From positions 1,982,001-2,046,000 of the forward strand of contig NZ_CP041659.1 in the NCBI RefSeq assembly GCF_007998985.1: a stretch of 64,000 nt of DNA, in the 5' to 3' direction. Shown one piece after another: positions 1 through 64,000 of the stretch (within the stretch, counting starts at the first letter, position 1; every line of letters starts with the position of its first letter). The position numbers were made by a program, and so were the translations under genes. This stretch comes from Sphingomonas xanthus. GTDB lineage: Bacteria; Pseudomonadota; Alphaproteobacteria; Sphingomonadales; Sphingomonadaceae. The notes beneath the pieces are model-generated. The model did no database searches and was not told the origin of the DNA. It was given only the letters and a program-made list of their open reading frames with translations.

Positions 1-403
1 GCCACGGCCCGCCTATCCACCGCAGCAGCAGCGCCGTACCGATATTATAAGGGAGGTTGGCAACAATGTGCGCGCCATCGCCGGCCACGGCCCGCTCGTC
101 CACCTCCAGCGCGTCGCCGGAAATCAGCGTCAGCCGCTCCGAAAATTCGCTTTCCAGTTCCGCCAATACAGGGACGCAGCGCCGGTCGCGCTCGACCGCG
201 ATGACTTTCGCACCCGTTTCAAGCAGTGCGCGGGTCAGGCCGCCCGGGCCCGGCCCCACTTCATAGACGGTCGCGCCGGCGAGCGGGCCGGGGATGGCGG
301 CGATCCGCGCCAGCAGCTGGCGATCGAGGATGAAATTCTGGCCTAGCGCCTTGGTCGCCTGGAGACCGTGACGGGCAATGACGTCGCGAAGCGGTTCGAC
401 CAT
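1..403 (-). CDS. rsmA: 16S rRNA adenine dimethyltransferase RsmA (KsgA), 3' part cut by window edge
   Basis: Dimethylates two adjacent adenines in the 3'-terminal helix 45 of 16S rRNA, a late step of small-subunit assembly. The 134 visible residues start [13 protein letters not shown] and carry GQNFILD, the SAM-binding motif [14 protein letters not shown] and the catalytic motif NLPYNI, all in the expected order for the family. The C-terminal half lies outside the window. The ATG sits 4 bases after the pdxA stop, so it is the last visible gene of the lptD-surA-pdxA-rsmA run, a classic order in proteobacteria. The product assignment is firm; only completeness is unknown. Confidence 0.95.
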
Positions 404-407
404 CGGC

Positions 408-1412
408 TCAGGTCGCGGCAAGGGCCCGGGTGCGCGCGCACTCGGCGGCCAACCGGATTGCCGCGGCCATCGCCCGCGGATCGGCAAGATCCTGGCCGGC
501 GATGTCGAACGCCGTGCCATGGTCGGGCGCGGTCCGAACGATCGGAAGCCCCAGCGTCAAATTGACGCCTTCCTCGAAATGGAGAGCCTTCAAGGGGATG
601 AGCGCCTGATCATGATACATGCACAGCGCCGCGTCGTACCTGGCGCGCGCCGGCCCATGGAAAAGCGTGTCGGCCGGGTGGGGGCCGGTCACCCGCCAAC
701 CTTCGCCGCGAAGCGTCTCTATGGCAGGGATAATGATGTCGATTTCTTCGCGGCCGAGCGATCCGCCCTCGCCGGCGTGCGGATTGAACCCGGCAATCGC
801 CAGGCGCGGGTCGGCGATCCCGAAGTTGCGCTGCAATCCGCGTAAGGCTGCCCGACCGCGCATTTCGATCAGCGATTTGCTGAGGTTGCCGGCAACCTCG
901 GCGAGGGGGAGATGGGTTGTGGCGGGAACGGTTCGCAGGCTCGGGCCGGCCATCATCATCGCCACATTGCCCGGCGAAACGCCGCACCGTTCGGCGACGA
1001 ACTCCGTCTGGCCGGGATGGCTGAAGCCAATGCCGTAAAGCTGCTGCTTGCACACCGGCCCGGTGACCACCGCGGCCGATGAGCCCGATCGGGCGAGGCC
1101 GACGGCCAGTTCGAGCGCGTCAAGCGAACAATGGGCGCCCGCGACACTGGGATGACCGGGAACATCCGATTCGACCGCGGCAAGCGCCAAGATTGGGAGC
1201 CCGGAATCGAACGCCCGTGCGGCCTCGCGGGGATCGTCGATCACGGCAATCGGGCCGTCCCACACGGCGGTGATGCTGCGCGGATCGCCGACGGCCACGA
1301 ACGGCGGCAGGCCGAACCGGTCGCGACAGTCCCAGCATTTGGCGACGACCTCGGGACCGATCCCTGCGGGATCACCAAGCGAAACCGCAAGCGGACGGCA
1401 GACGCTGTCCAT
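408..1412 (-). CDS. pdxA: 4-hydroxythreonine-4-phosphate dehydrogenase PdxA
   Basis: NAD-dependent enzyme of the DXP-dependent pyridoxal 5'-phosphate pathway; it oxidises 4-phosphohydroxy-L-threonine, whose product is joined with deoxyxylulose phosphate by PdxJ. At 334 aa it has the usual length. Visible family motifs are GDPAGIGPE near residue 13, [10 protein letters not shown] with a metal-binding histidine in the middle, NPHAGEGG, then [11 protein letters not shown] and [15 protein letters not shown] near the C-terminus, which supply further metal ligands and the nucleotide site. The start is an ATG 7 bases after the surA stop and the stop is 4 bases before rsmA, so the three are surely cotranscribed. 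Confidence 0.95.
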
Positions 1413-1419
1413 TCCCCGC

Positions 1420-2781
1420 TTAGCGGAAATCGATGACGGCGTCGCGGCGAAGGTCGCGGAGGTAACGGCGCGACCTCAGGTTGACCCGCTCTTCGTTCAG
1501 TTGGGCATAGACCTGGTCGAAGCTTGGGAGGGTCGGATCGACCTCGTCACGGCCGCACAGGACAAGGACCCGGACACCTTCCTCGATCGAGCCGAAGGGC
1601 CGAGTGGCCTGGCCGATCTGCATCTCCAAGATCATATCCTGCAGGGCGGGCGGAAGGTCGCGAACCTTGACCTGGTCGGACTCGACCACTTCCGCGTTGA
1701 AATCGGCGGCCAACTTGTCGGCGCCGCCGCAGCCGCCCACGTTCAGCGTCGCCGCGGCGAACCGGCCGACGGTCGGTTCGGCCTGAGCGCGGGTCGTGCC
1801 CTGCGGAAAGCGGATGGAAACCTGCTTGAGGGTCAGCACCGCGCTGCGCGGATCCGCGGTCAGCACCTTGCGCTGGTCCTGGACTGCGATGATCGAATAG
1901 CCGCCTTGGACCTTAATCGGCGGGCTGAGCATGCCGGGGCGCATCTGGCGGACGGTTGTCGCTAGCACGTCGGGAAGCTGTTCCGGGCGAACCCAGCCCA
2001 GGTCGCCACCGACGGCCGCCGTCGAAGCTTCCGAAAACTGGCGGGCGTAACCGACAAAGGACCCGCCCTGCTGGAGCGCGGCGTAAATCTGCTGGGCGTT
2101 GGCCAGCGATTTTTCCTCGTTGCTGCTGTTGGCCGAAACAAAGATTTCGCCGACCCGATATTCGTCGCTGCCCTTCGACGCGTTCAGCTTGTTGATTACG
2201 GCTTGAACTTCTTCGTCACCGACATTGGTGGAGCTTTCGATCTTCTTCGCCTGGAGACGGCGCCAGGCGATTTCGCCCATGATCTGGCGACGGATCGAGC
2301 GAATCGAGGAACCGCGCGACTTGAGGTAGGACGCCATCTGCTCCGGCGTCTGCTTCACGTTGCCGGCGACGCGGGCGACGGTCTTGTCGATATCATTTTC
2401 GGTGATTTCGATCTCTTCGGCCTTCGCGGCCTGAATCTGCAGAGTCTCGTCGATGAGGTTGCGAAGCACCTGCTGACGGACCCGCTCGAGTTCCTCGGCG
2501 GGAATTTCGCTTTCCGCACCGAGCGCGAGCAGGGCAAGCCGCTGATCGATATCGGTCTGAGTGATGACCTCGCCATTGACGATTGCAGTCGCCTTGACGA
2601 CCGACGGCAGGGCAGTTCCGAAAAGCTGCGGATTGGCCGGCAGGTTAAGGGTCGATACGCTGCTCGGCCGTTGCGCCGGTTGCTGCGCGTCCTGTGCAAG
2701 AGCTGCCGAGGCCAGCGCGACGCCGACTGCTAGCGGCGCACCCAAGAGGATCCGCGAGACCAATTGCTTCTTCACTGCCAC
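1420..2781 (-). CDS. surA: periplasmic chaperone / peptidyl-prolyl isomerase SurA
   Basis: Periplasmic chaperone that escorts unfolded outer-membrane proteins, LptD among them, to the BAM complex. It has 453 aa: a Sec signal peptide of about 29 residues ending SAALA, a SurA N-terminal helical region (about 60-195) beginning with KATAIVNGEVIT, and one PpiC-type rotamase domain (about 207-305) containing GEIFVSA, FSEAS, GGDLGWVRP and GGYSIIAV. A second rotamase domain is not obvious, although the C-terminal 150 residues could hold a degenerate one. The start is GTG at 2781; a second GTG at 2775, better spaced from a GAGGGG ribosome site, is equally possible. Located between lptD and pdxA as in many proteobacteria. 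Confidence 0.92.
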   Translation of the reverse strand: MAVKKQLVSRILLGAPLAVGVALASAALAQDAQQPAQRPSSVSTLNLPANPQLFGTALPSVVKATAIVNGEVITQTDIDQRLALLALGAESEIPAEELERVRQQVLRNLIDETLQIQAAKAEEIEITENDIDKTVARVAGNVKQTPEQMASYLKSRGSSIRSIRRQIMGEIAWRRLQAKKIESSTNVGDEEVQAVINKLNASKGSDEYRVGEIFVSANSSNEEKSLANAQQIYAALQQGGSFVGYARQFSEASTAAVGGDLGWVRPEQLPDVLATTVRQMRPGMLSPPIKVQGGYSIIAVQDQRKVLTADPRSAVLTLKQVSIRFPQGTTRAQAEPTVGRFAAATLNVGGCGGADKLAADFNAEVVESDQVKVRDLPPALQDMILEMQIGQATRPFGSIEEGVRVLVLCGRDEVDPTLPSFDQVYAQLNEERVNLRSRRYLRDLRRDAVIDFR

Positions 2782-2848
2782 CCCTCAAAATTCCTTGATT
2801 GCCAATGCTATAGGGCTATCCGTTTACCGTTTGGGTCTGAACCTCAGC

Positions 2849-5080
2849 TTAGCGGCCTAGCCCTTTCAGCGTAAAATTGATCGAAAAGGTGCTGCCTTTC
2901 CGGAACTCCCCGATCCGCTCATAGTCGCGCTTCCAGGCAACGCCAAGCTCAAGGCATTCATCCTCATAGTTAATGCCGAGCCGGTGGCGCACCGGTTCGA
3001 AACCATCGGCCAGGCTAAGCGAGTCCTCATCCTTCCCGGTAAGGTCGAGAACGGTCGACCCGAAGATTGACCAATAGCGGTGGAATTGCCAGCGCCCGGC
3101 CAGCCGAAGTTCTTCCCGATCGCGCAAATCCTCGACGGTTGACGCGATGTCGCGGTTGAGCAGCAGGTAGCCGACCTGCGCATAGGTCCGGGCGCTGCCG
3201 ACGGTCAGGTCGACTTCGGCTCGGCGAAGCGCGAAACTGTCCTTGTCGAGGCGATAGCGGTGCGTGACATCGACGAGCCGGCCGAACTGGATCCGGGTTC
3301 GGCCGACGATGTCGGAAAAGCGATCGGTAAGCCCGGTACCCTCGGGAAACAGGCTGGGGTCCCGGGTCAGCCGGTAGCTTTGGCCGATGACGTTATGGAT
3401 CGACCAGTTCGGGCGGTCGAACGCCCATTCGAGGCCGTAGGTGACGCGCGAACCGTCTTCCCACCGGTCGTAGCCGGGAAAGCGATTGAGCGCGAACAGG
3501 TTGCTGTCTTCGAGATCGACCGCTCTGGCGTCTTCGTTGGGGATGCGCAAATTGGGCGTCGGCGGCGTCAGTACCAGCTGAATCCGCGGGGTCAGCCGCT
3601 GCGTCCCGCCCCATAAACCACCAACGAGCGGCCATTTGAGGTCCGCTGCAAGCGCACCGATACCGCGGAACTGCCAACCTTCCTGGCCGCGGTAGATGTC
3701 GACCTGGGTCTTGGCGGTTTCGTCGGTGTGATAAGCATCCGCGCGGCCATAGGCGGTAAGCGTCAATTCCTGGCCGAGCCGCGTGATTCTCCGCATATCC
3801 CAGCGGGCGCTGGCGAAGGCGCGCTGCGTGTCCTGCCCGTCGACCCTGAGGATCGCCAGGCTGTTGGCCTGAACCTCGACCCTGCCTCCAAGGACCTCGC
3901 CCAACCGGAAACGGGCATCGACCGCCGGCAAGGCGATCGGGATGCGTTTTTGGACGTCGGTGCTCAGCAGGCCTTGAAATGCCCAGCCCTGGATCGCGAC
4001 ATAGCTGTCGAGGTCGATCCGCTCAGCGCTGATGAAGGAGCGCAGCCGGTCGTCGCGGGTGATGTCGTAGCGCCGGGTCACCGTCTTGTCGGTGGCGGCG
4101 CGCAGCGAGCCCGTCAGGGTCCAATAGGGATCGAGCTGGAAGCGGCCGTTAGCCTCGAAATAGCCGCGGAAACCGTTGCGCCTGTCGCCAGGAAGGCTGG
4201 CCGCGGTCGGATCGGCCGCCGGTACTTCGCCATAAGTGACGAAGGCGCCTACCTGATAGGCCCCAAGTGACGTCAGGTGGCGCCAGCGACCTTCGAGCGC
4301 CGGCGCCGCATTGCTGTAGATATGCGGCGTGACGGTGAGGTCGCGATTGCGATCGATCCGCCAATAATAGGGAAAGTCCAGTTCCAGCCCATTATTGCTG
4401 TCGATTCGAATGCCGGGGACTAGCGCGCCCGAGGCACCGCCTTTTTGCGACCCGTCGCTAATCGAGAAAACCGGCAGCAGCGGGATCTTGATGCCCAGCA
4501 CATTGAGGCGGCCGCCGGCAAAGCGCACCCGCCCTGACCTGCTGTCCTGCACCACCCGCGCGGCGGTGATCTTCCAGCTGGGATTGCGGGGGCACCCGCC
4601 GGCCATGGTCACCGGGCAGGGGGAATAGACGGCATTGTCGAGTTCGGTGATGTCGCCCTTGCGCGTGCCGCGCTGCGCGGCGATCCGGCCGCCGGTTTCA
4701 AGCACGATCAGCAGGTTGTCGATCGTCCCGTCGCGTAACGTGTCGGTAAGGTCGACCCGGTCAGCAATCAGCTTGTCGCCTTCCGGGCTGAGGACGACGA
4801 CATTGCCCTCGGCAGCGACGATGCCAGTGCTGCGTTCCCAGGTGACCCGGTCGGCGGCAAGATAGTGGCCGTCGCGCGCCATGCGGACCTGGCCGGATGC
4901 CGTCACCACGTCGGCACCGGTGTCGTAGGACACCTCGTCGGCTGCGAAGTCGACCATCGGTTCGGCGACCGGCTGGGCGTCAAGGGACGAGGAGGGTAGC
5001 GGCTGGTCTTGGGCGTAGGCTGGGCCGGCCATCCCGACGAGCAGCGGCATTGCCGACATACACAGCCCGATCGATCGCAC
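2849..5080 (-). CDS. lptD: LPS-assembly protein LptD (OstA/Imp)
   Basis: Outer-membrane beta-barrel that, with the lipoprotein LptE, inserts lipopolysaccharide (or the glycosphingolipid-rich equivalent of sphingomonads) into the outer leaflet. The 743 aa product starts with a signal peptide ending PAYAQ, then a beta-jellyroll OstA-type domain (about 45-145, with ADEVSYDTGADVVTASG and AADRVTWE), a cysteine pair at YSPCPVTMAGGCP, and a long LptD barrel domain that ends in alternating aromatic strands with a final phenylalanine-containing segment, FSINFTLKGLGR. The start is a GTG; the next in-frame ATG is 7 codons in. It heads the surA-pdxA-rsmA run after a 67-base gap and is divergent from pepA. 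Confidence 0.94.
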   Translation of the reverse strand: MRSIGLCMSAMPLLVGMAGPAYAQDQPLPSSSLDAQPVAEPMVDFAADEVSYDTGADVVTASGQVRMARDGHYLAADRVTWERSTGIVAAEGNVVVLSPEGDKLIADRVDLTDTLRDGTIDNLLIVLETGGRIAAQRGTRKGDITELDNAVYSPCPVTMAGGCPRNPSWKITAARVVQDSRSGRVRFAGGRLNVLGIKIPLLPVFSISDGSQKGGASGALVPGIRIDSNNGLELDFPYYWRIDRNRDLTVTPHIYSNAAPALEGRWRHLTSLGAYQVGAFVTYGEVPAADPTAASLPGDRRNGFRGYFEANGRFQLDPYWTLTGSLRAATDKTVTRRYDITRDDRLRSFISAERIDLDSYVAIQGWAFQGLLSTDVQKRIPIALPAVDARFRLGEVLGGRVEVQANSLAILRVDGQDTQRAFASARWDMRRITRLGQELTLTAYGRADAYHTDETAKTQVDIYRGQEGWQFRGIGALAADLKWPLVGGLWGGTQRLTPRIQLVLTPPTPNLRIPNEDARAVDLEDSNLFALNRFPGYDRWEDGSRVTYGLEWAFDRPNWSIHNVIGQSYRLTRDPSLFPEGTGLTDRFSDIVGRTRIQFGRLVDVTHRYRLDKDSFALRRAEVDLTVGSARTYAQVGYLLLNRDIASTVEDLRDREELRLAGRWQFHRYWSIFGSTVLDLTGKDEDSLSLADGFEPVRHRLGINYEDECLELGVAWKRDYERIGEFRKGSTFSINFTLKGLGR

Positions 5081-5175
5081 AGTCAGTAATTCCCGCCCGG
5101 TTTATGGATATATGCGGATTCGCCTATTGCACCTTGGGTAGCGGGCGGCAATCCGGCTTGCGGCGAGGCGCCCCT

Positions 5176-5204
5176 TTGCTTGTTTGGGGCCCAGCGCTTA
5201 AGGA
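5176..5204 (+). promoter_or_regulatory. possible sigma-70 promoter of pepA
   Basis: TTGCTT (5176-5181), a 17-base spacer, then TAAGGA (5199-5204), about 35 bases before the pepA ATG. The lptD-pepA divergent gap (5081-5237) otherwise shows only a GAGGA ribosome site before pepA. Both hexamers are partial matches, so this is tentative. Confidence 0.3.
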
Positions 5205-5237
5205 GCGGCAAACTTTTAGCAGCTTTCGAGGAAATTC

Positions 5238-6707
5238 ATGCAAATTCGCTTCGCCGATGCCCGCCCTTCCGGTGACTATGCGCTGGTCCTGCCTTCCGCG
5301 GGCAGCAAGCGCCCGGGCGTTGCCGGACTGGGAAGCGACCAGACCGGCGTCGAAGCGGCGATGAGGCGCAGCCGGTTCGATGGAGAGGCTTCGGCATCGA
5401 TCGAAACCTTCCTGTCGGGTAACGACGGCCGCCGCCTGTTGGTGGTCGGCATAGGCGCGGATACGGCGCTCTTGGCGGGCGCGGAGAAGCTTGGCGGCAC
5501 CGCAGTCGCCAAGCTGCTTCAGTCGGGCGAGACCCATGCGGTCATCGACCTTGAGGGGCTTGGCTTCGACGCCGATGCAGCGGCGCGGGTCGGGCTGGCG
5601 GCGGCGCTGCGCGCCTGGCGCCACGACCGTTACCGGACCCGGATGAAGGACAAGCAGAAGCCTACCCTCACGGAAATCACCATCGTCGGAGGCGGCGAAG
5701 GGGCCGGGGAGCGCTATGCGAGCCGGTACGCGCCGCTGGCCGAAGGTATCGCCCTTACCCGCGAGCTCGTCACCGAGCCGGCCAACATCATCTACCCCGA
5801 AACCTTCGTCGAGCGCGTGCTCGAAAGCATCAAGAATGTCGGGCTGGAGTTCGAAGTACTCGGCCGCGATGAAATGGCCAAGCTTGGCATGGGCGCGCTG
5901 CTCGGCGTTGCGCAAGGTTCGGTCCGCGAACCGAAAATGCTGGTCCTGAAGTGGAACGGCGGCAAGGCCGGCGAGGCGCCTGTCGTCTTCATCGGCAAGG
6001 GAGTGACCTTCGACACCGGTGGTATTTCGATCAAGCCGGCCGCCAACATGGAAGCAATGAAGTGGGATATGGGCGGCGCCGGCGCCGTCGCAGGGGCGAT
6101 GAAGGCGATCGCCGGACGCAAGGCCAAGGCCAACGTCATCGGCATCTGCGGGCTGGTCGAAAACATGCCGGACGGCAATGCGCAGCGGCCGGGCGACGTC
6201 GTCACCACCATGTCGGGCCAGACTGTCGAGGTGATCAACACGGACGCCGAAGGCCGGCTGGTGCTGTGCGATGCCATGACCTGGGCGCAGCGCACGCTGA
6301 AGCCTAGGGCAATGATCGACCTGGCGACGCTGACCGGCGCGATGGTCATTACGTTCGGCCATGAATATGCTGGCGTCTTCGCCAATAATGAGGAACTGGC
6401 CGGAAGCCTGCTCAAGGCCGCCGAGGCAAGCGGCGACAAATTATGGCGGCAGCCGCTGGGTGAAGCCTACGACCGGCTCATCGATTCGCCGATCGCCGAC
6501 ATGAAAAATGTCGGGCCCCGCGAGGCCGGATCGATTACCGCCGCGCAGTTCCTGCAACGCTATGTCGAAAATGGCACGCCTTGGGCCCACCTCGACATTG
6601 CCGGCATGGCCTGGGCCGACAAGCCGAGCGCTACCTACGACAAGGGCGCGACCGGCTATGGCGTGCGCCTGCTCGACCAATATGTCGCGGACGTGCTGGA
6701 AGCCTGA
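5238..6707 (+). CDS. pepA: leucyl aminopeptidase PepA (peptidase family M17)
   Basis: Cytosolic two-metal aminopeptidase that removes N-terminal leucine and other residues from peptides; some homologues also bind DNA. It has 489 aa with the typical N-terminal macro-like domain and a C-terminal catalytic domain. The metal-binding and catalytic signatures are present: GKGVTFDTGGISIKP at about 253-267, MKWDMGGAGAV just after, and the family hallmark NTDAEGRLVL at about 334-343, followed by DLATLTGA. The start ATG has a GAGGA ribosome site 7 bases upstream. holC follows after 12 bases, the same order (pepA-holC) seen in many proteobacteria. Confidence 0.95.
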   Translation: MQIRFADARPSGDYALVLPSAGSKRPGVAGLGSDQTGVEAAMRRSRFDGEASASIETFLSGNDGRRLLVVGIGADTALLAGAEKLGGTAVAKLLQSGETHAVIDLEGLGFDADAAARVGLAAALRAWRHDRYRTRMKDKQKPTLTEITIVGGGEGAGERYASRYAPLAEGIALTRELVTEPANIIYPETFVERVLESIKNVGLEFEVLGRDEMAKLGMGALLGVAQGSVREPKMLVLKWNGGKAGEAPVVFIGKGVTFDTGGISIKPAANMEAMKWDMGGAGAVAGAMKAIAGRKAKANVIGICGLVENMPDGNAQRPGDVVTTMSGQTVEVINTDAEGRLVLCDAMTWAQRTLKPRAMIDLATLTGAMVITFGHEYAGVFANNEELAGSLLKAAEASGDKLWRQPLGEAYDRLIDSPIADMKNVGPREAGSITAAQFLQRYVENGTPWAHLDIAGMAWADKPSATYDKGATGYGVRLLDQYVADVLEA

Positions 6708-6719
6708 TCCGGCGGGGCG

Positions 6720-7157
6720 ATGCGGGTCGACTTCTACCAGCTTGGCGGCCTGCAACCCGATTCGGTGATCGCGTCGATCGCCGGGCGATTGATCGAGGAA
6801 GGCCAGCGACTGCTGGTCGTTGCCTCCGACGAAGTGCTGCTAGGCAAGCTCGACAGGCTGCTGTGGGACCAGGGTCCTGTGAGTTTCCTGCCCCATGGAA
6901 TGGCGGGCGGGCCCGACGACGCCGCGCAGCCGATCCTGCTGTCGACTGGTGCCGATTCTCCCAACCAGGCGCGCAACCTGCTGATCGCCGACGGTGAGTG
7001 GCGCGAAGCAGCGCTGAGCTATGAGCGCGCCTTCTACCTGTTCGACGAATCCACCCTGAAGGGCGCGAGAATGGCGTGGAAGCTACTGGCGGGACGCGAG
7101 GGGGTGGAACGCAACTATTGGTCGAGCGAAGACGGACGCTGGACGAAGAAAGGCTGA
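6720..7157 (+). CDS. holC: DNA polymerase III chi subunit HolC
   Basis: Accessory subunit of the replicative clamp-loader assembly; chi links the DnaX complex to single-strand-binding protein. The 145 aa sequence is a full-length chi homologue: MRVDFYQLGG at the N-terminus, a Rossmann-like core with LLVVASDE and SFLPHGMAGGPDD, the turn QPILLST, and the C-terminal block RAFYLFDESTLKGARMAWK. It sits 12 bases downstream of pepA, which is a conserved pairing. No promoter of its own is evident. Confidence 0.9.
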   Translation: MRVDFYQLGGLQPDSVIASIAGRLIEEGQRLLVVASDEVLLGKLDRLLWDQGPVSFLPHGMAGGPDDAAQPILLSTGADSPNQARNLLIADGEWREAALSYERAFYLFDESTLKGARMAWKLLAGREGVERNYWSSEDGRWTKKG

Positions 7158-7207
7158 GCGGCTAGGGGCCCGCCCAATCCCAACCCCTGTCGACTTTGGA
7201 GTTTCCC

Positions 7208-7630
7208 ATGGCGGTTACCCGCACCTTTTCGATCATCAAGCCCGACGCCACCCGCCGCAACCTGACCGGTGCAGTGACCAAGATGCTTGAGGATGCCGGC
7301 CTGCGCGTCGTCGCCTCGAAGCGCATCCACATGACCAAGGAACAGGCCGAAGGCTTTTATGCGGTCCACAAGGAACGCCCCTTCTTCGGCGAACTCGTTG
7401 AGTTCATGATCAGCGAGCCGGTCGTGGTACAGGTCCTGGAAGGCGAAGATGCCGTTGCCCGTAACCGCGACGTGATGGGCGCAACCAACCCGGCCGACGC
7501 CGCCGACGGGACGATCCGCAAGACCCATGCGCTGTCGATCGGTGAAAATACGGTCCATGGTTCGGACAGCGACGAGAATGCGGCAATCGAAATCGCTTAT
7601 TTCTTCAAGGACGAAGAGATCGTCGGCTAA
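7208..7630 (+). CDS. ndk: nucleoside-diphosphate kinase Ndk
   Basis: Transfers the gamma phosphate between nucleoside triphosphates and diphosphates through a phosphohistidine. The 140 aa product is the usual size, starting [17 protein letters not shown], with the active-site histidine at residue 117 in the motif NTVHGSDS and the expected GAT(N)P-type loop [10 protein letters not shown]. The ATG at 7208 is chosen over an upstream TTG (7196) because a GGAG ribosome site lies 6 bases before it and family N-termini begin here. A strong terminator follows 24 bases after the stop. Confidence 0.97.
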
Positions 7631-7653
7631 ACCGGCGACATCGTTGAATAATC

Positions 7654-7683
7654 AGGCCGTCGGGGCGACCCGGCGGCCTTTTT
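7654..7683 (+). terminator. intrinsic terminator after ndk
   Basis: An 11-base stem AGGCCGTCGGG / CCCGGCGGCCT (one G-T wobble) closes a GCGA tetraloop and runs straight into TTTTT at 7679-7683. It is the clearest rho-independent terminator in the window and separates ndk from the tetR block. Confidence 0.85.
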
Positions 7684-7780
7684 CATGCTTTCGCGCTTGG
7701 GCAGAGCGCATTTCATGTCATGCCAATTGAAATGAAATCTTGCGCTGCCGAATTTTCATGTTAATGCGATTCGCATGAAT
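7681..7780 (+). promoter_or_regulatory. promoter/operator region of the tetR gene with repeated TTTCATG half-sites
   Basis: TTTCATG occurs three times in direct orientation (7681-7687, 7711-7717, 7754-7760), and an inverted CATGAA lies at 7774-7779. ATTTCAT (7710-7716) and ATGAAAT (7732-7738) form an inverted repeat, and a perfect 13-base palindrome ATGCGATTCGCAT (7764-7776) runs into the tetR start codon. This is what an autoregulated TetR operator looks like, but which element is bound cannot be told from sequence. The region is AT-rich compared with its surroundings. A TTGAAA at 7727-7732 could be a -35 box; no convincing -10 follows. Confidence 0.5.
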
Positions 7781-8413
7781 ATTTCGACCCCCAGGCGCGC
7801 CTATCGCCAGTCTGCGCGTGCACTCGCCGCGGAGGAGACCGGTGAGCGCATCCTCGATGCCTTCGCTGCAGAGCTTCGGCAGAATTGGTTCGACGAGATC
7901 AAGCTCGAAGATGTTGCCCGCGATGCCGGGGTCACGGTGCAGACGGTCATTCGCCGATTCGGCGGCAAGGAGCAGCTCCTGGCCGCGGTCCATGACCGGA
8001 TGGGCGCGCAAATCCTCCAGCGGCGCGAAGTCCGGCCCGGCGACGCCGCGGGTGTGATCAGCGCGCTCGTCAAAGATTATGAGGAAATTGGTGAACTGGT
8101 CCTTCGCTCGCTGGCGCAGGAGGATCGCTATCCCGCGATGCGCGCGATGACTGACATTGGTCGTGCGATGCATCGGCAATGGATGGCCGCCGCGTTCGAA
8201 CCATGGCTCGGGCCGATGAGCGAGGAGGATCGCCGCCGCGCACTCGATGGGCTGGTCGTGGCCGGGGACATCTACGTCTGGAAGCTTATCAGGACCGACC
8301 TGGGACGCCCCCTGTCCGAATATCGGGACCTGGTCGAAAAACTCTGTTCGGCGGCGGTCGGGATCGATCGTGCAGCCTTGTTCAAACACCCTGAAACAGG
8401 AACCTTAAAATGA
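7775..8413 (+). CDS. TetR/AcrR family transcriptional regulator
   Basis: 212 aa. The N-terminal helix-turn-helix is clear at about residues 37-72: IKLEDVARDAGVTVQTVIRRF followed by GGKEQLLAAV, a TetR hallmark. The C-terminal ligand domain (about 80-205) is divergent, as usual, and gives no ligand. The ATG lies on a 13-base palindrome with no Shine-Dalgarno in front, so translation may be leaderless or the true start may be elsewhere; I keep 7775 because the next in-frame ATG (residue 75) would remove the DNA-binding domain. The stop overlaps the glycosyltransferase start by ATGA, so regulator and enzyme are translationally coupled. Autorepression is inferred from the repeats upstream. Confidence 0.88.
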   Translation: MNISTPRRAYRQSARALAAEETGERILDAFAAELRQNWFDEIKLEDVARDAGVTVQTVIRRFGGKEQLLAAVHDRMGAQILQRREVRPGDAAGVISALVKDYEEIGELVLRSLAQEDRYPAMRAMTDIGRAMHRQWMAAAFEPWLGPMSEEDRRRALDGLVVAGDIYVWKLIRTDLGRPLSEYRDLVEKLCSAAVGIDRAALFKHPETGTLK

Positions 8414-9711
8414 CTACGACATCGCCATACAGCTTCCTGGTAGCCACCTGGGAGGGAGGCGGCTCGGTCGGACCGGCGGTCACGGTAGCGCGCAAGCTGC
8501 GCAGCCGCGGTCATCGCGTCCGGCTGATGAGCGATCGCTGCAACCAGGTCGAGGCTGATGGCTGCGGCCTGGATTTCGTTGCCTGGACACGGGCGCCGAG
8601 CCGGCCGGACCGAAGCAAGGACAGCGACGTGTTCCGGGACTGGGAGGTCGATACGCCGCCCGAGCAGTTCCAGCGCGTCCTCGACCGGATCATGGCTGGC
8701 CCGGCGCAGGCTTTCGCGGAAGATATCCTCGAAGAACTGAGGCGCGAGCCGGCAGATCTGGTGATATCGAGCGACATGTTGTTGGGCGTGCCGATCGGCT
8801 GTGAAGCGATTGGCCAGAAATATGCCGTGCTCACCGCCAACATCAGCCTGTTTCCGATGGAGGGCGTGCCTCCGCTCGGTCCAGGCTTGGCCCCCGCAGT
8901 GACCGAAGAGGATCTGGCGTTGCACGCCGAAGTCGCAGAAGGCAATCGCCAACTGTTCATGAGCGGCCTGCCGGCGGTCAATCGCGCCCGGGAACATTTC
9001 GGCCTTGCCCTCCTCAACAGCCTTGAGGAGCAGCATGATTCGGCGGAGAGGATATTCCTGGGGACGAGCCGCGCGTTTGACTTCGCGCCCGAGCAGCTGC
9101 CTACCAACGTCCGCTACGTCGGTCCCCAATTGGCAGAGCCGAGCTGGGTCCAGCCTTGGCAATCGCCTTTCGACCTCGACGACCGGCGGCCACTCATCCT
9201 CCTGGCGTTCAGCACCAGCTTCCAGGACCATGTCGGGGTGCTCCAGCGGATCATCGATGCCGCCGCCAACCTGCCTGTCCGTCTATTGGTGACGCTGGGC
9301 GGAACGATTGGTGCCGACGAGCTTCGCCCGGCCGCAAACTGCCGCCTCGTCGACAGCGCGCCCCACGACCGGGTGATGCCTTTGGCCCAGCTGGTTATTA
9401 CCCATGGCGGGCACGGCACGGTCACGCGAAGCCTTGTTCATGGCAAGCCGATGATCGTCGTGCCGCACGGCCGGGACCAGCACGATAATGCCGTGCGCGT
9501 GACCGCCAGAGGCGCTGGCCTGGCCCTGCAGGCAACTAGTTCACGCGAGGAATTCGAAGCGGCGATCCGCAGGATGTTCGACGAGCCGGGCTTTGCGGAG
9601 GCAGCCGCCGAGCTTGGTGATAGGGTTTCCCGCGAAGTCGCGGAGTCCAGCCTGATCGAGGAGCTTGAGCAGATCGCGGCCGGATCAAGGGACGCGCTTC
9701 GCGCCGCCTGA
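8410..9711 (+). CDS. GT1-type (UGT/MGT-like) glycosyltransferase
   Basis: 433 aa GT-B fold enzyme that would transfer a sugar from a nucleotide donor to a small lipophilic acceptor. The donor-binding signature is clear at about residues 330-355: THGGHGTVTRSLVHGKPMIV then PHGRDQHDNAVRV, and AAANLPVRLLVTLGG precedes it. The N-terminal acceptor domain begins ATWEGGGSVGPAVTVARKL; the histidine that acts as catalytic base in most GT1 enzymes (GHxxP) is replaced here by a glycine-rich GGGSVGP loop, a form also known from other bacterial GT1-like proteins. Coupled to the TetR gene by an ATGA overlap. The acceptor (carotenoid, flavonoid, antibiotic or lipid) cannot be predicted. Confidence 0.85.
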   Translation: MTTTSPYSFLVATWEGGGSVGPAVTVARKLRSRGHRVRLMSDRCNQVEADGCGLDFVAWTRAPSRPDRSKDSDVFRDWEVDTPPEQFQRVLDRIMAGPAQAFAEDILEELRREPADLVISSDMLLGVPIGCEAIGQKYAVLTANISLFPMEGVPPLGPGLAPAVTEEDLALHAEVAEGNRQLFMSGLPAVNRAREHFGLALLNSLEEQHDSAERIFLGTSRAFDFAPEQLPTNVRYVGPQLAEPSWVQPWQSPFDLDDRRPLILLAFSTSFQDHVGVLQRIIDAAANLPVRLLVTLGGTIGADELRPAANCRLVDSAPHDRVMPLAQLVITHGGHGTVTRSLVHGKPMIVVPHGRDQHDNAVRVTARGAGLALQATSSREEFEAAIRRMFDEPGFAEAAAELGDRVSREVAESSLIEELEQIAAGSRDALRAA

Positions 9712-9765
9712 GGGTTCCATTCCGCCAGCCATAGCAGTTCGCAGCCTGCCGCTTTTCCGGCGGTG

Positions 9766-9788
9766 GGTTGCGGGCTGCAACCTTTGTT
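9766..9788 (+). terminator. weak stem-loop between the glycosyltransferase and gntA-like genes
   Basis: GGTTGC-GGGCT-GCAACC gives a 6-base stem with a 5-base loop (9766-9782), followed by CTTTGTT. The T-run is broken, so this is at best a weak terminator or attenuator. It suggests that the tetR-glycosyltransferase pair and the following pair may be separate units. Confidence 0.35.
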
Positions 9789-9810
9789 CGCGCGGGCCGT
9801 TCCATTGCCC

Positions 9811-10500
9811 ATGTACAGTTGGGCTTACGACCACCAGGAGCTGATCGAGGATCAGCTCACCCGTTTCATTCGTGCTTCGGATTTTCCCTGTGTCGGCGCC
9901 AAGGCCGCCCAGGCGAAGGGAACGCTGCGCGTTGTCGCGTGCCGCTGGATCGACAGCGCTTGGGACGATGTTCGGATGCACGATATCGCCCGCCAATGGG
10001 CCGCCGACTATCGTCGCGACCCCGGCCTATTCCGCAGCCTGGCTTTCGTCTTCGAGGGGCCTCTCGACCTCAGCGAAGAGCAATTCGAACGCGCGCTTTG
10101 GGATCGGCTTCAGTCGATGACCGACAAGGATGAGTGGCGCGGAATCCCCCGGGACCAGCGGGTCAGCGACGATCCTAAAGATCCGCACTTCTCGCTCAGC
10201 TTCGGCGGCGAGGCCTTCTTCGTGGTCGGCCTCCATCCCAACGCCAGCCGGCCCGCCCGGCGGTTCGAACTGCCGGCGATGATCCTGAACCTCCATGACC
10301 AGTTCGAGGCGCTTCGCGCCGAAGGCCGATATGAAAAACTACGCCATTCGATCCTAGAGCGCGACCGCAAGATCGCCGGGTCCATCAATCCGATGCTGGC
10401 CCGGCACGGCGAAGCGAGCGAGGCGCGGCAGTATAGTGGCCGGGCGGTCCCGGCCGGGTGGCAATGCCCGTTCAGTGGAAGGCGCGGCGCCAATGACTGA
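9811..10500 (+). CDS. YqcI/YcgG family heme-dependent N-oxygenase (GntA-like)
   Basis: 229 aa. The family includes GntA (N-hydroxylates the guanidine of enduracididine in guanitoxin synthesis) and RohS (makes the nitro group of azomycin), both heme enzymes acting on amino or guanidino nitrogen. Family blocks visible here: SDFPCVGAKAA at 23-33, GEAFFVVGLHPNASRPARRF at 133-152 with His142 as a possible heme ligand, NPMLARHGEASEARQYSGR at 193-211, and the closing WQCPF. I chose the ATG at 9811; an upstream GTG at 9763 would place the start inside a stem-loop and adds 16 residues without family resemblance. The last 8 bases overlap the DUF1989 gene. Family call is good; substrate is unknown. Confidence 0.85.
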   Translation: MYSWAYDHQELIEDQLTRFIRASDFPCVGAKAAQAKGTLRVVACRWIDSAWDDVRMHDIARQWAADYRRDPGLFRSLAFVFEGPLDLSEEQFERALWDRLQSMTDKDEWRGIPRDQRVSDDPKDPHFSLSFGGEAFFVVGLHPNASRPARRFELPAMILNLHDQFEALRAEGRYEKLRHSILERDRKIAGSINPMLARHGEASEARQYSGRAVPAGWQCPFSGRRGAND

Positions 10501-11089
10501 TGCGATCATTCCACCGCGCAGCGGGGTTGCCTTCTTGCTTGGCGAAGGGCGGGAACTGACCGTGACCGACCTTGAAGGCGTACAGGTCGCGGACCTAGTG
10601 GCCTATAATGCCGACGACGTGAAGGAGGTTATCTCCAACGGGCGGACTCTGGACTATGCCGAAAAGATCAAGCTGACGACCGGGGACGTCCTATATTCCA
10701 ACCGATCCAATCCGATGCTGACGATCGTCGAGGACAGGGTTGGAACCCATGACTTCCTGCTGACACCCTGCAGCGAGGCGACGTTCCGGCATTTCTACCC
10801 TGACCAGCCCGTTCACCGGGGCTGTTTCGGCAATCTTGCCGAAGCGCTGGAGCCGTTCGGGATTGACCCCGACATGCTCCCGGTGGCGTTCAACATATTC
10901 ATGAACGTACCGGTGCACGGCGATGGGCGCATCACCGTTGAACCCCCGGTGAGCCGGCCCGGGGATTTTATACGCTTTCGCGCCGAAATGCCGCTGGTTA
11001 TCGGCCTGACCGCCTGCTCGGCCTATGCGAGCAACGGCGGAACCTTCAAGCCGATCGGTTACGCGATCGGGCCGCACCCGAAAGCTTAG
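10493..11089 (+). CDS. DUF1989 (urea carboxylase-associated / carboxyguanidine deiminase-related) protein
   Basis: 198 aa. DUF1989 includes the urea carboxylase-associated proteins, two of which (CgdA and CgdB) form a carboxyguanidine deiminase in guanidine breakdown. Typical blocks are present: HDFLLTPCS (86-94), FNIFMNVPV (133-141), PGDFIRFRAEMPLVIGLTAC (156-175) and SAYASNGGTFKP. His86, Cys93, Cys111 and Cys175 are candidates for metal or catalytic roles, though I cannot tell which. No carboxylase or allophanate hydrolase gene is nearby, so a role in standard guanidine degradation is unlikely. The start ATG overlaps the end of the gntA-like gene by 8 bases, which implies coupled, probably stoichiometric expression. 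Confidence 0.85.
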   Translation: MTDAIIPPRSGVAFLLGEGRELTVTDLEGVQVADLVAYNADDVKEVISNGRTLDYAEKIKLTTGDVLYSNRSNPMLTIVEDRVGTHDFLLTPCSEATFRHFYPDQPVHRGCFGNLAEALEPFGIDPDMLPVAFNIFMNVPVHGDGRITVEPPVSRPGDFIRFRAEMPLVIGLTACSAYASNGGTFKPIGYAIGPHPKA

Positions 11090-11122
11090 ACGCCAAGCGC
11101 GTCCGCATGGCGCCGCCGGGCT

Positions 11123-12082
11123 TTAGAATTCCTCGGCCGCACGCATCAGCCTTGTAAGCCGGGGCGGGGCGCATTGGCGCCAGCTGCGCTCGAGCCAGTC
11201 AGCGACATGATCCCATTCGACGTCGCGCCGGTTCAGCTTCATTCCAAGCCAGCCGCTCGCGCCATAATATTTCGGCCAATAATAGATATCGGGCTGGGCC
11301 TCGATCAGGCCGGTCATTTCGTCCGGGCCGCTAGCCTTGACCAACAGGCCGATCGCATCCTCGCCATGGTGCCGGTCGGCGAGAATCGCGAACAGCTTGG
11401 CGCTCTTCGCGCTGCCAACGCTCCAGCCGGGGCTGCCGTGGCTCGACTTGCGCATGACTTCGGGAAGCTTCGAGGCAAGTGCGTCGACCTGTTCCTCGAT
11501 CCACTTCGCTTCGAACGGGCGCGCGGCATACCGGGCAAGGATTCGGGGATAAAGCTGGTGCTCGGCGATCAGCACGCGCCCGGCCAGCGTCTCGGCGCTG
11601 TCGCCTGGAAGAATCGCAACTTCGACTTGGCCGAGGATTTCGCCGCTATCGAGCTCGGGCGTGACGAGGTGGACGGTCGCGCCGCTGACCTTGTCGCCGT
11701 TATCGAGCGCCTGCTGCTGGGTATGCAGTCCCTTGTAGCGAGGAAGAAGCGAAGGGTGGATGTTGACGATCCGGCCAGCCCAGCGCTCGACGAAGGTCGT
11801 CGGGATGATCCGCATGAAGCCGGCCAGCGCGATCAGGTCGATGCTCGCCTTTTCAAGTTCGTCATTAAGGGCGTCCCAGTAGGATTTGCCAAGAGCCCTT
11901 GCGTCGAGGCTCACGACCGGCGCGCCCTCGGCCTTTGCCAGAGTCAGTCCGGGCGCGTTCGGCCGGTCGCCGCTCACCAGCGCGATCTCATAGGGACAAT
12001 CGTCGGCGCGACCGGCGTAGAGCAGCGCAGCCATGTTCGACCCGCGGCCCGAAATCAGGACCGCGACCCGCGCCCTATCCAT
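11123..12082 (-). CDS. purN: phosphoribosylglycinamide formyltransferase PurN fused to an MmcQ/YjbR-like domain
   Basis: The N-terminal part (about 1-190) is GAR transformylase of purine synthesis: [10 protein letters not shown] at 8-17, [10 protein letters not shown], the catalytic NIHPSLLP (Asn107, His109) and [12 protein letters not shown] with Asp145. The C-terminal 125 residues form a separate MmcQ/YjbR-like module ([46 protein letters not shown]), a small alpha/beta fold often sold as DNA-binding but of unproven function. The frame is continuous, 319 aa against about 200 for PurN alone. The ATG at 12082 overlaps the purM stop by 8 bases; longer upstream frames have no support. Confidence 0.92.
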
Positions 12083-13166
12083 GATGGATGGCGGACCAGG
12101 TTTCGCGGGCGCTCCAAGTGCCGGCGCTGCCCTTGACGGTGCAGCCGGAATCGCCCGCTTCGATAACGCCAATGCGATGGACGGTCTCGCCAGCTTCGCT
12201 CAGAGCCTGCGCGACCCGGTCAGAATCCTCCGCCCTGACGATGGCGACCATGCCGATGCCGCAGTTGAATGTGCGGGCCAACTCGCCCGGATCGATTGAT
12301 CCACCCGCCTGAAGGAAGGCGAACAGGCGCGGCAGGTCCCAGGCGTCGGCATCGACCACAGCGTGCGCGCCTTCGGGTAGAACGCGAGGGATATTCTCGA
12401 GCAAGCCGCCACCGGTAATGTGCGCGAGCGCCTGGATCGATCCGTCGCGGACAAGCGGAAGCAGGCTTTTCACATAGATGCGGGTCGGTTCGAGCAGATG
12501 GTCGGCGAGCAGCCGGTCGGCGTCGAACAGGGCGGGACGATCAAGTTTCCAGCTATTGACCTCGATCAGCCGGCGAACCAGCGAGAAGCCGTTGGAATGG
12601 ACCCCCGAACTGGCCAGGCCGAGCAGCACGTCACCGGGCCTGACCGACTGACCGGTTAGCGCCTTGGCGCGGTCAACCGCGCCGACGCAAAATCCGGCAA
12701 GGTCATAGTCGCCCTCGCCATACATGCCGGGCATTTCTGCGGTTTCGCCCCCGATCAGCGCGCAGCCGGCCTGCCGGCAGCCATCGGCGATCGAGGCGAC
12801 GACCGCGGCGGCGACATCATTGTCCAATTTCCCGGTCGCATAATAATCGAGGAAGAACAGCGGCTCGGCACCCTGCACAACAAGGTCGTTTACGCACATT
12901 GCGACAAGGTCGATGCCGACGCCTTCGTGGCGGCCCGCGTCGATCGCCAGCTTGAGCTTGGTGCCGACCCCGTCATTGGCCGCAACCAGCAGCGGATCAT
13001 CATACCCCGCAGCCTTCAAATCGAAGAAGCCGCCGAAGCCGCCCAGTTCGGCATTGGCGCCAGGACGGGCGGTGGATTTTGCCAGCGGAGCGATGGTTTT
13101 CACCAGCGCGTTACCCGCGGCGATCGACACGCCGGCATCGGCATAAGTCAGCGGCTTTTGGCTCAT
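12075..13166 (-). CDS. purM: phosphoribosylformylglycinamidine cyclo-ligase PurM (AIR synthetase)
   Basis: ATP-dependent ring closure of FGAM to aminoimidazole ribonucleotide, the fifth step of purine synthesis. 363 aa from the ATG at 13166 ([15 protein letters not shown]), the usual family start and length; in-frame codons further upstream add a tail without homology. Motifs: [50 protein letters not shown] and [16 protein letters not shown]. It overlaps purN by 8 bases, the normal purM-purN order, and is divergent from the DUF2066-like gene across a 62-base gap. Confidence 0.96.
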
Positions 13167-13228
13167 GAGCCGGGCGACTAGCCATATCTGGCTTGGATTT
13201 CCACGCCATTGTCGCCAAAAGCGCGTCA

Positions 13229-14446
13229 ATGCTTGTTCGCTGGCCCGCCGTCATCATCACCGCCGCCCTGCTCGCCGCTATCGGCTTGGCCGGGGGCGTG
13301 ATTGCGCAGATGGAGGCGGGCGAGCGTGGAATCCTGCCTATCGACAGCAGTGGGACGCTCGAAATCACCGGCATTTCGGTCGATGTCGGCGGCAAGGACG
13401 CCGAAAGCGCGCGTTTCGCCGGCTGGCGCGTAGCTCAGCGCGAAGGGTTCAAGGCGTTATGGGCGAAGACAAACAGCCGGCCCGTGTCGGAGGCCCCCAA
13501 CTTGTCCGACTCGACACTCGACGGGCTGGTTAGTTCGATCGTGGTCGATCGCGAACAGATCGGCCCAACCCGCTACATCGCGACGCTCGGCGTCTTGTTC
13601 GACCGGGCCCGCGCCGGTGAACTGCTTGGCGTGCCTGGGCAGGTCAGGCGCTCTGCGCCAATGCTGCTGGTGCCCGTCATGGTCGCGGGAGGCGGCGCGA
13701 CCAGCGTCGAGCTTCGCAATCCCTGGCAACGGGCCTGGGCGCAGTTTCGCACTTCGCAGAGTCCGGTCGACTATGTCCGCGTCAGCGGGATGGGCGTTGA
13801 CCCGCTGCTGATCAATGCCGCGATGACCAGGCGGCCTGGGCGAAGCTGGTGGCGCAACGTGCTCGATTTCTACGGTGCGGCCAACGTCCTCGTCGCCGAG
13901 GTGCGGGTCCAGCGCCTATATCCGGGCGGCCCGAGCAAGGCGACTTTCCTTGGCTATTTCGGTCCCGACCGCCAGCCGCTAGGCAGCTTCGAGATGGTCG
14001 CCAAGGACAGCAGCGACTTGCCACGCATGATGAGCGAAGGCGTCCAGCGCATGGACCGGCTGTTCACCGACGCGCTGGAGGCGGGCATCGTTCGCGGTGA
14101 TCCCGACCTCATCATCCAGCAGCCGCCACCGCCGCCCGAGGAGCCCGAGGAAATGCCGCCGCCGCGCGCGCCGATCCTCATCGCGATCAGCTCGCCCAAC
14201 GATGCCTGGCGGGATTATGGCTTAGCGGTGATCCGCTCGATCCGTGGCGTCAGCATATCCGGATCGGGATCGACCGTTTCCGTCACCTATTCGGGCACGC
14301 CAGCCGAGCTTCGCGACCAGTTGATTGCGCGGGGCCTGACCGCGAGCGTCGAAGGCGGGGCGATCCGCCTTATTTCCGCGCCCAAGTCGGCGGCGCCCGA
14401 CCCCGGCCCGGCACCAGCGCCCAGCCAGCCGCTGCAATCTCCATGA
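13229..14446 (+). CDS. DUF2066-like secreted or membrane-anchored protein
   Basis: 405 aa from the ATG at 13229; a TTG at 13193 would add 12 residues. The N-terminus [20 protein letters not shown] reads as a signal peptide or anchor. The core (about 35-290) carries [44 protein letters not shown] and [23 protein letters not shown], a pattern like DUF2066. A proline/glutamate-rich linker ([14 protein letters not shown]) leads to a last domain of about 90 residues with [11 protein letters not shown] and a DUF2066-type ending, then a Pro/Ala tail. The position between purM and hda matches that of DUF2066 genes in other proteobacteria. No biochemical function is known to me. It overlaps hda by ATGA. 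Confidence 0.65.
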
Positions 14447-15072
14447 AGCGGCCAGCGGACCAGATCGCGCTGCCGCTCGACTGGCCGCAGGCGCGCGATC
14501 ACAGCCGCTTCATCCTGTCGGACGCTAACCGCGAGGCCTATGAGCATTTTCGCGCCTGGAGCCTGTGGCCGGTCAAGGCGACGATATTGACTGGACCGCC
14601 GCGTTCCGGCCGATCCTTGCTAGCGCGGACCTTCGTTGAGCGGGTTCATGGCCGGCTCTACGACCGTGCAGAACGGCACAATGAGGCCGAACTGTTTCAC
14701 GCCTGGAATGCCGCGCAGGACGACGGACGGCCGCTGGTGATGGTGGTCGATGAAGTGCCTCCGCAGTGGGAAGTCGCGCTACCCGACCTCCGCACCCGGC
14801 TGGCCATTACTCCCATCGCTCGGATCCAGCTTCCCGACGACGAACTGTTCCGCTCGCTGATCCGGCTTTTATTCGCCGACCGGGGCATGCACATCCCGGA
14901 AGAAGCATTGCGCTACGTTTCCCAGCGGGTCGAGCGAAGTTATTGGACCGCCGAAAGGGTGGTCGACGCGATCGATCGTTTTGCGATCGCTGAGCGGGCG
15001 CGATTGACCTTGCCCACGGTACGACGTGCCTTGGCCGAGGGAGGAATTATCGATTCCAGGGGCGCGGCATGA
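14443..15072 (+). CDS. hda: DnaA-related regulatory inactivator Hda/HdaA
   Basis: 209 aa AAA+ protein that, bound to the DNA clamp, promotes ATP hydrolysis by DnaA and so prevents re-initiation. The clamp-binding peptide is visible at the very N-terminus (DQIALPL, residues 6-12). The P-loop reads GPPRSGRSLL at about 47-56, with arginine in place of the usual lysine, and the Walker B is VMVVDEV at about 99-105. Sequence in the C-terminal lid (YVSQRVERSY) fits DnaA-like proteins. Overlaps by ATGA with both the DUF2066-like gene and ppk1, so all are likely one transcript. The K-to-R change could weaken nucleotide binding. Confidence 0.85.
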   Translation: MKRPADQIALPLDWPQARDHSRFILSDANREAYEHFRAWSLWPVKATILTGPPRSGRSLLARTFVERVHGRLYDRAERHNEAELFHAWNAAQDDGRPLVMVVDEVPPQWEVALPDLRTRLAITPIARIQLPDDELFRSLIRLLFADRGMHIPEEALRYVSQRVERSYWTAERVVDAIDRFAIAERARLTLPTVRRALAEGGIIDSRGAA

Positions 15073-17192
15073 ACGCCGCCAGTCGCGCGTTGAGTGCCGA
15101 CAGGCGACTATTCAATCGGGAACTGAGCTGGCTGGCATTCAACCGGCGCGTGCTTGAAGAGGCGACCAATAGCGCTCACCCGCTGCTGGAACGGCTCCGG
15201 TTCCTGTCGATTTCCGGGACCAACCTCGACGAATTCTTCATGGTTCGCGTCGCGGGCCTGAAGGGCCAGCAGATTCAGGGCATCGACAATCTCAGCGCCG
15301 ACGGGATGACCGCGACGCAACAGCTGGACGCCATCGCCGAACAGGCCGACTCGCTGGTTGTTGCACAACAGGCCGAATGGCTGATGCTGCGCGAGGCGCT
15401 TGCCGAGCAGGGGCTGCAGGTACTTGCGCAAGACCAGCTCAGCGATGCCCAGAAACAGTGGCTGTCCAGCCATTTTCGCGAACAGATACTGCCGGTTCTC
15501 ACTCCCCAGGCGATCGACCCCTCGCACCCATTCCCGTTCATTCCCAATGGCGGCTTCAGCCTGGCGTTCGACCTTCGGCGCGGGAGCAAGGATCCGGTCG
15601 TCGAACTGCTGATGATCCCGCCGACCTTGCCGCGGTTCATCCGCTTGCCTGGCAAGACCTTGGCATTCATTGCCATCGAAGCGGTCATTCGCGCCCATCT
15701 CGATCAGCTGTTTCCGGGCTTCGAGCTTGCGGGTTCTGGGGCGTTCCGCCTGATCCGCGATAGCGACATCGAGGTTGAGGAAGATGCCGAGGACCTGGTT
15801 CGCTATTTCCGCAGCGCGATCAAGCGGAGGCGTCGAGGGCGGGTGATCCGTCTTGAATTCGCGGTGGATACGCCGGCCGACCTCGAGGCGATGGTCCGTG
15901 AGGGCGTTGGGGCTGATTCCGCGCTGGTCGTCGAAAGCGCGGGCTTCATCGGCATTGCCGACCTTGGCCAGTTAGTTGAGGTGGAACGGCCCGACCTCAA
16001 GTTCCCGCCCTATACGCCGCGCTTTCCCGAACGGATCATCGAATATGACGGCGACTGCTTCGCCGCGATCCGCTCGAAAGATTTCATCGTCCACCATCCC
16101 TATGAAAGCTTTGAGGTCGTCGTCGCCTTCCTGCGGCAGGCGGCGGAGGATCCCGACGTCGTTGCGATCAAGCAAATGCTGTACCGCGCTGGAAAGCAGT
16201 CGGCGATCATCGACGCGTTGGTTGCGGCGGCCGAAGCGGGTAAGTCTGTCACGGCCGTCGTCGAGCTGAAGGCGCGCTTCGATGAGGAACAGAATTTGCT
16301 CTGGGCAAGCCGGCTCGAGCGGGCAGGCGTGCAGGTTATTTATGGCTTCGTCGAATGGAAGACCCACGCCAAGGTTTCGATGGTGATCCGCCGCGAAGCC
16401 AATGTGATGAGAACCTACTGCCACTTCGGCACGGGCAATTATCATCCGACGACGGCCCGGATTTACACCGACCTCAGCTATTTTACTGCTTCGCGCCGCG
16501 CTGCCCGCGATGCCGCCAAACTATTCAACCTGACCACGGGTTATGTCCAGCCGAAGGGACTTGAGTTGCTCACCCTGAGCCCCAAGGGCTTGCGCGACAA
16601 GATCATGCAGCTGATCGATACCGAGATCGCCAATGCCAGGGACGGCAAGCCGTCGGCGATATGGGCGAAGATGAACAGTCTCGTCGACCAGCGGGTGATC
16701 GAGAAGCTCTACGAAGCGAGCGAAGCCGGCGTGTCGATCGAGCTGATCGTTCGCGGTGTGTGTTGCCTGCGTCCCGGCGTGCCCGGCATGTCGTCCAATA
16801 TCCGCGTGAAATCGATTGTCGGCCGGTTCCTCGAACATGCCCGGATCTTCGTGTTCGCCAACGGCGAACGCCTGCCGCACCGCAAGGCCAGGATCTATAT
16901 CAGTTCAGCAGACTGGATGCCGCGGAACTTCGATAGGCGGGTCGAATATATGCTGCCGATCGAAAATCCCACGGTCCATGCACAGGTGCTGGACCAGGTG
17001 ATGATCGCCAATTTGATCGATAACGAGCAAAGCTGGGTGCTTGGACCGGATGGCGGCTATACGCGGTTGAAACCGGGCAAGCGCCATTTCAACCTGCACC
17101 GCTATTTCATGACCAATCCGTCTCTTTCCGGTCGCGGCCAGGCACTGGCGGGCAAGGCGGTGCCTAAATTGCGCCTGACGCAGCGGGGCTGA
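15069..17192 (+). CDS. ppk1: polyphosphate kinase Ppk1
   Basis: Reversibly polymerises the gamma phosphate of ATP into inorganic polyphosphate. 707 aa, full length, with the four-domain layout: N-terminal RLFNRELSWLAFNRRVLEEA, head domain with ILPVLTPQAIDPSHPFPF, and the two phospholipase-D-like C-terminal domains. The autophosphorylated histidine lies in YCHFGTGNYHP (about residue 456), preceded by WKTHAKVSMV, and the second catalytic histidine is in FLEHARIFVF. Coupled to hda by ATGA and 4 bases before ppx, forming a make/break pair for polyphosphate. Confidence 0.96.
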   Translation: MNAASRALSADRRLFNRELSWLAFNRRVLEEATNSAHPLLERLRFLSISGTNLDEFFMVRVAGLKGQQIQGIDNLSADGMTATQQLDAIAEQADSLVVAQQAEWLMLREALAEQGLQVLAQDQLSDAQKQWLSSHFREQILPVLTPQAIDPSHPFPFIPNGGFSLAFDLRRGSKDPVVELLMIPPTLPRFIRLPGKTLAFIAIEAVIRAHLDQLFPGFELAGSGAFRLIRDSDIEVEEDAEDLVRYFRSAIKRRRRGRVIRLEFAVDTPADLEAMVREGVGADSALVVESAGFIGIADLGQLVEVERPDLKFPPYTPRFPERIIEYDGDCFAAIRSKDFIVHHPYESFEVVVAFLRQAAEDPDVVAIKQMLYRAGKQSAIIDALVAAAEAGKSVTAVVELKARFDEEQNLLWASRLERAGVQVIYGFVEWKTHAKVSMVIRREANVMRTYCHFGTGNYHPTTARIYTDLSYFTASRRAARDAAKLFNLTTGYVQPKGLELLTLSPKGLRDKIMQLIDTEIANARDGKPSAIWAKMNSLVDQRVIEKLYEASEAGVSIELIVRGVCCLRPGVPGMSSNIRVKSIVGRFLEHARIFVFANGERLPHRKARIYISSADWMPRNFDRRVEYMLPIENPTVHAQVLDQVMIANLIDNEQSWVLGPDGGYTRLKPGKRHFNLHRYFMTNPSLSGRGQALAGKAVPKLRLTQRG

Positions 17193-17196
17193 GCGG

Positions 17197-18663
17197 ATGA
17201 CGAGACGCAACTTCGGACCCGTTGGGATCATCGACATCGGCTCCAACAGCGTGCGTTTCGTGGCTTATGGCGGGACCGCGCGCGTGCCATCGGTGTTGTT
17301 CAACGAGAAGGTGATGGCCGCGCTTGGTCGGGGGCTCGCCCAGGACGGGCGGCTTGATGAGCGGGCGATGCGCACAACGCTCGAATCCCTGGCTCGCTTC
17401 CGCCAGCTCGGACGCGAGATGGGCTTGAAGAAGCTCCACGCCGTCGCCACCGCCGCTGTCCGCGACGCTGAGAATGGCCCGGCCTTCCTGAAGGAGATCG
17501 CGGCGCTGGGCCTCAAGCCACGCCTCCTGTCCGGCGCCGAGGAAGCGGAGTTGGCTGGATTGGGGGTGATCTCGGCCATCCCGCGCGCAAATGGTATCGT
17601 CGCCGATCTCGGGGGGGGCAGCCTCGAACTTATCGGTGTCGCCCGGGGAATGACCGGCGATGCCATCTCGCTGCCGCTTGGCGTGTTGCGGATCGGCGCA
17701 AGCCCGTCCGGGTCGGACCTCGACACGGCGATCAAGGTTGGACTTCGCAACGCCGGGCGGCTGGCCGACGCCGCTAGGGGGCAGGGGCTTTACTGCGTCG
17801 GCGGTTCGTTCCGCGCCTTGGCCCGGCTCGACCTTTTAACGCTCGGCCATCCGTTGCCAATGGTCCACCAGCACCGTTTCCTGCCGAAGCGTCTCGACGA
17901 TCTGCGGGGGATCCTCAAACTGACCGCACCCGACGAGCTGAAGCGGATGACCGCGATCACTGCGTCTCGAATCCCGACCTTGCCGGCTGTCGTGACGATG
18001 CTCGAGGCGATGATGGAAGTGCTTGGCCCCAAGAAGGTGATCGTTTCTGCCTTTGGCCTTCGCGAAGGCCTGCTCTACCGCGATCTCGATGAGGCCACGC
18101 GCCGGCAGGATCCGCTGCTTGCCGCGGCGCTGGAGGTCGGCGAGCGGCTCGGTCGTTTCGGCGACCATGGCGCTGCGCTCGAACAATGGCTCGCGCCCTT
18201 GTTTCCCGACGACAGCAGTGAACTGCAGCGGCTGCGGCTTGCGACATGCCTGCTTGGCGACATCGCCTGGAATGCCCATCCCGATTTCCGCGCCGAGCGT
18301 GCGGTGGACATGGCGATCCATGGCAATTGGGTCGGGATCGGCGATCATGGCCGGGCGGTGATGGGACGCGCGCTATGTGCTGCATTTGGGGGCGACGGCG
18401 GCTTTGACGCCAAGCTTTCGGCATTGCTGCGCCCGGGCGAAGAAGAGCGATTAATAGCTTGGGGCAAGGCGCTTCGCCTGGCCCAGCGGCTGAGCGGCGG
18501 GACCGAGGCGCTGCTGCGAAAAACGCAGGTCGGTCTTCGCGGGGACCGTCTGGTCCTCACCATCCCCGGGAAGTATCGGCTTCTCTATTCCGAACCGGTC
18601 GAGCGGCGTTTCAATCAGCTGGCGAAAGCGCTCGACCGTCGTCCGGACATTTGCTTTGCCTAG
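17197..18663 (+). CDS. ppx: exopolyphosphatase / pppGpp phosphohydrolase Ppx
   Basis: Removes terminal phosphates from polyphosphate; homologues also convert pppGpp to ppGpp. 488 aa of the ASKHA fold: phosphate loop IIDIGSNSVRFVAY at about 9-22, second loop VADLGGGSLELIGV at about 137-150, and GGSFRALARLDL. The C-terminal third is the HD-like helical domain (CLLGDIAWNAHPDFRAE). Follows ppk1 by 4 bases in the same operon. Its last 4 bases overlap the end of the convergent I78 gene, so no terminator fits between them. Confidence 0.93.
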   Translation: MTRRNFGPVGIIDIGSNSVRFVAYGGTARVPSVLFNEKVMAALGRGLAQDGRLDERAMRTTLESLARFRQLGREMGLKKLHAVATAAVRDAENGPAFLKEIAALGLKPRLLSGAEEAELAGLGVISAIPRANGIVADLGGGSLELIGVARGMTGDAISLPLGVLRIGASPSGSDLDTAIKVGLRNAGRLADAARGQGLYCVGGSFRALARLDLLTLGHPLPMVHQHRFLPKRLDDLRGILKLTAPDELKRMTAITASRIPTLPAVVTMLEAMMEVLGPKKVIVSAFGLREGLLYRDLDEATRRQDPLLAAALEVGERLGRFGDHGAALEQWLAPLFPDDSSELQRLRLATCLLGDIAWNAHPDFRAERAVDMAIHGNWVGIGDHGRAVMGRALCAAFGGDGGFDAKLSALLRPGEEERLIAWGKALRLAQRLSGGTEALLRKTQVGLRGDRLVLTIPGKYRLLYSEPVERRFNQLAKALDRRPDICFA

Positions 18664-18956
18664 CCGCAGCGCGCGGTGACGACGCGATTGGCCCCGTCAA
18701 GCTGGACCGTCAGCCGGTCCATTCGATAATCCATCGTGACGACGCCGCCCTGGGGTACCCAGCGGATGATGCGGGCTCCCGACACGGCAAGCATGCGCGC
18801 GCCCAGTTCCTGGGTAGCCGTCTGGCCGCTGAACTGGCCTAGCTGGTCATTGCGGCATTGCTGGCCCGGAGGCGGCGGTCCGTTTACCGGATCACTTCCA
18901 GCAACGGTGCACCCGGCAAGCGCGGCGATTGACAAGGTTGCGAACAGGATACGCAT
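18660..18956 (-). CDS. peptidase inhibitor I78 family lipoprotein
   Basis: 98 aa. The signal peptide ends in a lipobox, LAGC at residues 12-15, so it should be a lipid-anchored periplasmic protein. The mature part has the I78 pattern: CRNDQLGQFSGQTATQELGARML, then ARIIRWVPQGGVVTMDYRMDRL, and NRVVTARCG at the end; the two cysteines could form a disulphide. Homologues inhibit serine proteases, so it may protect envelope proteins. AAGGAG sits 8 bases before the ATG. It starts 32 bases after the rnd stop and may be read from rnd or from its own stress promoter. Confidence 0.85.
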   Translation of the reverse strand: MRILFATLSIAALAGCTVAGSDPVNGPPPPGQQCRNDQLGQFSGQTATQELGARMLAVSGARIIRWVPQGGVVTMDYRMDRLTVQLDGANRVVTARCG

Positions 18957-18984
18957 CGATTCATCTCCTTGGATCGATGTAACA

Positions 18985-19009
18985 AGCGTCAGACCTCCTG
19001 TCCGGTTCC
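18985..19009 (-). promoter_or_regulatory. possible EcfG-type (general stress) promoter for the I78 gene
   Basis: On the minus strand, GGAAC (19009-19005), 16 bases, then CGCT (18988-18985), against the alphaproteobacterial EcfG consensus GGAAC-N16/17-CGTT. The -35 box is perfect and the -10 has one mismatch. It would start transcription about 20 bases before the I78 ATG, from within the end of rnd. Confidence 0.33.
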
Positions 19010-20182
19010 TGAATCCCCTGCGATCCTGCTCAACTTGAGCTTGCCGTTTTCGGTAGCGAAGGCGAGCCGGCCCTCCACGAGGTCGAGCGCGTCGCGGCCG
19101 AACTCCTCGAAGCGCCAGCCCGACAGGATGTTGAGTTGGTCGCGCACTCCGGCGGCAAGCGATTCAAGTTCGTCTGACCGGGCGATGAGCTTGGGTGCCA
19201 CGCCGCTTTCCTTGGCGCGGATCTTGAGCAGAAGCTTGAGCAGGTCGCTGACCAGCGCGGCGTCCTTCGTGAGGCCGGGACGGCGCGGTTCGCGCGACGG
19301 AAGGTCATCGGCCTCGAGCGGCTGGGCCTTGGCAAGCGCGCTCATCAGCCGGGCCCCGATATCGTTGTTTCGCCATCCCGCCGACAGGCCGCGCACCTTG
19401 CCCAGGTCGTCCTGCGTCTTGGGCGGGTGGCTCGCAAGCTCATTGAGCGTGTCGTCCTTGATGATCCGGCCGCGGGGCAGGTTCTTGTTGCGCGCCTCGC
19501 TCTCGCGCCAGCCGGCTAGCGCCTTGAGGCGGCCAAGGACCGCGGGGTTGCGGCTTGGAAGCTTCAGGCGTTTCCACGCGTCCTCCGCCGGGAAGGCGAA
19601 GCTCGACGGGTCGGCAAGGCGCTCCATCTCCTCGTCCAGCCAGGCACCGCGGCCGGTCTTAATCAGCTTCTTGACGAGGCGAGGGAAAATCTCGGCGAGG
19701 TGGGTGACATCGGCGATTGCATAGTCGATCTGGCGCTTGTCGAGGGGGCGGCGCGACCAATCGGTGAAGCGGGCGCCCTTGTCGAGGTTGTGGCCAAGCA
19801 CGCTTTCAACGAGGTTGGAGTAACCGATCTGCTCGCCATAACCGAGCGCCATGGCGGCGATCTGGGTATCGAACAGTGGGTTGGGCACCTTGTCGGTGAG
19901 ATTGTGGATGATTTCAAGGTCTTGCCCGCCGGCGTGGAAGACCTTCAGCACGTCATGATTGTCGACCAGTAGCTCAAGCAACGGTGCCAGATCGATCCCC
20001 TCCGCCTTCGGATCGATCGCCGCGGCTTCGTCGACGGTAGCGATCTGCAGCAGGCAGAGGTCGGGCCAATAGCTATTTTCCCGCATGAACTCCGTGTCGA
20101 CCGCCACGAAGTCGTGGTCGGCCATTCGGGAAACGAGCGCGGTGAGATCCTGGGTGGTCGTGATCAGTGGGTGAATTTTCAT
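18989..20182 (-). CDS. rnd: ribonuclease D
   Basis: 3'-to-5' exoribonuclease of the DEDD superfamily involved in tRNA 3' maturation. 397 aa. The exonuclease domain spans about 1-180 with [13 protein letters not shown] (Exo I, catalytic Asp and Glu near residue 30), DLEIIHNL (Exo II) and [13 protein letters not shown] (Exo III with Tyr and Asp). One or two HRDC-like helical domains follow ([29 protein letters not shown]). Normal length for the alphaproteobacterial form. The ATG faces the divergent aspS across 114 bases. Confidence 0.94.
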
Positions 20183-20296
20183 CTGTGGCGGCCCATAGCG
20201 GCACCCGCGCGCCTTGACAAAGGCAACCCTGACGGCGAAGCGCCCACGCGACTATTTCGCGCCTGCGAACCTCCATTTTCTCGAACGAGCAAGCCC

Positions 20297-22087
20297 ATGC
20301 ACGCCTTCCGAACCCACACCTGCGCCGACCTTCGCGCTTCCGATGTCGGATCGAACGTCCGCCTGTCGGGCTGGATCCATCGCAAGCGCGACCATGGCGG
20401 GGTGCTGTTCGTGGACTTGCGCGACCATTACGGCCTGACCCAGATTGTCTGCGATGCCGACAGCCCGGCGCTGCCGATCCTCGACTCGCTCAGGGTCGAA
20501 AGCGTGGTGACCATCGACGGCGAGGTGAAGGCCCGTGCCGAGGGAACGACCAACGCCAAATTGCCCACCGGCGATATTGAGGTGTTCGCCCGCACCGTCG
20601 AGATCCAGTCGAAGGCCGACGAACTGCCGATGCCGGTTGCCGGGGAACAGGACTATCCGGAGGAAATTCGGCTCAAGTATCGCTATCTCGATCTTCGCCG
20701 CGACCGGCTCCACGCCAATATCATGCTCCGTTCGAAGGTGATCGCTTCCATCCGCCGCCGGATGATCGACCAGGGCTTCACCGAATTCCAGACACCCATC
20801 CTGACCGCCTCGTCGCCCGAGGGCGCGCGCGACTATCTGGTTCCAAGCCGCGTCCACCCCGGCAAATTCTATGCGCTTCCCCAGGCGCCCCAGATGTTCA
20901 AGCAGCTGCTGATGGTTGCCGGCTTCGACCGCTATTTCCAGATCGCGCCCTGCTTTCGCGATGAAGATGCCCGCGCCGATCGGTCGCCTGGCGAATTCTA
21001 CCAGCTCGACTTCGAGATGAGCTTCGTTACCCAGGACGACGTCTTCAATGCGATCGAGCCGGTGCTGTCGGGCGTGTTCGCAGAATTCGCGGGGGGCAAT
21101 TATGTCACTCCGGCCGGCGAGTTTCCGCGCATCCCCTACAAGGAAGCGATGCTGAAGTACGGCAGCGACAAGCCGGACCTGCGAAATCCGCTGATCGTCC
21201 ATGACGTCGGCGAGCATTTCGCCGGGTCGGGGTTTGGCCTGTTCGCCGGCATGGTCGAAAAGGGCATGGTGGTGCGCGCCGTCGCAGCGCCGGCAACGGC
21301 AGAAAAAAGCCGCAAATTCTTCGACGAGATGAACGATTGGGCGCGGCAGGAAGGATTTGCCGGGCTTGGCTATGCAACGAGCAAGGGCGGAGAGTGGGGC
21401 GGGCCCATTGCCAAGAACCATGGCGCCGAGGGCATGGACCGGATCGCCGAGCAGATGGGCATCGGTCCGGACGACGGCATTTTCTTCGCCGCCGGTCCCG
21501 AAGCGCAGGCGGCGAGGCTCGCCGGCCTTGCCCGAACCCGTGTCGCCGAACAGCTTGGACTGATCGAACAGGGTGCGTTCCGCTTTTGCTGGATCGTCGA
21601 CTTTCCGATGTTCGAATATGATGAGGATGCGAAGAAGGTCGATTTCAGCCACAACCCCTTCTCTATGCCCCAGGGCGGAATGGAAGCGCTGGAGACCAAG
21701 GACCCGCTCGATATCCTGGCTTGGCAGTACGACATCGTCTGCAACGGCGTGGAATTGAGCTCGGGCGCGATCCGCAACCACCGTCCGGATATTATGTACA
21801 AGGCGTTCGAGATTGCCGGCTACAGCCGCGAGGACGTCGACACCAGCTTCCCGGGCATGATCGGCGCCTTCAAATACGGCGCGCCGCCGCACGGCGGGTC
21901 GGCCCCGGGTATCGACCGTATCGTCATGCTGCTCGCCAATGAGCCGAACATCCGTGAAGTCATTCTCTTCCCGATGAACCAGCGGGCGGAAGACTTGATG
22001 ATGAACGCCCCCGCGCCAGTGACGATGAAACAGCTACGTGAGCTATCGATCCGGGTGGTCGCGGATTCCGAGCCCGAGGCCAACTGA
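20297..22087 (+). CDS. aspS: aspartyl-tRNA synthetase AspS (probably non-discriminating type to be checked)
   Basis: Class II aminoacyl-tRNA synthetase, 596 aa from the ATG at 20297 ([18 protein letters not shown]), the standard bacterial start; a longer in-frame extension upstream is not supported. N-terminal OB-fold anticodon domain ([19 protein letters not shown]), motif 2 region [19 protein letters not shown], the bacterial GAD insertion in the middle, and motif 3 [14 protein letters not shown] near the C-terminus. A perfect TTGACA lies at 20214-20219, but no matching -10 follows. Whether it also charges tRNA-Asn depends on gatCAB elsewhere. Confidence 0.96.
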
Positions 22088-22186
22088 GCCGCGTCCCGTC
22101 GCACCGTTCCACCTTGGGACGAATGGGCGGAACTGTTCATCGGAAGCCAATTGCGGCGCCCGAGGCTTTGAGTTACGCCTCCCAGC

Positions 22187-22957
22187 GTGCCGATCGAATT
22201 AACGGATTTTGAACGGGGAGCGCCGTTCCCTGGTGATCCGGCTGCAGCGTTGAGCGCGTTGCAGGCCCGCCTCGCGCGGCTTCAGCTTGCGCAGATCGTT
22301 CATCGGCGGCGCTCGCTCATCCTCTTCGAAGGGTGGACCGGGTCGGGCAAGAAGGCCGCGCTGAAGCTCCTCGCCGGAAGCTTCGATCCCAGCCATGTTC
22401 AAGTGCGCAGCGTCGGCGGCCTCGAGGAAGCCGACGATGACCGCCACTGGCTTGCCCCCTTCTGGAGCGGACTTCCCGCCGCGGGGGACACCACGATATT
22501 CTATCACAGCTGGTACCGGCGGATTATCGAACAGCGCGTCTCGGGCCGCTATGATGACCGGCGCTGGGCCCGGGCGTGCGACGAGATCAACGAATTCGAA
22601 GCGCAGCAGCGCGACCATGGCACCATCGTCGCGAAGCTATTCTTTCATGTTTCGGCCGACCAGCAAATCGCACGGCTTCGCGAGCGGCAGGCCGATCCGT
22701 GGGAACGCCACCTGCTCGGCGAGGAGGATCTCGTCGGACTCGGCGAGCGCGATCAAACGGTGGAAGTGCTTCACGACCTGTTCCGCCAGACGGACACGCG
22801 TTGGGCGCCGTGGCAGGTTATCGACGGCAATGACGAAGTGGCGGGGACGTTCGCGGCGCTGACCGCGATCATCGCCCAGCTGGAAAAAGCGCTTCCCGCA
22901 GAACCGCCGGCAGAGGGGGCGACGGTGATCCAGTTCCCCCAGCAGAAGGCGAGCTGA
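22187..22957 (+). CDS. PPK2-like protein with altered catalytic motifs
   Basis: 256 aa with GTG start. The overall layout is that of polyphosphate kinase 2: LILFEGWTGSGKKAALKLL at 44-62 (P-loop), RHWLAPFWSGLP, TTIFYHSWYRRIIEQRV at 102-118, then DEINEFEAQQRDHGTIVAKLFFHVS, RQADPWERHLL and WQVIDGNDE. Two positions that are almost fixed in active enzymes differ: the P-loop aspartate (WDAAGK) is threonine 51 here, and the DRSWY motif reads YHSWY (Tyr106, His107). A non-standard kinase, a polyphosphate-binding regulator or a dead enzyme are all possible. The C-terminal tail (about 235-256) is Pro/Glu-rich. aspS lies 99 bases upstream. Confidence 0.7.
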   Translation: MPIELTDFERGAPFPGDPAAALSALQARLARLQLAQIVHRRRSLILFEGWTGSGKKAALKLLAGSFDPSHVQVRSVGGLEEADDDRHWLAPFWSGLPAAGDTTIFYHSWYRRIIEQRVSGRYDDRRWARACDEINEFEAQQRDHGTIVAKLFFHVSADQQIARLRERQADPWERHLLGEEDLVGLGERDQTVEVLHDLFRQTDTRWAPWQVIDGNDEVAGTFAALTAIIAQLEKALPAEPPAEGATVIQFPQQKAS

Positions 22958-22963
22958 CCGAAC

Positions 22964-23449
22964 CTAGTCCGGATAGCTGATTCGCATCACTTCATAGCTT
23001 TTTTCGCCGGCTGGAAGACGAACAATGCGCTCGTCGCCGACCCGCGCGCCGACTAGCGCCCGGGCGATCGGCGCCACCCAGCTGATTCGTCCGGCTGAGG
23101 CATCGGCCTCGTCCTCGCCGACCAGGGTCAGGGTGCGCCGCTCGTCATTCTCGTCGGCGAGTTCGACTGTCGCCCCGAAGCGGATCGTGTCCCGCTGTTC
23201 CTGCGTGGCGGGGTCGACAAGCTTGGCCGACTTCATCACCTTGGCAAGGTAGGACAGGCGGCGGTCGATTTCGCGCAGCCGCTTGCGGCCATAGATATAG
23301 TCGCCGTTCTCCGAACGGTCGCCATTCCCGGCAGCCCAGGCGATCGTATCGACGAGTTTTGGCCGTTCGGTGCCGAACATCTGTTCATATTCGGATCTGA
23401 TGCGCGCAAATCCCTGGGGGGTGATGAAGCGCGGCGCCCGGTCTGCCAT
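22964..23449 (-). CDS. greB: transcription elongation factor GreB
   Basis: Stimulates RNA cleavage by stalled RNA polymerase. 161 aa, with the N-terminal coiled coil carrying the acidic tip GDRSENGDYIYGRKRLREIDRR in two pieces: GDRSENGDY holds the metal-coordinating Asp and Glu, and the basic YGRKRLREID that follows is typical of GreB rather than GreA. The C-terminal FKBP-like domain has VELADENDERRTLTLVGEDEAD and WVAPIARALVGARVGDE. Convergent with the PPK2-like gene; lies 10 bases downstream of slt, so the two are probably cotranscribed. Confidence 0.9.
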   Translation of the reverse strand: MADRAPRFITPQGFARIRSEYEQMFGTERPKLVDTIAWAAGNGDRSENGDYIYGRKRLREIDRRLSYLAKVMKSAKLVDPATQEQRDTIRFGATVELADENDERRTLTLVGEDEADASAGRISWVAPIARALVGARVGDERIVRLPAGEKSYEVMRISYPD

Positions 23450-23459
23450 GACGACGGTC

Positions 23460-25424
23460 TTAGCCGGGTCGCGACGACTTGCCGAGATAGGTCGAGATAT
23501 GGACAGGCTCGGGTCCCGGCAGGGTCGGGTTCAGCCGATCGTAGACGACGCTGTTCTCAAGCACACGCTGAACATAGCCGCGGGTTTCCATGAACGGAAT
23601 CTGCTCGATCCAGCGGACGATGTCGCCGTTGCTGCGCGGATCGCCATAACGGTTGATCCACTTGCGCACATTGCCGGCCCCGGCGTTGTAGCTGGCAACC
23701 GCGAGCGGATAATTACCGTCCCATTGCCTCAACAGCCGCTGGAAATAGGCGCTGCCGAGCATGACGTTGTAATTGGCATCTGAAGTCAGTCGGCCATAGT
23801 CATAGCCCATCCCCATCTTGCCCGCCTGCTCGCGCGCCGTGGCGGGCATCAGCTGCATCATCCCGCGGGCATTGGCGTGGCTGACCGCGGCGCGATCGAA
23901 ACTCGATTCCTGCCGGGTGATCCCATGCACCAGAGACCATGTCCGCCCACTGGGCACATTATAGGCATGGGTCGGGAAGGCCGCCTTGTAATAGAAGGCG
24001 GTGCCGGCGTTGCGGGCCGAACGCGCGGTCCACACGGCAAGGTCGGGCCGGCCGATGCTGGCAGCAAGCTCAAGCGACATAAGCCGGTCGGCCTCGGTCT
24101 CGGTTGCTTCGGACAGGGCGCGAATGAAAAGGGTTTGCTCGTCGCGGCTGCGCGACAGGGCACGAACGGCCTGGACCAGGCGATCGCTATAGAAAGCCTG
24201 GCGCTGCGCATTGGTGACGAGCAGGCTTGGCGTTCCCGACGGTGCGGGGACGATTCGGCCGAGCCGCTCGAGCGCCAACTGGCCGTAGAACAATTCGGGC
24301 GTGGCTGCCGACTTTTCGAAGTGTGCGCGCGCGCCCATCGTGTCGCCGGCCTGCGCCGCAGCCCGGCCGGCCCAATACCATCCCTTGGTCGCAACCTGCA
24401 GCGACTTGCCGCCATTGGCATATTTGTCGAACAGCACGACGGCCTCGCGCGGGCGATTGAGCCGTTCCAGCGCCATCGTTCCGGCAAGCCAGGTCAGGGT
24501 CGTATATTTGTCGCGAATGCCATAGGATTGTTCGGAAATATCGACGCCGGGCGCGAAGCTGTCGTCGACCTGCCGGGCGATGTCGTAGGCCAGCTGATAC
24601 TGCCGGTCGCTCGCTGCCCCCGCCGAGAGAAGCTCGAGCATCTCGTAAAAACGGTCGGCGTCGGTCGGGCGGTAGGTGAACCTGTGCGGCCGCGCGAGCA
24701 GCTGGCGAGCCGCCTGCTCATTATTGCCTTCGCGAAGGTAGCGGGCGCGATCCATCAGCAGGCCGGCGTCGGTGGAAACTTGCGCTGCTACCGCCTGAAA
24801 GCGCTGCTCCGCGTCGGCGCTGCGTGAATGCATCGCGATACGCGCCGAAAGCGAAGCGCGCCGCTGCGGACTCGTCCAGGGGAGCATCCGGTAGGCATCG
24901 CTGGCCTTCTTGTCGAACAGCAGCGCGTCGACCCTATTGTCATGGTCGGCGGAGGTAAATTGCGTCCCGAAGCGGGCGAACAGCGCCTGCTCGTCATATT
25001 GGCTGAGGTCGGCGGAAGTCCATGCACGCCGCGCCGCCGCAATGGCCTCGGCCGGACGGTTGGTGGCGGCATGGGCTTCGGCCAGTCTTGCCCAGCCATT
25101 GCCGCTTTTCGGTTCGATCGCCCGGAAGAAGGTGATGACCGTGGCCGGATTTTCGCCCGCCCGCATTTGCTTTTCGGCATCGCGCCGCATTGCCGGCTCG
25201 CCCGGCCAGCCGGGGTTGGCAATGAGGAACCGGGCATAGTCGGCAAAGGCATAGCCGCTGGCCTGGCGAAGCCGGCGCCAGTCGGCGATGGCATAATTGA
25301 TGTGGGCTGCAGGCGCGGCAATAGGCGCCCGGTTCGGAAGGACCGGGGAGGTCTGTGCCGATGCCCCCGTGGCAACAGGCAGCAGGCAAGCGATCAATAG
25401 TCCGGATTTCCTCATGCTGGACAT
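23460..25424 (-). CDS. soluble lytic murein transglycosylase (Slt family)
   Basis: Cleaves the MurNAc-GlcNAc bond of peptidoglycan with formation of 1,6-anhydro ends. 654 aa: Sec signal peptide ending ATGASAQ, a long superhelical alpha domain built from TPR-like repeats (about 50-450; NGWARLAEAHAATNRPAEAI, RRASLSARIAMHSR), and a C-terminal SLT domain (about 480-640). The catalytic glutamate is in GITRQESSFDRAAVSHANAR; ARGMMQLMPATA and ASYNAGAGNVRKWI complete the signature, followed by PFMETRGYVQRVL. Divergent from dapA. Confidence 0.93.
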   Translation of the reverse strand: MSSMRKSGLLIACLLPVATGASAQTSPVLPNRAPIAAPAAHINYAIADWRRLRQASGYAFADYARFLIANPGWPGEPAMRRDAEKQMRAGENPATVITFFRAIEPKSGNGWARLAEAHAATNRPAEAIAAARRAWTSADLSQYDEQALFARFGTQFTSADHDNRVDALLFDKKASDAYRMLPWTSPQRRASLSARIAMHSRSADAEQRFQAVAAQVSTDAGLLMDRARYLREGNNEQAARQLLARPHRFTYRPTDADRFYEMLELLSAGAASDRQYQLAYDIARQVDDSFAPGVDISEQSYGIRDKYTTLTWLAGTMALERLNRPREAVVLFDKYANGGKSLQVATKGWYWAGRAAAQAGDTMGARAHFEKSAATPELFYGQLALERLGRIVPAPSGTPSLLVTNAQRQAFYSDRLVQAVRALSRSRDEQTLFIRALSEATETEADRLMSLELAASIGRPDLAVWTARSARNAGTAFYYKAAFPTHAYNVPSGRTWSLVHGITRQESSFDRAAVSHANARGMMQLMPATAREQAGKMGMGYDYGRLTSDANYNVMLGSAYFQRLLRQWDGNYPLAVASYNAGAGNVRKWINRYGDPRSNGDIVRWIEQIPFMETRGYVQRVLENSVVYDRLNPTLPGPEPVHISTYLGKSSRPG

Positions 25425-25512
25425 TATGGCGCCCCTGTCCTTATCAGCCGCTGAACGAATGGTGTCGGCAGGAGCCTAACGCGGCGACGGACTCCAAGTG
25501 AAGGAAAAATTG

Positions 25513-26385
25513 ATGTTTTTCGGGTCGATACCGGCGCTGGTGACGCCATTTGCGGCAGGCCGAGTCGATCTTGCGATATTCCGAGACTTTGTCGAATGGC
25601 AGATCGATGAGGGCTCCAATGCATTGGTGCCATGCGGCACGACCGGCGAAGCCGCAACGCTGTCGGTCGAGGAGCATCGCGCGCTGATTGCGCTTGCAGT
25701 CGAGACCTCGCGAGGCCGGATCCCGGTGATTGCCGGCTGCGGATCGAACAATACTGCCCATGCCATCGAACTGACCCGGAACGCCAAGGAGGCAGGTGCC
25801 GATGCGGCGCTTCATGTTCCGCCCTATTACAACCGTCCCAATCAAGACGGCATCTATGCCCACCTTGCTGCGGTTGCCGACCTTGGCATCCCCGTCGTCC
25901 TCTACAATGTCCCGGCCCGGACGATCACCGACATCGCGGTGGAGACGATGGCGCGCCTGTCGCGCCTGCCCGGTGTCGTCGCGGTAAAGGACGCCACCGG
26001 TAACCTCGCGCGCGTTTCGGCGCAGCGCGAGGCGTGCGGCAAGGAGTTCGTCCAGCTTAGCGGCAACGACGACATGGCTCTCGGGTTCAACGCGATGGGA
26101 GGGAAGGGGTGCATTTCGGTCACCGCCAATGTCGCGCCAAAGCTATGCGCCCAGTTCCAGGAGACCACCCGGGAGGGCCGCTGGGCCGAGGCGCTGGAAC
26201 TTCAGGACCGGCTCTTTCCGCTGCACGCGGCGCTGTTCAGCGACGCCTCGCCCGGCCCGGTCAAATATGCGCTGTCCCGGGTTCGCCCCGGCTTCCCGGC
26301 CGAACTGCGCGCACCGATGACCGAACCGTCGGCGGCATCGAAAAAGGCGGTCGATGACGCGCTCGCCCACGCCGGCCTAGCCTGA
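25513..26385 (+). CDS. dapA: 4-hydroxy-tetrahydrodipicolinate synthase DapA
   Basis: Condenses pyruvate with aspartate semialdehyde, the committing step to lysine and meso-diaminopimelate for the cell wall. 290 aa TIM barrel from the ATG at 25513, preferred over a GTG at 25498 because AAGGA lies 7 bases before it. Active-site residues are all present: CGTTGE at 41-46 (Thr43, Thr44), Tyr131 in VLYNVPART and the Schiff-base Lys159 in AVKDATGN. smpB follows within 8 bases, a common pairing in alphaproteobacteria. Confidence 0.96.
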
Positions 26386-26392
26386 GGTCCCC

Positions 26393-26878
26393 TTGGCCAA
26401 ACCTGTCCCCGTCCGTGAATTCGACAAGGCCAAGGTGGTCGCCGAGAACCGGCGGGCACGTTACGACTATTTCGTAGAGGACCGGTTCGAGGCCGGGATC
26501 GAGCTCCAGGGTACCGAGGTCAAGGCACTTCGCACTGGTGAAGGATCGATCGCCGAAAGCTATGCGTTGGTCGAGAATGAGGAGGTTTTCCTCATCAACA
26601 GCCATATTCCACAATATGGTGCCGGCAGCTGGATGAACCATGAGCCGAGACGGCGGCGCAAGCTGCTGCTCAAGGCGAGGGAAATCGACAAGCTGCACGG
26701 CGCGATCACGCGGCAGGGGCTGACGCTGGTGCCGCTTTCCATCTACTTTAACTCGCGGGGGCGCGCGAAGATCGAACTGGCGCTGGCTAGGGGCAAGAAG
26801 GTCCACGACAAGCGTGACACGATCAAGGAACGCGACTGGAAGCGCGAGCAGGGTAGGTTGTTGAGGCAGCGTGGCTAA
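26393..26878 (+). CDS. smpB: SsrA-binding protein SmpB
   Basis: Partner of tmRNA in trans-translation, which rescues stalled ribosomes. 161 aa with TTG start 8 bases after dapA. Family blocks: [27 protein letters not shown] in two adjoining parts, INSHIPQYG, the basic [16 protein letters not shown] and the C-terminal tail [18 protein letters not shown] that forms a helix in the mRNA channel. The end overlaps the next gene by 8 bases. The tmRNA gene itself is not in this window. Confidence 0.96.
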
Positions 26879-27428
26879 TCACATGAACTTCTGGCAGCGG
26901 TTCTTGCACCGCCATGCACCGAGCCGGGAGGAAGTGCTTGAAAGCCGCTGGCTGCGGCCGTTCGGTGCGCGGATTCGCCATTCCGAATTATGGCGTTTTA
27001 CCCGCCGTTCGGTGCCTCGCGCGGTGTTCGCGGGGACGTTCATCGGTATCTTCCTGATGATACCGGGATTGCAGATCGTGGGCGCGGCGCTCCTCTCGAT
27101 GCCGATGCGGGCCAACATTCCAATCGCCGCGGCGATGACTTTCCTGTCGAACCCGATCACGACGCCCTTCTTCCTGCTGGCAGCAATCCAGGTCGGGAAC
27201 CGCATCGGCTTCCAGGCTGACCTCCAATCCTATTCCCGGCTGAACCAAAGTGGTGCAGGATTCGGCGAATGGATGGGCTGGCTATGGTCCGACGCGGCGC
27301 CCGCGCTGGTATCGGGGCTGTTCCTGATCGGCCTGGGACTGGCGCTGTTAGGCTACGTCGTGTCACTATTCGGCTGGCGGTGGTGGATTGGCCGCAAGTG
27401 GAAGCAGCGGGTCATTCGAGAGGCCTGA
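26871..27428 (+). CDS. DUF2062 inner-membrane protein
   Basis: 185 aa, starting at GTG 26871 (8-base overlap with smpB) or ATG 26883. A basic N-terminus with [10 protein letters not shown] and [11 protein letters not shown] is followed by the DUF2062 pattern: [40 protein letters not shown] and a final hydrophobic helix [19 protein letters not shown], giving about three membrane segments. The function of the family is unknown to me. It sits between smpB and cckA and appears cotranscribed. Confidence 0.8.
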
Positions 27429-27455
27429 CCGGGGAAGAAAGGGGGGCGGGCGTCT

Positions 27456-29813
27456 TTGCTATTCGAACAGCTCGACCTCGCTGATTCGCGCCCGCTCGAT
27501 GGCGGCGTTCGCTGGCTGGTGCCTGCGCTTGTCGCGGCCGCCGCCGCTAGCGGGGCGCTGATCTTCTACCTGGTCGGCCAGCCGCTGTTCGGTGGCCTGT
27601 TCATGGCCGGCTTCATCGCCATGCTGGTCGCTGCCTTCATTATCGACCGCAGGTCAGGAACCCGCGTCGAAATCGCACCGATGGTCCTTCCGGACCTGGA
27701 GCTGGTCGGCTCCGCGCTGAGCGCGTCGCGAGACCCGGTGGCGATGACCGATGGCGAGGGCGCGCTGCGGGCGGTCAACGCCGCTTATCGGGAGCGATTC
27801 CAGGACCGTTCGCCCGCCGGGCTCGCGGAGCCGATGAAGGATTTGCTGGAGGCTGCGCTGTGCGACGGTCGGGCAGAGGGCGAGGCAGCCTCGGCCAAGG
27901 TCCTGGTGATGCGGGCGGGACAGAAGCAGGACCTGTTTATCTGGCATTTCGCGATGGAGGCGCCCACCGACACGATCGAGGTCGCCGCGCGGCGGGTCAG
28001 CGGCGCAATGGGCGAGCGGCTAGGCAAGGCCGGGGTCCTCGCCGTGCTGGTTGATGGCGACGGCCTGCTGGTCGCCGCCAACGGCGCCTTCACCGACCGG
28101 GCGCTGCCCGATCTTGGCAATCGGGGCGCGGCGCCGAATATCGAAGAGTTGATCACGCATGGCGACGACGGGTCGATCCGCCTAGCCGCCGAAGGTCTCG
28201 ACGCTTCTCCGCTGCGGCTGGTCACCGTCCCACTGGAACAGGATGGTTCCGGAGCGGCAACCATGCTGCTGTTCGATTCCGAACAGGGTTCGGGGCTCGC
28301 CGCCTCGGCCAACGTCCAGGTCCTTCTCGAAATGTTGCCGATAGGGCTGGCGCTGGTCGACCGCGACGGACGTTTCCTCATGATGAACCGGGCGTTCCGG
28401 ATCGCCGCCGGGATTCCGGGCGAAGAAATGCCTGCCTATCCGGGCGACTTGGTCGTTAAGGAAGACAAGGCGGCGGTGGCCGACGCGGTCCGCCGCAATG
28501 CCCGTGGTCCCGCGATGTCCGGCGATTTCCCGGTCCGCCTCGCGCGCCAGCCAGGCGAGCCGGTTGCGCTTACCGTTGCAGGGCTGCGCGGGCTGGGCGA
28601 TGCCGCGGTGCTGCTGCTCCTCAAGGACAATAGCGAGGAAGCCAAGCTCAAGCGGCAGATCGCGCAAGCTACCAAGATGCAGGCAGTCGGCCAGCTGGCC
28701 GGCGGCGTCGCCCATGATTTCAACAATATCCTTACCGCGATCATCGGCCATTGCGACCTGATGCTGATGCGGCATACACCGGGCGACACCGACTACGACG
28801 ATGTCCAGCAAATCAAGTCCAACAGCAACCGGGCAGCCGGGCTGACCCGCCAGCTGCTGGCCTTTTCGCGCCAGCAGACGCTGCGGCCCCAGATCCTCCA
28901 GTTGCCGGATGTCATCAGCGAAGTATCGCACCTGTTGAAGCGGCTTCTTGGCGAAACGGTGCAACTGGTCGTCAAGCACGGCCGCGACCTTGGTGCGGTA
29001 CGCGCGGATCCCGGCCAGCTGGAACAGGTCATCGTCAACCTGGCGGTCAATGCCCGCGACGCAATGGCCGGCAAGGGCGGCGGAACGCTGACAATCCAAA
29101 CCTATTCGATCAAGGCCGACCAGGTAGCGGACCTAGGCAGCGAGATCCTGCCCATCGCCGACTATTCAGCGCTGTCGGTTGCCGATAGCGGAAGCGGTAT
29201 CCCGGCGGCGATATTGGGCAAGGTCTTCGAACCCTTCTTCACCACCAAGGAAGTCGGCAAGGGCACCGGTCTTGGCCTTTCGACCGTCTACGGCATCGTC
29301 AAACAGTCGGGCGGTTATATCTTTGCCGATTCGAAGGTCGGGGAGGGGACCCGCTTCACCATCTACTTGCCGGTCCACCAGGTCGAAGAAGAACCGAAGA
29401 ACAAGCGCCGCAAACCCAATTCGGGCGATTCCAACAATGAACTGTGGGGAACCGGAACCATCCTCCTGGTCGAGGACGAGCCGATGGTGCGCACCGTGGC
29501 CGAGCGGGCGCTGACTCGCCACGGATATAAGGTGCTGACTGCCACCAATGGCGAGGAAGCCCTGGAAATCGTCGAGCGCGGGGACGAGATCGCGCTGCTG
29601 GTGTCCGACGTCGTCATGCCGCTAATGGACGGTCCGACGATGGTCCGCGAAGCGCGTAAGACACGCCCCAAGCTGCCAATCCTGTTCATGTCCGGGTACG
29701 CCGAGGAGCAATTGCGCAAGTCAATCGACATCGCCAACGTCGCCTTTCTGCCGAAACCCTTTTCGGTTCAGGAGCTTGCCGAGGCAGTCCGGCGGGCCCT
29801 GACCACCAAATAA
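27456..29813 (+). CDS. cckA: hybrid histidine kinase CckA
   Basis: Bifunctional kinase/phosphatase at the top of the CtrA cell-cycle/motility phosphorelay (through ChpT). 785 aa: two membrane helices at about 20-37 and 45-68, PAS-like regions (about 85-200 and 280-400, [18 protein letters not shown]), HisKA with the phospho-accepting His420 in [20 protein letters not shown], an HATPase domain ([30 protein letters not shown]) and a C-terminal receiver with Asp718 in [12 protein letters not shown]. The start is TTG 27456 after a GAAAGGGGGG ribosome site. The low-complexity [12 protein letters not shown] links kinase and receiver. Confidence 0.92.
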
Positions 29814-29852
29814 CTCTTTCCTCAGCCGAAACGGCTGCTATCTCTGGCGCCC

Positions 29853-30209
29853 ATGTCAGGGTCACGTTCCATTCTCATCGTCGAAGACGAGCCGCTCATC
29901 GCAATGATGCTGGAGGATTTCATCCTCTCGCTGGGACATGAAGTCAGCGGAAGCTGCGACAATGTGACCTCGGCGCTGGCCGAGGTTGAGCGTGCGCAAT
30001 TCGACCTCGCCATCCTCGACGTAAATCTGAAGGGCGAGAATGTCTGGCCGGTCGCCGCCGCGCTGCGTGAAAAGGGCACGCCCTTCATTATCGCCAGCGG
30101 CGGCCACGTCGAACCGCCTCCGGTGGAATTCGCCAGCGTTCCAATGATCGAAAAGCCCTACACGCTGGACCGGGTCACACCTGTGATCGAGGCTGCGCTG
30201 GCCGCTTGA
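29853..30209 (+). CDS. single-domain response regulator
   Basis: 118 aa receiver domain with no output domain. The acidic pocket is complete: Glu11-Asp12 in IVEDEPLIAMML, phospho-acceptor Asp56 in LAILDVNLKG, and a conserved lysine in MIEKPYTLD near the C-terminus. It lies 39 bases after cckA on the same strand, so a role as a phosphate sink or connector for CckA or another hybrid kinase is possible but not shown. Sequence is not clearly DivK or CpdR. Confidence 0.85.
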   Translation: MSGSRSILIVEDEPLIAMMLEDFILSLGHEVSGSCDNVTSALAEVERAQFDLAILDVNLKGENVWPVAAALREKGTPFIIASGGHVEPPPVEFASVPMIEKPYTLDRVTPVIEAALAA

Positions 30210-30243
30210 AATCGGCGAGGACCGCCCGCGAACGCTGGTCTTC

Positions 30244-30281
30244 GTTCCCTACTTGTTCTGCCAGAACAAATAGAATACAAA
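30244..30281 (+). promoter_or_regulatory. recA promoter with LexA (SOS) box
   Basis: GTTC-CCTACTT-GTTC (30244-30258) matches the alphaproteobacterial SOS box GTTC-N7-GTTC exactly. The second GTTC is part of a -35 box TTGTTC (30253-30258), followed after 17 bases by a -10-like TACAAA (30276-30281). LexA bound here would cover the -35. The same second half-site also forms a perfect 17-base inverted repeat TTGTTCT-GCC-AGAACAA (30253-30269). recA starts 53 bases downstream. Confidence 0.85.
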
Positions 30282-30333
30282 TGTTCCATCCAAGGGGGAC
30301 GCTCAGCTCCCAATTGACGAAGGGACAAGGACC

Positions 30334-31401
<1,068 letters not shown>

Positions 31402-31413
31402 CCTCCGGGTTTG

Positions 31414-32694
31414 TTATTCGACTGGCGGGCGGAGGGAAACCTCCGCCCGTAGCATTTGGGGCGTGACAAGGGCCGCGAACAGCCGGCCACGTTCGGTCCA
31501 GAGCAGGATCGCCAGCGCGGCAAGCCCGCACAGGGCGGTGCCATACAAGAACGGCAGCTGGGTCCCGTCGAATTGCAGGCCGATCGTCATGCCGGTCAGC
31601 GCTCCGCCGATCGTCCCCACCACGCCTTGGACGGACGATGCCGTGCCGGCCACAGGCGCCATGTTGGTCATCGCCAGCGTACCGAAATTGGCGGTGGTGA
31701 AGGCAAAGGCGGTAAAGCTTAGCCCCATCATCACCACGAACAGCCACAGCGGCTCGTCGATGCTTGCAGCGAGGACGGCATGGACAAGCGTGATCGCGAC
31801 GAAGGCCAGAAGTCCCGAATGCCCGGTCCGGCGCAAACCGAAGCGGCCGACCACACGGGAATTGGCCCAGCTTGCGACAGTCATCGGAGCGGCGATGGCG
31901 GCGAACACTAGACCGATCAGCTCGCCCGATCCAAAGGCGTCGAACACGATCTGCTGGATCGAGGCGATATAAGCGGTCAGACCGCCGAACACCGCGGTTA
32001 GAGCAAGCGTGTAGCCCGCCGACAGCCGATCGGTCGCCGCCAGCCTTGCAGCGCGGCCGATTTCTCCAAGGTTGAGTGCCCGCCGATATTCGGGACGCAG
32101 TGTTTCGGGGAGCCGGACCATCGCCCATGTCAGGACGAATAGCCCGTAGGCAGCCAGCACGATGAAGATTGCCTGCCAGGGCCCGACCAGCAGGATCGCC
32201 TGGCCGACGCTGGGTGCAAGCATAGGAACCAGCATGAACACCATGAAGACGAGGCTCATCACCCGCGCCATCGCTTCTCCCTCGAACAGGTCGCGGACCA
32301 TGGCGGTGACGAGTACGCGGGTGACCGCCGCCGACGCGCCCATCGCCACGCGGGCGACGATCAGCAGGGTGAAGGTATGGGCGAGCCCGCACAGCAAGGC
32401 GAAAGCGGCATAAAGCGCGACGCCTACCGCCAGGATGGGGCGCCGGCCGAAACGGTCGGCGAGCGGCCCCCACAGGATTTGGCCCACGCCGAACCCGAAA
32501 AAATAGGCAACGACGACCAACTGCCGCCGGTTTTCATTGCTGACGCCAAGGTCGGCGCCAATTGCCGGCAGCGCCGGGATCATGGCGTCGATCGCGAAAG
32601 CATTCAGCGCCATCAGCGCCGCCAACAGGGCGACAATCTCTCTTGGTCCGGGGCGACCGGCCCCCGAGGCTGAAGGTGGCAAGGCGAAAGGCAT
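31414..32694 (-). CDS. MFS multidrug efflux transporter, Bcr/CflA family
   Basis: 426 aa, about 12 membrane helices. The first helix pair carries LNAFAIDAMIPALPAIGADLGVS in overlapping pieces, typical of Bcr/CflA drug:proton antiporters, and the loop motif GPLADRFGRRPIL (motif A of the MFS) is intact, followed by RVAMGASAAVTRVLVTAMVRDL. The C-terminal half contains SVQGVVGTIGGALTGM. It is divergent from the M24 peptidase gene and convergent with recA. The substrate cannot be told; chloramphenicol, bicyclomycin and sulphonamides are substrates in the family. Confidence 0.88.
   Translation of the reverse strand: MPFALPPSASGAGRPGPREIVALLAALMALNAFAIDAMIPALPAIGADLGVSNENRRQLVVVAYFFGFGVGQILWGPLADRFGRRPILAVGVALYAAFALLCGLAHTFTLLIVARVAMGASAAVTRVLVTAMVRDLFEGEAMARVMSLVFMVFMLVPMLAPSVGQAILLVGPWQAIFIVLAAYGLFVLTWAMVRLPETLRPEYRRALNLGEIGRAARLAATDRLSAGYTLALTAVFGGLTAYIASIQQIVFDAFGSGELIGLVFAAIAAPMTVASWANSRVVGRFGLRRTGHSGLLAFVAITLVHAVLAASIDEPLWLFVVMMGLSFTAFAFTTANFGTLAMTNMAPVAGTASSVQGVVGTIGGALTGMTIGLQFDGTQLPFLYGTALCGLAALAILLWTERGRLFAALVTPQMLRAEVSLRPPVE
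31426..31449. terminator. stem-loop after recA, within the 3' end of the MFS gene
   Basis: A perfect 10-base stem CGGGCGGAGG / CCTCCGCCCG closes a GAAA tetraloop, 25 bases after the recA stop. Neither side has a T-run, so it would terminate poorly alone; it may protect recA mRNA 3' ends or act with Rho. It lies inside the last codons of the convergent MFS gene. Confidence 0.4.
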
Positions 32695-32762
32695 GGGGCG
32701 CGGGTGCTGGCCTAATGTCGGTCGCCATGCAACAGATGCGCAGCGACTATTCGACGAGTGAC

Positions 32763-34025
32763 ATGATGTTGATGAACCGACGCGGAGTGTTGGCAGGCGG
32801 CCTTGCGGCAGCGGTCCTGCCCGGTAGCGAGGCGCTGGGCGCGCTTAGCGCGACTGAGCCCAAGAGGCGCATGGCGCCGAAGGCGATCGGCACGGCGGAA
32901 CGGATGGCCCGGATCGCCCGAGCGCGCGTCCTAATGGAAAAAGCCGGAATCGGGGCGGTTCTGGTCGAAGCCGGCGCCAGCCTCGATTATTTCGCCGGCT
33001 TTGCGTGGAATCGTTCGGAACGTCTGACGGGCCTGCTCATTCCCCGCGAAGGCGAGCCCGTCGTCGTCACCCCCTTCTTCGAACTGGCCACGGTCACCGA
33101 GCTACTCGGCATCCCGGCGGCCGTCCGCACCTGGCACGAACATGAAAGCCCGTTCCGGCTCGTTACCCGGATCATGGCCGAACGCGGGCTGGCCGCCGCG
33201 CCGATCGGTCTTGAACATAGCGTCCGCCATTTCATTCGCACCGGGCTAGAAGTCGCCAGTCCGCGAACGAAGCTGGTCAGCGCCGATCCGGTCGTGGCGG
33301 CGCTGCGGATGATCAAGACTCCTGCGGAGATCGCGCTGATGCAGTATGCGTCGGACCTGACCCTGGATGCGATTGCCGAGGTCCATCCCCGGATTCGCCC
33401 CGGTGTCGGCAACCGCGAGGTTGCGGCGATGCTCCAGCAAGCAATGGTCGATCGCGGCGGCTCAAACCCTTGGGCCCTGGTCCTGTTTGGCGCCGCCGCC
33501 GCACTTCCCCACGGGACCGGTCGCCCGCTGACGCTTCAGGCCGGGCAGATGGTGCTGATCGATACCGGTTGCTCTTTCGGCGGATACCAGTCGGACATCA
33601 GCCGAAGCTTCGTCGTCGGTGCTCGCCCATCGGCTGAGCAACGGCGCGTGTGGGAACAGGTCGCCGCAGGCCAGCAGATCGCCTGGCGCGCGCTCAAGGT
33701 CGGCGCGCCGGCCGGTAGCGTCGATGACGCCGTGCGCACCGCTTACGCGCGTTGGGGATATGGCCCCGATTACCAGTTGCCCGGTCTGTCTCACCGAACC
33801 GGGCACGGGATCGGCATGGAGGGTCATGAACCGATCAACCTCGTTCGCGGCGAGCGCACCCGGCTGGCACCCGGCATGTGTTTTTCGAACGAGCCGGGCA
33901 TTTACCTTCCGGGCAAGTTCGGGGTTCGGCTTGAAGATTGTTTTTACATGACGGCTGCCGGTCCGCGCTGGTTCAGCGTCCCGCCGGCGACCATCGATGA
34001 TCCGATCGGCCGTTCGGGCGCTTGA
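32763..34025 (+). CDS. M24 family metallopeptidase (Xaa-Pro dipeptidase-like) with Tat-type signal
   Basis: 420 aa from ATG 32763; several in-frame ATGs (32715, 32727, 32736, 32763, 32772) make the start uncertain, but all leave the Tat-like leader MNRRGVLAGGLAAAVLPGSE, so export folded to the periplasm is likely. The creatinase-like N-terminal domain is followed by the pita-bread domain with all five metal ligands visible: Asp in VLIDTGCS and YQSDISRSF, His in HRTGHGIGMEGHE, Glu in SNEPGIYLP and Glu in RLEDCFYM. It probably cleaves X-Pro dipeptides; an amidinohydrolase role cannot be excluded. Confidence 0.88.
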   Translation: MMLMNRRGVLAGGLAAAVLPGSEALGALSATEPKRRMAPKAIGTAERMARIARARVLMEKAGIGAVLVEAGASLDYFAGFAWNRSERLTGLLIPREGEPVVVTPFFELATVTELLGIPAAVRTWHEHESPFRLVTRIMAERGLAAAPIGLEHSVRHFIRTGLEVASPRTKLVSADPVVAALRMIKTPAEIALMQYASDLTLDAIAEVHPRIRPGVGNREVAAMLQQAMVDRGGSNPWALVLFGAAAALPHGTGRPLTLQAGQMVLIDTGCSFGGYQSDISRSFVVGARPSAEQRRVWEQVAAGQQIAWRALKVGAPAGSVDDAVRTAYARWGYGPDYQLPGLSHRTGHGIGMEGHEPINLVRGERTRLAPGMCFSNEPGIYLPGKFGVRLEDCFYMTAAGPRWFSVPPATIDDPIGRSGA

Positions 34026-34078
34026 CGCTCGTCGATGCTGCGGCAATGGCCGAAGCTAACAGGAATCAGGGGAGAGTT

Positions 34079-35386
34079 ATGGCGGACATCAAGCGTAAGG
34101 GCCTGGCGCTGCAATGGCAGATGCTCATCGGCTTCATCGTCGGCCTGCTGTTCGGCCTGATTGCCTATTCCACGCAGCGCGACGCCGCCTGGGTCGAATT
34201 CGTCACCACCTATGTCACCGGGCCAATCGGGCAACTTTTCCTGCGCCTGCTGTTCATGCTGGTGATCCCCTTGCTCTTTTCCGCGCTGGTCGTCGGTATT
34301 TCGGAGATGGGCGAAGTCGCTGCGCTCAAGCGGGTGGGCATCCGGACTCTGGTCTATACCGTCGTCGTTTCATCGATCGCGGTGGCAATCAGTCTTGCCG
34401 TGGTCAACTGGCTAAAGCCCGGGATTGGCGTCGATCGCGCCGCCGCGGCCGAAATGCTTGCCCAGTCGGAAGGCCGGGCAGGCGAAATCGTCAAGGCGGG
34501 CACCGAACAGCCATCGGGAATCGACGCCTTCATCAGCATCATTCCCAATAACCTGGTCGAAGCGCTGGGATCGAACAGCGCCATCCTGTCGGTGATGTTC
34601 TTCGCCCTGTTTTTTGGGATCGGGCTGCTGCTCACCGACACCGACAATGCGCGCACCCTGAAGAAGGGTTTCGAAGGCCTATTCGACGTGACGATGCGGT
34701 TGATCCTGATCGTCATCAAACTGGCGCCGATTGCGGTCGCCTGTTTCATGTTCAACCTTGCCGCGCTGTTCGGCTGGGACCTGCTCATTCGCCTGTCGGC
34801 CTATGTCGGCGTGGTGGTGCTTGCGCTGGGCTTGCAAATGTTCGTGGTGTTCCCGCTACTGCTGAAAGTGTTCGGCAAGAAGAGCCCGATCGCCTTCTTC
34901 CGCCAAACGCAGGAAGCTGCGGTGATGGCCTTTTCCACGGCCTCATCCAATGCCACCCTGCCGACCGCGCTGCGGGTTGCCGAAACGGAATTGAAGCTCC
35001 CGCGCCGGATCAGCCGCTTCGTGTTGACGATCGGCGCCACCGCCAACCAGAACGGCACGGCCATGTTCGAAGGGGTGACGGTGATTTTCCTCGCCCAGTT
35101 CTTCGGCATCGAGCTGTCGCTAGGCCAACAGTTGATGGTGATGCTGGTTTGCATCCTTGGCGGCATTGGCACCGCGGGTGTGCCGGCTGGCTCGCTTCCT
35201 GTCGTCGCACTGATCCTGGCGATGGTTGGCATCGACCCGCAGGCGATCGCGCTGGTGCTTGGCGTCGACCGCTTCCTCGACATGTGTCGCACGACATTGA
35301 ATGTCGTTGGTGACCTTGTCGCGGCGCAGGTGATTTCGGCCGGCGAACCCGAGGAAGTGCCCGACGCCCAGCCCCAGGCTGCGTGA
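34079..35386 (+). CDS. dicarboxylate/amino acid:cation symporter (DAACS family)
   Basis: 435 aa from the ATG at 34079, chosen because GGGGAGA lies 5 bases upstream; the upstream frame overlapping the peptidase gene is not needed. Eight or so membrane helices with two re-entrant loops; the signature blocks are ASSNATLPTALRVAE (first hairpin), IGATANQNGTAMFEGVTVIF and GTAGVPAGSLPVVALIL, and VDRFLDMCRTTLNVVGD near the end, where the Asp and Arg contact substrate carboxylates. Substrate could be glutamate/aspartate (GltP-like) or C4-dicarboxylates (DctA-like). Ends with an overlap (GTGA) into the HAD gene. Confidence 0.92.
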   Translation: MADIKRKGLALQWQMLIGFIVGLLFGLIAYSTQRDAAWVEFVTTYVTGPIGQLFLRLLFMLVIPLLFSALVVGISEMGEVAALKRVGIRTLVYTVVVSSIAVAISLAVVNWLKPGIGVDRAAAAEMLAQSEGRAGEIVKAGTEQPSGIDAFISIIPNNLVEALGSNSAILSVMFFALFFGIGLLLTDTDNARTLKKGFEGLFDVTMRLILIVIKLAPIAVACFMFNLAALFGWDLLIRLSAYVGVVVLALGLQMFVVFPLLLKVFGKKSPIAFFRQTQEAAVMAFSTASSNATLPTALRVAETELKLPRRISRFVLTIGATANQNGTAMFEGVTVIFLAQFFGIELSLGQQLMVMLVCILGGIGTAGVPAGSLPVVALILAMVGIDPQAIALVLGVDRFLDMCRTTLNVVGDLVAAQVISAGEPEEVPDAQPQAA

Positions 35387-36180
35387 ATCCGCTCGACCAT
35401 CTCGACCCGCGCTATTCGACCGTCCTGTGCGACGTTTGGGGCGTGATCCATGATGGCGGCGTGCTGTTCGCCGGCTCGCGCGAACGGCTGGAACGCTGGA
35501 CTGGCGAAGGGCGGCGGGTCGTCCTCGTTACCAACGCGCCTCGGCCGGCCGAGCGCGTTGAGCGCGAACTCGTCGCCATGGGGTTGCCGCGCGCCTGCTT
35601 CCACGCGGTGACGTCGAGCGGCGAGGCGGGCATCCGGGCGCTGACTGACCCGGTCCGGCCGGTGGGTTTCCTTGGCACTGAAGAGGATCGCGCCGACCTT
35701 GAGGGGCGCGGCGTCGAGCTTGTTGGGTCAGGCTGGACCGAGCTTGCCGCGGCCGGCCTCGAGGAATGGCACCATCGCGCCGAAGACTATGATGGCGCGA
35801 TGCACGACTGGCTCGACCGCGACGTGCTTTTTCACTGTCTCAATCCGGACCGGGTCGTCGTCCATCGGGGGGAACGCTACGTCTGCCCCGGCGCGCTTGC
35901 CGACCGTTACGAAGCGATGGGCGGCCGCGTGGCTTGGTACGGCAAGCCGCATCCGCCGATTTATAAGACTGCCCTGGAGCTCGCTGGCAATCCGCCCCCG
36001 GATCGGGTGGTGATGGTGGGCGACAGCCTGAATAACGACATGGCAGGCGCGATCGAACAGGGTTTCGCCGCCGTGTTCGTCCAAAGCGGAATCCACGCCG
36101 GCGAGGAAATCCCCGCCGATTTCGGCGCCCTGCATGGCGCGCCCGGGTGGCGGCCGCTTATGTGCGTCGAAACGCTTTAG
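35383..36180 (+). CDS. HAD-superfamily hydrolase, TIGR01459 type (subclass IIA)
   Basis: 265 aa with GTG start overlapping the symporter stop. HAD motifs: LCDVWGVIHDGG at 15-26 (first Asp is the nucleophile; the usual second Asp of DxD is a tryptophan-containing DVW), LVTNAPRPAERVE (motif II), GKPHPPIYKTAL (motif III lysine) and VMVGDSLNNDMAGAIEQG (motif IV). The class IIA cap lies between motifs II and III. Probably a sugar-phosphate or nucleotide phosphatase; substrate unknown. Followed 12 bases later by the end of the opposite-strand fusA-like gene. Confidence 0.85.
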   Translation: MNPLDHLDPRYSTVLCDVWGVIHDGGVLFAGSRERLERWTGEGRRVVLVTNAPRPAERVERELVAMGLPRACFHAVTSSGEAGIRALTDPVRPVGFLGTEEDRADLEGRGVELVGSGWTELAAAGLEEWHHRAEDYDGAMHDWLDRDVLFHCLNPDRVVVHRGERYVCPGALADRYEAMGGRVAWYGKPHPPIYKTALELAGNPPPDRVVMVGDSLNNDMAGAIEQGFAAVFVQSGIHAGEEIPADFGALHGAPGWRPLMCVETL

Positions 36181-36192
36181 CGACCGCGTCTC

Positions 36193-38217
36193 TCAGGCGG
36201 GTTCGGCGACCTGCTGCACGACCTTTTCGGCAAGGTGGCCGTTAAGCTCGGCGAGATGGTCGAATTCAGCCTCGTAGCTTGCAAGACCCTGGCTGAGAGA
36301 GCGCAGCTCCGCCTCGAGCCCGTCGAGCTCCGCTTCGGGGACCAGCGCGTCGATCCGGTCCCATCCGGCCCAGCCGTCGCGCGGAGCCATGCCGAGGATC
36401 TGGCCGCGGCGGCCGGCCACTGCCGACGAGACCCGGCTGGTCGATGACGCCGGCGTAACCAGCACTAGCTTCTGTACTGGTTCCAGCAGATGCGGCGCGG
36501 CCTGCTCCAGTGCTTCCTGCATCGCCAGCCTCCCCGCCAGGCGAAAGGCCAGTTCGCTCGAATCAACGCTGTGATAACTTCCGTCCGTCAACGTGACCCC
36601 GACGTCGACCACCGGAAAGCCGAGCGGCCCTTTCAACATCGCGTCGCGCGCGCCCTGTTCGACCGCGGGGATCCATTGCTTGGGAATTGCCCCGCCATGG
36701 ATTCTCTCTTCGAAGCGGAATCCTTCGCCGCGGCCGAGCGGTCGGATTTCGATGATCACGTCGCCATATTGGCCGTGACCGCCCGATTGCTTCTTGTGCC
36801 TTCCGCGCTGGGTTACCGGCCGGCGGATGGATTCGCGGTAGCCGATCGTCGGCGAACGATACTTTACCTCGACCCCGTATCGCCGCTTCAGCTTCGCGAG
36901 CGTGGTCTTAAGATGTTCATCATTGACCCCGCGAAGCCGCATTTCATGGCTTGCTTCGTCCTGCTCCAGCGACAGCGCCGCATCTTCCTCGAGGATCCGG
37001 GCCAGCGCGCCCGACAACTTGACGTCATCTTTGCGGTCGGCGGGCTCGATTGCCAGCGCGCAGTTGCGCGACGGCAGGTCGAGGTCGACCGGCGGCGGCA
37101 GCGAAGCTTCGCCCAGCCAGTCCCCGGACCTGACCCCGTCGACCTTGGCGACTGCTGCGATGTCGCCGTCCTGCACCTGGGCAACCTTGGCGGTCTTGTC
37201 GCCCTGGACCGAAAAAAGCGCGCCGAGCCGCCCTTGCTCGCCACCGGAGCTGGTGAAGTCGCTATTTTCCCGCACCGGACCGCCTAGGGTCCGGGCCAGC
37301 GCCAGCCGGCCAACCGACCCGCCATGATAGATTTTGAAGACGTACATGGAAGGCTTCTCGACGCCCAGCCGGCGCGCCGTGGAGGCCGGACCCGGCGCTT
37401 CATGGCGCAGGGCCTTAAGCAGCCTGCGTACGCCCCATCCATTATGCGCCGAGCCGAACAGGACGGAGACGCCCAAATTGTCGCCGGTCTCGCGACGCAG
37501 GTCGGCGAAGATGGTGCCGGGTTCGGGCACCTCGTCCATCAGCAACTGTTCGAGCAGCGTATCGTCATGATCGGCAAGCTGCTCGAGAAGCTGGGTACGA
37601 GCCTGCGCCTCGCGCTCGGCGAGGTCAGCGGGAAGCTCGATCCGCTCGGACGGCTTTCCTGGCACATAGTGGAAGGCGCGCTCGAGCGCGATGTCGACGA
37701 AGCCGGTGACCTTGTCGCCCTCGCGGATCGGAATCTGTCGGGCGATCAGCGGCGACACGCTCATCGGCTGAAGCGCCGACAGCAGGTCGCGGATCCGGCC
37801 ATGGGCCTGGTCGATCCGATTGACGAACAGGAGATGGGGGATGCCAAGTTCGTCGAGCATTCTCAGCGCGGGCGCGGCAAGCGCGGCGCGGGCAGGGTCA
37901 GGGTCCACCACGACGATGGCGACATCGGAAGCGGCGATCGCCCGCGCCGCGTCGGCGGCAAAGCCGATCGATCCGGGTGCGTCAACGATGGCGTAGCGAT
38001 CGCCCAGATAGGTGAAGTTGAGGAGATTGGTTTCAGTCGATCCGCCGCGCGACCTTGCTTCCGCGCTGCTGTCGCCGATGCTGCTGCCGTTGGCGACCGA
38101 ACCTTGGCGATCGGTTGTGCCGCTTGCGTAAAGCAGGGCTTCGGCAAGGCTGGTTTTGCCCGCGCCGGCCGGTCCGACCAGCGCGATGACCCTTGTGCCG
38201 TTGGATTCTCCAGGCAT
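36193..38217 (-). CDS. elongation factor G-like GTPase (FusA2/EF-G2 type)
   Basis: 674 aa, slightly shorter than canonical EF-G (about 700). The start ATG 38217 is fixed by a strong GGAGGAAGGA site just upstream. GTPase motifs: P-loop GPAGAGKTS near 15, G3 DAPGSIGF, and G4 NRID where EF-G has NKxD; the switch region is EF-G-like but shorter. Domains II-V follow (GGSVGRLALARTLGGPV, YRESIRRPVTQRGRHKKQSGGHGQYGD, RRGQILGMAPRDGW). This is the second EF-G-like clade of alphaproteobacteria, with unclear role in translocation or ribosome recycling. Stands alone on its strand. Confidence 0.85.
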   Translation of the reverse strand: MPGESNGTRVIALVGPAGAGKTSLAEALLYASGTTDRQGSVANGSSIGDSSAEARSRGGSTETNLLNFTYLGDRYAIVDAPGSIGFAADAARAIAASDVAIVVVDPDPARAALAAPALRMLDELGIPHLLFVNRIDQAHGRIRDLLSALQPMSVSPLIARQIPIREGDKVTGFVDIALERAFHYVPGKPSERIELPADLAEREAQARTQLLEQLADHDDTLLEQLLMDEVPEPGTIFADLRRETGDNLGVSVLFGSAHNGWGVRRLLKALRHEAPGPASTARRLGVEKPSMYVFKIYHGGSVGRLALARTLGGPVRENSDFTSSGGEQGRLGALFSVQGDKTAKVAQVQDGDIAAVAKVDGVRSGDWLGEASLPPPVDLDLPSRNCALAIEPADRKDDVKLSGALARILEEDAALSLEQDEASHEMRLRGVNDEHLKTTLAKLKRRYGVEVKYRSPTIGYRESIRRPVTQRGRHKKQSGGHGQYGDVIIEIRPLGRGEGFRFEERIHGGAIPKQWIPAVEQGARDAMLKGPLGFPVVDVGVTLTDGSYHSVDSSELAFRLAGRLAMQEALEQAAPHLLEPVQKLVLVTPASSTSRVSSAVAGRRGQILGMAPRDGWAGWDRIDALVPEAELDGLEAELRSLSQGLASYEAEFDHLAELNGHLAEKVVQQVAEPA

Positions 38218-38455
38218 GCGACTTTCCTTCCTCCGTCTGATGTGGGCGGGGGCGCGAGTCGCGCGGGAGGCGGCCGGCGCACTCCAAACCCCGAGCCTCG
38301 GACTCCGTGGAAAGGAAAGCAAGGGCTACTGTCGCGGCGGCGCAACGATTGGGCGGTGATTGGCTGTTGCTGGCCGCGCCGGCGCACATTCCGTCAAAAC
38401 CAGCTGATGCGCGGGGCTTGCCCCGCGGTATTGCCGTGCTAAGGGCGGGGCGCGT
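38218..38455. other. intergenic region between fusA-like gene and tRNA-Leu
   Basis: No gene seen; with the tRNA this is part of a 390-base stretch without protein genes (38218-38607). It holds the fusA-like ribosome site at the left and, at 38411-38426, a perfect inverted repeat GCGGGGC-TT-GCCCCGC. TTGCCC (38418-38423) followed after 16 bases by TAAGGG (38440-38445) could be the tRNA-Leu promoter. Confidence 0.5.
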
Positions 38456-38540
38456 GCCCCCGTGGCGGAATTGGTAGACGCGCTCGACTCAAAATCGAGT
38501 TCCGCAAGGAGTGTCCGTTCGACTCGGACCGGGGGCACCA
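38456..38540 (+). tRNA. tRNA-Leu (CAA)
   Basis: Complete cloverleaf: acceptor GCCCCCG pairs with CGGGGGC, D-arm with GGCGGAATTGGTAGAC, anticodon stem CTCGA / TCGAG with loop CTCAAAA giving anticodon CAA, a long variable arm typical of leucine tRNAs, T-arm GTTCGACTC, and encoded CCA at 38538-38540. Reads UUG codons. The long variable arm and discriminator A support leucine. Confidence 0.96.
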
Positions 38541-38607
38541 AATCTCCCGAGAATAGCCGGTTTCATACGCCCAACCTTGCCTATGGTAGCGGGTCGCGGA
38601 CGCGGAT

Positions 38608-39780
38608 ATGGTGCGCCGGATGGACGCGCGCAAACAGCAGATTTCCGGGGTAGAAGAGCATCATCCGGGTGAGCCGTTCGAACTTAAGCGCGTGCGCCTG
38701 CTTGCCTCGCTGACACTGATCGGCGGAATCGGCCTTCTGATCTCGTTGCCCTTCGCTCTTCGTGCCGGCGCGGAGTTTTTTCTCCCGGTCACCGCCGCTC
38801 TGGTCGTAGCCATCGCGCTCGTCCCGATGCTCGAGTGGTTCGAACGACGTGGCGTTCCGGCTCCGCTGGCATCGGGTCTGTGCGTCCTGATCTTCCTCGC
38901 CATCGCCATTTTCGCGGTGGCGGCGATCGTTATCCCGGCGATTGACTGGGTCGCGCTCATCCCGCAGCGGATCGACCGGGTCACAGTGGCGCTGGCGCCG
39001 ATCCTCGATCTTTATTCTTCCCTCGAACGGTTCATCGACCAGACGGTGGCGCGCATATCGGTCAACGCGGATGACCCGCGCTCGGTCCGGTTGGTGACCC
39101 CGAATTCGATGCTCGGGATCATTACCGCCTCCGCGCCGCACGCGATCGTGCAGCTCTTTTTCGCGCTGCTGGTGATCTATTTCTTCCTCTCCGGCTGGAC
39201 GGGAATGCGCAAGCGCACCATCGTCAGCCGCGGTAGCTTCGAAGGGGCGTTGACCACCGCGCGGGTCATCCAACAAACCGTCGACGCCACCTCGACCTAT
39301 ATCGGCACGATCACCGTCATCAACGTCGGCCTGGGCGCGGTAACAGCCGGGACGCTGTGGGCGCTGGGCATGGACTCGCCGGTGATGTGGGGCGGCATCG
39401 TAGCCGTGCTGAACTATATTCCCTACCTCGGCCCAATCGCCGCTGCACTGTTACTTGCACTTGGCGGGCTGATGACCTTCGCCGATCCCTGGGCTGCGCT
39501 GCTCCCGCCGGCGATCTTCACCGGGCTCCACCTCATCGAGGCCAATGTCATCACCCCGCTGGTGGTCGGCAAGCGGTTAACCATCAATCCGCTTTTGATC
39601 CTCGTCTCGCTGTCGTTCTGGGCATGGGTATGGGGAACGACCGGCGCGTTGCTCGCGGTTCCGCTCCTGATCATCATCAAGACGGTATTTGCCGCAGCAG
39701 GCACGCCCGACATCGCCGGCTTCCTGTTCGAAGACGGAACCTTGACCCATGTCGGCGATGAGGAAGAAAAAGACGACTAG
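38608..39780 (+). CDS. AI-2E (PerM) family membrane transporter
   Basis: 390 aa, 7-8 predicted membrane segments: an N-terminal pair (ASLTLIGGIGLLISLPFAL, FLPVTAALVVAIALVPML), a periplasmic domain of about 150 residues, then a C-terminal bundle with LNYIPYLGPIAAALLLALGG, the family hallmark PYLGP, and GLHLIEANVITPLVVGKRL. The family exports diverse solutes or ions; naming it for autoinducer-2 is not proof of that role. The ATG at 38608 or the one at 38620 may be used. Lies between two tRNA genes. Confidence 0.88.
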   Translation: MVRRMDARKQQISGVEEHHPGEPFELKRVRLLASLTLIGGIGLLISLPFALRAGAEFFLPVTAALVVAIALVPMLEWFERRGVPAPLASGLCVLIFLAIAIFAVAAIVIPAIDWVALIPQRIDRVTVALAPILDLYSSLERFIDQTVARISVNADDPRSVRLVTPNSMLGIITASAPHAIVQLFFALLVIYFFLSGWTGMRKRTIVSRGSFEGALTTARVIQQTVDATSTYIGTITVINVGLGAVTAGTLWALGMDSPVMWGGIVAVLNYIPYLGPIAAALLLALGGLMTFADPWAALLPPAIFTGLHLIEANVITPLVVGKRLTINPLLILVSLSFWAWVWGTTGALLAVPLLIIIKTVFAAAGTPDIAGFLFEDGTLTHVGDEEEKDD

Positions 39781-39785
39781 GCTTG

Positions 39786-39814
39786 TTGACAGGGTGGAGC
39801 GGCTCTCCTAGTTG
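39786..39814 (+). promoter_or_regulatory. sigma-70 promoter of tRNA-Asp
   Basis: Perfect TTGACA (39786-39791), 17-base spacer, then TAGTTG (39809-39814) and a GC-rich discriminator CCCGCC, as expected for a stringently controlled stable-RNA gene. The tRNA starts 17 bases after the -10 box. The promoter is just after the AI-2E family stop codon. Confidence 0.65.
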
Positions 39815-39831
39815 CCCGCCACAGCCAAAGC

Positions 39832-39908
39832 GCGGGTGTAGCTCAGTCGGTTAGAGCGCCGGCCTGTCACGCCGGAGGTCGCGGGTTCGAGCCCCGTCAC
39901 TCGCGCCA
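39832..39908 (+). tRNA. tRNA-Asp (GTC)
   Basis: Complete 77-base cloverleaf including CCA: acceptor GCGGGTG pairs with CACTCGC (one G-T), D-arm TAGCTCAGTCGGTTAGA, anticodon stem CCGGC / GCCGG with loop CTGTCAC and anticodon GTC, T-arm GGGTTCGAGCCCC, discriminator G as required for aspartate, and encoded CCA at 39906-39908. Confidence 0.97.
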
Positions 39909-39931
39909 TTTGCTTCATCAAAAATAGTGAG

Positions 39932-39949
39932 AAAACCGCCACTTGGCGG
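39932..39949 (-). terminator. intrinsic terminator after the SleB-type hydrolase gene
   Basis: On the minus strand, a CCGCCA / TGGCGG stem with a two-base loop runs into TTTTC, then a second T-stretch ten bases on. It lies 7 bases after the hydrolase stop and faces the tRNA-Asp gene, which it may also help to end from the other side. Confidence 0.6.
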
Positions 39950-39955
39950 CCCCGC

Positions 39956-41014
39956 TTAACGTGCGTTGGATGCGACCGGCATGCTTGGCGCGAGGTCGGC
40001 TGGACGGCCCAGCGGACGGTCAGCCTCGGCCGTCCCTCCGCCAAGTGCGAAGCGAAGATTGTCCGACGCCGCGACCCGCTCGACATAAGGGGTCACCTTG
40101 ACCTTCTCGACCGCCTCGCGGGCTTCCGGAGTGAAGCGGACGCGCACCCGGCCATTGGCCTCGCTAGTCACTCTCGCGCCAGCCTGGGCAAGCTGCTCGA
40201 CCGCTGGCGCCGCGACCGGCAGTGCGGCGCGCGCGCGTGGAGTCCGTAACGCCGCGAGACGCAAGGCTGCGGGATCGCCTTCCCGACCTGACCAGCGATC
40301 GTTGAACGCGGCGGGGCGGCCCCAGTTGCCCTGCCAGCGATAAAAGATGTGCGCGCCTTCGACAGCGGTCTTGGCGAGGCTCGAAGCCCAGTAAGGAACG
40401 ACGTAGTTCGCATGGTAATGGGTGGCATGTCCGACCGGCGCGAAGACCCGTCCGGCAAGCATTTCCTCGGCAACTTTCTGCGCCCGCAGCCATAAAGGCG
40501 CGACCGCGCCGCGGTTCAGCGACCCGTCGCAAGTAAAGGTGAACTGGCAACCCGTCTGGCGGGTGGAGCCTTCGTAGACGACGCCGCAAACGCTGTCGGG
40601 AAAGGCCGGGTGGCGGACGCGGTTGAGCACGACTTGCGCCACCGCGCGCTGCCCATCGCTGCTTTCCTGTCCGGCCTCATAATAGATCGCGCTGGTGAGG
40701 CACTCGAGTGCACGCGCCCGGGCTTGACCGCTAGCCGACAGGAGGAAGGGCGAAGCGGCGGGATTGGGCCCGGTCGCGACCGGCATTGCGGCATTAAGCT
40801 GCAGCGCGGTTTCGGGCGGGAGATCGCGGATCTGGTCAGGCAGCGGCCTGACCCCTTCGGCTGCCGCGGCCACCGGTCCATCTACGGGAAGGGCTGCGTC
40901 GCTGGACCCGGCAACCGCAAGCAATCCGATTGTCGCGAGCACGACAATGCCGATCGTTTCGCGCGGATGTGTGCGCCACGGCCTCAAGGGCTGAAAGGAG
41001 ACCAGGTTGGACAT
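39956..41014 (-). CDS. cell wall hydrolase, SleB family
   Basis: 352 aa from ATG 41014. An N-terminal anchor (TIGIVVLATIGLLAVAGSS, about 20-38) precedes the Hydrolase_2/SleB domain at about 100-215: ECLTSAIYYEAGQESSDGQR, in which the first glutamate of YYEAGQE is the predicted catalytic acid, then AVAQVVLNRVRHPAFP, QTGCQFTFTCDG (cysteine pair) and GHATHYHANYVVPYW. The C-terminal 130 residues are Ala/Pro-rich with a short conserved piece RVRFTPEAREAVEKV. SleB domains act as lytic transglycosylases on peptidoglycan; this organism does not sporulate, so a role in growth or division is likely. An upstream TTG start is unsupported. Confidence 0.88.
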   Translation of the reverse strand: MSNLVSFQPLRPWRTHPRETIGIVVLATIGLLAVAGSSDAALPVDGPVAAAAEGVRPLPDQIRDLPPETALQLNAAMPVATGPNPAASPFLLSASGQARARALECLTSAIYYEAGQESSDGQRAVAQVVLNRVRHPAFPDSVCGVVYEGSTRQTGCQFTFTCDGSLNRGAVAPLWLRAQKVAEEMLAGRVFAPVGHATHYHANYVVPYWASSLAKTAVEGAHIFYRWQGNWGRPAAFNDRWSGREGDPAALRLAALRTPRARAALPVAAPAVEQLAQAGARVTSEANGRVRVRFTPEAREAVEKVKVTPYVERVAASDNLRFALGGGTAEADRPLGRPADLAPSMPVASNAR

Positions 41015-41079
41015 GTCGGGAGCGGTGCCTTGCCGCGCCAATACAGCGGTTACAATGAACCTTCGACGAACGGTGCGAA

Positions 41080-41292
41080 TCAGGCCCTGAACCGGCCGGT
41101 TTCCATCCAGCGCAGCAAGGGCTTAAGCGGCAGGATCCAGGCAAGACCCGCAAATAAATAGAAAGCTCCCTGGAGCAGCACGGGCCAGCGGCCGACCGAG
41201 CCGGCGAGCGACGCGATCAACACCGCCCAGCCGATAATCAACAGCAGGATCGCGAAAATGCCCGCGGGTTTGCGCCAGCTGGGTTCGGTCAC
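41080..41292 (-). CDS. DUF2842 small membrane protein
   Basis: 70 aa with a GTG start at 41292, which overlaps the fthC stop by 4 bases; a longer frame upstream has no family support. Two hydrophobic segments, AGIFAILLLIIGWAVLIASL and LLQGAFYLFAGLAWILPL, are joined by GSVGRWP and end in the DUF2842 pattern PLKPLLRWMETGRF. Function unknown. Translational coupling to fthC suggests steady low expression. Confidence 0.78.
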   Translation of the reverse strand: MTEPSWRKPAGIFAILLLIIGWAVLIASLAGSVGRWPVLLQGAFYLFAGLAWILPLKPLLRWMETGRFRA

Positions 41293-41876
41293 CGGAACAT
41301 CTCCAGCCCGTCGGGTGATGCAAAGCCATCGAGCGGGACGTCCCACGGGTCCGCCGGGATTATCCCGTCAATCAGCTGGATCGCCCACCCGATACCGATC
41401 AGCATCGTGCCGTTGCGCTTCAGGTCGGCGACGACCCGGTCATAATGACCCTTGCCCTGGCCGAGCCGGGTGCCGCGCCGGTCGATTGCTACAAGCGGCA
41501 GCAGGACCAAGTCAGGAAAGACGTGGGGCGCGGTGAGCGGCGGTTCCAGCGTCGCCCACAGGCCGGACAGGCTCGGCTCCCCGGCAAGGAAGCGAAACGG
41601 CTCATGACGGCTCGAAAAAGCTGGATAGGCAATGACCGCGCCTGCCGCCTTGGCGACATCGAGCGCCGGAATCGGGCTGATCTCGGCCGGCATCGGACAA
41701 TATCCGCCGACGATTCGCGACTGGCTGACCAGTGGTTTCAGACGTTCTGCCAGCTGCTGCTCGAGCAAGGATTTCGCTTCAGGATCAAGCGCTTCGACAA
41801 AGGCTTGGCGATGCTGCCGAGCCTGGCGCCGGAGGGCGAGCTTGTCGCCGGTTGTAGGATGTGACGGGACCACCAT
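41289..41876 (-). CDS. fthC: 5-formyltetrahydrofolate cyclo-ligase
   Basis: ATP-dependent conversion of 5-formyl-THF to 5,10-methenyl-THF, returning folate to one-carbon metabolism. 195 aa from ATG 41876; a longer in-frame start exists at 41906 but would run into the 6S RNA. Motifs: DKLALRRQARQHRQ with the nucleotide-binding arginine-rich start, VGGYCPMPAEI, LLPLVAIDRRGTRLGQGKGHYDR (in pieces; GxGKGHYDR is the ATP/folate signature) and IGIGWAIQLID. In many bacteria this gene is next to ssrS, as here. Confidence 0.93.
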   Translation of the reverse strand: MVVPSHPTTGDKLALRRQARQHRQAFVEALDPEAKSLLEQQLAERLKPLVSQSRIVGGYCPMPAEISPIPALDVAKAAGAVIAYPAFSSRHEPFRFLAGEPSLSGLWATLEPPLTAPHVFPDLVLLPLVAIDRRGTRLGQGKGHYDRVVADLKRNGTMLIGIGWAIQLIDGIIPADPWDVPLDGFASPDGLEMFR

Positions 41877-41883
41877 GGCCGTT

Positions 41884-42012
41884 TGCCGGAAATCCTCTGA
41901 CGCCACAAACGTCAGGTGGGCGCCGTGTGCGTCCGGCCAGGGCCGGGGCAGGGACAGCTCCCAATGGGATTATATCGCCTCAGGGATAACTCAAGGCGCG
42001 CACCGGGCAGTA
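41884..42012 (-). ncRNA. ssrS: 6S RNA (SsrS)
   Basis: The only gap between zapA and fthC, a position conserved for 6S RNA in proteobacteria. On the minus strand a left arm ATCCCTGAGGCG (41987-41976) pairs with GGCGTCAGAGGAT (about 41904-41892), extended by TGCCCGG with CCGGCA; between them is a purine-rich bulge and a perfect apical hairpin CCGGCC-CT-GGCCGG. This rod with a central bubble is the 6S shape that mimics an open promoter and binds housekeeping RNA polymerase. Exact ends are approximate. Confidence 0.68.
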
Positions 42013-42028
42013 CCCGTCATTCACCTAT

Positions 42029-42343
42029 CTAGTCGGTCCGGGCCGGCCGCTCAAGGGCATCCGCAAGCGATTCCAGCCGCGCGGCAAGCCGGTCGGTGCG
42101 CTCGACCAGTTCGGGATCGGGTCCGGTGGGCACCTCGACGTCGCGCCCTTCGACGAGCTGGTCGGCAAGAAGAAGCGCTGCAAACAGTAGCTGGCGGGAC
42201 TCGCTCAATGTTCCCAGGCCCGCCAGCGCCTCGCGGCTTTTGGCATCGACCAGCGCGCCGGCCTTGCGCAAATTGTCTTCCTCGCCGTTGCGGCAGGCGA
42301 CGCGATAGGGGCGACCGGCAATGGTCAGTTCGACTTCAGCCAC
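42029..42343 (-). CDS. zapA: cell division protein ZapA
   Basis: Binds and cross-links FtsZ filaments at the division ring. 104 aa with GTG start. The N-terminal block VELTIAGRPYRVACRNGEEDNLRKAG is the ZapA globular domain (given here in a shortened reading: ELTIAGRPYRV, NGEEDNLRKA), followed by KSREALAGLGTLSESRQLLFAALLLADQL and a C-terminal coiled coil ERTDRLAARLESLADALE. Overlaps the upstream small gene by 8 bases and is followed by 6S RNA and fthC. Confidence 0.92.
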   Translation of the reverse strand: MAEVELTIAGRPYRVACRNGEEDNLRKAGALVDAKSREALAGLGTLSESRQLLFAALLLADQLVEGRDVEVPTGPDPELVERTDRLAARLESLADALERPARTD

Positions 42344-42512
42344 GACCCGCCTCCCGGATGATATCGTCGAGGTCAGCCAGCACTTCGGCCACGCGGGCGC
42401 GCAGGACCTGGTCCTTGTCGTCCCCCATAGACAGGCGTTCGACGGCGTGCTCGATCCGGATCAAGGCGCGTTCGGCGCGATCCATCGCTTCTTCCAACGA
42501 CCTAATGCTCAT
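42336..42512 (-). CDS. small coiled-coil protein upstream of zapA
   Basis: 58 aa from ATG 42512 (MSIRSLEEAMDRAERALIRI); the reading frame continues upstream but without support. Almost entirely charged heptads (AMDRAERALIRIEHAVERL, VAEVLADLDDIIREA), so an alpha-helical coiled coil. Not recognised beyond that; overlap with zapA by 8 bases and the shared promoter suggest a division-related partner, comparable in size and shape to ZapB but not clearly homologous. Divergent from tkt. Confidence 0.7.
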   Translation of the reverse strand: MSIRSLEEAMDRAERALIRIEHAVERLSMGDDKDQVLRARVAEVLADLDDIIREAGRG

Positions 42513-42573
42513 GGCTAAGACCGCGTAGCATATTGCCGTCAGTCCGCAAGCAGGGCCGCATGGGCCGCCAAGG

Positions 42574-42601
42574 TTGACGCCGCGCGGTCGGGCGACAATA
42601 G
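42574..42601 (+). promoter_or_regulatory. possible sigma-70 promoter of tkt-gap-pgk
   Basis: TTGACG (42574-42579), 16 bases, then CAATAG (42596-42601); the only good -35 in the divergent gap 42513-42657. A GGAG ribosome site precedes the tkt ATG at 42658. Confidence 0.42.
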
Positions 42602-42657
42602 GCACGGAACCATCGGCCAGCCGAATCCCGGAGCCCCGGCCGACCCATGGAGATCCA

Positions 42658-44643
42658 ATGGCCACCCAACGTCGACTCGCCAATGCCATTCGCGCTCTGG
42701 CGATGGATGCGGTCGAAGCCGCCAATAGCGGCCACCCCGGCATGCCGATGGGCATGGCCGACGCGGCGACCGCCTTGTTCACGCGCCATCTGAAATATGA
42801 TGCGGCCTATCCCCACTGGCCCGATCGCGACCGTTTCATCCTGTCGGCGGGTCACGGGTCGATGCTGATCTACGCGCTGCTGCACCTCACCGGCTACGAA
42901 CGGCCGACGATGGACGACATCCGCAACTTCCGGAAGATCAGCAGTCCCTGCGCAGGCCACCCGGAAAACTTCATGATGGCCGGAGTCGAAACGACTACCG
43001 GACCGCTTGGCCAGGGCTTGGCCAGTGCTGTCGGGATGGCCATTGCCGAACGCCATCTCAATGCCATTTACGGGGACGAGCTGGTCGATCACCGGACCTA
43101 TGTCGTGGCCGGTGACGGCTGCCTGATGGAAGGCGTCAACCATGAGGCGGTCGGCCTTGCTGGCCACCTCAAGCTCGGTCGGCTGATCGTGCTTTGGGAC
43201 GACAACAAGATCACTATCGACGGTTCGACCGACCTCAGCCGTAAGGAAGATGTTGTCGCCCGCCATGAAGCGATGGGCTGGCATACTGTCGAATGCGACG
43301 GAATGGACAGCGCCAAGGTATCCAAGGCGATCGAGGAAGCGATCGCCGACGAGCGACCTTCTCTGATCCGCTGCCGGACGATCATTGGTTATGGCGCCCC
43401 CAACAAACAGGGAACGGCAGCAACCCATGGCGCGGCGCTTGGCGCCGACGAGGTCGCCGCGGCGCGCAAGGAACTGGGCTGGGACATGCCTCCGTTCGAA
43501 ATCCCCGACGACGTGTCCCAGGCCTGGCGCGACGCTGGTTCGCGCGGAGCCAAGGCTCGCGCCGATTGGTACAAGCGGGTCGAAAACAGCGCCCGGGGGA
43601 GCGAGCTGCTCGACCGGCTTGCCGGTAAGATCGATAACAGCTGGCTTCAGCCTTATATCGACGAGCTGCTGGCCAGCCCAGCCAAGGTGGCTACGCGCAA
43701 GGCGTCGGAAATGGCGCTGGAAAAGATCAATGCGGCCTTGCCGCAGACGATCGGCGGGTCGGCCGACCTGACGGGATCGAACAATACCAAGACCAAGGCG
43801 CTCGTCCCGCTGACGGCAGGCAATTATGGCGGTCGCTATATCTATTACGGGATCCGCGAATTCGGGATGGCCGCGGCCATGAACGGCATGGCCCAGCATG
43901 GCGGCGTTCTGCCCTATGGCGGCACCTTCCTCGTATTTTCCGACTATAGCCGCCCTGCGATCCGCCTAGGCGCCCTGATGGGTGCGAAGGTCGTCCATGT
44001 GATGACCCATGATTCGATCGGCCTTGGCGAAGATGGCCCGACCCACCAGCCGATCGAGCATCTGCAAAGCTTGCGGGCGATGCCGGGCCTGACGGTCTTC
44101 CGCCCGGCCGATGCAGTTGAGACGGCGGAATGTTGGGCTGCGGCGCTGGCGCACGCGGGGCCAAGCCTACTCGCTCTGTCGCGCCAGAATTTGCCGCAGC
44201 TTCGCCGCGAGGCGGCCAGTACCAACCTTTGCGCACATGGTGCCTATCGGCTCAGGGCCGCCGGTAAGGCCCGCAAGGTGATTTTGATCGCGACGGGTTC
44301 GGAAGTCGAAATTGCGCTCGACGTTGCCCAGGGGCTGGAAGAGAACGGTATCGGCGCCGACGTTGTATCGATGCCGAGCACCGACCTGTTCGACCAGCAG
44401 CCCGACACATACCGCGAGGACATCCTTCCCGATGTGTCGAACCGGGAAATCCTGCGCGTGTCGATCGAGGCCGGGACCACTATTGGCTGGGAACGCTACA
44501 CCGGCCTTCATGGCCTGCGCATCGGCATCGACCGGTTCGGTGCCTCGGCGCCGGCAACGGACCTGTATGACCATTTTGGGCTGACCGCCCCCAAGATCCT
44601 GAGCCGCGTGCTCGACTATCTCAAGGTGAGGGAAATCGCATGA
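42658..44643 (+). CDS. tkt: transketolase
   Basis: Thiamin diphosphate enzyme moving two-carbon units in the pentose phosphate pathway. 661 aa from ATG 42658 ([19 protein letters not shown]), with GGAG 6 bases upstream; longer frames start before the promoter. Motifs: [14 protein letters not shown], the cofactor-binding [13 protein letters not shown], catalytic histidines in [12 protein letters not shown] and [29 protein letters not shown], and a C-terminal domain from about 530. The first gene of tkt-gap-pgk; its stop overlaps gap by ATGA. Confidence 0.96.
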
Positions 44644-45647
44644 CTAAAGTCGCCATCAATGGATTTGGCCGCATCGGCCGCCTCGTAGCCCGCGCCATCC
44701 TCAGCCGCGACGACCATGGGCTCGAGTTGGTCGCGATCAATGACCTGGCCGACGCCAAGGCGAACGCCATGCTGTTCCAGCGCGACAGCGTGCATGGCCG
44801 CTGGCCGGGCACGGTCACAGCCGAGGGCGACACGATGATCGTCGATGGCAAGCGCATCAAGGTCACTGCCGAACGCGATCCAGCCAAGCTTCCGCACGCC
44901 GAGATGGGCGTCGACATCGCGCTGGAGTGCACCGGCTTCTTCACTGACAAGGAAGGCGGCCAGAAGCATCTCGACGCAGGCGCCAAACGCGTGCTGATCT
45001 CGGCTCCGGCCAAGGGAGCGGACCTGACGGTCGTGTTTGGCGTCAACCACGACAAGCTGACGGCAGATCACAAGATCGTGTCGAACGCGTCGTGCACCAC
45101 CAACTGCCTGGCGCCGGTGGCCAAGGTCCTCAACGATGCGATCGGCATCGAGCGCGGGCTGATGACCACCATCCACGCCTACACCAATGACCAAAAGATC
45201 CTCGACCAGATCCATGGCGACATGCGGCGCGCGCGCGCCGCGGGCATGTCGATGATCCCGACCACGACCGGTGCCGCACGCGCGGTGGGAGAGGTGCTGC
45301 CCGAGCTCAAGGGTAAGCTCGACGGCTCGGCGGTGCGCGTACCGACCCCGAACGTCAGCCTCGTAGACCTCACCTTCACGCCCAAGCGCGATACCAGCAA
45401 GGAAGAGGTCAACCAGCTGCTCAAGGCCGCCGCCGACAAGGGTCCGCTCAAGGGCGTGCTCGATTATACCGACGAGCCCTTGGTCTCGATCGACCTTAAC
45501 GGTTCGCCGGCGAGCTCGACCATCGACAGCCTTGAGACCGCGGTGATCGACGGCAAGCTCGTCCGCGTGGTCAGCTGGTATGACAATGAATGGGGCTTTT
45601 CCAACCGCATGGTCGACACGGCCGGCGCAATCGCCCGGCTGATCTGA
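44640..45647 (+). CDS. gap: glyceraldehyde-3-phosphate dehydrogenase
   Basis: 335 aa tetrameric NAD(P)-dependent enzyme. N-terminal Rossmann block [17 protein letters not shown], then the active site [12 protein letters not shown] with the catalytic cysteine near residue 155 and [12 protein letters not shown] with the catalytic histidine. The C-terminal signature [14 protein letters not shown] is complete. Sits between tkt and pgk with a 4-base overlap and a 5-base gap, so gluconeogenic/glycolytic flux genes are cotranscribed. Confidence 0.97.
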
Positions 45648-45652
45648 CCCGC

Positions 45653-46861
45653 ATGGCGGCCGGATTCCAGACTCTCGACGATCTGCCTGCCGACCTGACC
45701 GGCAAGCGGATTCTAGTCCGCGTCGACCTCAACGTACCGATGCAGGACGGAGCGATTAGCGACGACACGCGGCTTCGTGCCGCAGTCCCGACCATCGCGG
45801 AATTGAGCGATAAGGGCGCCATTGTGCTGCTGCTGTCGCATTTTGGCCGCCCCAAAGGCGCCAGCCGGCCCGACATGTCGACTGCGCTGCTGGTCAAGCC
45901 GCTGGCCGAGCTTACTGGCCGGTCAGTGCGTTTCATCGAAGATTGCACGGGCAAGGAGGCGGCGCGGGCCGTCACGATCATGCTTCCGGGGTCGATCGGC
46001 ATCCTCGAGAATACGCGCTTTCACGCCGGGGAAGAGCGGAACGACCCGGAGCTGGCCGAAGGAATAGCCGCGCTTGGCGATATTTACGTCAACGACGCCT
46101 TCTCCGTGTCGCACCGGGCCCATGCGTCTACCGAGGGCGTTGCGCACCGGCTTCCAGCCTATGCCGGCCGCGCGATGGAAGCCGAACTAGCCGCACTCGA
46201 AAAGGCGCTCGGCCAGGCCGAGAGGCCGGTCGCCGCCGTCGTCGGCGGCGCCAAGGTGTCGACTAAGCTAGCGGTGCTCGGCAATCTCGTCGGCAAGGTC
46301 GACCATCTCATTATCGGCGGCGGCATGGCGAACACATTCCTTGCGGCGCGCGGTGTCGATGTCGGCAAGTCGCTGTGCGAAAAGGACCTGGTGGGAGAAG
46401 CGGAGAGCATCTTCGAGCGGGCCGAGGCAGCCGGCTGCACGATCCATCTTCCCTATGACGTGGTCGTCGCCGGCGAATTCGCCGCCAACCCCCCGAGCTT
46501 GCGGACGTGCAACGTCCATGAAATCTCGCCGGAGGAGATGATCCTCGATGTCGGGCCAAGTGCGGTCGAGGCATTGGCCGACGTGTTGAAGACGTGCCGG
46601 ACGCTGGTGTGGAACGGGCCACTGGGGGCGTTCGAAATTGCGCCGTTCGATGCCGCGACGGTCGCGCTGGCACGGACCGCGGCGGCGCTCACGGAGGGCG
46701 GTACCCTGGTGTCGGTGGCCGGTGGGGGAGACACGGTCGCCGCGCTGAACCATGCCGGTGTGGCCGACGAATTCAGCTTTGTTTCAACCGCCGGCGGGGC
46801 TTTCCTGGAATGGATGGAGGGACGCGTTCTTCCGGGCGTTGCCGCGCTCCGGCGGGCGTAG
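45653..46861 (+). CDS. pgk: phosphoglycerate kinase
   Basis: 402 aa monomeric kinase that interconverts 1,3-bisphosphoglycerate and 3-phosphoglycerate. The ATG at 45653 ([20 protein letters not shown]) is taken because it follows gap by 5 bases; an in-frame codon inside gap is unlikely. Motifs: [12 protein letters not shown] (substrate binding), [52 protein letters not shown] and the nucleotide loop GGGDTVAAL. Normal length. Confidence 0.97.
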
Positions 46862-46870
46862 GAATTTTCC

Positions 46871-46896
46871 GAAACTCCGCGCGCCACTGGTTCGTT
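46871..46896 (+). promoter_or_regulatory. possible EcfG-type promoter of the small gene at 46922
   Basis: GAAAC (46871-46875), 17 bases, then CGTT (46893-46896), one mismatch from GGAAC-N17-CGTT of the alphaproteobacterial general stress sigma factor. It lies in the 60-base gap after pgk and 26 bases before the small gene's start. Confidence 0.38.
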
Positions 46897-46921
46897 AGTC
46901 TTCCGTGAAAAGGAGAAAAAT

Positions 46922-47068
46922 GTGACCAGCGAAAAGAACAAGCTAGAAAATCGCGAAGAGCAGCGTGATCGCACCGATGGCAAGGCCCCCGTCAAGCAGG
47001 GTGGCAACCCTTCTCCGAGCGGACAGGACGAACCTCGTAACGAGGACGTGTCCAAGCAGACGATCTGA
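46922..47068 (+). CDS. small hydrophilic 48-residue protein, unknown
   Basis: Begins with GTG (MTSEKNKLENREEQRDRTDG) 8 bases after a very good AAGGAG site; an ATG two bases earlier is immediately followed by a stop and cannot be used. The product has no hydrophobic stretch, is about half charged residues plus Gly/Pro/Gln (VKQGGNPSPSGQDEPRNED), and would be disordered. Unrecognised; small hydrophilic proteins of this kind are often stress-induced. It ends 3 bases before the convergent L,D-transpeptidase stop. Confidence 0.6.
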   Translation: MTSEKNKLENREEQRDRTDGKAPVKQGGNPSPSGQDEPRNEDVSKQTI

Positions 47069-47071
47069 TCG

Positions 47072-48028
47072 CTAGAGGAAAACGACCTTCGTGCCTGGCT
47101 CGACTGCTCGGGCCAGTTCCTCGGCATCCCAATTGGTCAACCGGACACAGCCGTGACTGGCGGTCTTGCCGATAAGAGCAGGGTCGGGCGTCCCGTGGAT
47201 CCCATATCCTTCCTTCGACAGGTCGATCCACGTTCCACCAACGGGATTATTGGGGCCTGCGGCAATTGTGAGGTTGCGGTCGGGTCCCCAGTCTCGTCCT
47301 GACGGGTCGAAATAATATTTGGGATCGGGCGCGATCGCGCGGACTTCCATCGTCCCGTTAGGTGAAGGAAAAGTGCCGCTGCCGACGGTCGCCGGATAGG
47401 TGGCGACAATCTTGCCGTTGCCATCAAGCGCCCGGACTTCGGATGCCGCCTTGTCGATTTCGACCTTCGCAACCTTGGGCAAGTCCGACGGCTGGTTGGC
47501 GACGACCAGGATCGTCGTGCCGGCTTCCCCGAAATTGACGCCGGGGTTCAGCGATTTCAGAAATGCCTGCGACATATGGAATTTTTCGGCGAGGCCCTCG
47601 GCCGGGCTCTCAAAGCCGAGACGGTCCAGCTTCGATTGGCTCGTCATGTCCGATGGAACCGATACGAAGGGCCCGGCAACATCCTCGGCGCTAATCTCAT
47701 AGCGGACCAGCAGCGGGCCCTCATGCTCGGACTGGAGCGCGGCAAGCAGGTCGGGTCCAACCGCGCCGGTTTCCGCCATCCCGCGAGCGCGCTGATACGC
47801 GCGGATGGCCCGCTTGGTGTTGGATCCCATCATGCCGTCGATGACGCCCGGCGAATGGCCGACACGGTCCAGCAGGATCTGCGCTTTCAATATATCGGCG
47901 GAACGCGCTTCTCTTTGCGAAAAATCGGGGAAAGATGCCGGCTGCGCAGCGGTGGGAAATGGCACTGCCGCGGCGATGGACAAATAGATCAAACTACGGA
48001 CGGACAATGATTTTTCTGTGATATTCAT
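47072..48028 (-). CDS. L,D-transpeptidase (YkuD) with peptidoglycan-binding domain
   Basis: 318 aa exported protein. Signal peptide ends PFPTAAQ; PG_binding_1 domain at about 52-85 (LDRVGHSPGVIDGMMGSNT), a LysM-like piece (EKFHMSQAFLKSLNPG), and the YkuD domain at about 180-318 with catalytic Cys294 in SHGCVRLTNWDAEEL and the partner HGTPDP. It would link meso-diaminopimelate residues (3-3 cross-links) or attach envelope proteins. Very similar in layout to the gene at 51042-52172. Confidence 0.92.
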   Translation of the reverse strand: MNITEKSLSVRSLIYLSIAAAVPFPTAAQPASFPDFSQREARSADILKAQILLDRVGHSPGVIDGMMGSNTKRAIRAYQRARGMAETGAVGPDLLAALQSEHEGPLLVRYEISAEDVAGPFVSVPSDMTSQSKLDRLGFESPAEGLAEKFHMSQAFLKSLNPGVNFGEAGTTILVVANQPSDLPKVAKVEIDKAASEVRALDGNGKIVATYPATVGSGTFPSPNGTMEVRAIAPDPKYYFDPSGRDWGPDRNLTIAAGPNNPVGGTWIDLSKEGYGIHGTPDPALIGKTASHGCVRLTNWDAEELARAVEPGTKVVFL

Positions 48029-48069
48029 AGGTCCTTAATGGGCCAAGTGGGTCGGGGGTTCCCCGGCCG

Positions 48070-48837
48070 CTAACCGTCCTTCCGATGTTCGGGGTTGGGC
48101 CATCCCGGCTTTTCGCCCGCGTCCCACTCGCTACGGACATTCCCTACTGCTGGGATCCCCCCTTGCCCTTTCAACATGCTTGCCAGGTGAAGCAGGTTGA
48201 AGGACATGAAGGTGGTGTTGCGCTGGGTGAAGAGGTTGTCGAAACCCACCCGGCCCGATCCGTCTTCCTTTTCGTCACCATAGGAAGGCCCGGGTCCCGC
48301 TTCGCCAATCCAGCCGCAGTCCGCCTGTGGCGGGACGGTAAGGCCAATATGGCTCATCGCGTAGAGCGTGCCTGCGGCGACATGCTTCAGGCCATCCTCG
48401 TTGCCAGTGACCACGCAGCCGCCGACCTTGCCGTAGAAGACATATTGCCCCTTGTCGTTGGTTTGGCTGCTATGGGCGTACAGCTTTTCGATGAATGCGC
48501 GGGCGAGTGAGCTCATGTCGCCGAGCCAGATCGGGGTCCCGAGGACGATGATGTCGGCGCCAAGCACCCTGTCCGAAATGTCGGGCCACTCATCATAGGC
48601 CCAACCATGTTCGCGCATGTCCGGATAGACGCCGGGGGCCAGCCGGTACTTGCTCAGCCGAATCCGCTCGACCTCGACCTTCTGGCTGCAAAAAATCGCA
48701 TCGACCACATCGAGTAGCGTGTCGGTATGCGACGGCTCGCCCGCCGGCTTCAGGCTGGCGTTGACGAGCACCGCCGAAAGGTTCGAAAAATCGAGGTCGC
48801 ATTCGCGGCAGATCCTGTCCTGGGTTTGGCTGAGCAT
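48070..48837 (-). CDS. flavodoxin-fold NAD(P)H-dependent oxidoreductase
   Basis: 255 aa from ATG 48837; a longer frame lacks support. The flavodoxin-like fold is seen as SAVLVNASLKPAGEPSHTDTLLDVV (strand and P-loop, in pieces) and ADIIVLGTPIWLGDMSSLARAFIEKL, the FMN-binding loop typical of NADPH-dependent FMN reductases, then GKVGGCVVTGNEDGLKHVAAG. A cysteine pair in the extra N-terminus (ICRECDLDF) is unusual and could be a redox or metal site. Divergent from fda across 95 bases. Confidence 0.82.
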   Translation of the reverse strand: MLSQTQDRICRECDLDFSNLSAVLVNASLKPAGEPSHTDTLLDVVDAIFCSQKVEVERIRLSKYRLAPGVYPDMREHGWAYDEWPDISDRVLGADIIVLGTPIWLGDMSSLARAFIEKLYAHSSQTNDKGQYVFYGKVGGCVVTGNEDGLKHVAAGTLYAMSHIGLTVPPQADCGWIGEAGPGPSYGDEKEDGSGRVGFDNLFTQRNTTFMSFNLLHLASMLKGQGGIPAVGNVRSEWDAGEKPGWPNPEHRKDG

Positions 48838-48932
48838 GATCGTCCTTCGCGAGCTTGTCGGTCGGTTGCGCCGCCGGGGGCGGCTGGCTAATGCGCCCCC
48901 AACCGTCGATTCCACTGTGCCGAGGACCCGAA

Positions 48933-49820
48933 ATGACCAACTCCGAAATGCGCGAAAAGATCAAAACGGGGCGGGGGTTCATTGCCGCGCTTGACCAGTC
49001 CGGCGGTTCCACGCCGGGCGCGCTCAAGGCTTATGGCGTTGATGAACAGGCCTGGTCGACTGAAGAAGAGATGTTCGCGCTCATCCACCAGATGCGCGAG
49101 CGGGTTATCACGTCGCCCTGCTTCGGCACCGGCAAGGTGCTTGGCGCGATCCTGTTCGAACGGACGATGGATGGCACTGCCGATGGCCAGCCGGTTCCCG
49201 ATGCGTTGAAGGCGCGCGGCGTGGTGCCTTTCCTGAAGGTCGACAAGGGCCTTGCAGAAGAAGCCGACGGCGTCCAGCTGATGAAGCCCAATCCCGACCT
49301 CGAAGCGCTGCTCGATCGGGCAAATGCCAAGGGCATCTTCGGCACCAAAATGCGTTCGGTCATCAATCTCGCCAATGAGGCGGGGATCGCCGCAGTCGTC
49401 GCGCAACAGTTTGACGAGGCGAAACGGATCCTTGCCAAGGGCTTGATGCCGATCATCGAACCGGAAGTGTCGATCAAGTCGCCCGAACGCGATGCGGCCG
49501 ACCGCATTCTGCTGAGCGAAATCGTCCGGCAGCTGGACGGGCTGGAGAATGATCAACAGGTGATGCTGAAGCTGACCCTTCCCGCGGAGGCCGGCCTGTT
49601 CCAACCGCTGGTCGACCACCCCAAGGTGCTGCGCGTAGTCGCGCTATCGGGCGGCTTCAGCCGCCAGCAGGCCTGCGCCGAGCTGGAGAAGAACCCGGGC
49701 ATGATCGCCAGCTTCAGCCGGGCCTTGCTGTCCGACCTGCGCGCGGAACAGGACGAGGAGCAGTTCGATCGGGCGTTGGGAACCGCCATCGACGAGATTT
49801 ACTCCGCGTCGGTGTCCTGA
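48933..49820 (+). CDS. fda: class I fructose-bisphosphate aldolase
   Basis: Schiff-base aldolase cleaving or forming fructose 1,6-bisphosphate. 295 aa from ATG 48933 (MTNSEMREKIKTGRGFIAAL), after GAGGA. Markers are AALDQSGGSTPGALKAYG (substrate phosphate binding), the lysine of VPFLKVDKGLAEEADGVQLM, PIIEPEVSI, and the active-site lysine in VMLKLTLPAEAGL. Separated from the tkt-gap-pgk cluster by two genes and both strands, but fits the same pathway. Confidence 0.93.
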   Translation: MTNSEMREKIKTGRGFIAALDQSGGSTPGALKAYGVDEQAWSTEEEMFALIHQMRERVITSPCFGTGKVLGAILFERTMDGTADGQPVPDALKARGVVPFLKVDKGLAEEADGVQLMKPNPDLEALLDRANAKGIFGTKMRSVINLANEAGIAAVVAQQFDEAKRILAKGLMPIIEPEVSIKSPERDAADRILLSEIVRQLDGLENDQQVMLKLTLPAEAGLFQPLVDHPKVLRVVALSGGFSRQQACAELEKNPGMIASFSRALLSDLRAEQDEEQFDRALGTAIDEIYSASVS

Positions 49821-49827
49821 GCTTTCG

Positions 49828-50226
49828 TCAGCGAAGCTGAAACGCGAAGATATAGGTGCCGGGTGCGATCGGCTGGCCCGCCACTGGCGCGGGACGGGCA
49901 TTTGCCAGGCGAACCACATGACCGCCGATAGGCTGGTCTTCGCCCAGAGCCAGCGGAATCGTCTGTCTCCACCCCGGCCCGTCGATCCGGGTAAGGAGGA
50001 CGAGCCGGCCTGCCCAGACGCATTGCACGCCGGAAGGACAGCGGCTGTCCTCGACCACTTCCTTCGGGGTGAAGACCAGTGGTCCGACCCGGGTCGGCTC
50101 GTTCAGCCGCGCCTGGCCATCGCCTCGGATCGGCCCGCCAACGCCAATCGGTGCGTTCGCCGACGTCGCGCAGGCCGCCAGTCCGAGCGACGAAAGCACG
50201 CTGAGTGCAAGAATGATGCTCCTCAT
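49828..50226 (-). CDS. small lipoprotein, unknown
   Basis: 132 aa. The signal peptide ends in a lipobox LAAC at 16-19, so probably anchored to the outer membrane or inner membrane. The mature part has a striking RCPSGVQCVWAGRLVLL segment with two cysteines near residue 65 and little else; PIGGHVVRLANARPAPV follows. The motif appears as a small beta domain. I do not recognise a function. Convergent with fda and divergent from thiE. Confidence 0.7.
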   Translation of the reverse strand: MRSIILALSVLSSLGLAACATSANAPIGVGGPIRGDGQARLNEPTRVGPLVFTPKEVVEDSRCPSGVQCVWAGRLVLLTRIDGPGWRQTIPLALGEDQPIGGHVVRLANARPAPVAGQPIAPGTYIFAFQLR

Positions 50227-50261
50227 TGGACCTTTCTTCCACTTGCCGTAATGGACCGCGC

Positions 50262-50927
50262 ATGAACGACGACGAACTGGACTTTAGCCGTTTCCGGCCA
50301 CCGGTGCGAACTGAGCCCTGCCAGCTTTACCTGATCAGCCCCCAGGCGGTCGGCGGTGACTTCCCGCAGCGGCTTGCGGCCGCGCTGTCCGCGGGCCCGG
50401 TCGCGGCGTTCCAGCTACGCGTAAAGGGGATGGAGCAGCATGAGCTTGCAAGGCTCGCCGAGCCGCTTCGCGACATTTGTGCCTCCGCCGGGGTCGCGTT
50501 CATTGTTAACGACAGCGTCAGCCTCGCCAAGCGGCTGGATGCCGACGGCGTCCATCTCGGCCAGTCTGACGGCGACCCGCGAGAGGCGCGCGCGCAGCTG
50601 GGACCCTCGAAACAGATTGGAGTGACCTGTCATGCGAGCCGGCACCTGGCGATGGAAGCGGGGGAGGCTGGTGCTGACTATGTCGCGTTCGGCGCATTCT
50701 ACGACACGCTGACCAAGCCGAGCCAGCATCGACCGGAGCCGGCAATCCTTAGTTGGTGGGCGTCGCTGTTCGAGATCCCTTGCGTCGCGATCGGCGGGAT
50801 CACCCCCGACAATGCAGCGCCACTGGTCGCGGCGGGTGCCGACTTCCTTGCCGTGTGCAACGCGGTCTGGGGGAGCAAGGACCCGGCAACGGCGGTCGCA
50901 GCTTTCGAAGACGTTTTGGGCGACTAG
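50262..50927 (+). CDS. thiE: thiamine phosphate synthase ThiE-like
   Basis: 221 aa TIM barrel joining HMP-diphosphate and thiazole phosphate. The ATG at 50262 (MNDDELDFSRFRPPVRTEPC) is taken; an upstream frame is weaker. Markers: CQLYLISP, AAFQLRVKG (normally QLRxK), FIVNDSVSLAKRLDADGVHLGQSD (pieces), IGVTCHASRHLAMEAGEAGADYVAFGAFYDTLTKP (pieces) and VAIGGITPDNAAPLVAAGADFLAV. All ligand-binding loops are present, and the conserved S-x-H pattern is CHAS. Downstream hairpin CCCGC/GGCGGG at about 51010 may separate it from the transpeptidase gene. Confidence 0.9.
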   Translation: MNDDELDFSRFRPPVRTEPCQLYLISPQAVGGDFPQRLAAALSAGPVAAFQLRVKGMEQHELARLAEPLRDICASAGVAFIVNDSVSLAKRLDADGVHLGQSDGDPREARAQLGPSKQIGVTCHASRHLAMEAGEAGADYVAFGAFYDTLTKPSQHRPEPAILSWWASLFEIPCVAIGGITPDNAAPLVAAGADFLAVCNAVWGSKDPATAVAAFEDVLGD

Positions 50928-51041
50928 CAGCGTCCCGGGCAGCCGGCATCAGCGCGGAACGCCTCCGGAAACTTCGGGGACGCCGAACGTTCGTTGGGAA
51001 ACCCGCTTGTTTGGCGGGCAATACTGACGGAGAATTTTTTC

Positions 51042-52172
51042 ATGATCCGCGTAGCCCTGGCCGCTTCCGTTGCGGCCCTGTCCCTTACCGCATGCAGCGT
51101 CACGGAGACGTCCGAGCAGCAGAATGCGCCTGAAACCGCCCAGTCCGGCCAGTCAGTCGATCCGATGGCGTCCAACGACCAGGATGGACCGACGGTCGCC
51201 GAAGACCGGCCGCGGCCCTTGATGCAGGCGCAGGTGGTACTCGACCGGCTAGGCTTCACGCCCGGCGTGGTTGACGGGAAGATGGGCATGTCGACGGTCA
51301 ACGCGATCAAGGGTTTCCAGGAATCGCGGGGCCTGACCGTGACCGGAGAGCTGGACGAACCGACGGTCCAGGCGCTTTCCCAGTGGCAGTCGATCCCGGC
51401 AACACGCATCGTCACCATCCCGCCGGAGTTCGCAAGCGACGAGTTCGTCGATATCCCCGAGGATCGGAAGGCGCAGGCCAAGCTGAACCGCATGGGATAT
51501 GAATCGCTGGCCGAAAAGCTCGCGGAGCGGTTCCATACGACCGAGGAAGTGCTGGCGGAGCTCAATCCGGAACTCACCGGCTCGGCCTCGCCGGCGCCCG
51601 CCGGAAACGACAGCGTGGAGGCGCCAACGATCGCCTACAAGGCCGGAATGCGGCTACGCGTTCCGAACGTCGGCGCCGACCAGTTCGACGCCTCCAAGGT
51701 CAAGGACGCGCAATGGGCGGATACGCTCAGGAAGTTGGGCGTCGGCACCAATCAGCCGACCGCTGCAAGCATCGAAGTCGACAAGTCCGAACAGGTTCTT
51801 CGCGTCCTCGGCGAGGACGGCAAGTTGCTGGCCCAGTTCACCGCAACCATGGGATCGAGCCAGTTCCCCCTGCCGCTCGGCACCTGGACGATCAAGGGCA
51901 ATGCCTATCATCCGACCTGGCACTATGACCCTGCGCTGCTGGCCAATGTCCCCAAGTCCGACCCCAAGCTTGAAATCCCGCCCGGACCGAACAACCCGGT
52001 CGGGGTGGTGTGGATGGATCTTAGCAAGGAACATTATGGCATCCACGGAACCGATGAGCCGAGCCGCATCGGCCGTGCGGAATCGAACGGCTGCATCCGG
52101 CTCACCAACTGGGACGCGGCACGGTTGGCGCAAATGATCCGGCCGGGCACCAAGGCCGTGTTCAGGGCCTGA
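51042..52172 (+). CDS. L,D-transpeptidase (YkuD), lipoprotein form with peptidoglycan-binding domain
   Basis: 376 aa from ATG 51042. Lipobox LTAC at 15-18, then a disordered acidic linker (about 19-60), PG_binding_1 at about 67-98 (LDRLGFTPGVVDGKMGMST), a LysM-like segment (ERFHTTEEVLAELNPE) and the YkuD domain (about 230-376) with Cys351 in SNGCIRLTNWDA. The same three domains as in the transpeptidase at 47072-48028, but lipid-anchored and with a longer linker. Followed by the M23 peptidase after 10 bases. Confidence 0.92.
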   Translation: MIRVALAASVAALSLTACSVTETSEQQNAPETAQSGQSVDPMASNDQDGPTVAEDRPRPLMQAQVVLDRLGFTPGVVDGKMGMSTVNAIKGFQESRGLTVTGELDEPTVQALSQWQSIPATRIVTIPPEFASDEFVDIPEDRKAQAKLNRMGYESLAEKLAERFHTTEEVLAELNPELTGSASPAPAGNDSVEAPTIAYKAGMRLRVPNVGADQFDASKVKDAQWADTLRKLGVGTNQPTAASIEVDKSEQVLRVLGEDGKLLAQFTATMGSSQFPLPLGTWTIKGNAYHPTWHYDPALLANVPKSDPKLEIPPGPNNPVGVVWMDLSKEHYGIHGTDEPSRIGRAESNGCIRLTNWDAARLAQMIRPGTKAVFRA

Positions 52173-52182
52173 GGCGACGCGG

Positions 52183-52818
52183 ATGACGGCGATCATCAAC
52201 CGTATCGGGTGGGTGGTGGTCGCTCTTGTTCTGCTGGGCGCTGCGGCGATCTTCTACTTTGGGATCAACGCCGGTCGCAGCACGGAGGAAATCGCCGTCG
52301 CCGATGTTCGACCGATCAACCCGGCGGGAGAAGCCGGACCGTTTGAGATCGGCACCGTGGTGGTCGGCCCGGCCGGTCTGGCGATCCCGGTCGCCGGGGT
52401 GAACGCCGAGCAATTGGTCGATACTTTTTCGCAGGCGCGCGCCGGTGGTGCGCGGCGGCACGATGCGATCGACATCATGGCGCCGACCGGCACGCCCGTC
52501 GTCGCGGCGGCGCCGGGTCGAGTTGAGAAACTCTTCTACAGCCCGGGCGGGGGCGGGATCACCGCCTATGTTCGATCCGACGACGGCAACTGGATCTACT
52601 ATTACGCCCACCTCGACCGCTATGCGCCCGGGCTTCGCGAAGGGCAGCGCATTACCCGCGGCACGCCGATCGGCACTGTTGGAGCAACCGGCAATGCCAA
52701 CCCCGGTGGGCCGCACCTTCATTTCGCGATCAACCGCATGGCTTCGGGTGAGAGTTGGCATGAAGGCACGGCCATCAATCCCTATCCGCTGCTTGCCGGG
52801 AAGCCCGCGACGCGTTAG
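52183..52818 (+). CDS. M23 family metalloendopeptidase, membrane-anchored
   Basis: 211 aa. An N-terminal helix (IGWVVVALVLLGAAAIFYF, about 8-26) anchors it to the inner membrane with the catalytic domain in the periplasm. LytM-type zinc ligands are seen: His and Asp in RRHDAIDIMAPTGTPV (HxxxD) and the HLHF motif near the C-terminus, with GNWIYYYAHLDRY in between carrying the third conserved His. Cuts peptidoglycan cross-links. Cotranscribed with the L,D-transpeptidase and ended by a terminator. Confidence 0.88.
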   Translation: MTAIINRIGWVVVALVLLGAAAIFYFGINAGRSTEEIAVADVRPINPAGEAGPFEIGTVVVGPAGLAIPVAGVNAEQLVDTFSQARAGGARRHDAIDIMAPTGTPVVAAAPGRVEKLFYSPGGGGITAYVRSDDGNWIYYYAHLDRYAPGLREGQRITRGTPIGTVGATGNANPGGPHLHFAINRMASGESWHEGTAINPYPLLAGKPATR

Positions 52819-52820
52819 GG

Positions 52821-52862
52821 GCCGCGACCAGATTGGGCGGCCAGCCGCCCGCGGCTCTTTTT
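52821..52862 (+). terminator. intrinsic terminator after the M23 peptidase gene
   Basis: A nested stem: GCCGCG (52821-52826) pairs with CGCGGC (52850-52855), and inside it GGGCGGC-CA-GCCGCCC (52835-52850), followed by TCTTTTT. It ends the transpeptidase/M23 unit and precedes efp. Confidence 0.72.
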
Positions 52863-52889
52863 CATCTCTCTGGCATATAGGCGATCATC

Positions 52890-53453
52890 ATGAAGATCAG
52901 CGGCGTCGACATTCGTCCGGGCAACATCATCGAATATGAAGGCGGCATCTGGCGCGCCGTGAAGATCCAGCACACCCAGCCCGGCAAGGGCGGTGCCTAT
53001 ATGCAGGTCGAGATGAAGAATCTTATCGACGGCCGCAAAACCAACGTCCGCTTCCGGTCAGCGGAAACCGTCGAGCGGATCCGGCTCGACACTAAGGATT
53101 TCCAGTTCCTGTTCGCCGACGGAGAGGACCTGACCTTCATGGATAAGGAAAGCTACGAACAGATCACCCTGCCGCGCGACACGCTGGGCGAGGCTGCGGC
53201 GTTCCTCCAGGACGGCATGGACGTGGTGATGGAGCTTCACGAGGAGCGCCCGATCAGCGTGCAGCTGCCAGACACTGTCGAAGCGACGATCGTCGAGGCC
53301 GACGCGGTGGTGAAGGGGCAGACCGCTTCGTCCAGCTACAAGCCGGCGGTGCTGGACAACGGCGTTCGCATCATGGTCCCGCCGCACATCGCATCGGGCA
53401 CACGGATCGTAGTCGACGTCTACGAACAAACCTACGTCCGCCGCGCCGACTGA
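52890..53453 (+). CDS. efp: elongation factor P
   Basis: Relieves ribosome stalling at polyproline. 187 aa, full length with three beta-barrel domains: [18 protein letters not shown], the domain I loop [19 protein letters not shown] whose lysine (QPGKGGA) is the modification or contact residue, and C-terminal [18 protein letters not shown]. Stop and the next gene's ATG share one base. Confidence 0.97.
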
Positions 53454-54265
53454 TGGCTGCTTACTCCGGCCTTATTACCGTCATGACGCGCGCCGCCCGC
53501 AAGGCGGCGCCGCGCCTCCGGCGCGACTTCGGCGAAGTCGAGCAATTGCAGGTGTCGAGGAAAGGCCCCGCAGACTTCGTGTCTATGGCCGACCGGCGAG
53601 CCGAGCAGACGATCATCGAGGAATTGCGCAACGCCCGCCCCGACTGGGGCATCCAGTGCGAAGAATCGGGAATCGTCGAGGGCAATCCCGACAAGCCGCG
53701 CTGGATCGTCGACCCGCTCGACGGAACAACCAACTTCCTCCACGGCGTCCCCCATTTCGCCATTTCGATCGCGGTCGAGGACAAGACTCCGGCAGGCAAG
53801 CCGGAAATCAGCCACGGGCTCGTCTATCAGCCGATCACCGACGAAAGTTTCTGGGCTGAAAAGGGCCGGGGAGCCTGGCTTCACGACCGGCGCCTGCGCG
53901 TTTCGGCGCGCCGAAACCTCGACGAGGCGATGGTTGGCACCGGTATCCCCCATTTCGGCCGCGGCAATGTCGCGAGCTGGTCGCGCATTTTTGGCGCGAT
54001 CGCTCCCGAGGTGGCCGGCATCCGCCGCATGGGTTCCGCCGCGCTGGACCTCGCGTGGGTTGCCGCCGGCCGCTACGACGGTTTTTGGGAAGAGGACCTC
54101 GACATCTGGGACACGGCGGCTGGCATGTTGCTGGTGCGCGAAGCCGGAGGGTTCGTCAGCGACTACCGCGGACAGGACCGGATGGTCGAGCGGCGCCAGT
54201 ATCTGGCCGCCAATGGCGAGCTTCATTCGAAGCTCCACAAGCTGCTCGCGGGGGCCTTGCGCTAA
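53453..54265 (+). CDS. suhB: inositol monophosphatase family protein (SuhB-like)
   Basis: 270 aa metal-dependent sugar-phosphate phosphatase. Markers: RKAAPRLRRDFGEV, ADRRAEQTIIEELRNARPDWGIQCEESG (metal-binding Glu), IVDPLDGTTNFLHGVPHF (the DPLDGT catalytic motif), and WDTAAGMLLVREAGGFVSD near the end. Homologues act as inositol-1-phosphatase and as a NusA-linked regulator in E. coli; which applies here is unknown. TGATG coupling to efp. Confidence 0.9.
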   Translation: MAAYSGLITVMTRAARKAAPRLRRDFGEVEQLQVSRKGPADFVSMADRRAEQTIIEELRNARPDWGIQCEESGIVEGNPDKPRWIVDPLDGTTNFLHGVPHFAISIAVEDKTPAGKPEISHGLVYQPITDESFWAEKGRGAWLHDRRLRVSARRNLDEAMVGTGIPHFGRGNVASWSRIFGAIAPEVAGIRRMGSAALDLAWVAAGRYDGFWEEDLDIWDTAAGMLLVREAGGFVSDYRGQDRMVERRQYLAANGELHSKLHKLLAGALR

Positions 54266-54301
54266 GGCCTTCTTGCGATTCATTCTCAATGGTTCAGGCG
54301 C

Positions 54302-54330
54302 TTGCCCCATGGGGGGAGGCGTCCTAGAGA
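54302..54330 (+). promoter_or_regulatory. possible promoter of the nuo operon
   Basis: TTGCCC (54302-54307), 17 bases, then TAGAGA (54325-54330). It lies in the only gap (54266-54364) before nuoA, 35 bases ahead of its TTG start. Confidence 0.42.
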
Positions 54331-54364
54331 GCCGCCAACTGTTCGCCCTTGCGGAGATTTCCCC

Positions 54365-54742
54365 TTGGCCAGCGTCGCCGCCGGATATTTACCCATCCTG
54401 CTTTTCCTTGCCGTCGCGCTTGCCTTGTCGGCAGCGTTCGTCGTCCTGCCGATGGCGGTCAGCCGCCTGACTGGGACGCACAAGCCGGACTCGGAAAAGC
54501 TTAGTGAATATGAATGTGGCTTTCCGGCCTTCGAGGACAGCCGCGCCCAGTTCGACGTGCGCTTCTACCTGGTGGCGATCTTATTCATCGTCTTCGACCT
54601 TGAAGCGGCGTTCCTGTTCCCCTGGGCGGTCAGCCTGGTGGGCAGTGGCTGGGCGGGCTGGATCGCGATGATGATCTTCCTCGCGGAACTGGGTCTCGGC
54701 CTCGCCTATGCCTGGAAGAAGGGGGCGCTGGAATGGGAGTGA
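54365..54742 (+). CDS. nuoA: NADH-quinone oxidoreductase subunit A
   Basis: 125 aa, three membrane helices: [42 protein letters not shown] and [21 protein letters not shown]. The conserved loop with YECGFPAF and the FDLE motif is intact. The start is a TTG at 54365 with GCGGAG upstream; longer frames lack family support. First gene of the complex I operon, overlapping nuoB by 10 bases. Confidence 0.94.
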
Positions 54743-55323
54743 GTCCGTTGAACCCTGCCGGCCAGACCCGCGATCCGACCGTCATGTTGCGGCCGGACGA
54801 AGTGCCGTTGCTGGACCTGACGCCCGAACAAAAGGCGCGGTTCGAAGCAATGCGCGCCGAGCTCGATGAAAAGGGTTTCCTGGTCGCCAAGCTCGACGAC
54901 GTCGTCACTTGGGCACGAACCGGGTCGCTGTGGTGGATGACCTTCGGCCTTGCCTGCTGCGCGGTTGAGATGATCCACGTCAACATGCCCCGATACGACC
55001 TGGAGCGGTTTGGGGTCGCGCCGCGCGCCAGTCCGCGCCAGTCGGACGTGATGATCGTCGCCGGCACCTTGTGCAACAAGATGGCGAGCGCGCTGCGCAA
55101 GGTCTACGACCAGATGAGCGAGCCCAAATATGTCATCTCGATGGGCAGTTGCGCCAATGGCGGCGGCTATTACCACTATAGCTATTCGGTAGTTCGTGGC
55201 TGCGACCGGATCGTCCCGGTCGACGTCTATGTCCCGGGCTGTCCGCCGACCGCCGAGGCGCTGCTTTACGGCATCATGCAGCTGCAGCGAAAAATTCGCC
55301 GCGAAGGAACAATCGACCGGTGA
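54733..55323 (+). CDS. nuoB: NADH-quinone oxidoreductase subunit B
   Basis: 196 aa peripheral-arm subunit holding the N2 [4Fe-4S] cluster. The cluster ligands are visible: ACCAVEMIH with the unusual adjacent cysteine pair, a further Cys in [17 protein letters not shown] and the Cys of [16 protein letters not shown] 40-residue N-terminal extension ([18 protein letters not shown]) precedes the conserved part, common in alphaproteobacteria. Confidence 0.96.
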
Positions 55324-56132
55324 GCAGCCCCGCACCCCTGATTAAGCCGCGCGACGGCTTCGCGGACGCATATGCCGACGCAATCGGCCCGGCGCTGGTC
55401 GCCACCAAGAACGTGGCGGAAGAGCTGACCTTTACCATCGCCCGCGATGCGATCGTCGAGGCGGCGCGGATCGCGCGCGACCAGTTCGGTTATCAGCAGC
55501 TGATGGAAATCGCCGGCTGCGACTATCCCGAGCGGGCCGAGCGGTTCGAGGTCAATTATCACTTCTTGTCCGTGACCGAGAACCATCGCATCCGGTTGAA
55601 GCTGACGACCGACGAGGACACGCCGGTGCCGAGTCTGACAGGCCTGTGGCCGGTTGCTGGCTGGCTGGAGCGGGAAGTGTTCGACATGTATGGCGTGACC
55701 TTTGCCGGCAACCCGGACCTGCGCCGGATCCTCACCGACTATGGTTTTGAAGGCTTTCCGCTGCGCAAGGACTTCCCGCAGACGGGCTATGTCGAGCTGC
55801 GCTATTCGGAAGCCGAAAAGCGGGTTGTCTATGAACCGGTGCACTTGCCCCAGGACTTCCGCAACTTCGATTTCCTGATGCCTTGGGAAGGGGCGGAATA
55901 TCGCCTGCCGGGTGACGAGAAGGCCGCGCCCGAGGCGGCTGGCGCGCCGAGCCCGGTTACGGCTCAGCCAAGCAATTCGCCCAAGGGCAAGGCGCCTCCG
56001 CCGACCCCCAAGACGACCAACGAACCGTCGGACACCGGTGCCGGCAAGAAAGCCAATGCCGCCGCGGCCCGTAAAAGCCCTACCGCGCCCAAGGCAAAGG
56101 ACGATAGCCAGCCGAAGGGGAAGAAGGGATGA
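55320..56132 (+). CDS. nuoC: NADH-quinone oxidoreductase subunit C with long basic C-terminal tail
   Basis: 270 aa with GTG start. The 30 kDa-subunit domain (about 40-200) is normal, with [13 protein letters not shown], [31 protein letters not shown] (in pieces; the hallmark is REVFDMYG) and [16 protein letters not shown]. The C-terminal 70 residues are low-complexity Ala/Pro/Lys ([26 protein letters not shown]) rich and not part of the core fold. ATGA coupling to nuoD. Confidence 0.95.
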
Positions 56133-57361
56133 CCACCCAGACCCTCGACCTGATGGTCGGCGCTCCCGGCGACAAGCCGACTGCGGGCGACCAGACCGTC
56201 TCCAACTATACGATCAACTTCGGACCCCAGCATCCGGCCGCGCACGGCGTGCTTCGGCTGATCATGGAGCTGGATGGCGAGATCGTCGAGCGGGTCGACC
56301 CGCATATCGGCCTGTTGCACCGCGGCACCGAGAAGCTGATCGAGTATCGCACTTACGCCCAGGCGCTGCCCTATTTCGACCGGCTCGATTACTGCTCGCC
56401 GATGTGCATGGAGCACAGCTATGTGCTGGCGGTCGAGAAGCTTATGGGGCTCGAGGTCCCGCTTCGCGCGCAATATATCCGCGTGCTGATGGCGGAACTG
56501 ACCCGCATCTCCAACCATATGCTGAACCTCGGCGCACACATCATGGACGTAGGCGCGATGACGCCCAACCTGTGGCTGTTCGAGGTTCGCGAGGACACGC
56601 TGCAGTTGTACGAGGCGGTGTCGGGCGCGCGGATGCACGCCAATTATTTCCGCGTCGGCGGGGTTCACCAGGATATCCCGGAAAAGGTACTGGCCGACAT
56701 GGCCGACTTCCTCGACAAGCGCATGCCGCTGTTCGAGGATGCGATCAGCCTGGTCGCCGACAACCGCATCTTCAAGCAGCGCAATGTCGATATCGGCACC
56801 GTCAGCAAGGAAGATTCGCTGGCCTGGGGCTTTTCTGGTCCGATGATCCGCGCCGCAGGCCTCCCCTGGGACCTTCGCAAGTCGCAGCCCTATGAGGTCT
56901 ACGACCGGATGGATTTCGACGTTCCGGTCGGCACGCAAGGCGACTGCTACGACCGCTTCATGGTCCGGGTCGAGGAAGTGCGCCAGTCGGCACGGATCAT
57001 GCGCCAGTGCCTGAAGGAAATGCCGAAAGGCCCGATTGGCACGCTCGACCGCAAGATATTCCCGCCCAAGCGCGCCGAGATGAAGCAGTCGATGGAAGCG
57101 CTGATCCATCATTTCAAGCTTTACACCGAGGGCTATCACGTTCCCGCCGGCGAAGTGTACGTCGCGACCGAAAGCCCCAAGGGCGAATTCGGCGTCTACC
57201 TGGTCGCCGATGGCACTAACCGACCCTATCGCTGCAAGATCCGGCCGACCGCGTTCAGCCACCTGCAGGCGATGGACTTCATGATGAAGGGCCACATGCT
57301 CGCCGACACCACCGCGGTCCTGTCCGCGATCGACGTCGTTTTCGGGGAGTGCGACCGCTAA
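56129..57361 (+). CDS. nuoD: NADH-quinone oxidoreductase subunit D
   Basis: 410 aa, 49 kDa-type subunit forming the quinone site with NuoB. Features: [22 protein letters not shown] (in pieces), the conserved HPAAHG near residue 36, [57 protein letters not shown] and the C-terminal DVVFGECDR. The Tyr and His near the quinone site are present. Stops with TAATG overlap into nuoE. Confidence 0.97.
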
Positions 57362-58026
57362 TGGCTGAGCGCGCTTTCGCCCCTGACACGCCAGAACTCC
57401 GCGCCGAGTGGGGCAATTTTGCCTGGGACGAGCCGCGCGCCAAGGCGGCGGCGGACATTCTCACCCGCTATCCGGCAGGGCGGCAGGCTTCGGCGTCGAT
57501 CCCCTTCCTCGATCTTGCTCAGCGGCAGGTCGGCGAGATGACGGGGAGGCAGGGCTGGTTGCCGATCCCGGTGATCGAGTTCGTTGCGCGCGAACTCGAC
57601 ATGCCGCCCATCCGGGTGATGGAGGTCGCCAGCTTCTACACCATGTTCAACCTGGCCCCGGTCGGTAAATTCCATGTCCAGGTATGCGGCACCACGCCGT
57701 GCATGTTGCGCGGTTCGGACGACGTACTGTCGGCCTGTTTCAAGCGCGGCATGAAGAAGGGCAGCACCACGGCGGACGGCCTGTGGACCTTGAGCGAGGT
57801 CGAATGCCTTGGCGCCTGCGCAAACGCGCCGATGGTCCAGATCAACGACGATAATTACGAGGACCTCACCGAGGAAAGCATGGGCGCCGTGCTCGACGCG
57901 CTGGCCGCTGGCAAGCAACCCAAGATCGGCCCGCAGGTCGACCGCCAGACCAGCGCCCCCGAAGGCGGCCCGACTACCCTGAAGAAGATGGCCGAGCGCA
58001 ACTACGACTATCGGGGGCAATGGTAA
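57361..58026 (+). CDS. nuoE: NADH-quinone oxidoreductase subunit E
   Basis: 221 aa thioredoxin-like subunit with a [2Fe-2S] cluster. Cluster ligands are seen in [14 protein letters not shown] and [17 protein letters not shown]-terminal helices with [20 protein letters not shown] lead into [32 protein letters not shown] (in pieces). The C-terminal 50 residues ([20 protein letters not shown]) extend past the core, as in many alphaproteobacteria. Confidence 0.96.
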
Positions 58027-59333
58027 TGGTCGGCATCACCTCGCTCACCGACAAAGATCGGATCTTCACCAACCTCTACGGCTTTCAGTCGCCCGAACTG
58101 AAGGCGGCGCAAGCCCGCGGGGATTGGGACAAGACGGCCGAGCTGATGAAGCTGGGCCAGGACAAGATCATCGATATCGTCAAGGAAAGCGGCCTTCGCG
58201 GCCGCGGCGGCGCGGGTTTCCCGACAGGCATGAAGTGGAGTTTCATGCCCAAGGAGCCGACCCCGGGCCGTCCCAACTTCCTGGTGATCAACGCCGACGA
58301 GTCCGAACCCGGAAGCTGCAAGGATCGCGAGATCTTGCGCCATGACCCGCACAAGCTGGTCGAAGGTGCGCTGCTCGCCGGCTTCGCGATGCGGGCGCGA
58401 GCGGGCTATATTTATGTCCGGGGCGAATTCATCGTCGAGACCGAAGCGCTGCGCAAGGCGGTCGCCGAAGCCTATGCGGCGGGCCTTATCGGCAAGAATG
58501 CGGCGGGGTCGGGCTATGACTTCGACCTATTCGTCCACCGCGGCGCTGGCGCCTATATCTGCGGTGAGGAAACCGCGATGCTCGAAAGCCTGGAAGGAAA
58601 GCCGGGCAAGCCGCGCCTGAAGCCGCCTTTCCCGGCCGGCGCCGGCCTTTATGGCTGTCCGACCACGGTCAACAATGTCGAAAGCATCGCTGTTGTCCCA
58701 ACCATCCTTCGCCGCGGGGCGGAGTGGTTCAAGAGCTTTGGCCGCGAAGGCAATGCCGGGACGAAGCTGTTCCAGATTTCCGGCCATGTGAACAAGCCGA
58801 CCGTCGTCGAAGAAGCGATGTCGATCCCGTTCCGCGAGCTGATCGACAAACATGCCGGCGGCATCCGCGGCGGCTGGGACAATCTGCTTGCCGTGATCCC
58901 CGGTGGATCGTCGGTCCCGCTGGTCCCGGCTGCCGAGATCGCCGACGCGCCGATGGACTTCGACGGGCTGAAGGCACTCGGCTCGGGCCTCGGCACCGCG
59001 GCGGTGATCGTTATGGACAAGTCGACCGACATCGTTCGCGCGATCAGCCGCATCAGCTATTTCTACAAGCATGAAAGCTGCGGCCAGTGCACGCCATGCC
59101 GCGAAGGTACCGGCTGGATGTGGCGGGTGATGGAAAAGCTACGCACCGGCGACGCGCATGTCTCGACCATCGACCAGCTGTATGACGTCACCAAGCAGGT
59201 CGAAGGCCACACCATCTGCGCCCTGGGCGACGCCGCCGCCTGGCCGATCCAGGGCCTTATCCGTCATTTCCGTCCCGAACTGGAGCGCCGCATTGCCGAG
59301 CGCCACGGGCATATTGCTGAGGCTGCCGAATAA
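58026..59333 (+). CDS. nuoF: NADH-quinone oxidoreductase subunit F
   Basis: 435 aa, NADH- and FMN-binding subunit with the N3 [4Fe-4S] cluster. The nucleotide-binding [15 protein letters not shown], the FMN region [54 protein letters not shown] and the cluster motif [16 protein letters not shown] are intact. The ATG at 58026 (TAATG junction) is chosen over an ATG 6 bases upstream that lies within nuoE. Confidence 0.97.
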
Positions 59334-61336
59334 TGCCGAAGGTCACCGTCGACGGCGTCGAGATCGAGGTTCCGCAGGGTGCGACCGTGCTGCAGGCGTG
59401 CGAGCTTGCCGGCAAGGAAATCCCGCGCTTCTGCTATCATGAGCGGCTGTCGATCGCCGGCAACTGCCGCATGTGCCTGGTTGAGGTCGCTCCGGGCCCG
59501 CCCAAGCCGCAGGCCAGCTGCGCGCTGCCCGCGACCGATGGTCAGACGATCAAGACCGACACGCCGATGGTCAAGAAGGCCCGCGAAGGGGTGATGGAGT
59601 TCCTGCTCATCAACCACCCGCTCGACTGCCCGATTTGCGACCAGGGCGGCGAATGCGATCTTCAGGACCAGGCGATGGCCTACGGCCGCGGCCATTCGCG
59701 GTTCGACGAGAACAAGCGCGCCGTCGACGACAAATATTTCGGTCCGATCGTCAAGACGGCGATGACCCGTTGCATCCAGTGCACGCGCTGCGTCCGCTTC
59801 GCCGAGGAAGTGGCCGGCGTGCCCACCGTCGGCATGCTGTTCCGCGGCGAGGACGAGCAGATCACCACCTATCTCGAAGGCGCCTTCAACTCGGAACTGG
59901 CTGGCAACCTTGTCGACCTGTGCCCGGTCGGGGCGCTGCTGTCCCGGCCCTACAGCTTTGAAGCGCGGCCGTGGGAGCTTCGCAAGGTGCCAGGGATCGA
60001 CGTCATGGACGCGGTTGGCACCAACATCCGCATGGACGTTCGCCAGCGTCAGGTGATGCGCATCCTGCCGCGCATTAACGACGCGGTGAACGAGGAATGG
60101 GCGCACGACAAGACGCGCCATCATGTTGATGCACTGGTACGCGGCCGCCTCGATCGGCCGTGGGTGCGGGAAAAGGGCCGGCTGCGGGAGGCGGACTGGG
60201 CCGAAGCGCTCGAAGTGTTCGCCAAGCAGTTCAAGAAGGCTGGAAGTAAGGTCGCGGCGATTGCCGGAGACCTGCTCGACGCCGAGACGATGTATGCGGC
60301 AAAGGCGCTGCTTGCGGGGGCGGGATCGACGCTGCTCGAAGGGCGGCAGACCGGCCTGGATTATGATGTTTCTTCGCTCGCGGCGGTGCGGTTCAACACG
60401 CCGATCGCCGAACTGGAAAATGCCGATGTGATCCTGCTGGTGGGGTCGAACGTCCGTTGGGAAGCGCCGCTGGTCAACACGCGGCTGCGCAAAGCAGTGC
60501 GGCGTGGCGCCAAGGTGTTCGCGATCGGCCCGGAAGCCGACCTGACCTACAAGGTCGAATGGCTGGGAGACGACGTGGCGCTGCTGGGTAAGCTGCCCAA
60601 GACCGCGGCCGATGCCATCGCCAAAGCGAGCAAGCCGGTGATGATCGTCGGTCCCGCCGCGCTCGGCGCCGGGGCGCTGGGCGCGGCGCTGGCCGCCTCG
60701 GGACCGTTCGTGAAGGACGGCTGGAACGGCTTTAACGTGCTGCACACCGCGGCGTCGCGCATGGCCGGGCTGATGCTCGGCTATGCGAGCAAGGGCGGCA
60801 TCGCCGATATCGAAAAGGCCAAGCCTGAACTGGTGATCCTGCTCGGTGCCGATGAGGTGCCTGCGGCCAATTTCTCCAGCGCGTTTAAGGTCTATGTCGG
60901 CCATCACGGCGACAAGGGCGCGGCGCAGGCCGACCTGGTCCTGCCAGGTGCCACCTACGCTGAAAAACATGGCACCTACGTCAATATCGAGGGCCGGGTG
61001 CAGCGCAGCGAACGCGCCGCCTTCGCGCCGGGCGACGCGCGCGAGGACTGGACCATCTTCCGCGCGCTTTCGGACCTCATCGGCAAGCCACTTCCGTTTG
61101 ACCGGCTCGACCAGCTTCGCGCGGCGATGATTGCCGAGGTGCCTGAGCTTGGCATCGATGGCATCGTCGAGATGAAGTGGGCGCCGCCCAAGCTGAAGGC
61201 CGATGCCTCGGGTCCTGTCGCTTACCCGATCAAAGATTTCTACCTGACCAACGCCATCTGCCGCGCTAGCCCGACGATGCGTCGTTGCTCGGAAGAACTT
61301 GTCCAGGGCCGTCAGTATCTGGAGGCCGCGGAATGA
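59333..61336 (+). CDS. nuoG: NADH-quinone oxidoreductase subunit G
   Basis: 667 aa, 75 kDa-type subunit. N-terminal [2Fe-2S] ferredoxin domain ([30 protein letters not shown], in pieces), then HxxxC cluster ligands around [19 protein letters not shown] and [16 protein letters not shown], then a molybdopterin-oxidoreductase-like domain ([21 protein letters not shown]) that has lost the cofactor. Standard length for alphaproteobacteria. TGA/ATG overlap with nuoH. Confidence 0.96.
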
Positions 61337-62385
61337 CCGCTACCTTCCAAAGCTGGGGAATGACCTACGACTGGGCGTGGTTCACCGCGACCATGATCGG
61401 GATCCTCGTCATCGCACTGCCGCTGATGCTGGCGGTGGCAATGGTCATTTATGCCGAGCGCAAGATCTGGGCCGCGATCGCGCTCCGTCGCGGTCCGAAC
61501 GTGGTTGGGCCCTGGGGCTTGCTGCAAAGCTTCGCCGACGGACTCAAGGTTTTCCTGAAAGAGACGATCATCCCGTCGAGCGCGAACAAGGGCCTGTTCC
61601 TGATCGCACCGATGATTACCTTCACCGTCGCGCTGATCGTCTGGGCGGTGGTGCCGTTCGATGTCGGCGTGGTGCTGACCGACATCAATGTCGGCCTGCT
61701 CTACATCCTCGCGGCGAGTTCGCTGGGCGTCTACGGCGTGATCATCGCCGGCTGGGCGTCCAACTCCAAATATCCCTTCTTCTCCGCGCTCCGCGCCGCG
61801 GCGCAAATGGTTTCCTACGAAGTGTCGATCGGCTTCGTGCTGATCACCGTTGTGCTTTACGCCGGCACCTTCAACCTCACCGAGATCGTGCTTGCGCAGA
61901 AGGGCAATGTGCTCGGCATCTTGAATGGCTACGGCTTCAACCCGCTGCTGTTCCCGATGGCGGTGGTGTTCCTGATCAGCTCGATGGCCGAGACCTTCCG
62001 TACCCCGTTCGACTTGGTAGAGGCGGAAAGCGAGCTGGTCGCGGGCCACCAGACCGAATATTCGTCGATGAGCTTCGCGCTGTTCTGGCTTGGCGAATAT
62101 GCCAACGTCATCCTGATGTGCGCGCTGAACGCGATCCTGTTCTGGGGCGGGTTCCTGCCGCCAATCGACTGGGCTCCGCTCTATTATGTCCCGGGTATCC
62201 TCTGGCTGTTCGCCAAGATCGGCTTTTTCTTCTTCGTCTTCGGCTGGGTGAAGGCGACCGTGCCGAGGTACCGCTACGACCAGCTGATGCGACTGGGCTG
62301 GAAGATATTTCTGCCGCTGTCGCTGCTGTTTGTGGTGCTGATCAGCGGCTGGCTGATGTTCACGCGTTACGGAGGCGGGCTATGA
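61333..62385 (+). CDS. nuoH: NADH-quinone oxidoreductase subunit H
   Basis: 350 aa, eight or nine membrane helices, at the interface of the two arms. Family blocks: [34 protein letters not shown] (in pieces), the acidic loop [23 protein letters not shown], and [21 protein letters not shown]. The ATG 61333 is taken; frame upstream belongs to nuoG. 4-base overlap with nuoI. Confidence 0.97.
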
Positions 62386-62864
62386 TTGCACGCACCATAA
62401 AGGCCTTCACGCTATGGGAATTCGTCAAGGCGCATGCCCTGACGCTGAAGTATTTCTTCAAGCCCAAGGCGACCATCAACTACCCGTATGAGAAGGTGCC
62501 GCAGTCGCCCCGTTTCCGCGGCGAGCATGTGCTGCGCCGCTATCCTAACGGCGAGGAACGCTGCATCGCATGCAAGCTGTGCGAGGCGATTTGCCCCGCG
62601 CAGGCGATCACCATCGAGTCTGAACCGCGCGAGGACGGCAGCCGCCGCACCACCCGCTACGACATCGACATGGTGAAGTGCATCTATTGCGGCCTGTGCC
62701 AGGAGGCCTGTCCGGTCGATGCCGTGGTTGAAGGACCGAACCTCGAATTCGCGACCGAAACGCGCGAGGAACTACTTTACGACAAGGCCAAGCTGCTTGC
62801 TAACGGCGACCGCTGGGAACAGGCGATCGCCGCGAACCTTGCCGCTGATGCGGCCTACCGGTAG
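62382..62864 (+). CDS. nuoI: NADH-quinone oxidoreductase subunit I
   Basis: 160 aa, two [4Fe-4S] clusters (N6a/N6b). Both motifs are perfect: [16 protein letters not shown] and [16 protein letters not shown], after the amphipathic helix [28 protein letters not shown] 62382 overlaps nuoH by 4 bases; the much longer open frame in this phase is nuoH read out of frame. Confidence 0.97.
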
Positions 62865-62879
62865 GGGCCGCACACTTCC

Positions 62880-63485
62880 ATGATCGCGCTTTTCGCATTC
62901 TATCTGTTCGCGACGCTTACCATCGCTTCGGCGGTGCTGGTGATCTTCGCCCGCAATCCGGTGCACAGCGTGCTGTGGCTGATCGTCGCCTTCTTCAACG
63001 CGGCGGGCCTGATGCTGCTGCTCGGAGCCGAGTTCATCGCAATGCTGCTGGTGATCGTCTACGTCGGCGCGGTGGCGGTGCTGTTCCTGTTCATCGTCAT
63101 GATGCTGGACATCGATTTTGCCGCGCTAAGGTCCGGCTTTACCCGCAACCTGCCATTCGGGCTGCTAATCGCACTGGTCCTGCTGGCGGAAATCATCGTT
63201 GCCGTGTCCGCCTGGAAGGCCGGTCCGGTGACTGGCGGCGCGGCGCCCGCGGCGGGAAGCCAGCCGAACATCGAGGCGGTCGGCGAACTGCTCTACACGC
63301 GCTTTCTCTTCCCGTTCGAAATCGCCGGCCTGATCCTGCTGGTGGCGATGATCGGAGCAATCGTCCTGACCCATCGAAGCCGCGGCGACGCGCGCGGCCA
63401 GAATGTCCCGCGCCAGATCGACCGCAATCCGGATGAAGCGATCCGGCTCGAGCAGCCCAAGGTCGGCGAGGGGGTGACGCTGTGA
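62880..63485 (+). CDS. nuoJ: NADH-quinone oxidoreductase subunit J
   Basis: 201 aa, five membrane helices. The N-terminal half [38 protein letters not shown] (in pieces) carries the NPVHS motif, then [34 protein letters not shown], the pi-bulge helix region. C-terminal soluble tail [20 protein letters not shown] 15-base gap separates it from nuoI; it ends overlapping nuoK by GTGA. Confidence 0.96.
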
Positions 63486-63787
63486 TCGGCCTGACCCATT
63501 ATCTCGCGGTCGCCGCGATCCTGTTCACGCTCGGTGTGCTCGGCATCTTCCTCAACCGCCGAAACATCATCCTGATGCTGATGGCGATCGAGCTGATCCT
63601 GCTCAGCGTCAATCTCAACTTGGTGGCGTTCAGCGCCTTCCTTGGTGACCTGACCGGCCAGGTATTCGCGATGTTCGTGCTGACCGTTGCAGCCGCCGAG
63701 GCGGCCATCGGGCTCGCCATCCTTGTCATCTTCTTCCGTCGGCGCGGCTCGATCGCGGTCGACGACGTCAACCGGATGCGTGGCTGA
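63482..63787 (+). CDS. nuoK: NADH-quinone oxidoreductase subunit K
   Basis: 101 aa, three membrane helices. GTG start. [41 protein letters not shown] with the two functionally important glutamates (IEL and [11 protein letters not shown]), then [13 protein letters not shown]. Overlaps nuoJ by 4 bases and nuoL by 1. Confidence 0.97.
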
Positions 63788-64000
63788 TGCACCCGATTCT
63801 CCTGATCGTCTTCCTGCCGCTTCTCGCCGCGATCGTCGCGGGACTTGGCGGCCGCCTGCTCGGCAACATGCTGTCGAAGCTCATCACCACCGGTACGCTG
63901 TTCATCGCTGCGGCGCTGAGCTGGCCGGTGTTCCTGTCCTACCTCGGCGGCGGCGCCGAGGCGCAGGTCGTCCCGGTGCTGAAGTTCATCGAGAGCGGGG
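63787..64000 (+). CDS. nuoL: NADH-quinone oxidoreductase subunit L, 3' part cut by window edge
   Basis: The TGATG junction at the nuoK stop starts [20 protein letters not shown], followed by LLGNMLSKLITTGTLFIAAAL and FLSYLGGGAEAQVVPVLKFI. 71 residues are seen, matching the first helices of the antiporter-like subunit L (about 600 aa); the rest, plus nuoM and nuoN, lie outside. Confidence 0.9.
   Translation, partial: MHPILLIVFLPLLAAIVAGLGGRLLGNMLSKLITTGTLFIAAALSWPVFLSYLGGGAEAQVVPVLKFIESG

Follow-up and report, generated by a model that had tools for sequence, protein, structure and literature searches.

Characterised enzymes of the YqcI/YcgG family act on guanidine substrates and have roles in natural-product biosynthesis (PMC12866846; papers given by PMC number are cited here from excerpts of their text). 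AglA, from the argolaphos pathway (PDB 9ub3/9ubb), acts on aminomethylphosphonate-arginine within an antibiotic cluster (PMC12866846), and ChmN, from the chalkophomycin pathway, hydroxylates free arginine with a heme that is bound via a cysteine (PMC10849742). Characterised members of the DUF1989 family split C-N bonds (PMC12560246, PMC11410670). The DUF1989 domain of the TMAO demethylase Tdm acts on an N-oxide (PMC12560246), whereas the carboxyguanidine deiminase CgdA/CgdB is heteromeric and is found with guanidine carboxylase and allophanate hydrolase (PMC11410670), in contrast to the genome of Sphingomonas xanthus, which has one DUF1989 gene. In the 64,000-nucleotide stretch of that genome analysed here (the window), this gene overlaps a YqcI gene. 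Both enzyme families are known already; the conserved pair seems to be undescribed, as the excerpts of the YqcI and DUF1989 literature that were searched nowhere describe the pair, its breadth, its separate clade or its stress promoter.

The locus and its two proteins

The locus comprises the following features.

9734..9778, + strand: terminator-like stem-loop of 20 pairs (consensus scan), separating the pair from the glycosyltransferase gene upstream
9777..9801, + strand: EcfG-type promoter site GCAAC-N16-CGTT (from the sequence), 9 bases upstream of the YqcI start codon (9811)
9811..10500, + strand: gene for a YqcI/YcgG family protein of 229 aa (PF08892), ATG 9811, TGA 10500
9889..9891, + strand: codon of Cys27, matching AglA Cys44 (axial heme ligand) in a profile alignment
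10493..11089, + strand: gene for a DUF1989 protein of 198 aa (PF09347), ATG 10493, TAG 11089
10592..10594, + strand: codon of Asp34, aligned with Tdm Asp198 (Tdm numbering from PMC12560246)
10769..10771, + strand: codon of Cys93, zinc-cysteine position 1, aligned with Tdm Cys263
10823..10825, + strand: codon of Cys111, zinc-cysteine position 2, aligned with Tdm Cys279
11015..11017, + strand: codon of Cys175, zinc-cysteine position 3, aligned with Tdm Cys343

As the original prediction had described, both genes are full length and intact with 8 bases (10493-10500) in common, and all of the YqcI/YcgG and DUF1989 motifs that it quoted are present. The proteins score 185.9 bits against PF08892 (gathering cut-off 27) and 191.4 bits against PF09347 (cut-off 27), and each family has one match in the whole source genome, a single contig of 2,227,318 bases. 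The annotated start of the Sphingomonas insulae homologue lines up with the YqcI start at 9811, and several Sphingomonas proteins are among the named close matches of the DUF1989 protein. Because the terminator-like stem lies upstream and the next large ORF downstream is on the opposite strand, the pair looks like a transcription unit of its own; the terminator scan returned 3 sites in the region against 1.0 expected. No sigma-70-type promoter was found by consensus scan between 9650 and 11250, and no Rfam element around the pair at E 0.1. The two genes just upstream (7775-9711) encode a TetR regulator and a UGT/MGT-like glycosyltransferase and overlap by 4 bases. Searches with the glycosyltransferase, TetR and purN-side neighbours gave 0 tblastn matches at 1e-4 in the 1.5 kb flanks of 42 relative loci.

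The YqcI protein of the window is probably a thiolate-heme N-oxygenase of the AglA fold. Its FPC-type motif contains the candidate heme ligand, Cys27, which is invariant in each of two alignments (54 and 50 sequences), and the protein fits the AglA-type sandwich fold at about 19% identity to AglA. The substrate-positioning residues Gln177 and Arg179 of AglA are replaced by Asn160 and His162, and so the substrate of the window enzyme may not be arginine-like. Its pocket residues are also invariant in the unpaired rows of A5, and thus the pair is not defined by them. Against the NCBIfam model NF041366 for GntA of the guanitoxin pathway, the window protein scores 234.9 bits (curated cut-off 145), a likeness of model score only. 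NCBI applies the name GntA to the genes in nine of ten inspected plasmid loci (the tenth being YqcI/YcgG). DUF1989 adjoins the gene in seven of these ten, and the name looks over-broad. The original prediction had cited both GntA and RohS as heme enzymes of this family; membership of RohS is rejected, given its treatment as a heme-oxygenase-like diiron enzyme (PMC13232832).

The DUF1989 protein is probably a zinc hydrolase of a clade linked to YqcI. Like Tdm, it has three zinc cysteines and the positions of Tdm His276 and Asp198 (PMC12560246), and its predicted zinc site is kept, yet it does not group with the tandem CgdA/CgdB-type rows. A tree of 139 DUF1989 rows sets all 114 rows of paired loci on one side of a branch (support 100/98). 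The 25 other rows, hand-chosen from 19 stretches and all from Pseudomonadota, comprise tandem genes (CgdA/CgdB-type by arrangement), two long Tdm-type proteins (by layout) and further DUF1989 proteins. Left out of the tree were L001, L100, identical rows, domains below about 130 aa (L078 among them) and the non-adjacent same-genome genes G094, G119 and G134, and an extra DUF1989 in L122 was counted as paired by locus.

Two identities for this protein were rejected. Tdm is a long protein with a GcvT-like domain, unlike the window protein, which consists of DUF1989 only (198 aa), has Tyr178 at the position of the proposed iron ligand Asp346 (PMC12560246) and lies below the NCBIfam cut-off for TMAO demethylase. 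CgdA/CgdB belong to the same Pfam family, and the zinc-cysteine positions of catalytic-type rows are kept in the window protein; this identity is ruled out by the single DUF1989 gene, the separate branch, the NCBIfam scores for UAAP1 (112.5 bits, cut-off 284.7) and UAAP2 (79 bits, cut-off 205.95), and the lack of a carboxylase match over cut-off. The original prediction had seen no urea or guanidine carboxylase gene nearby, and across the whole source genome TIGR02712 gave partial matches and nothing over cut-off, which argues against the standard guanidine carboxylase/CgdAB route in this genome.

Pairing across bacteria

Adjacency of YqcI and DUF1989 is far beyond chance. In a sample of 147 genomes of the order, YqcI occurs in 29 genomes at 31 places, 25 of which have DUF1989 immediately downstream in the same orientation; at two more (in G094 and G134) both genes lie within 3 kb in the other order. 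In a sample of 398 genomes of the phylum, YqcI occurs in 22 genomes at 23 places, 22 of which are paired (the exception, L044, was also checked by profile at its locus), as compared to DUF1989 in at least 110 of the 398. The two samples overlap and together give 37 paired places out of 44. A wider set consists of the best 80 named loci from a profile scan with one genome per species, three genomes contributing two loci each. Of these, 71 are paired, in 13 phyla, a figure biased toward the paired type because the loci were ranked by score against a paired Deinococcus protein. Paired loci by phylum are as follows.

Bacteroidota 24/24, Pseudomonadota 15/15, Actinomycetota 7/9
Verrucomicrobiota 3/6, Acidobacteriota 4/5, Nitrospirota 3/5, Chloroflexota 3/4
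Vulcanimicrobiota 3/3, Planctomycetota 3/3, Gemmatimonadota 3/3
Armatimonadota 1/1, Myxococcota 1/1, Bdellovibrionota 1/1

Two of the nine unpaired loci (L057 and L110) lie near contig ends. For the remaining seven, DUF1989 is found elsewhere in four genomes (for L068, perhaps that of L071 in the same genome), and none was found anywhere in the other three, one Sulfidibacter and two Streptomyces. YqcI is also carried on 19 plasmid records, ten of which were inspected. An annotated DUF1989 gene adjoins YqcI on six (Sphingomonas, Comamonas, Deinococcus, Chryseobacterium, Skermanella and Comamonadaceae), and on a Hymenobacter plasmid a DUF1989-like stretch (L048 5647-6126, 228 bits) directly follows gntA without annotation in the record; the other three, two Streptomyces plasmids and one from Rahnella, have no DUF1989 beside YqcI. 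With the Deinococcus plasmid, the pair is seen in 14 phyla, and the Nitrospira pairs in the set are L109, L114 and L128. The genome of B. subtilis, used for control lines, has both families. Its gene order is presumably ycgF-ycgG-ycgH-ycgI. The gene ycgG appears in a SpoIIID-negative list (PMC3097244).

Every directly paired locus examined begins with YqcI. No YqcI-DUF1989 fusion was found among the open frames listed from the order and phylum samples, and a 544-aa YqcI frame in L012 is separate from its DUF1989. In a quick tree of YqcI, the 18 unpaired rows are interspersed with the 117 paired ones (11 changes), which fits repeated loss of pairing. This tree left out L001, L100 and matches below 120 aa, and extra YqcI-like rows in L092, L120 and L122 were counted as paired by locus. 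L092 (7642-8121) and L122 (7687-8262; 25.7 bits, under the Pfam cut-off of 27) each have another, weakly matching YqcI-like gene downstream of the pair. The longest of the listed open frames, 3451 aa in L028 (G013:C12), contains a divergent YqcI domain, lacks DUF1989 and is otherwise NRPS-like by eye.

Taken together, the pair almost certainly acts as a functional unit. Unpaired YqcI and unpaired DUF1989 genes both exist, and DUF1989 is much the commoner family in the phylum sample, as would be expected if the two were neighbours by coincidence without a joint function; that explanation is extremely improbable given that 71 of 80 loci, from 13 phyla, share one gene order and a tight spacing, that a DUF1989 clade consists of paired rows and that 37 of 44 places are paired. 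The original prediction had taken the two genes for a possible joint module, and had named lack of conservation elsewhere as the outcome that would count against it. The same counts uphold the module and show the opposite of that outcome.

The unit seems to be a small one. No third gene recurs as part of it, most units being two genes only, and neither a reductase nor a substrate-supplying gene nor a transporter is a recurrent neighbour. GT2-type genes are present in the vicinity of 19 of 90 loci; the nearest-neighbour counts (8 of 84 upstream, 2 of 80 downstream) led to their rejection as a conserved third gene. SAM-methyltransferase-like and GT2-like genes lie upstream of the pair in L058, L063, L064, L083, L101, L104 and L111, whose hosts are Rubrobacter, Chloroflexota and a gammaproteobacterial MAG. 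On a Sphingomonas insulae plasmid (L045 3303-7058) the YqcI, DUF1989 and nucleoside deaminase genes overlap in one run, and the same locus has a divergent Orn/Lys/Arg-decarboxylase-like gene (178.8 bits). LysE-family genes lie near unpaired YqcI on Streptomyces and Rahnella plasmids; these and the decarboxylase-like neighbour hint weakly at basic amino acids. On the Rahnella plasmid (L050 4953-10238) the unpaired YqcI gene heads a run with SDR, 2Fe-2S, LysE and MOSC genes, possibly a different biosynthetic operon.

A stress-type promoter in Alphaproteobacteria

EcfG, the alphaproteobacterial general-stress sigma factor, recognises GGAAC-N16-CGTT (PMC7083833). In Sphingopyxis granuli the two commonest -35 boxes are GGAAC and GCAAC (PMC7083833), and the EcfG motif of Sphingomonas melonis is similar (PMC6599016). 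The source genome encodes the anti-sigma factor NepR (over cut-off). GCAAC-N16/17-CGTT occurs at 29 sites in that genome and at 29 in a reversed control, so that the site in the window counts only together with those of its relatives.

Among 32 paired alphaproteobacterial loci, 12 have G[GC]AAC-N16/17-[CG]GTT close upstream of YqcI, against 0.08 expected, as do all four further paired alphas (two Hoeflea, S. insulae and Skermanella). No such motif lies close upstream in the four unpaired alphas or in the 77 loci of other groups. The GGAAC form alone is found in 8 of 36 (0.10 expected), and with one mismatch allowed the count rises to 23 of 36 (1.9 expected). The expected values were derived from the remaining sequence of these loci, which is largely coding, and the 77 upstream stretches without a site are the better control. 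Furthermore, kinship among the loci makes p-values for the motif too small, and the GCAAC form was included only once the window site had been seen, so that these p-values should not be trusted as they stand. The counts left out the divergent L028 and L030, placed the beta- and gammaproteobacterial L032, L035, L036, L039 and L042 outside the alpha set, and used only L045 and L053 among plasmid loci. In the main text of two EcfG regulon studies (PMC6599016, PMC7083833) the string 'ycgg' does not occur. Judging from the promoter sequences, it is very likely that the pair is under stress control in Alphaproteobacteria.

Candidate reactions and comparison with known systems

Guanidines are N-hydroxylated by characterised YqcI members, and C-N bonds are split by characterised DUF1989 members. 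The two activities combine most simply into a sequence in which an arginine-like guanidine is first oxidised and then cleaved; this reading is put forward tentatively, at somewhat below an even chance. The pair would then be a portable two-enzyme pathway that the EcfG general stress response turns on in many Alphaproteobacteria. YqcI, as a cysteine-ligated heme oxygenase, would use electrons from an unlinked reductase to hydroxylate a guanidino nitrogen, the substrate most likely being free arginine or something closely related to it. DUF1989, through its three-cysteine zinc site, would hydrolyse the resulting N-hydroxyguanidine, either in a deiminase-like manner, releasing hydroxylamine and leaving a urea such as citrulline, or by releasing hydroxyurea and leaving an amine such as ornithine. 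The arginase family has one match in the source genome, which does not help to choose between these routes. The original prediction had likewise proposed N-oxidation and then rearrangement or cleavage of a guanidino or amidine substrate; that interpretation is supported in part, and it missed both how many phyla have the pair and the stress-type promoter.

The substrate might instead be a small non-guanidine compound (an amine, amidine or N-oxide), detoxified or scavenged by oxidation of its nitrogen by YqcI and splitting of its C-N bond by DUF1989. The activity of the Tdm domain on an N-oxide (PMC12560246), the retention of its three Cys, His and Asp positions, and a patchy spread (YqcI in 22 of 398 phylum genomes) with plasmid copies, as befits an accessory trait, are consistent with such a role, which is rather unlikely given that known YqcI substrates are guanidines (PMC12866846), that Tdm Asp346 is not kept and that no transporter recurs beside the pair. 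The order of the steps could also be reversed, with DUF1989 making or trimming the substrate and YqcI adding the last oxygen to give an N-hydroxy protective or antibiotic-like metabolite, which glycosyltransferases could decorate. This would accord with the service of known YqcI enzymes in natural-product biosynthesis (PMC12866846) and with the GT2-type genes near 19 of 90 loci, but GT2 is the nearest gene in only 8 of 84 upstream and 2 of 80 downstream cases, no biosynthetic core gene recurs beside what are mostly two-gene units, and YqcI comes first in directly paired units, although gene order proves no reaction order; a reversed sequence is thus unlikely. It is very unlikely that the pair makes hydroxylamine, HNO or NO under stress as a widespread non-NOS counterpart of nitric oxide synthase, in which the guanidine of arginine would be hydroxylated and the product split to hydroxylamine, hydroxyurea, HNO or NO for protection or signalling in many phyla.

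Oxidation followed by cleavage would join two poorly understood families, which NCBI names for guanitoxin biosynthesis and as 'urea carboxylase-associated', into one testable pathway in 14 phyla, for which general stress is a likely condition and the candidate substrates are few. In a survey of Nitrospirales, two 'urea carboxylase-associated' proteins from genomes that otherwise lacked guanidine genes were judged likely false positives (PMC12342949), and the pair may explain them. The database name GntA, for its part, need not imply a toxin pathway.

Among described systems, ChmN and DcsA, the latter of the D-cycloserine pathway, are YqcI/YcgG proteins like that of the window, a likeness at family level only, and unlike the window pair both are located in biosynthetic clusters. 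In D-cycloserine biosynthesis, hydroxyarginine is hydrolysed by an arginase-like enzyme unrelated to DUF1989, and DcsB, the hydrolase partner of DcsA, is not known to belong to DUF1989. The methylguanidine hydroxylase and lyase, MgdH and MgdL, share the logic proposed here, in that a guanidine is hydroxylated and then split by a neighbouring enzyme (PMC12508155); the likeness is in logic only, as MgdH, unlike the pair, is a 2-oxoglutarate enzyme that hydroxylates a methyl carbon and belongs to a guanidine-riboswitch operon.
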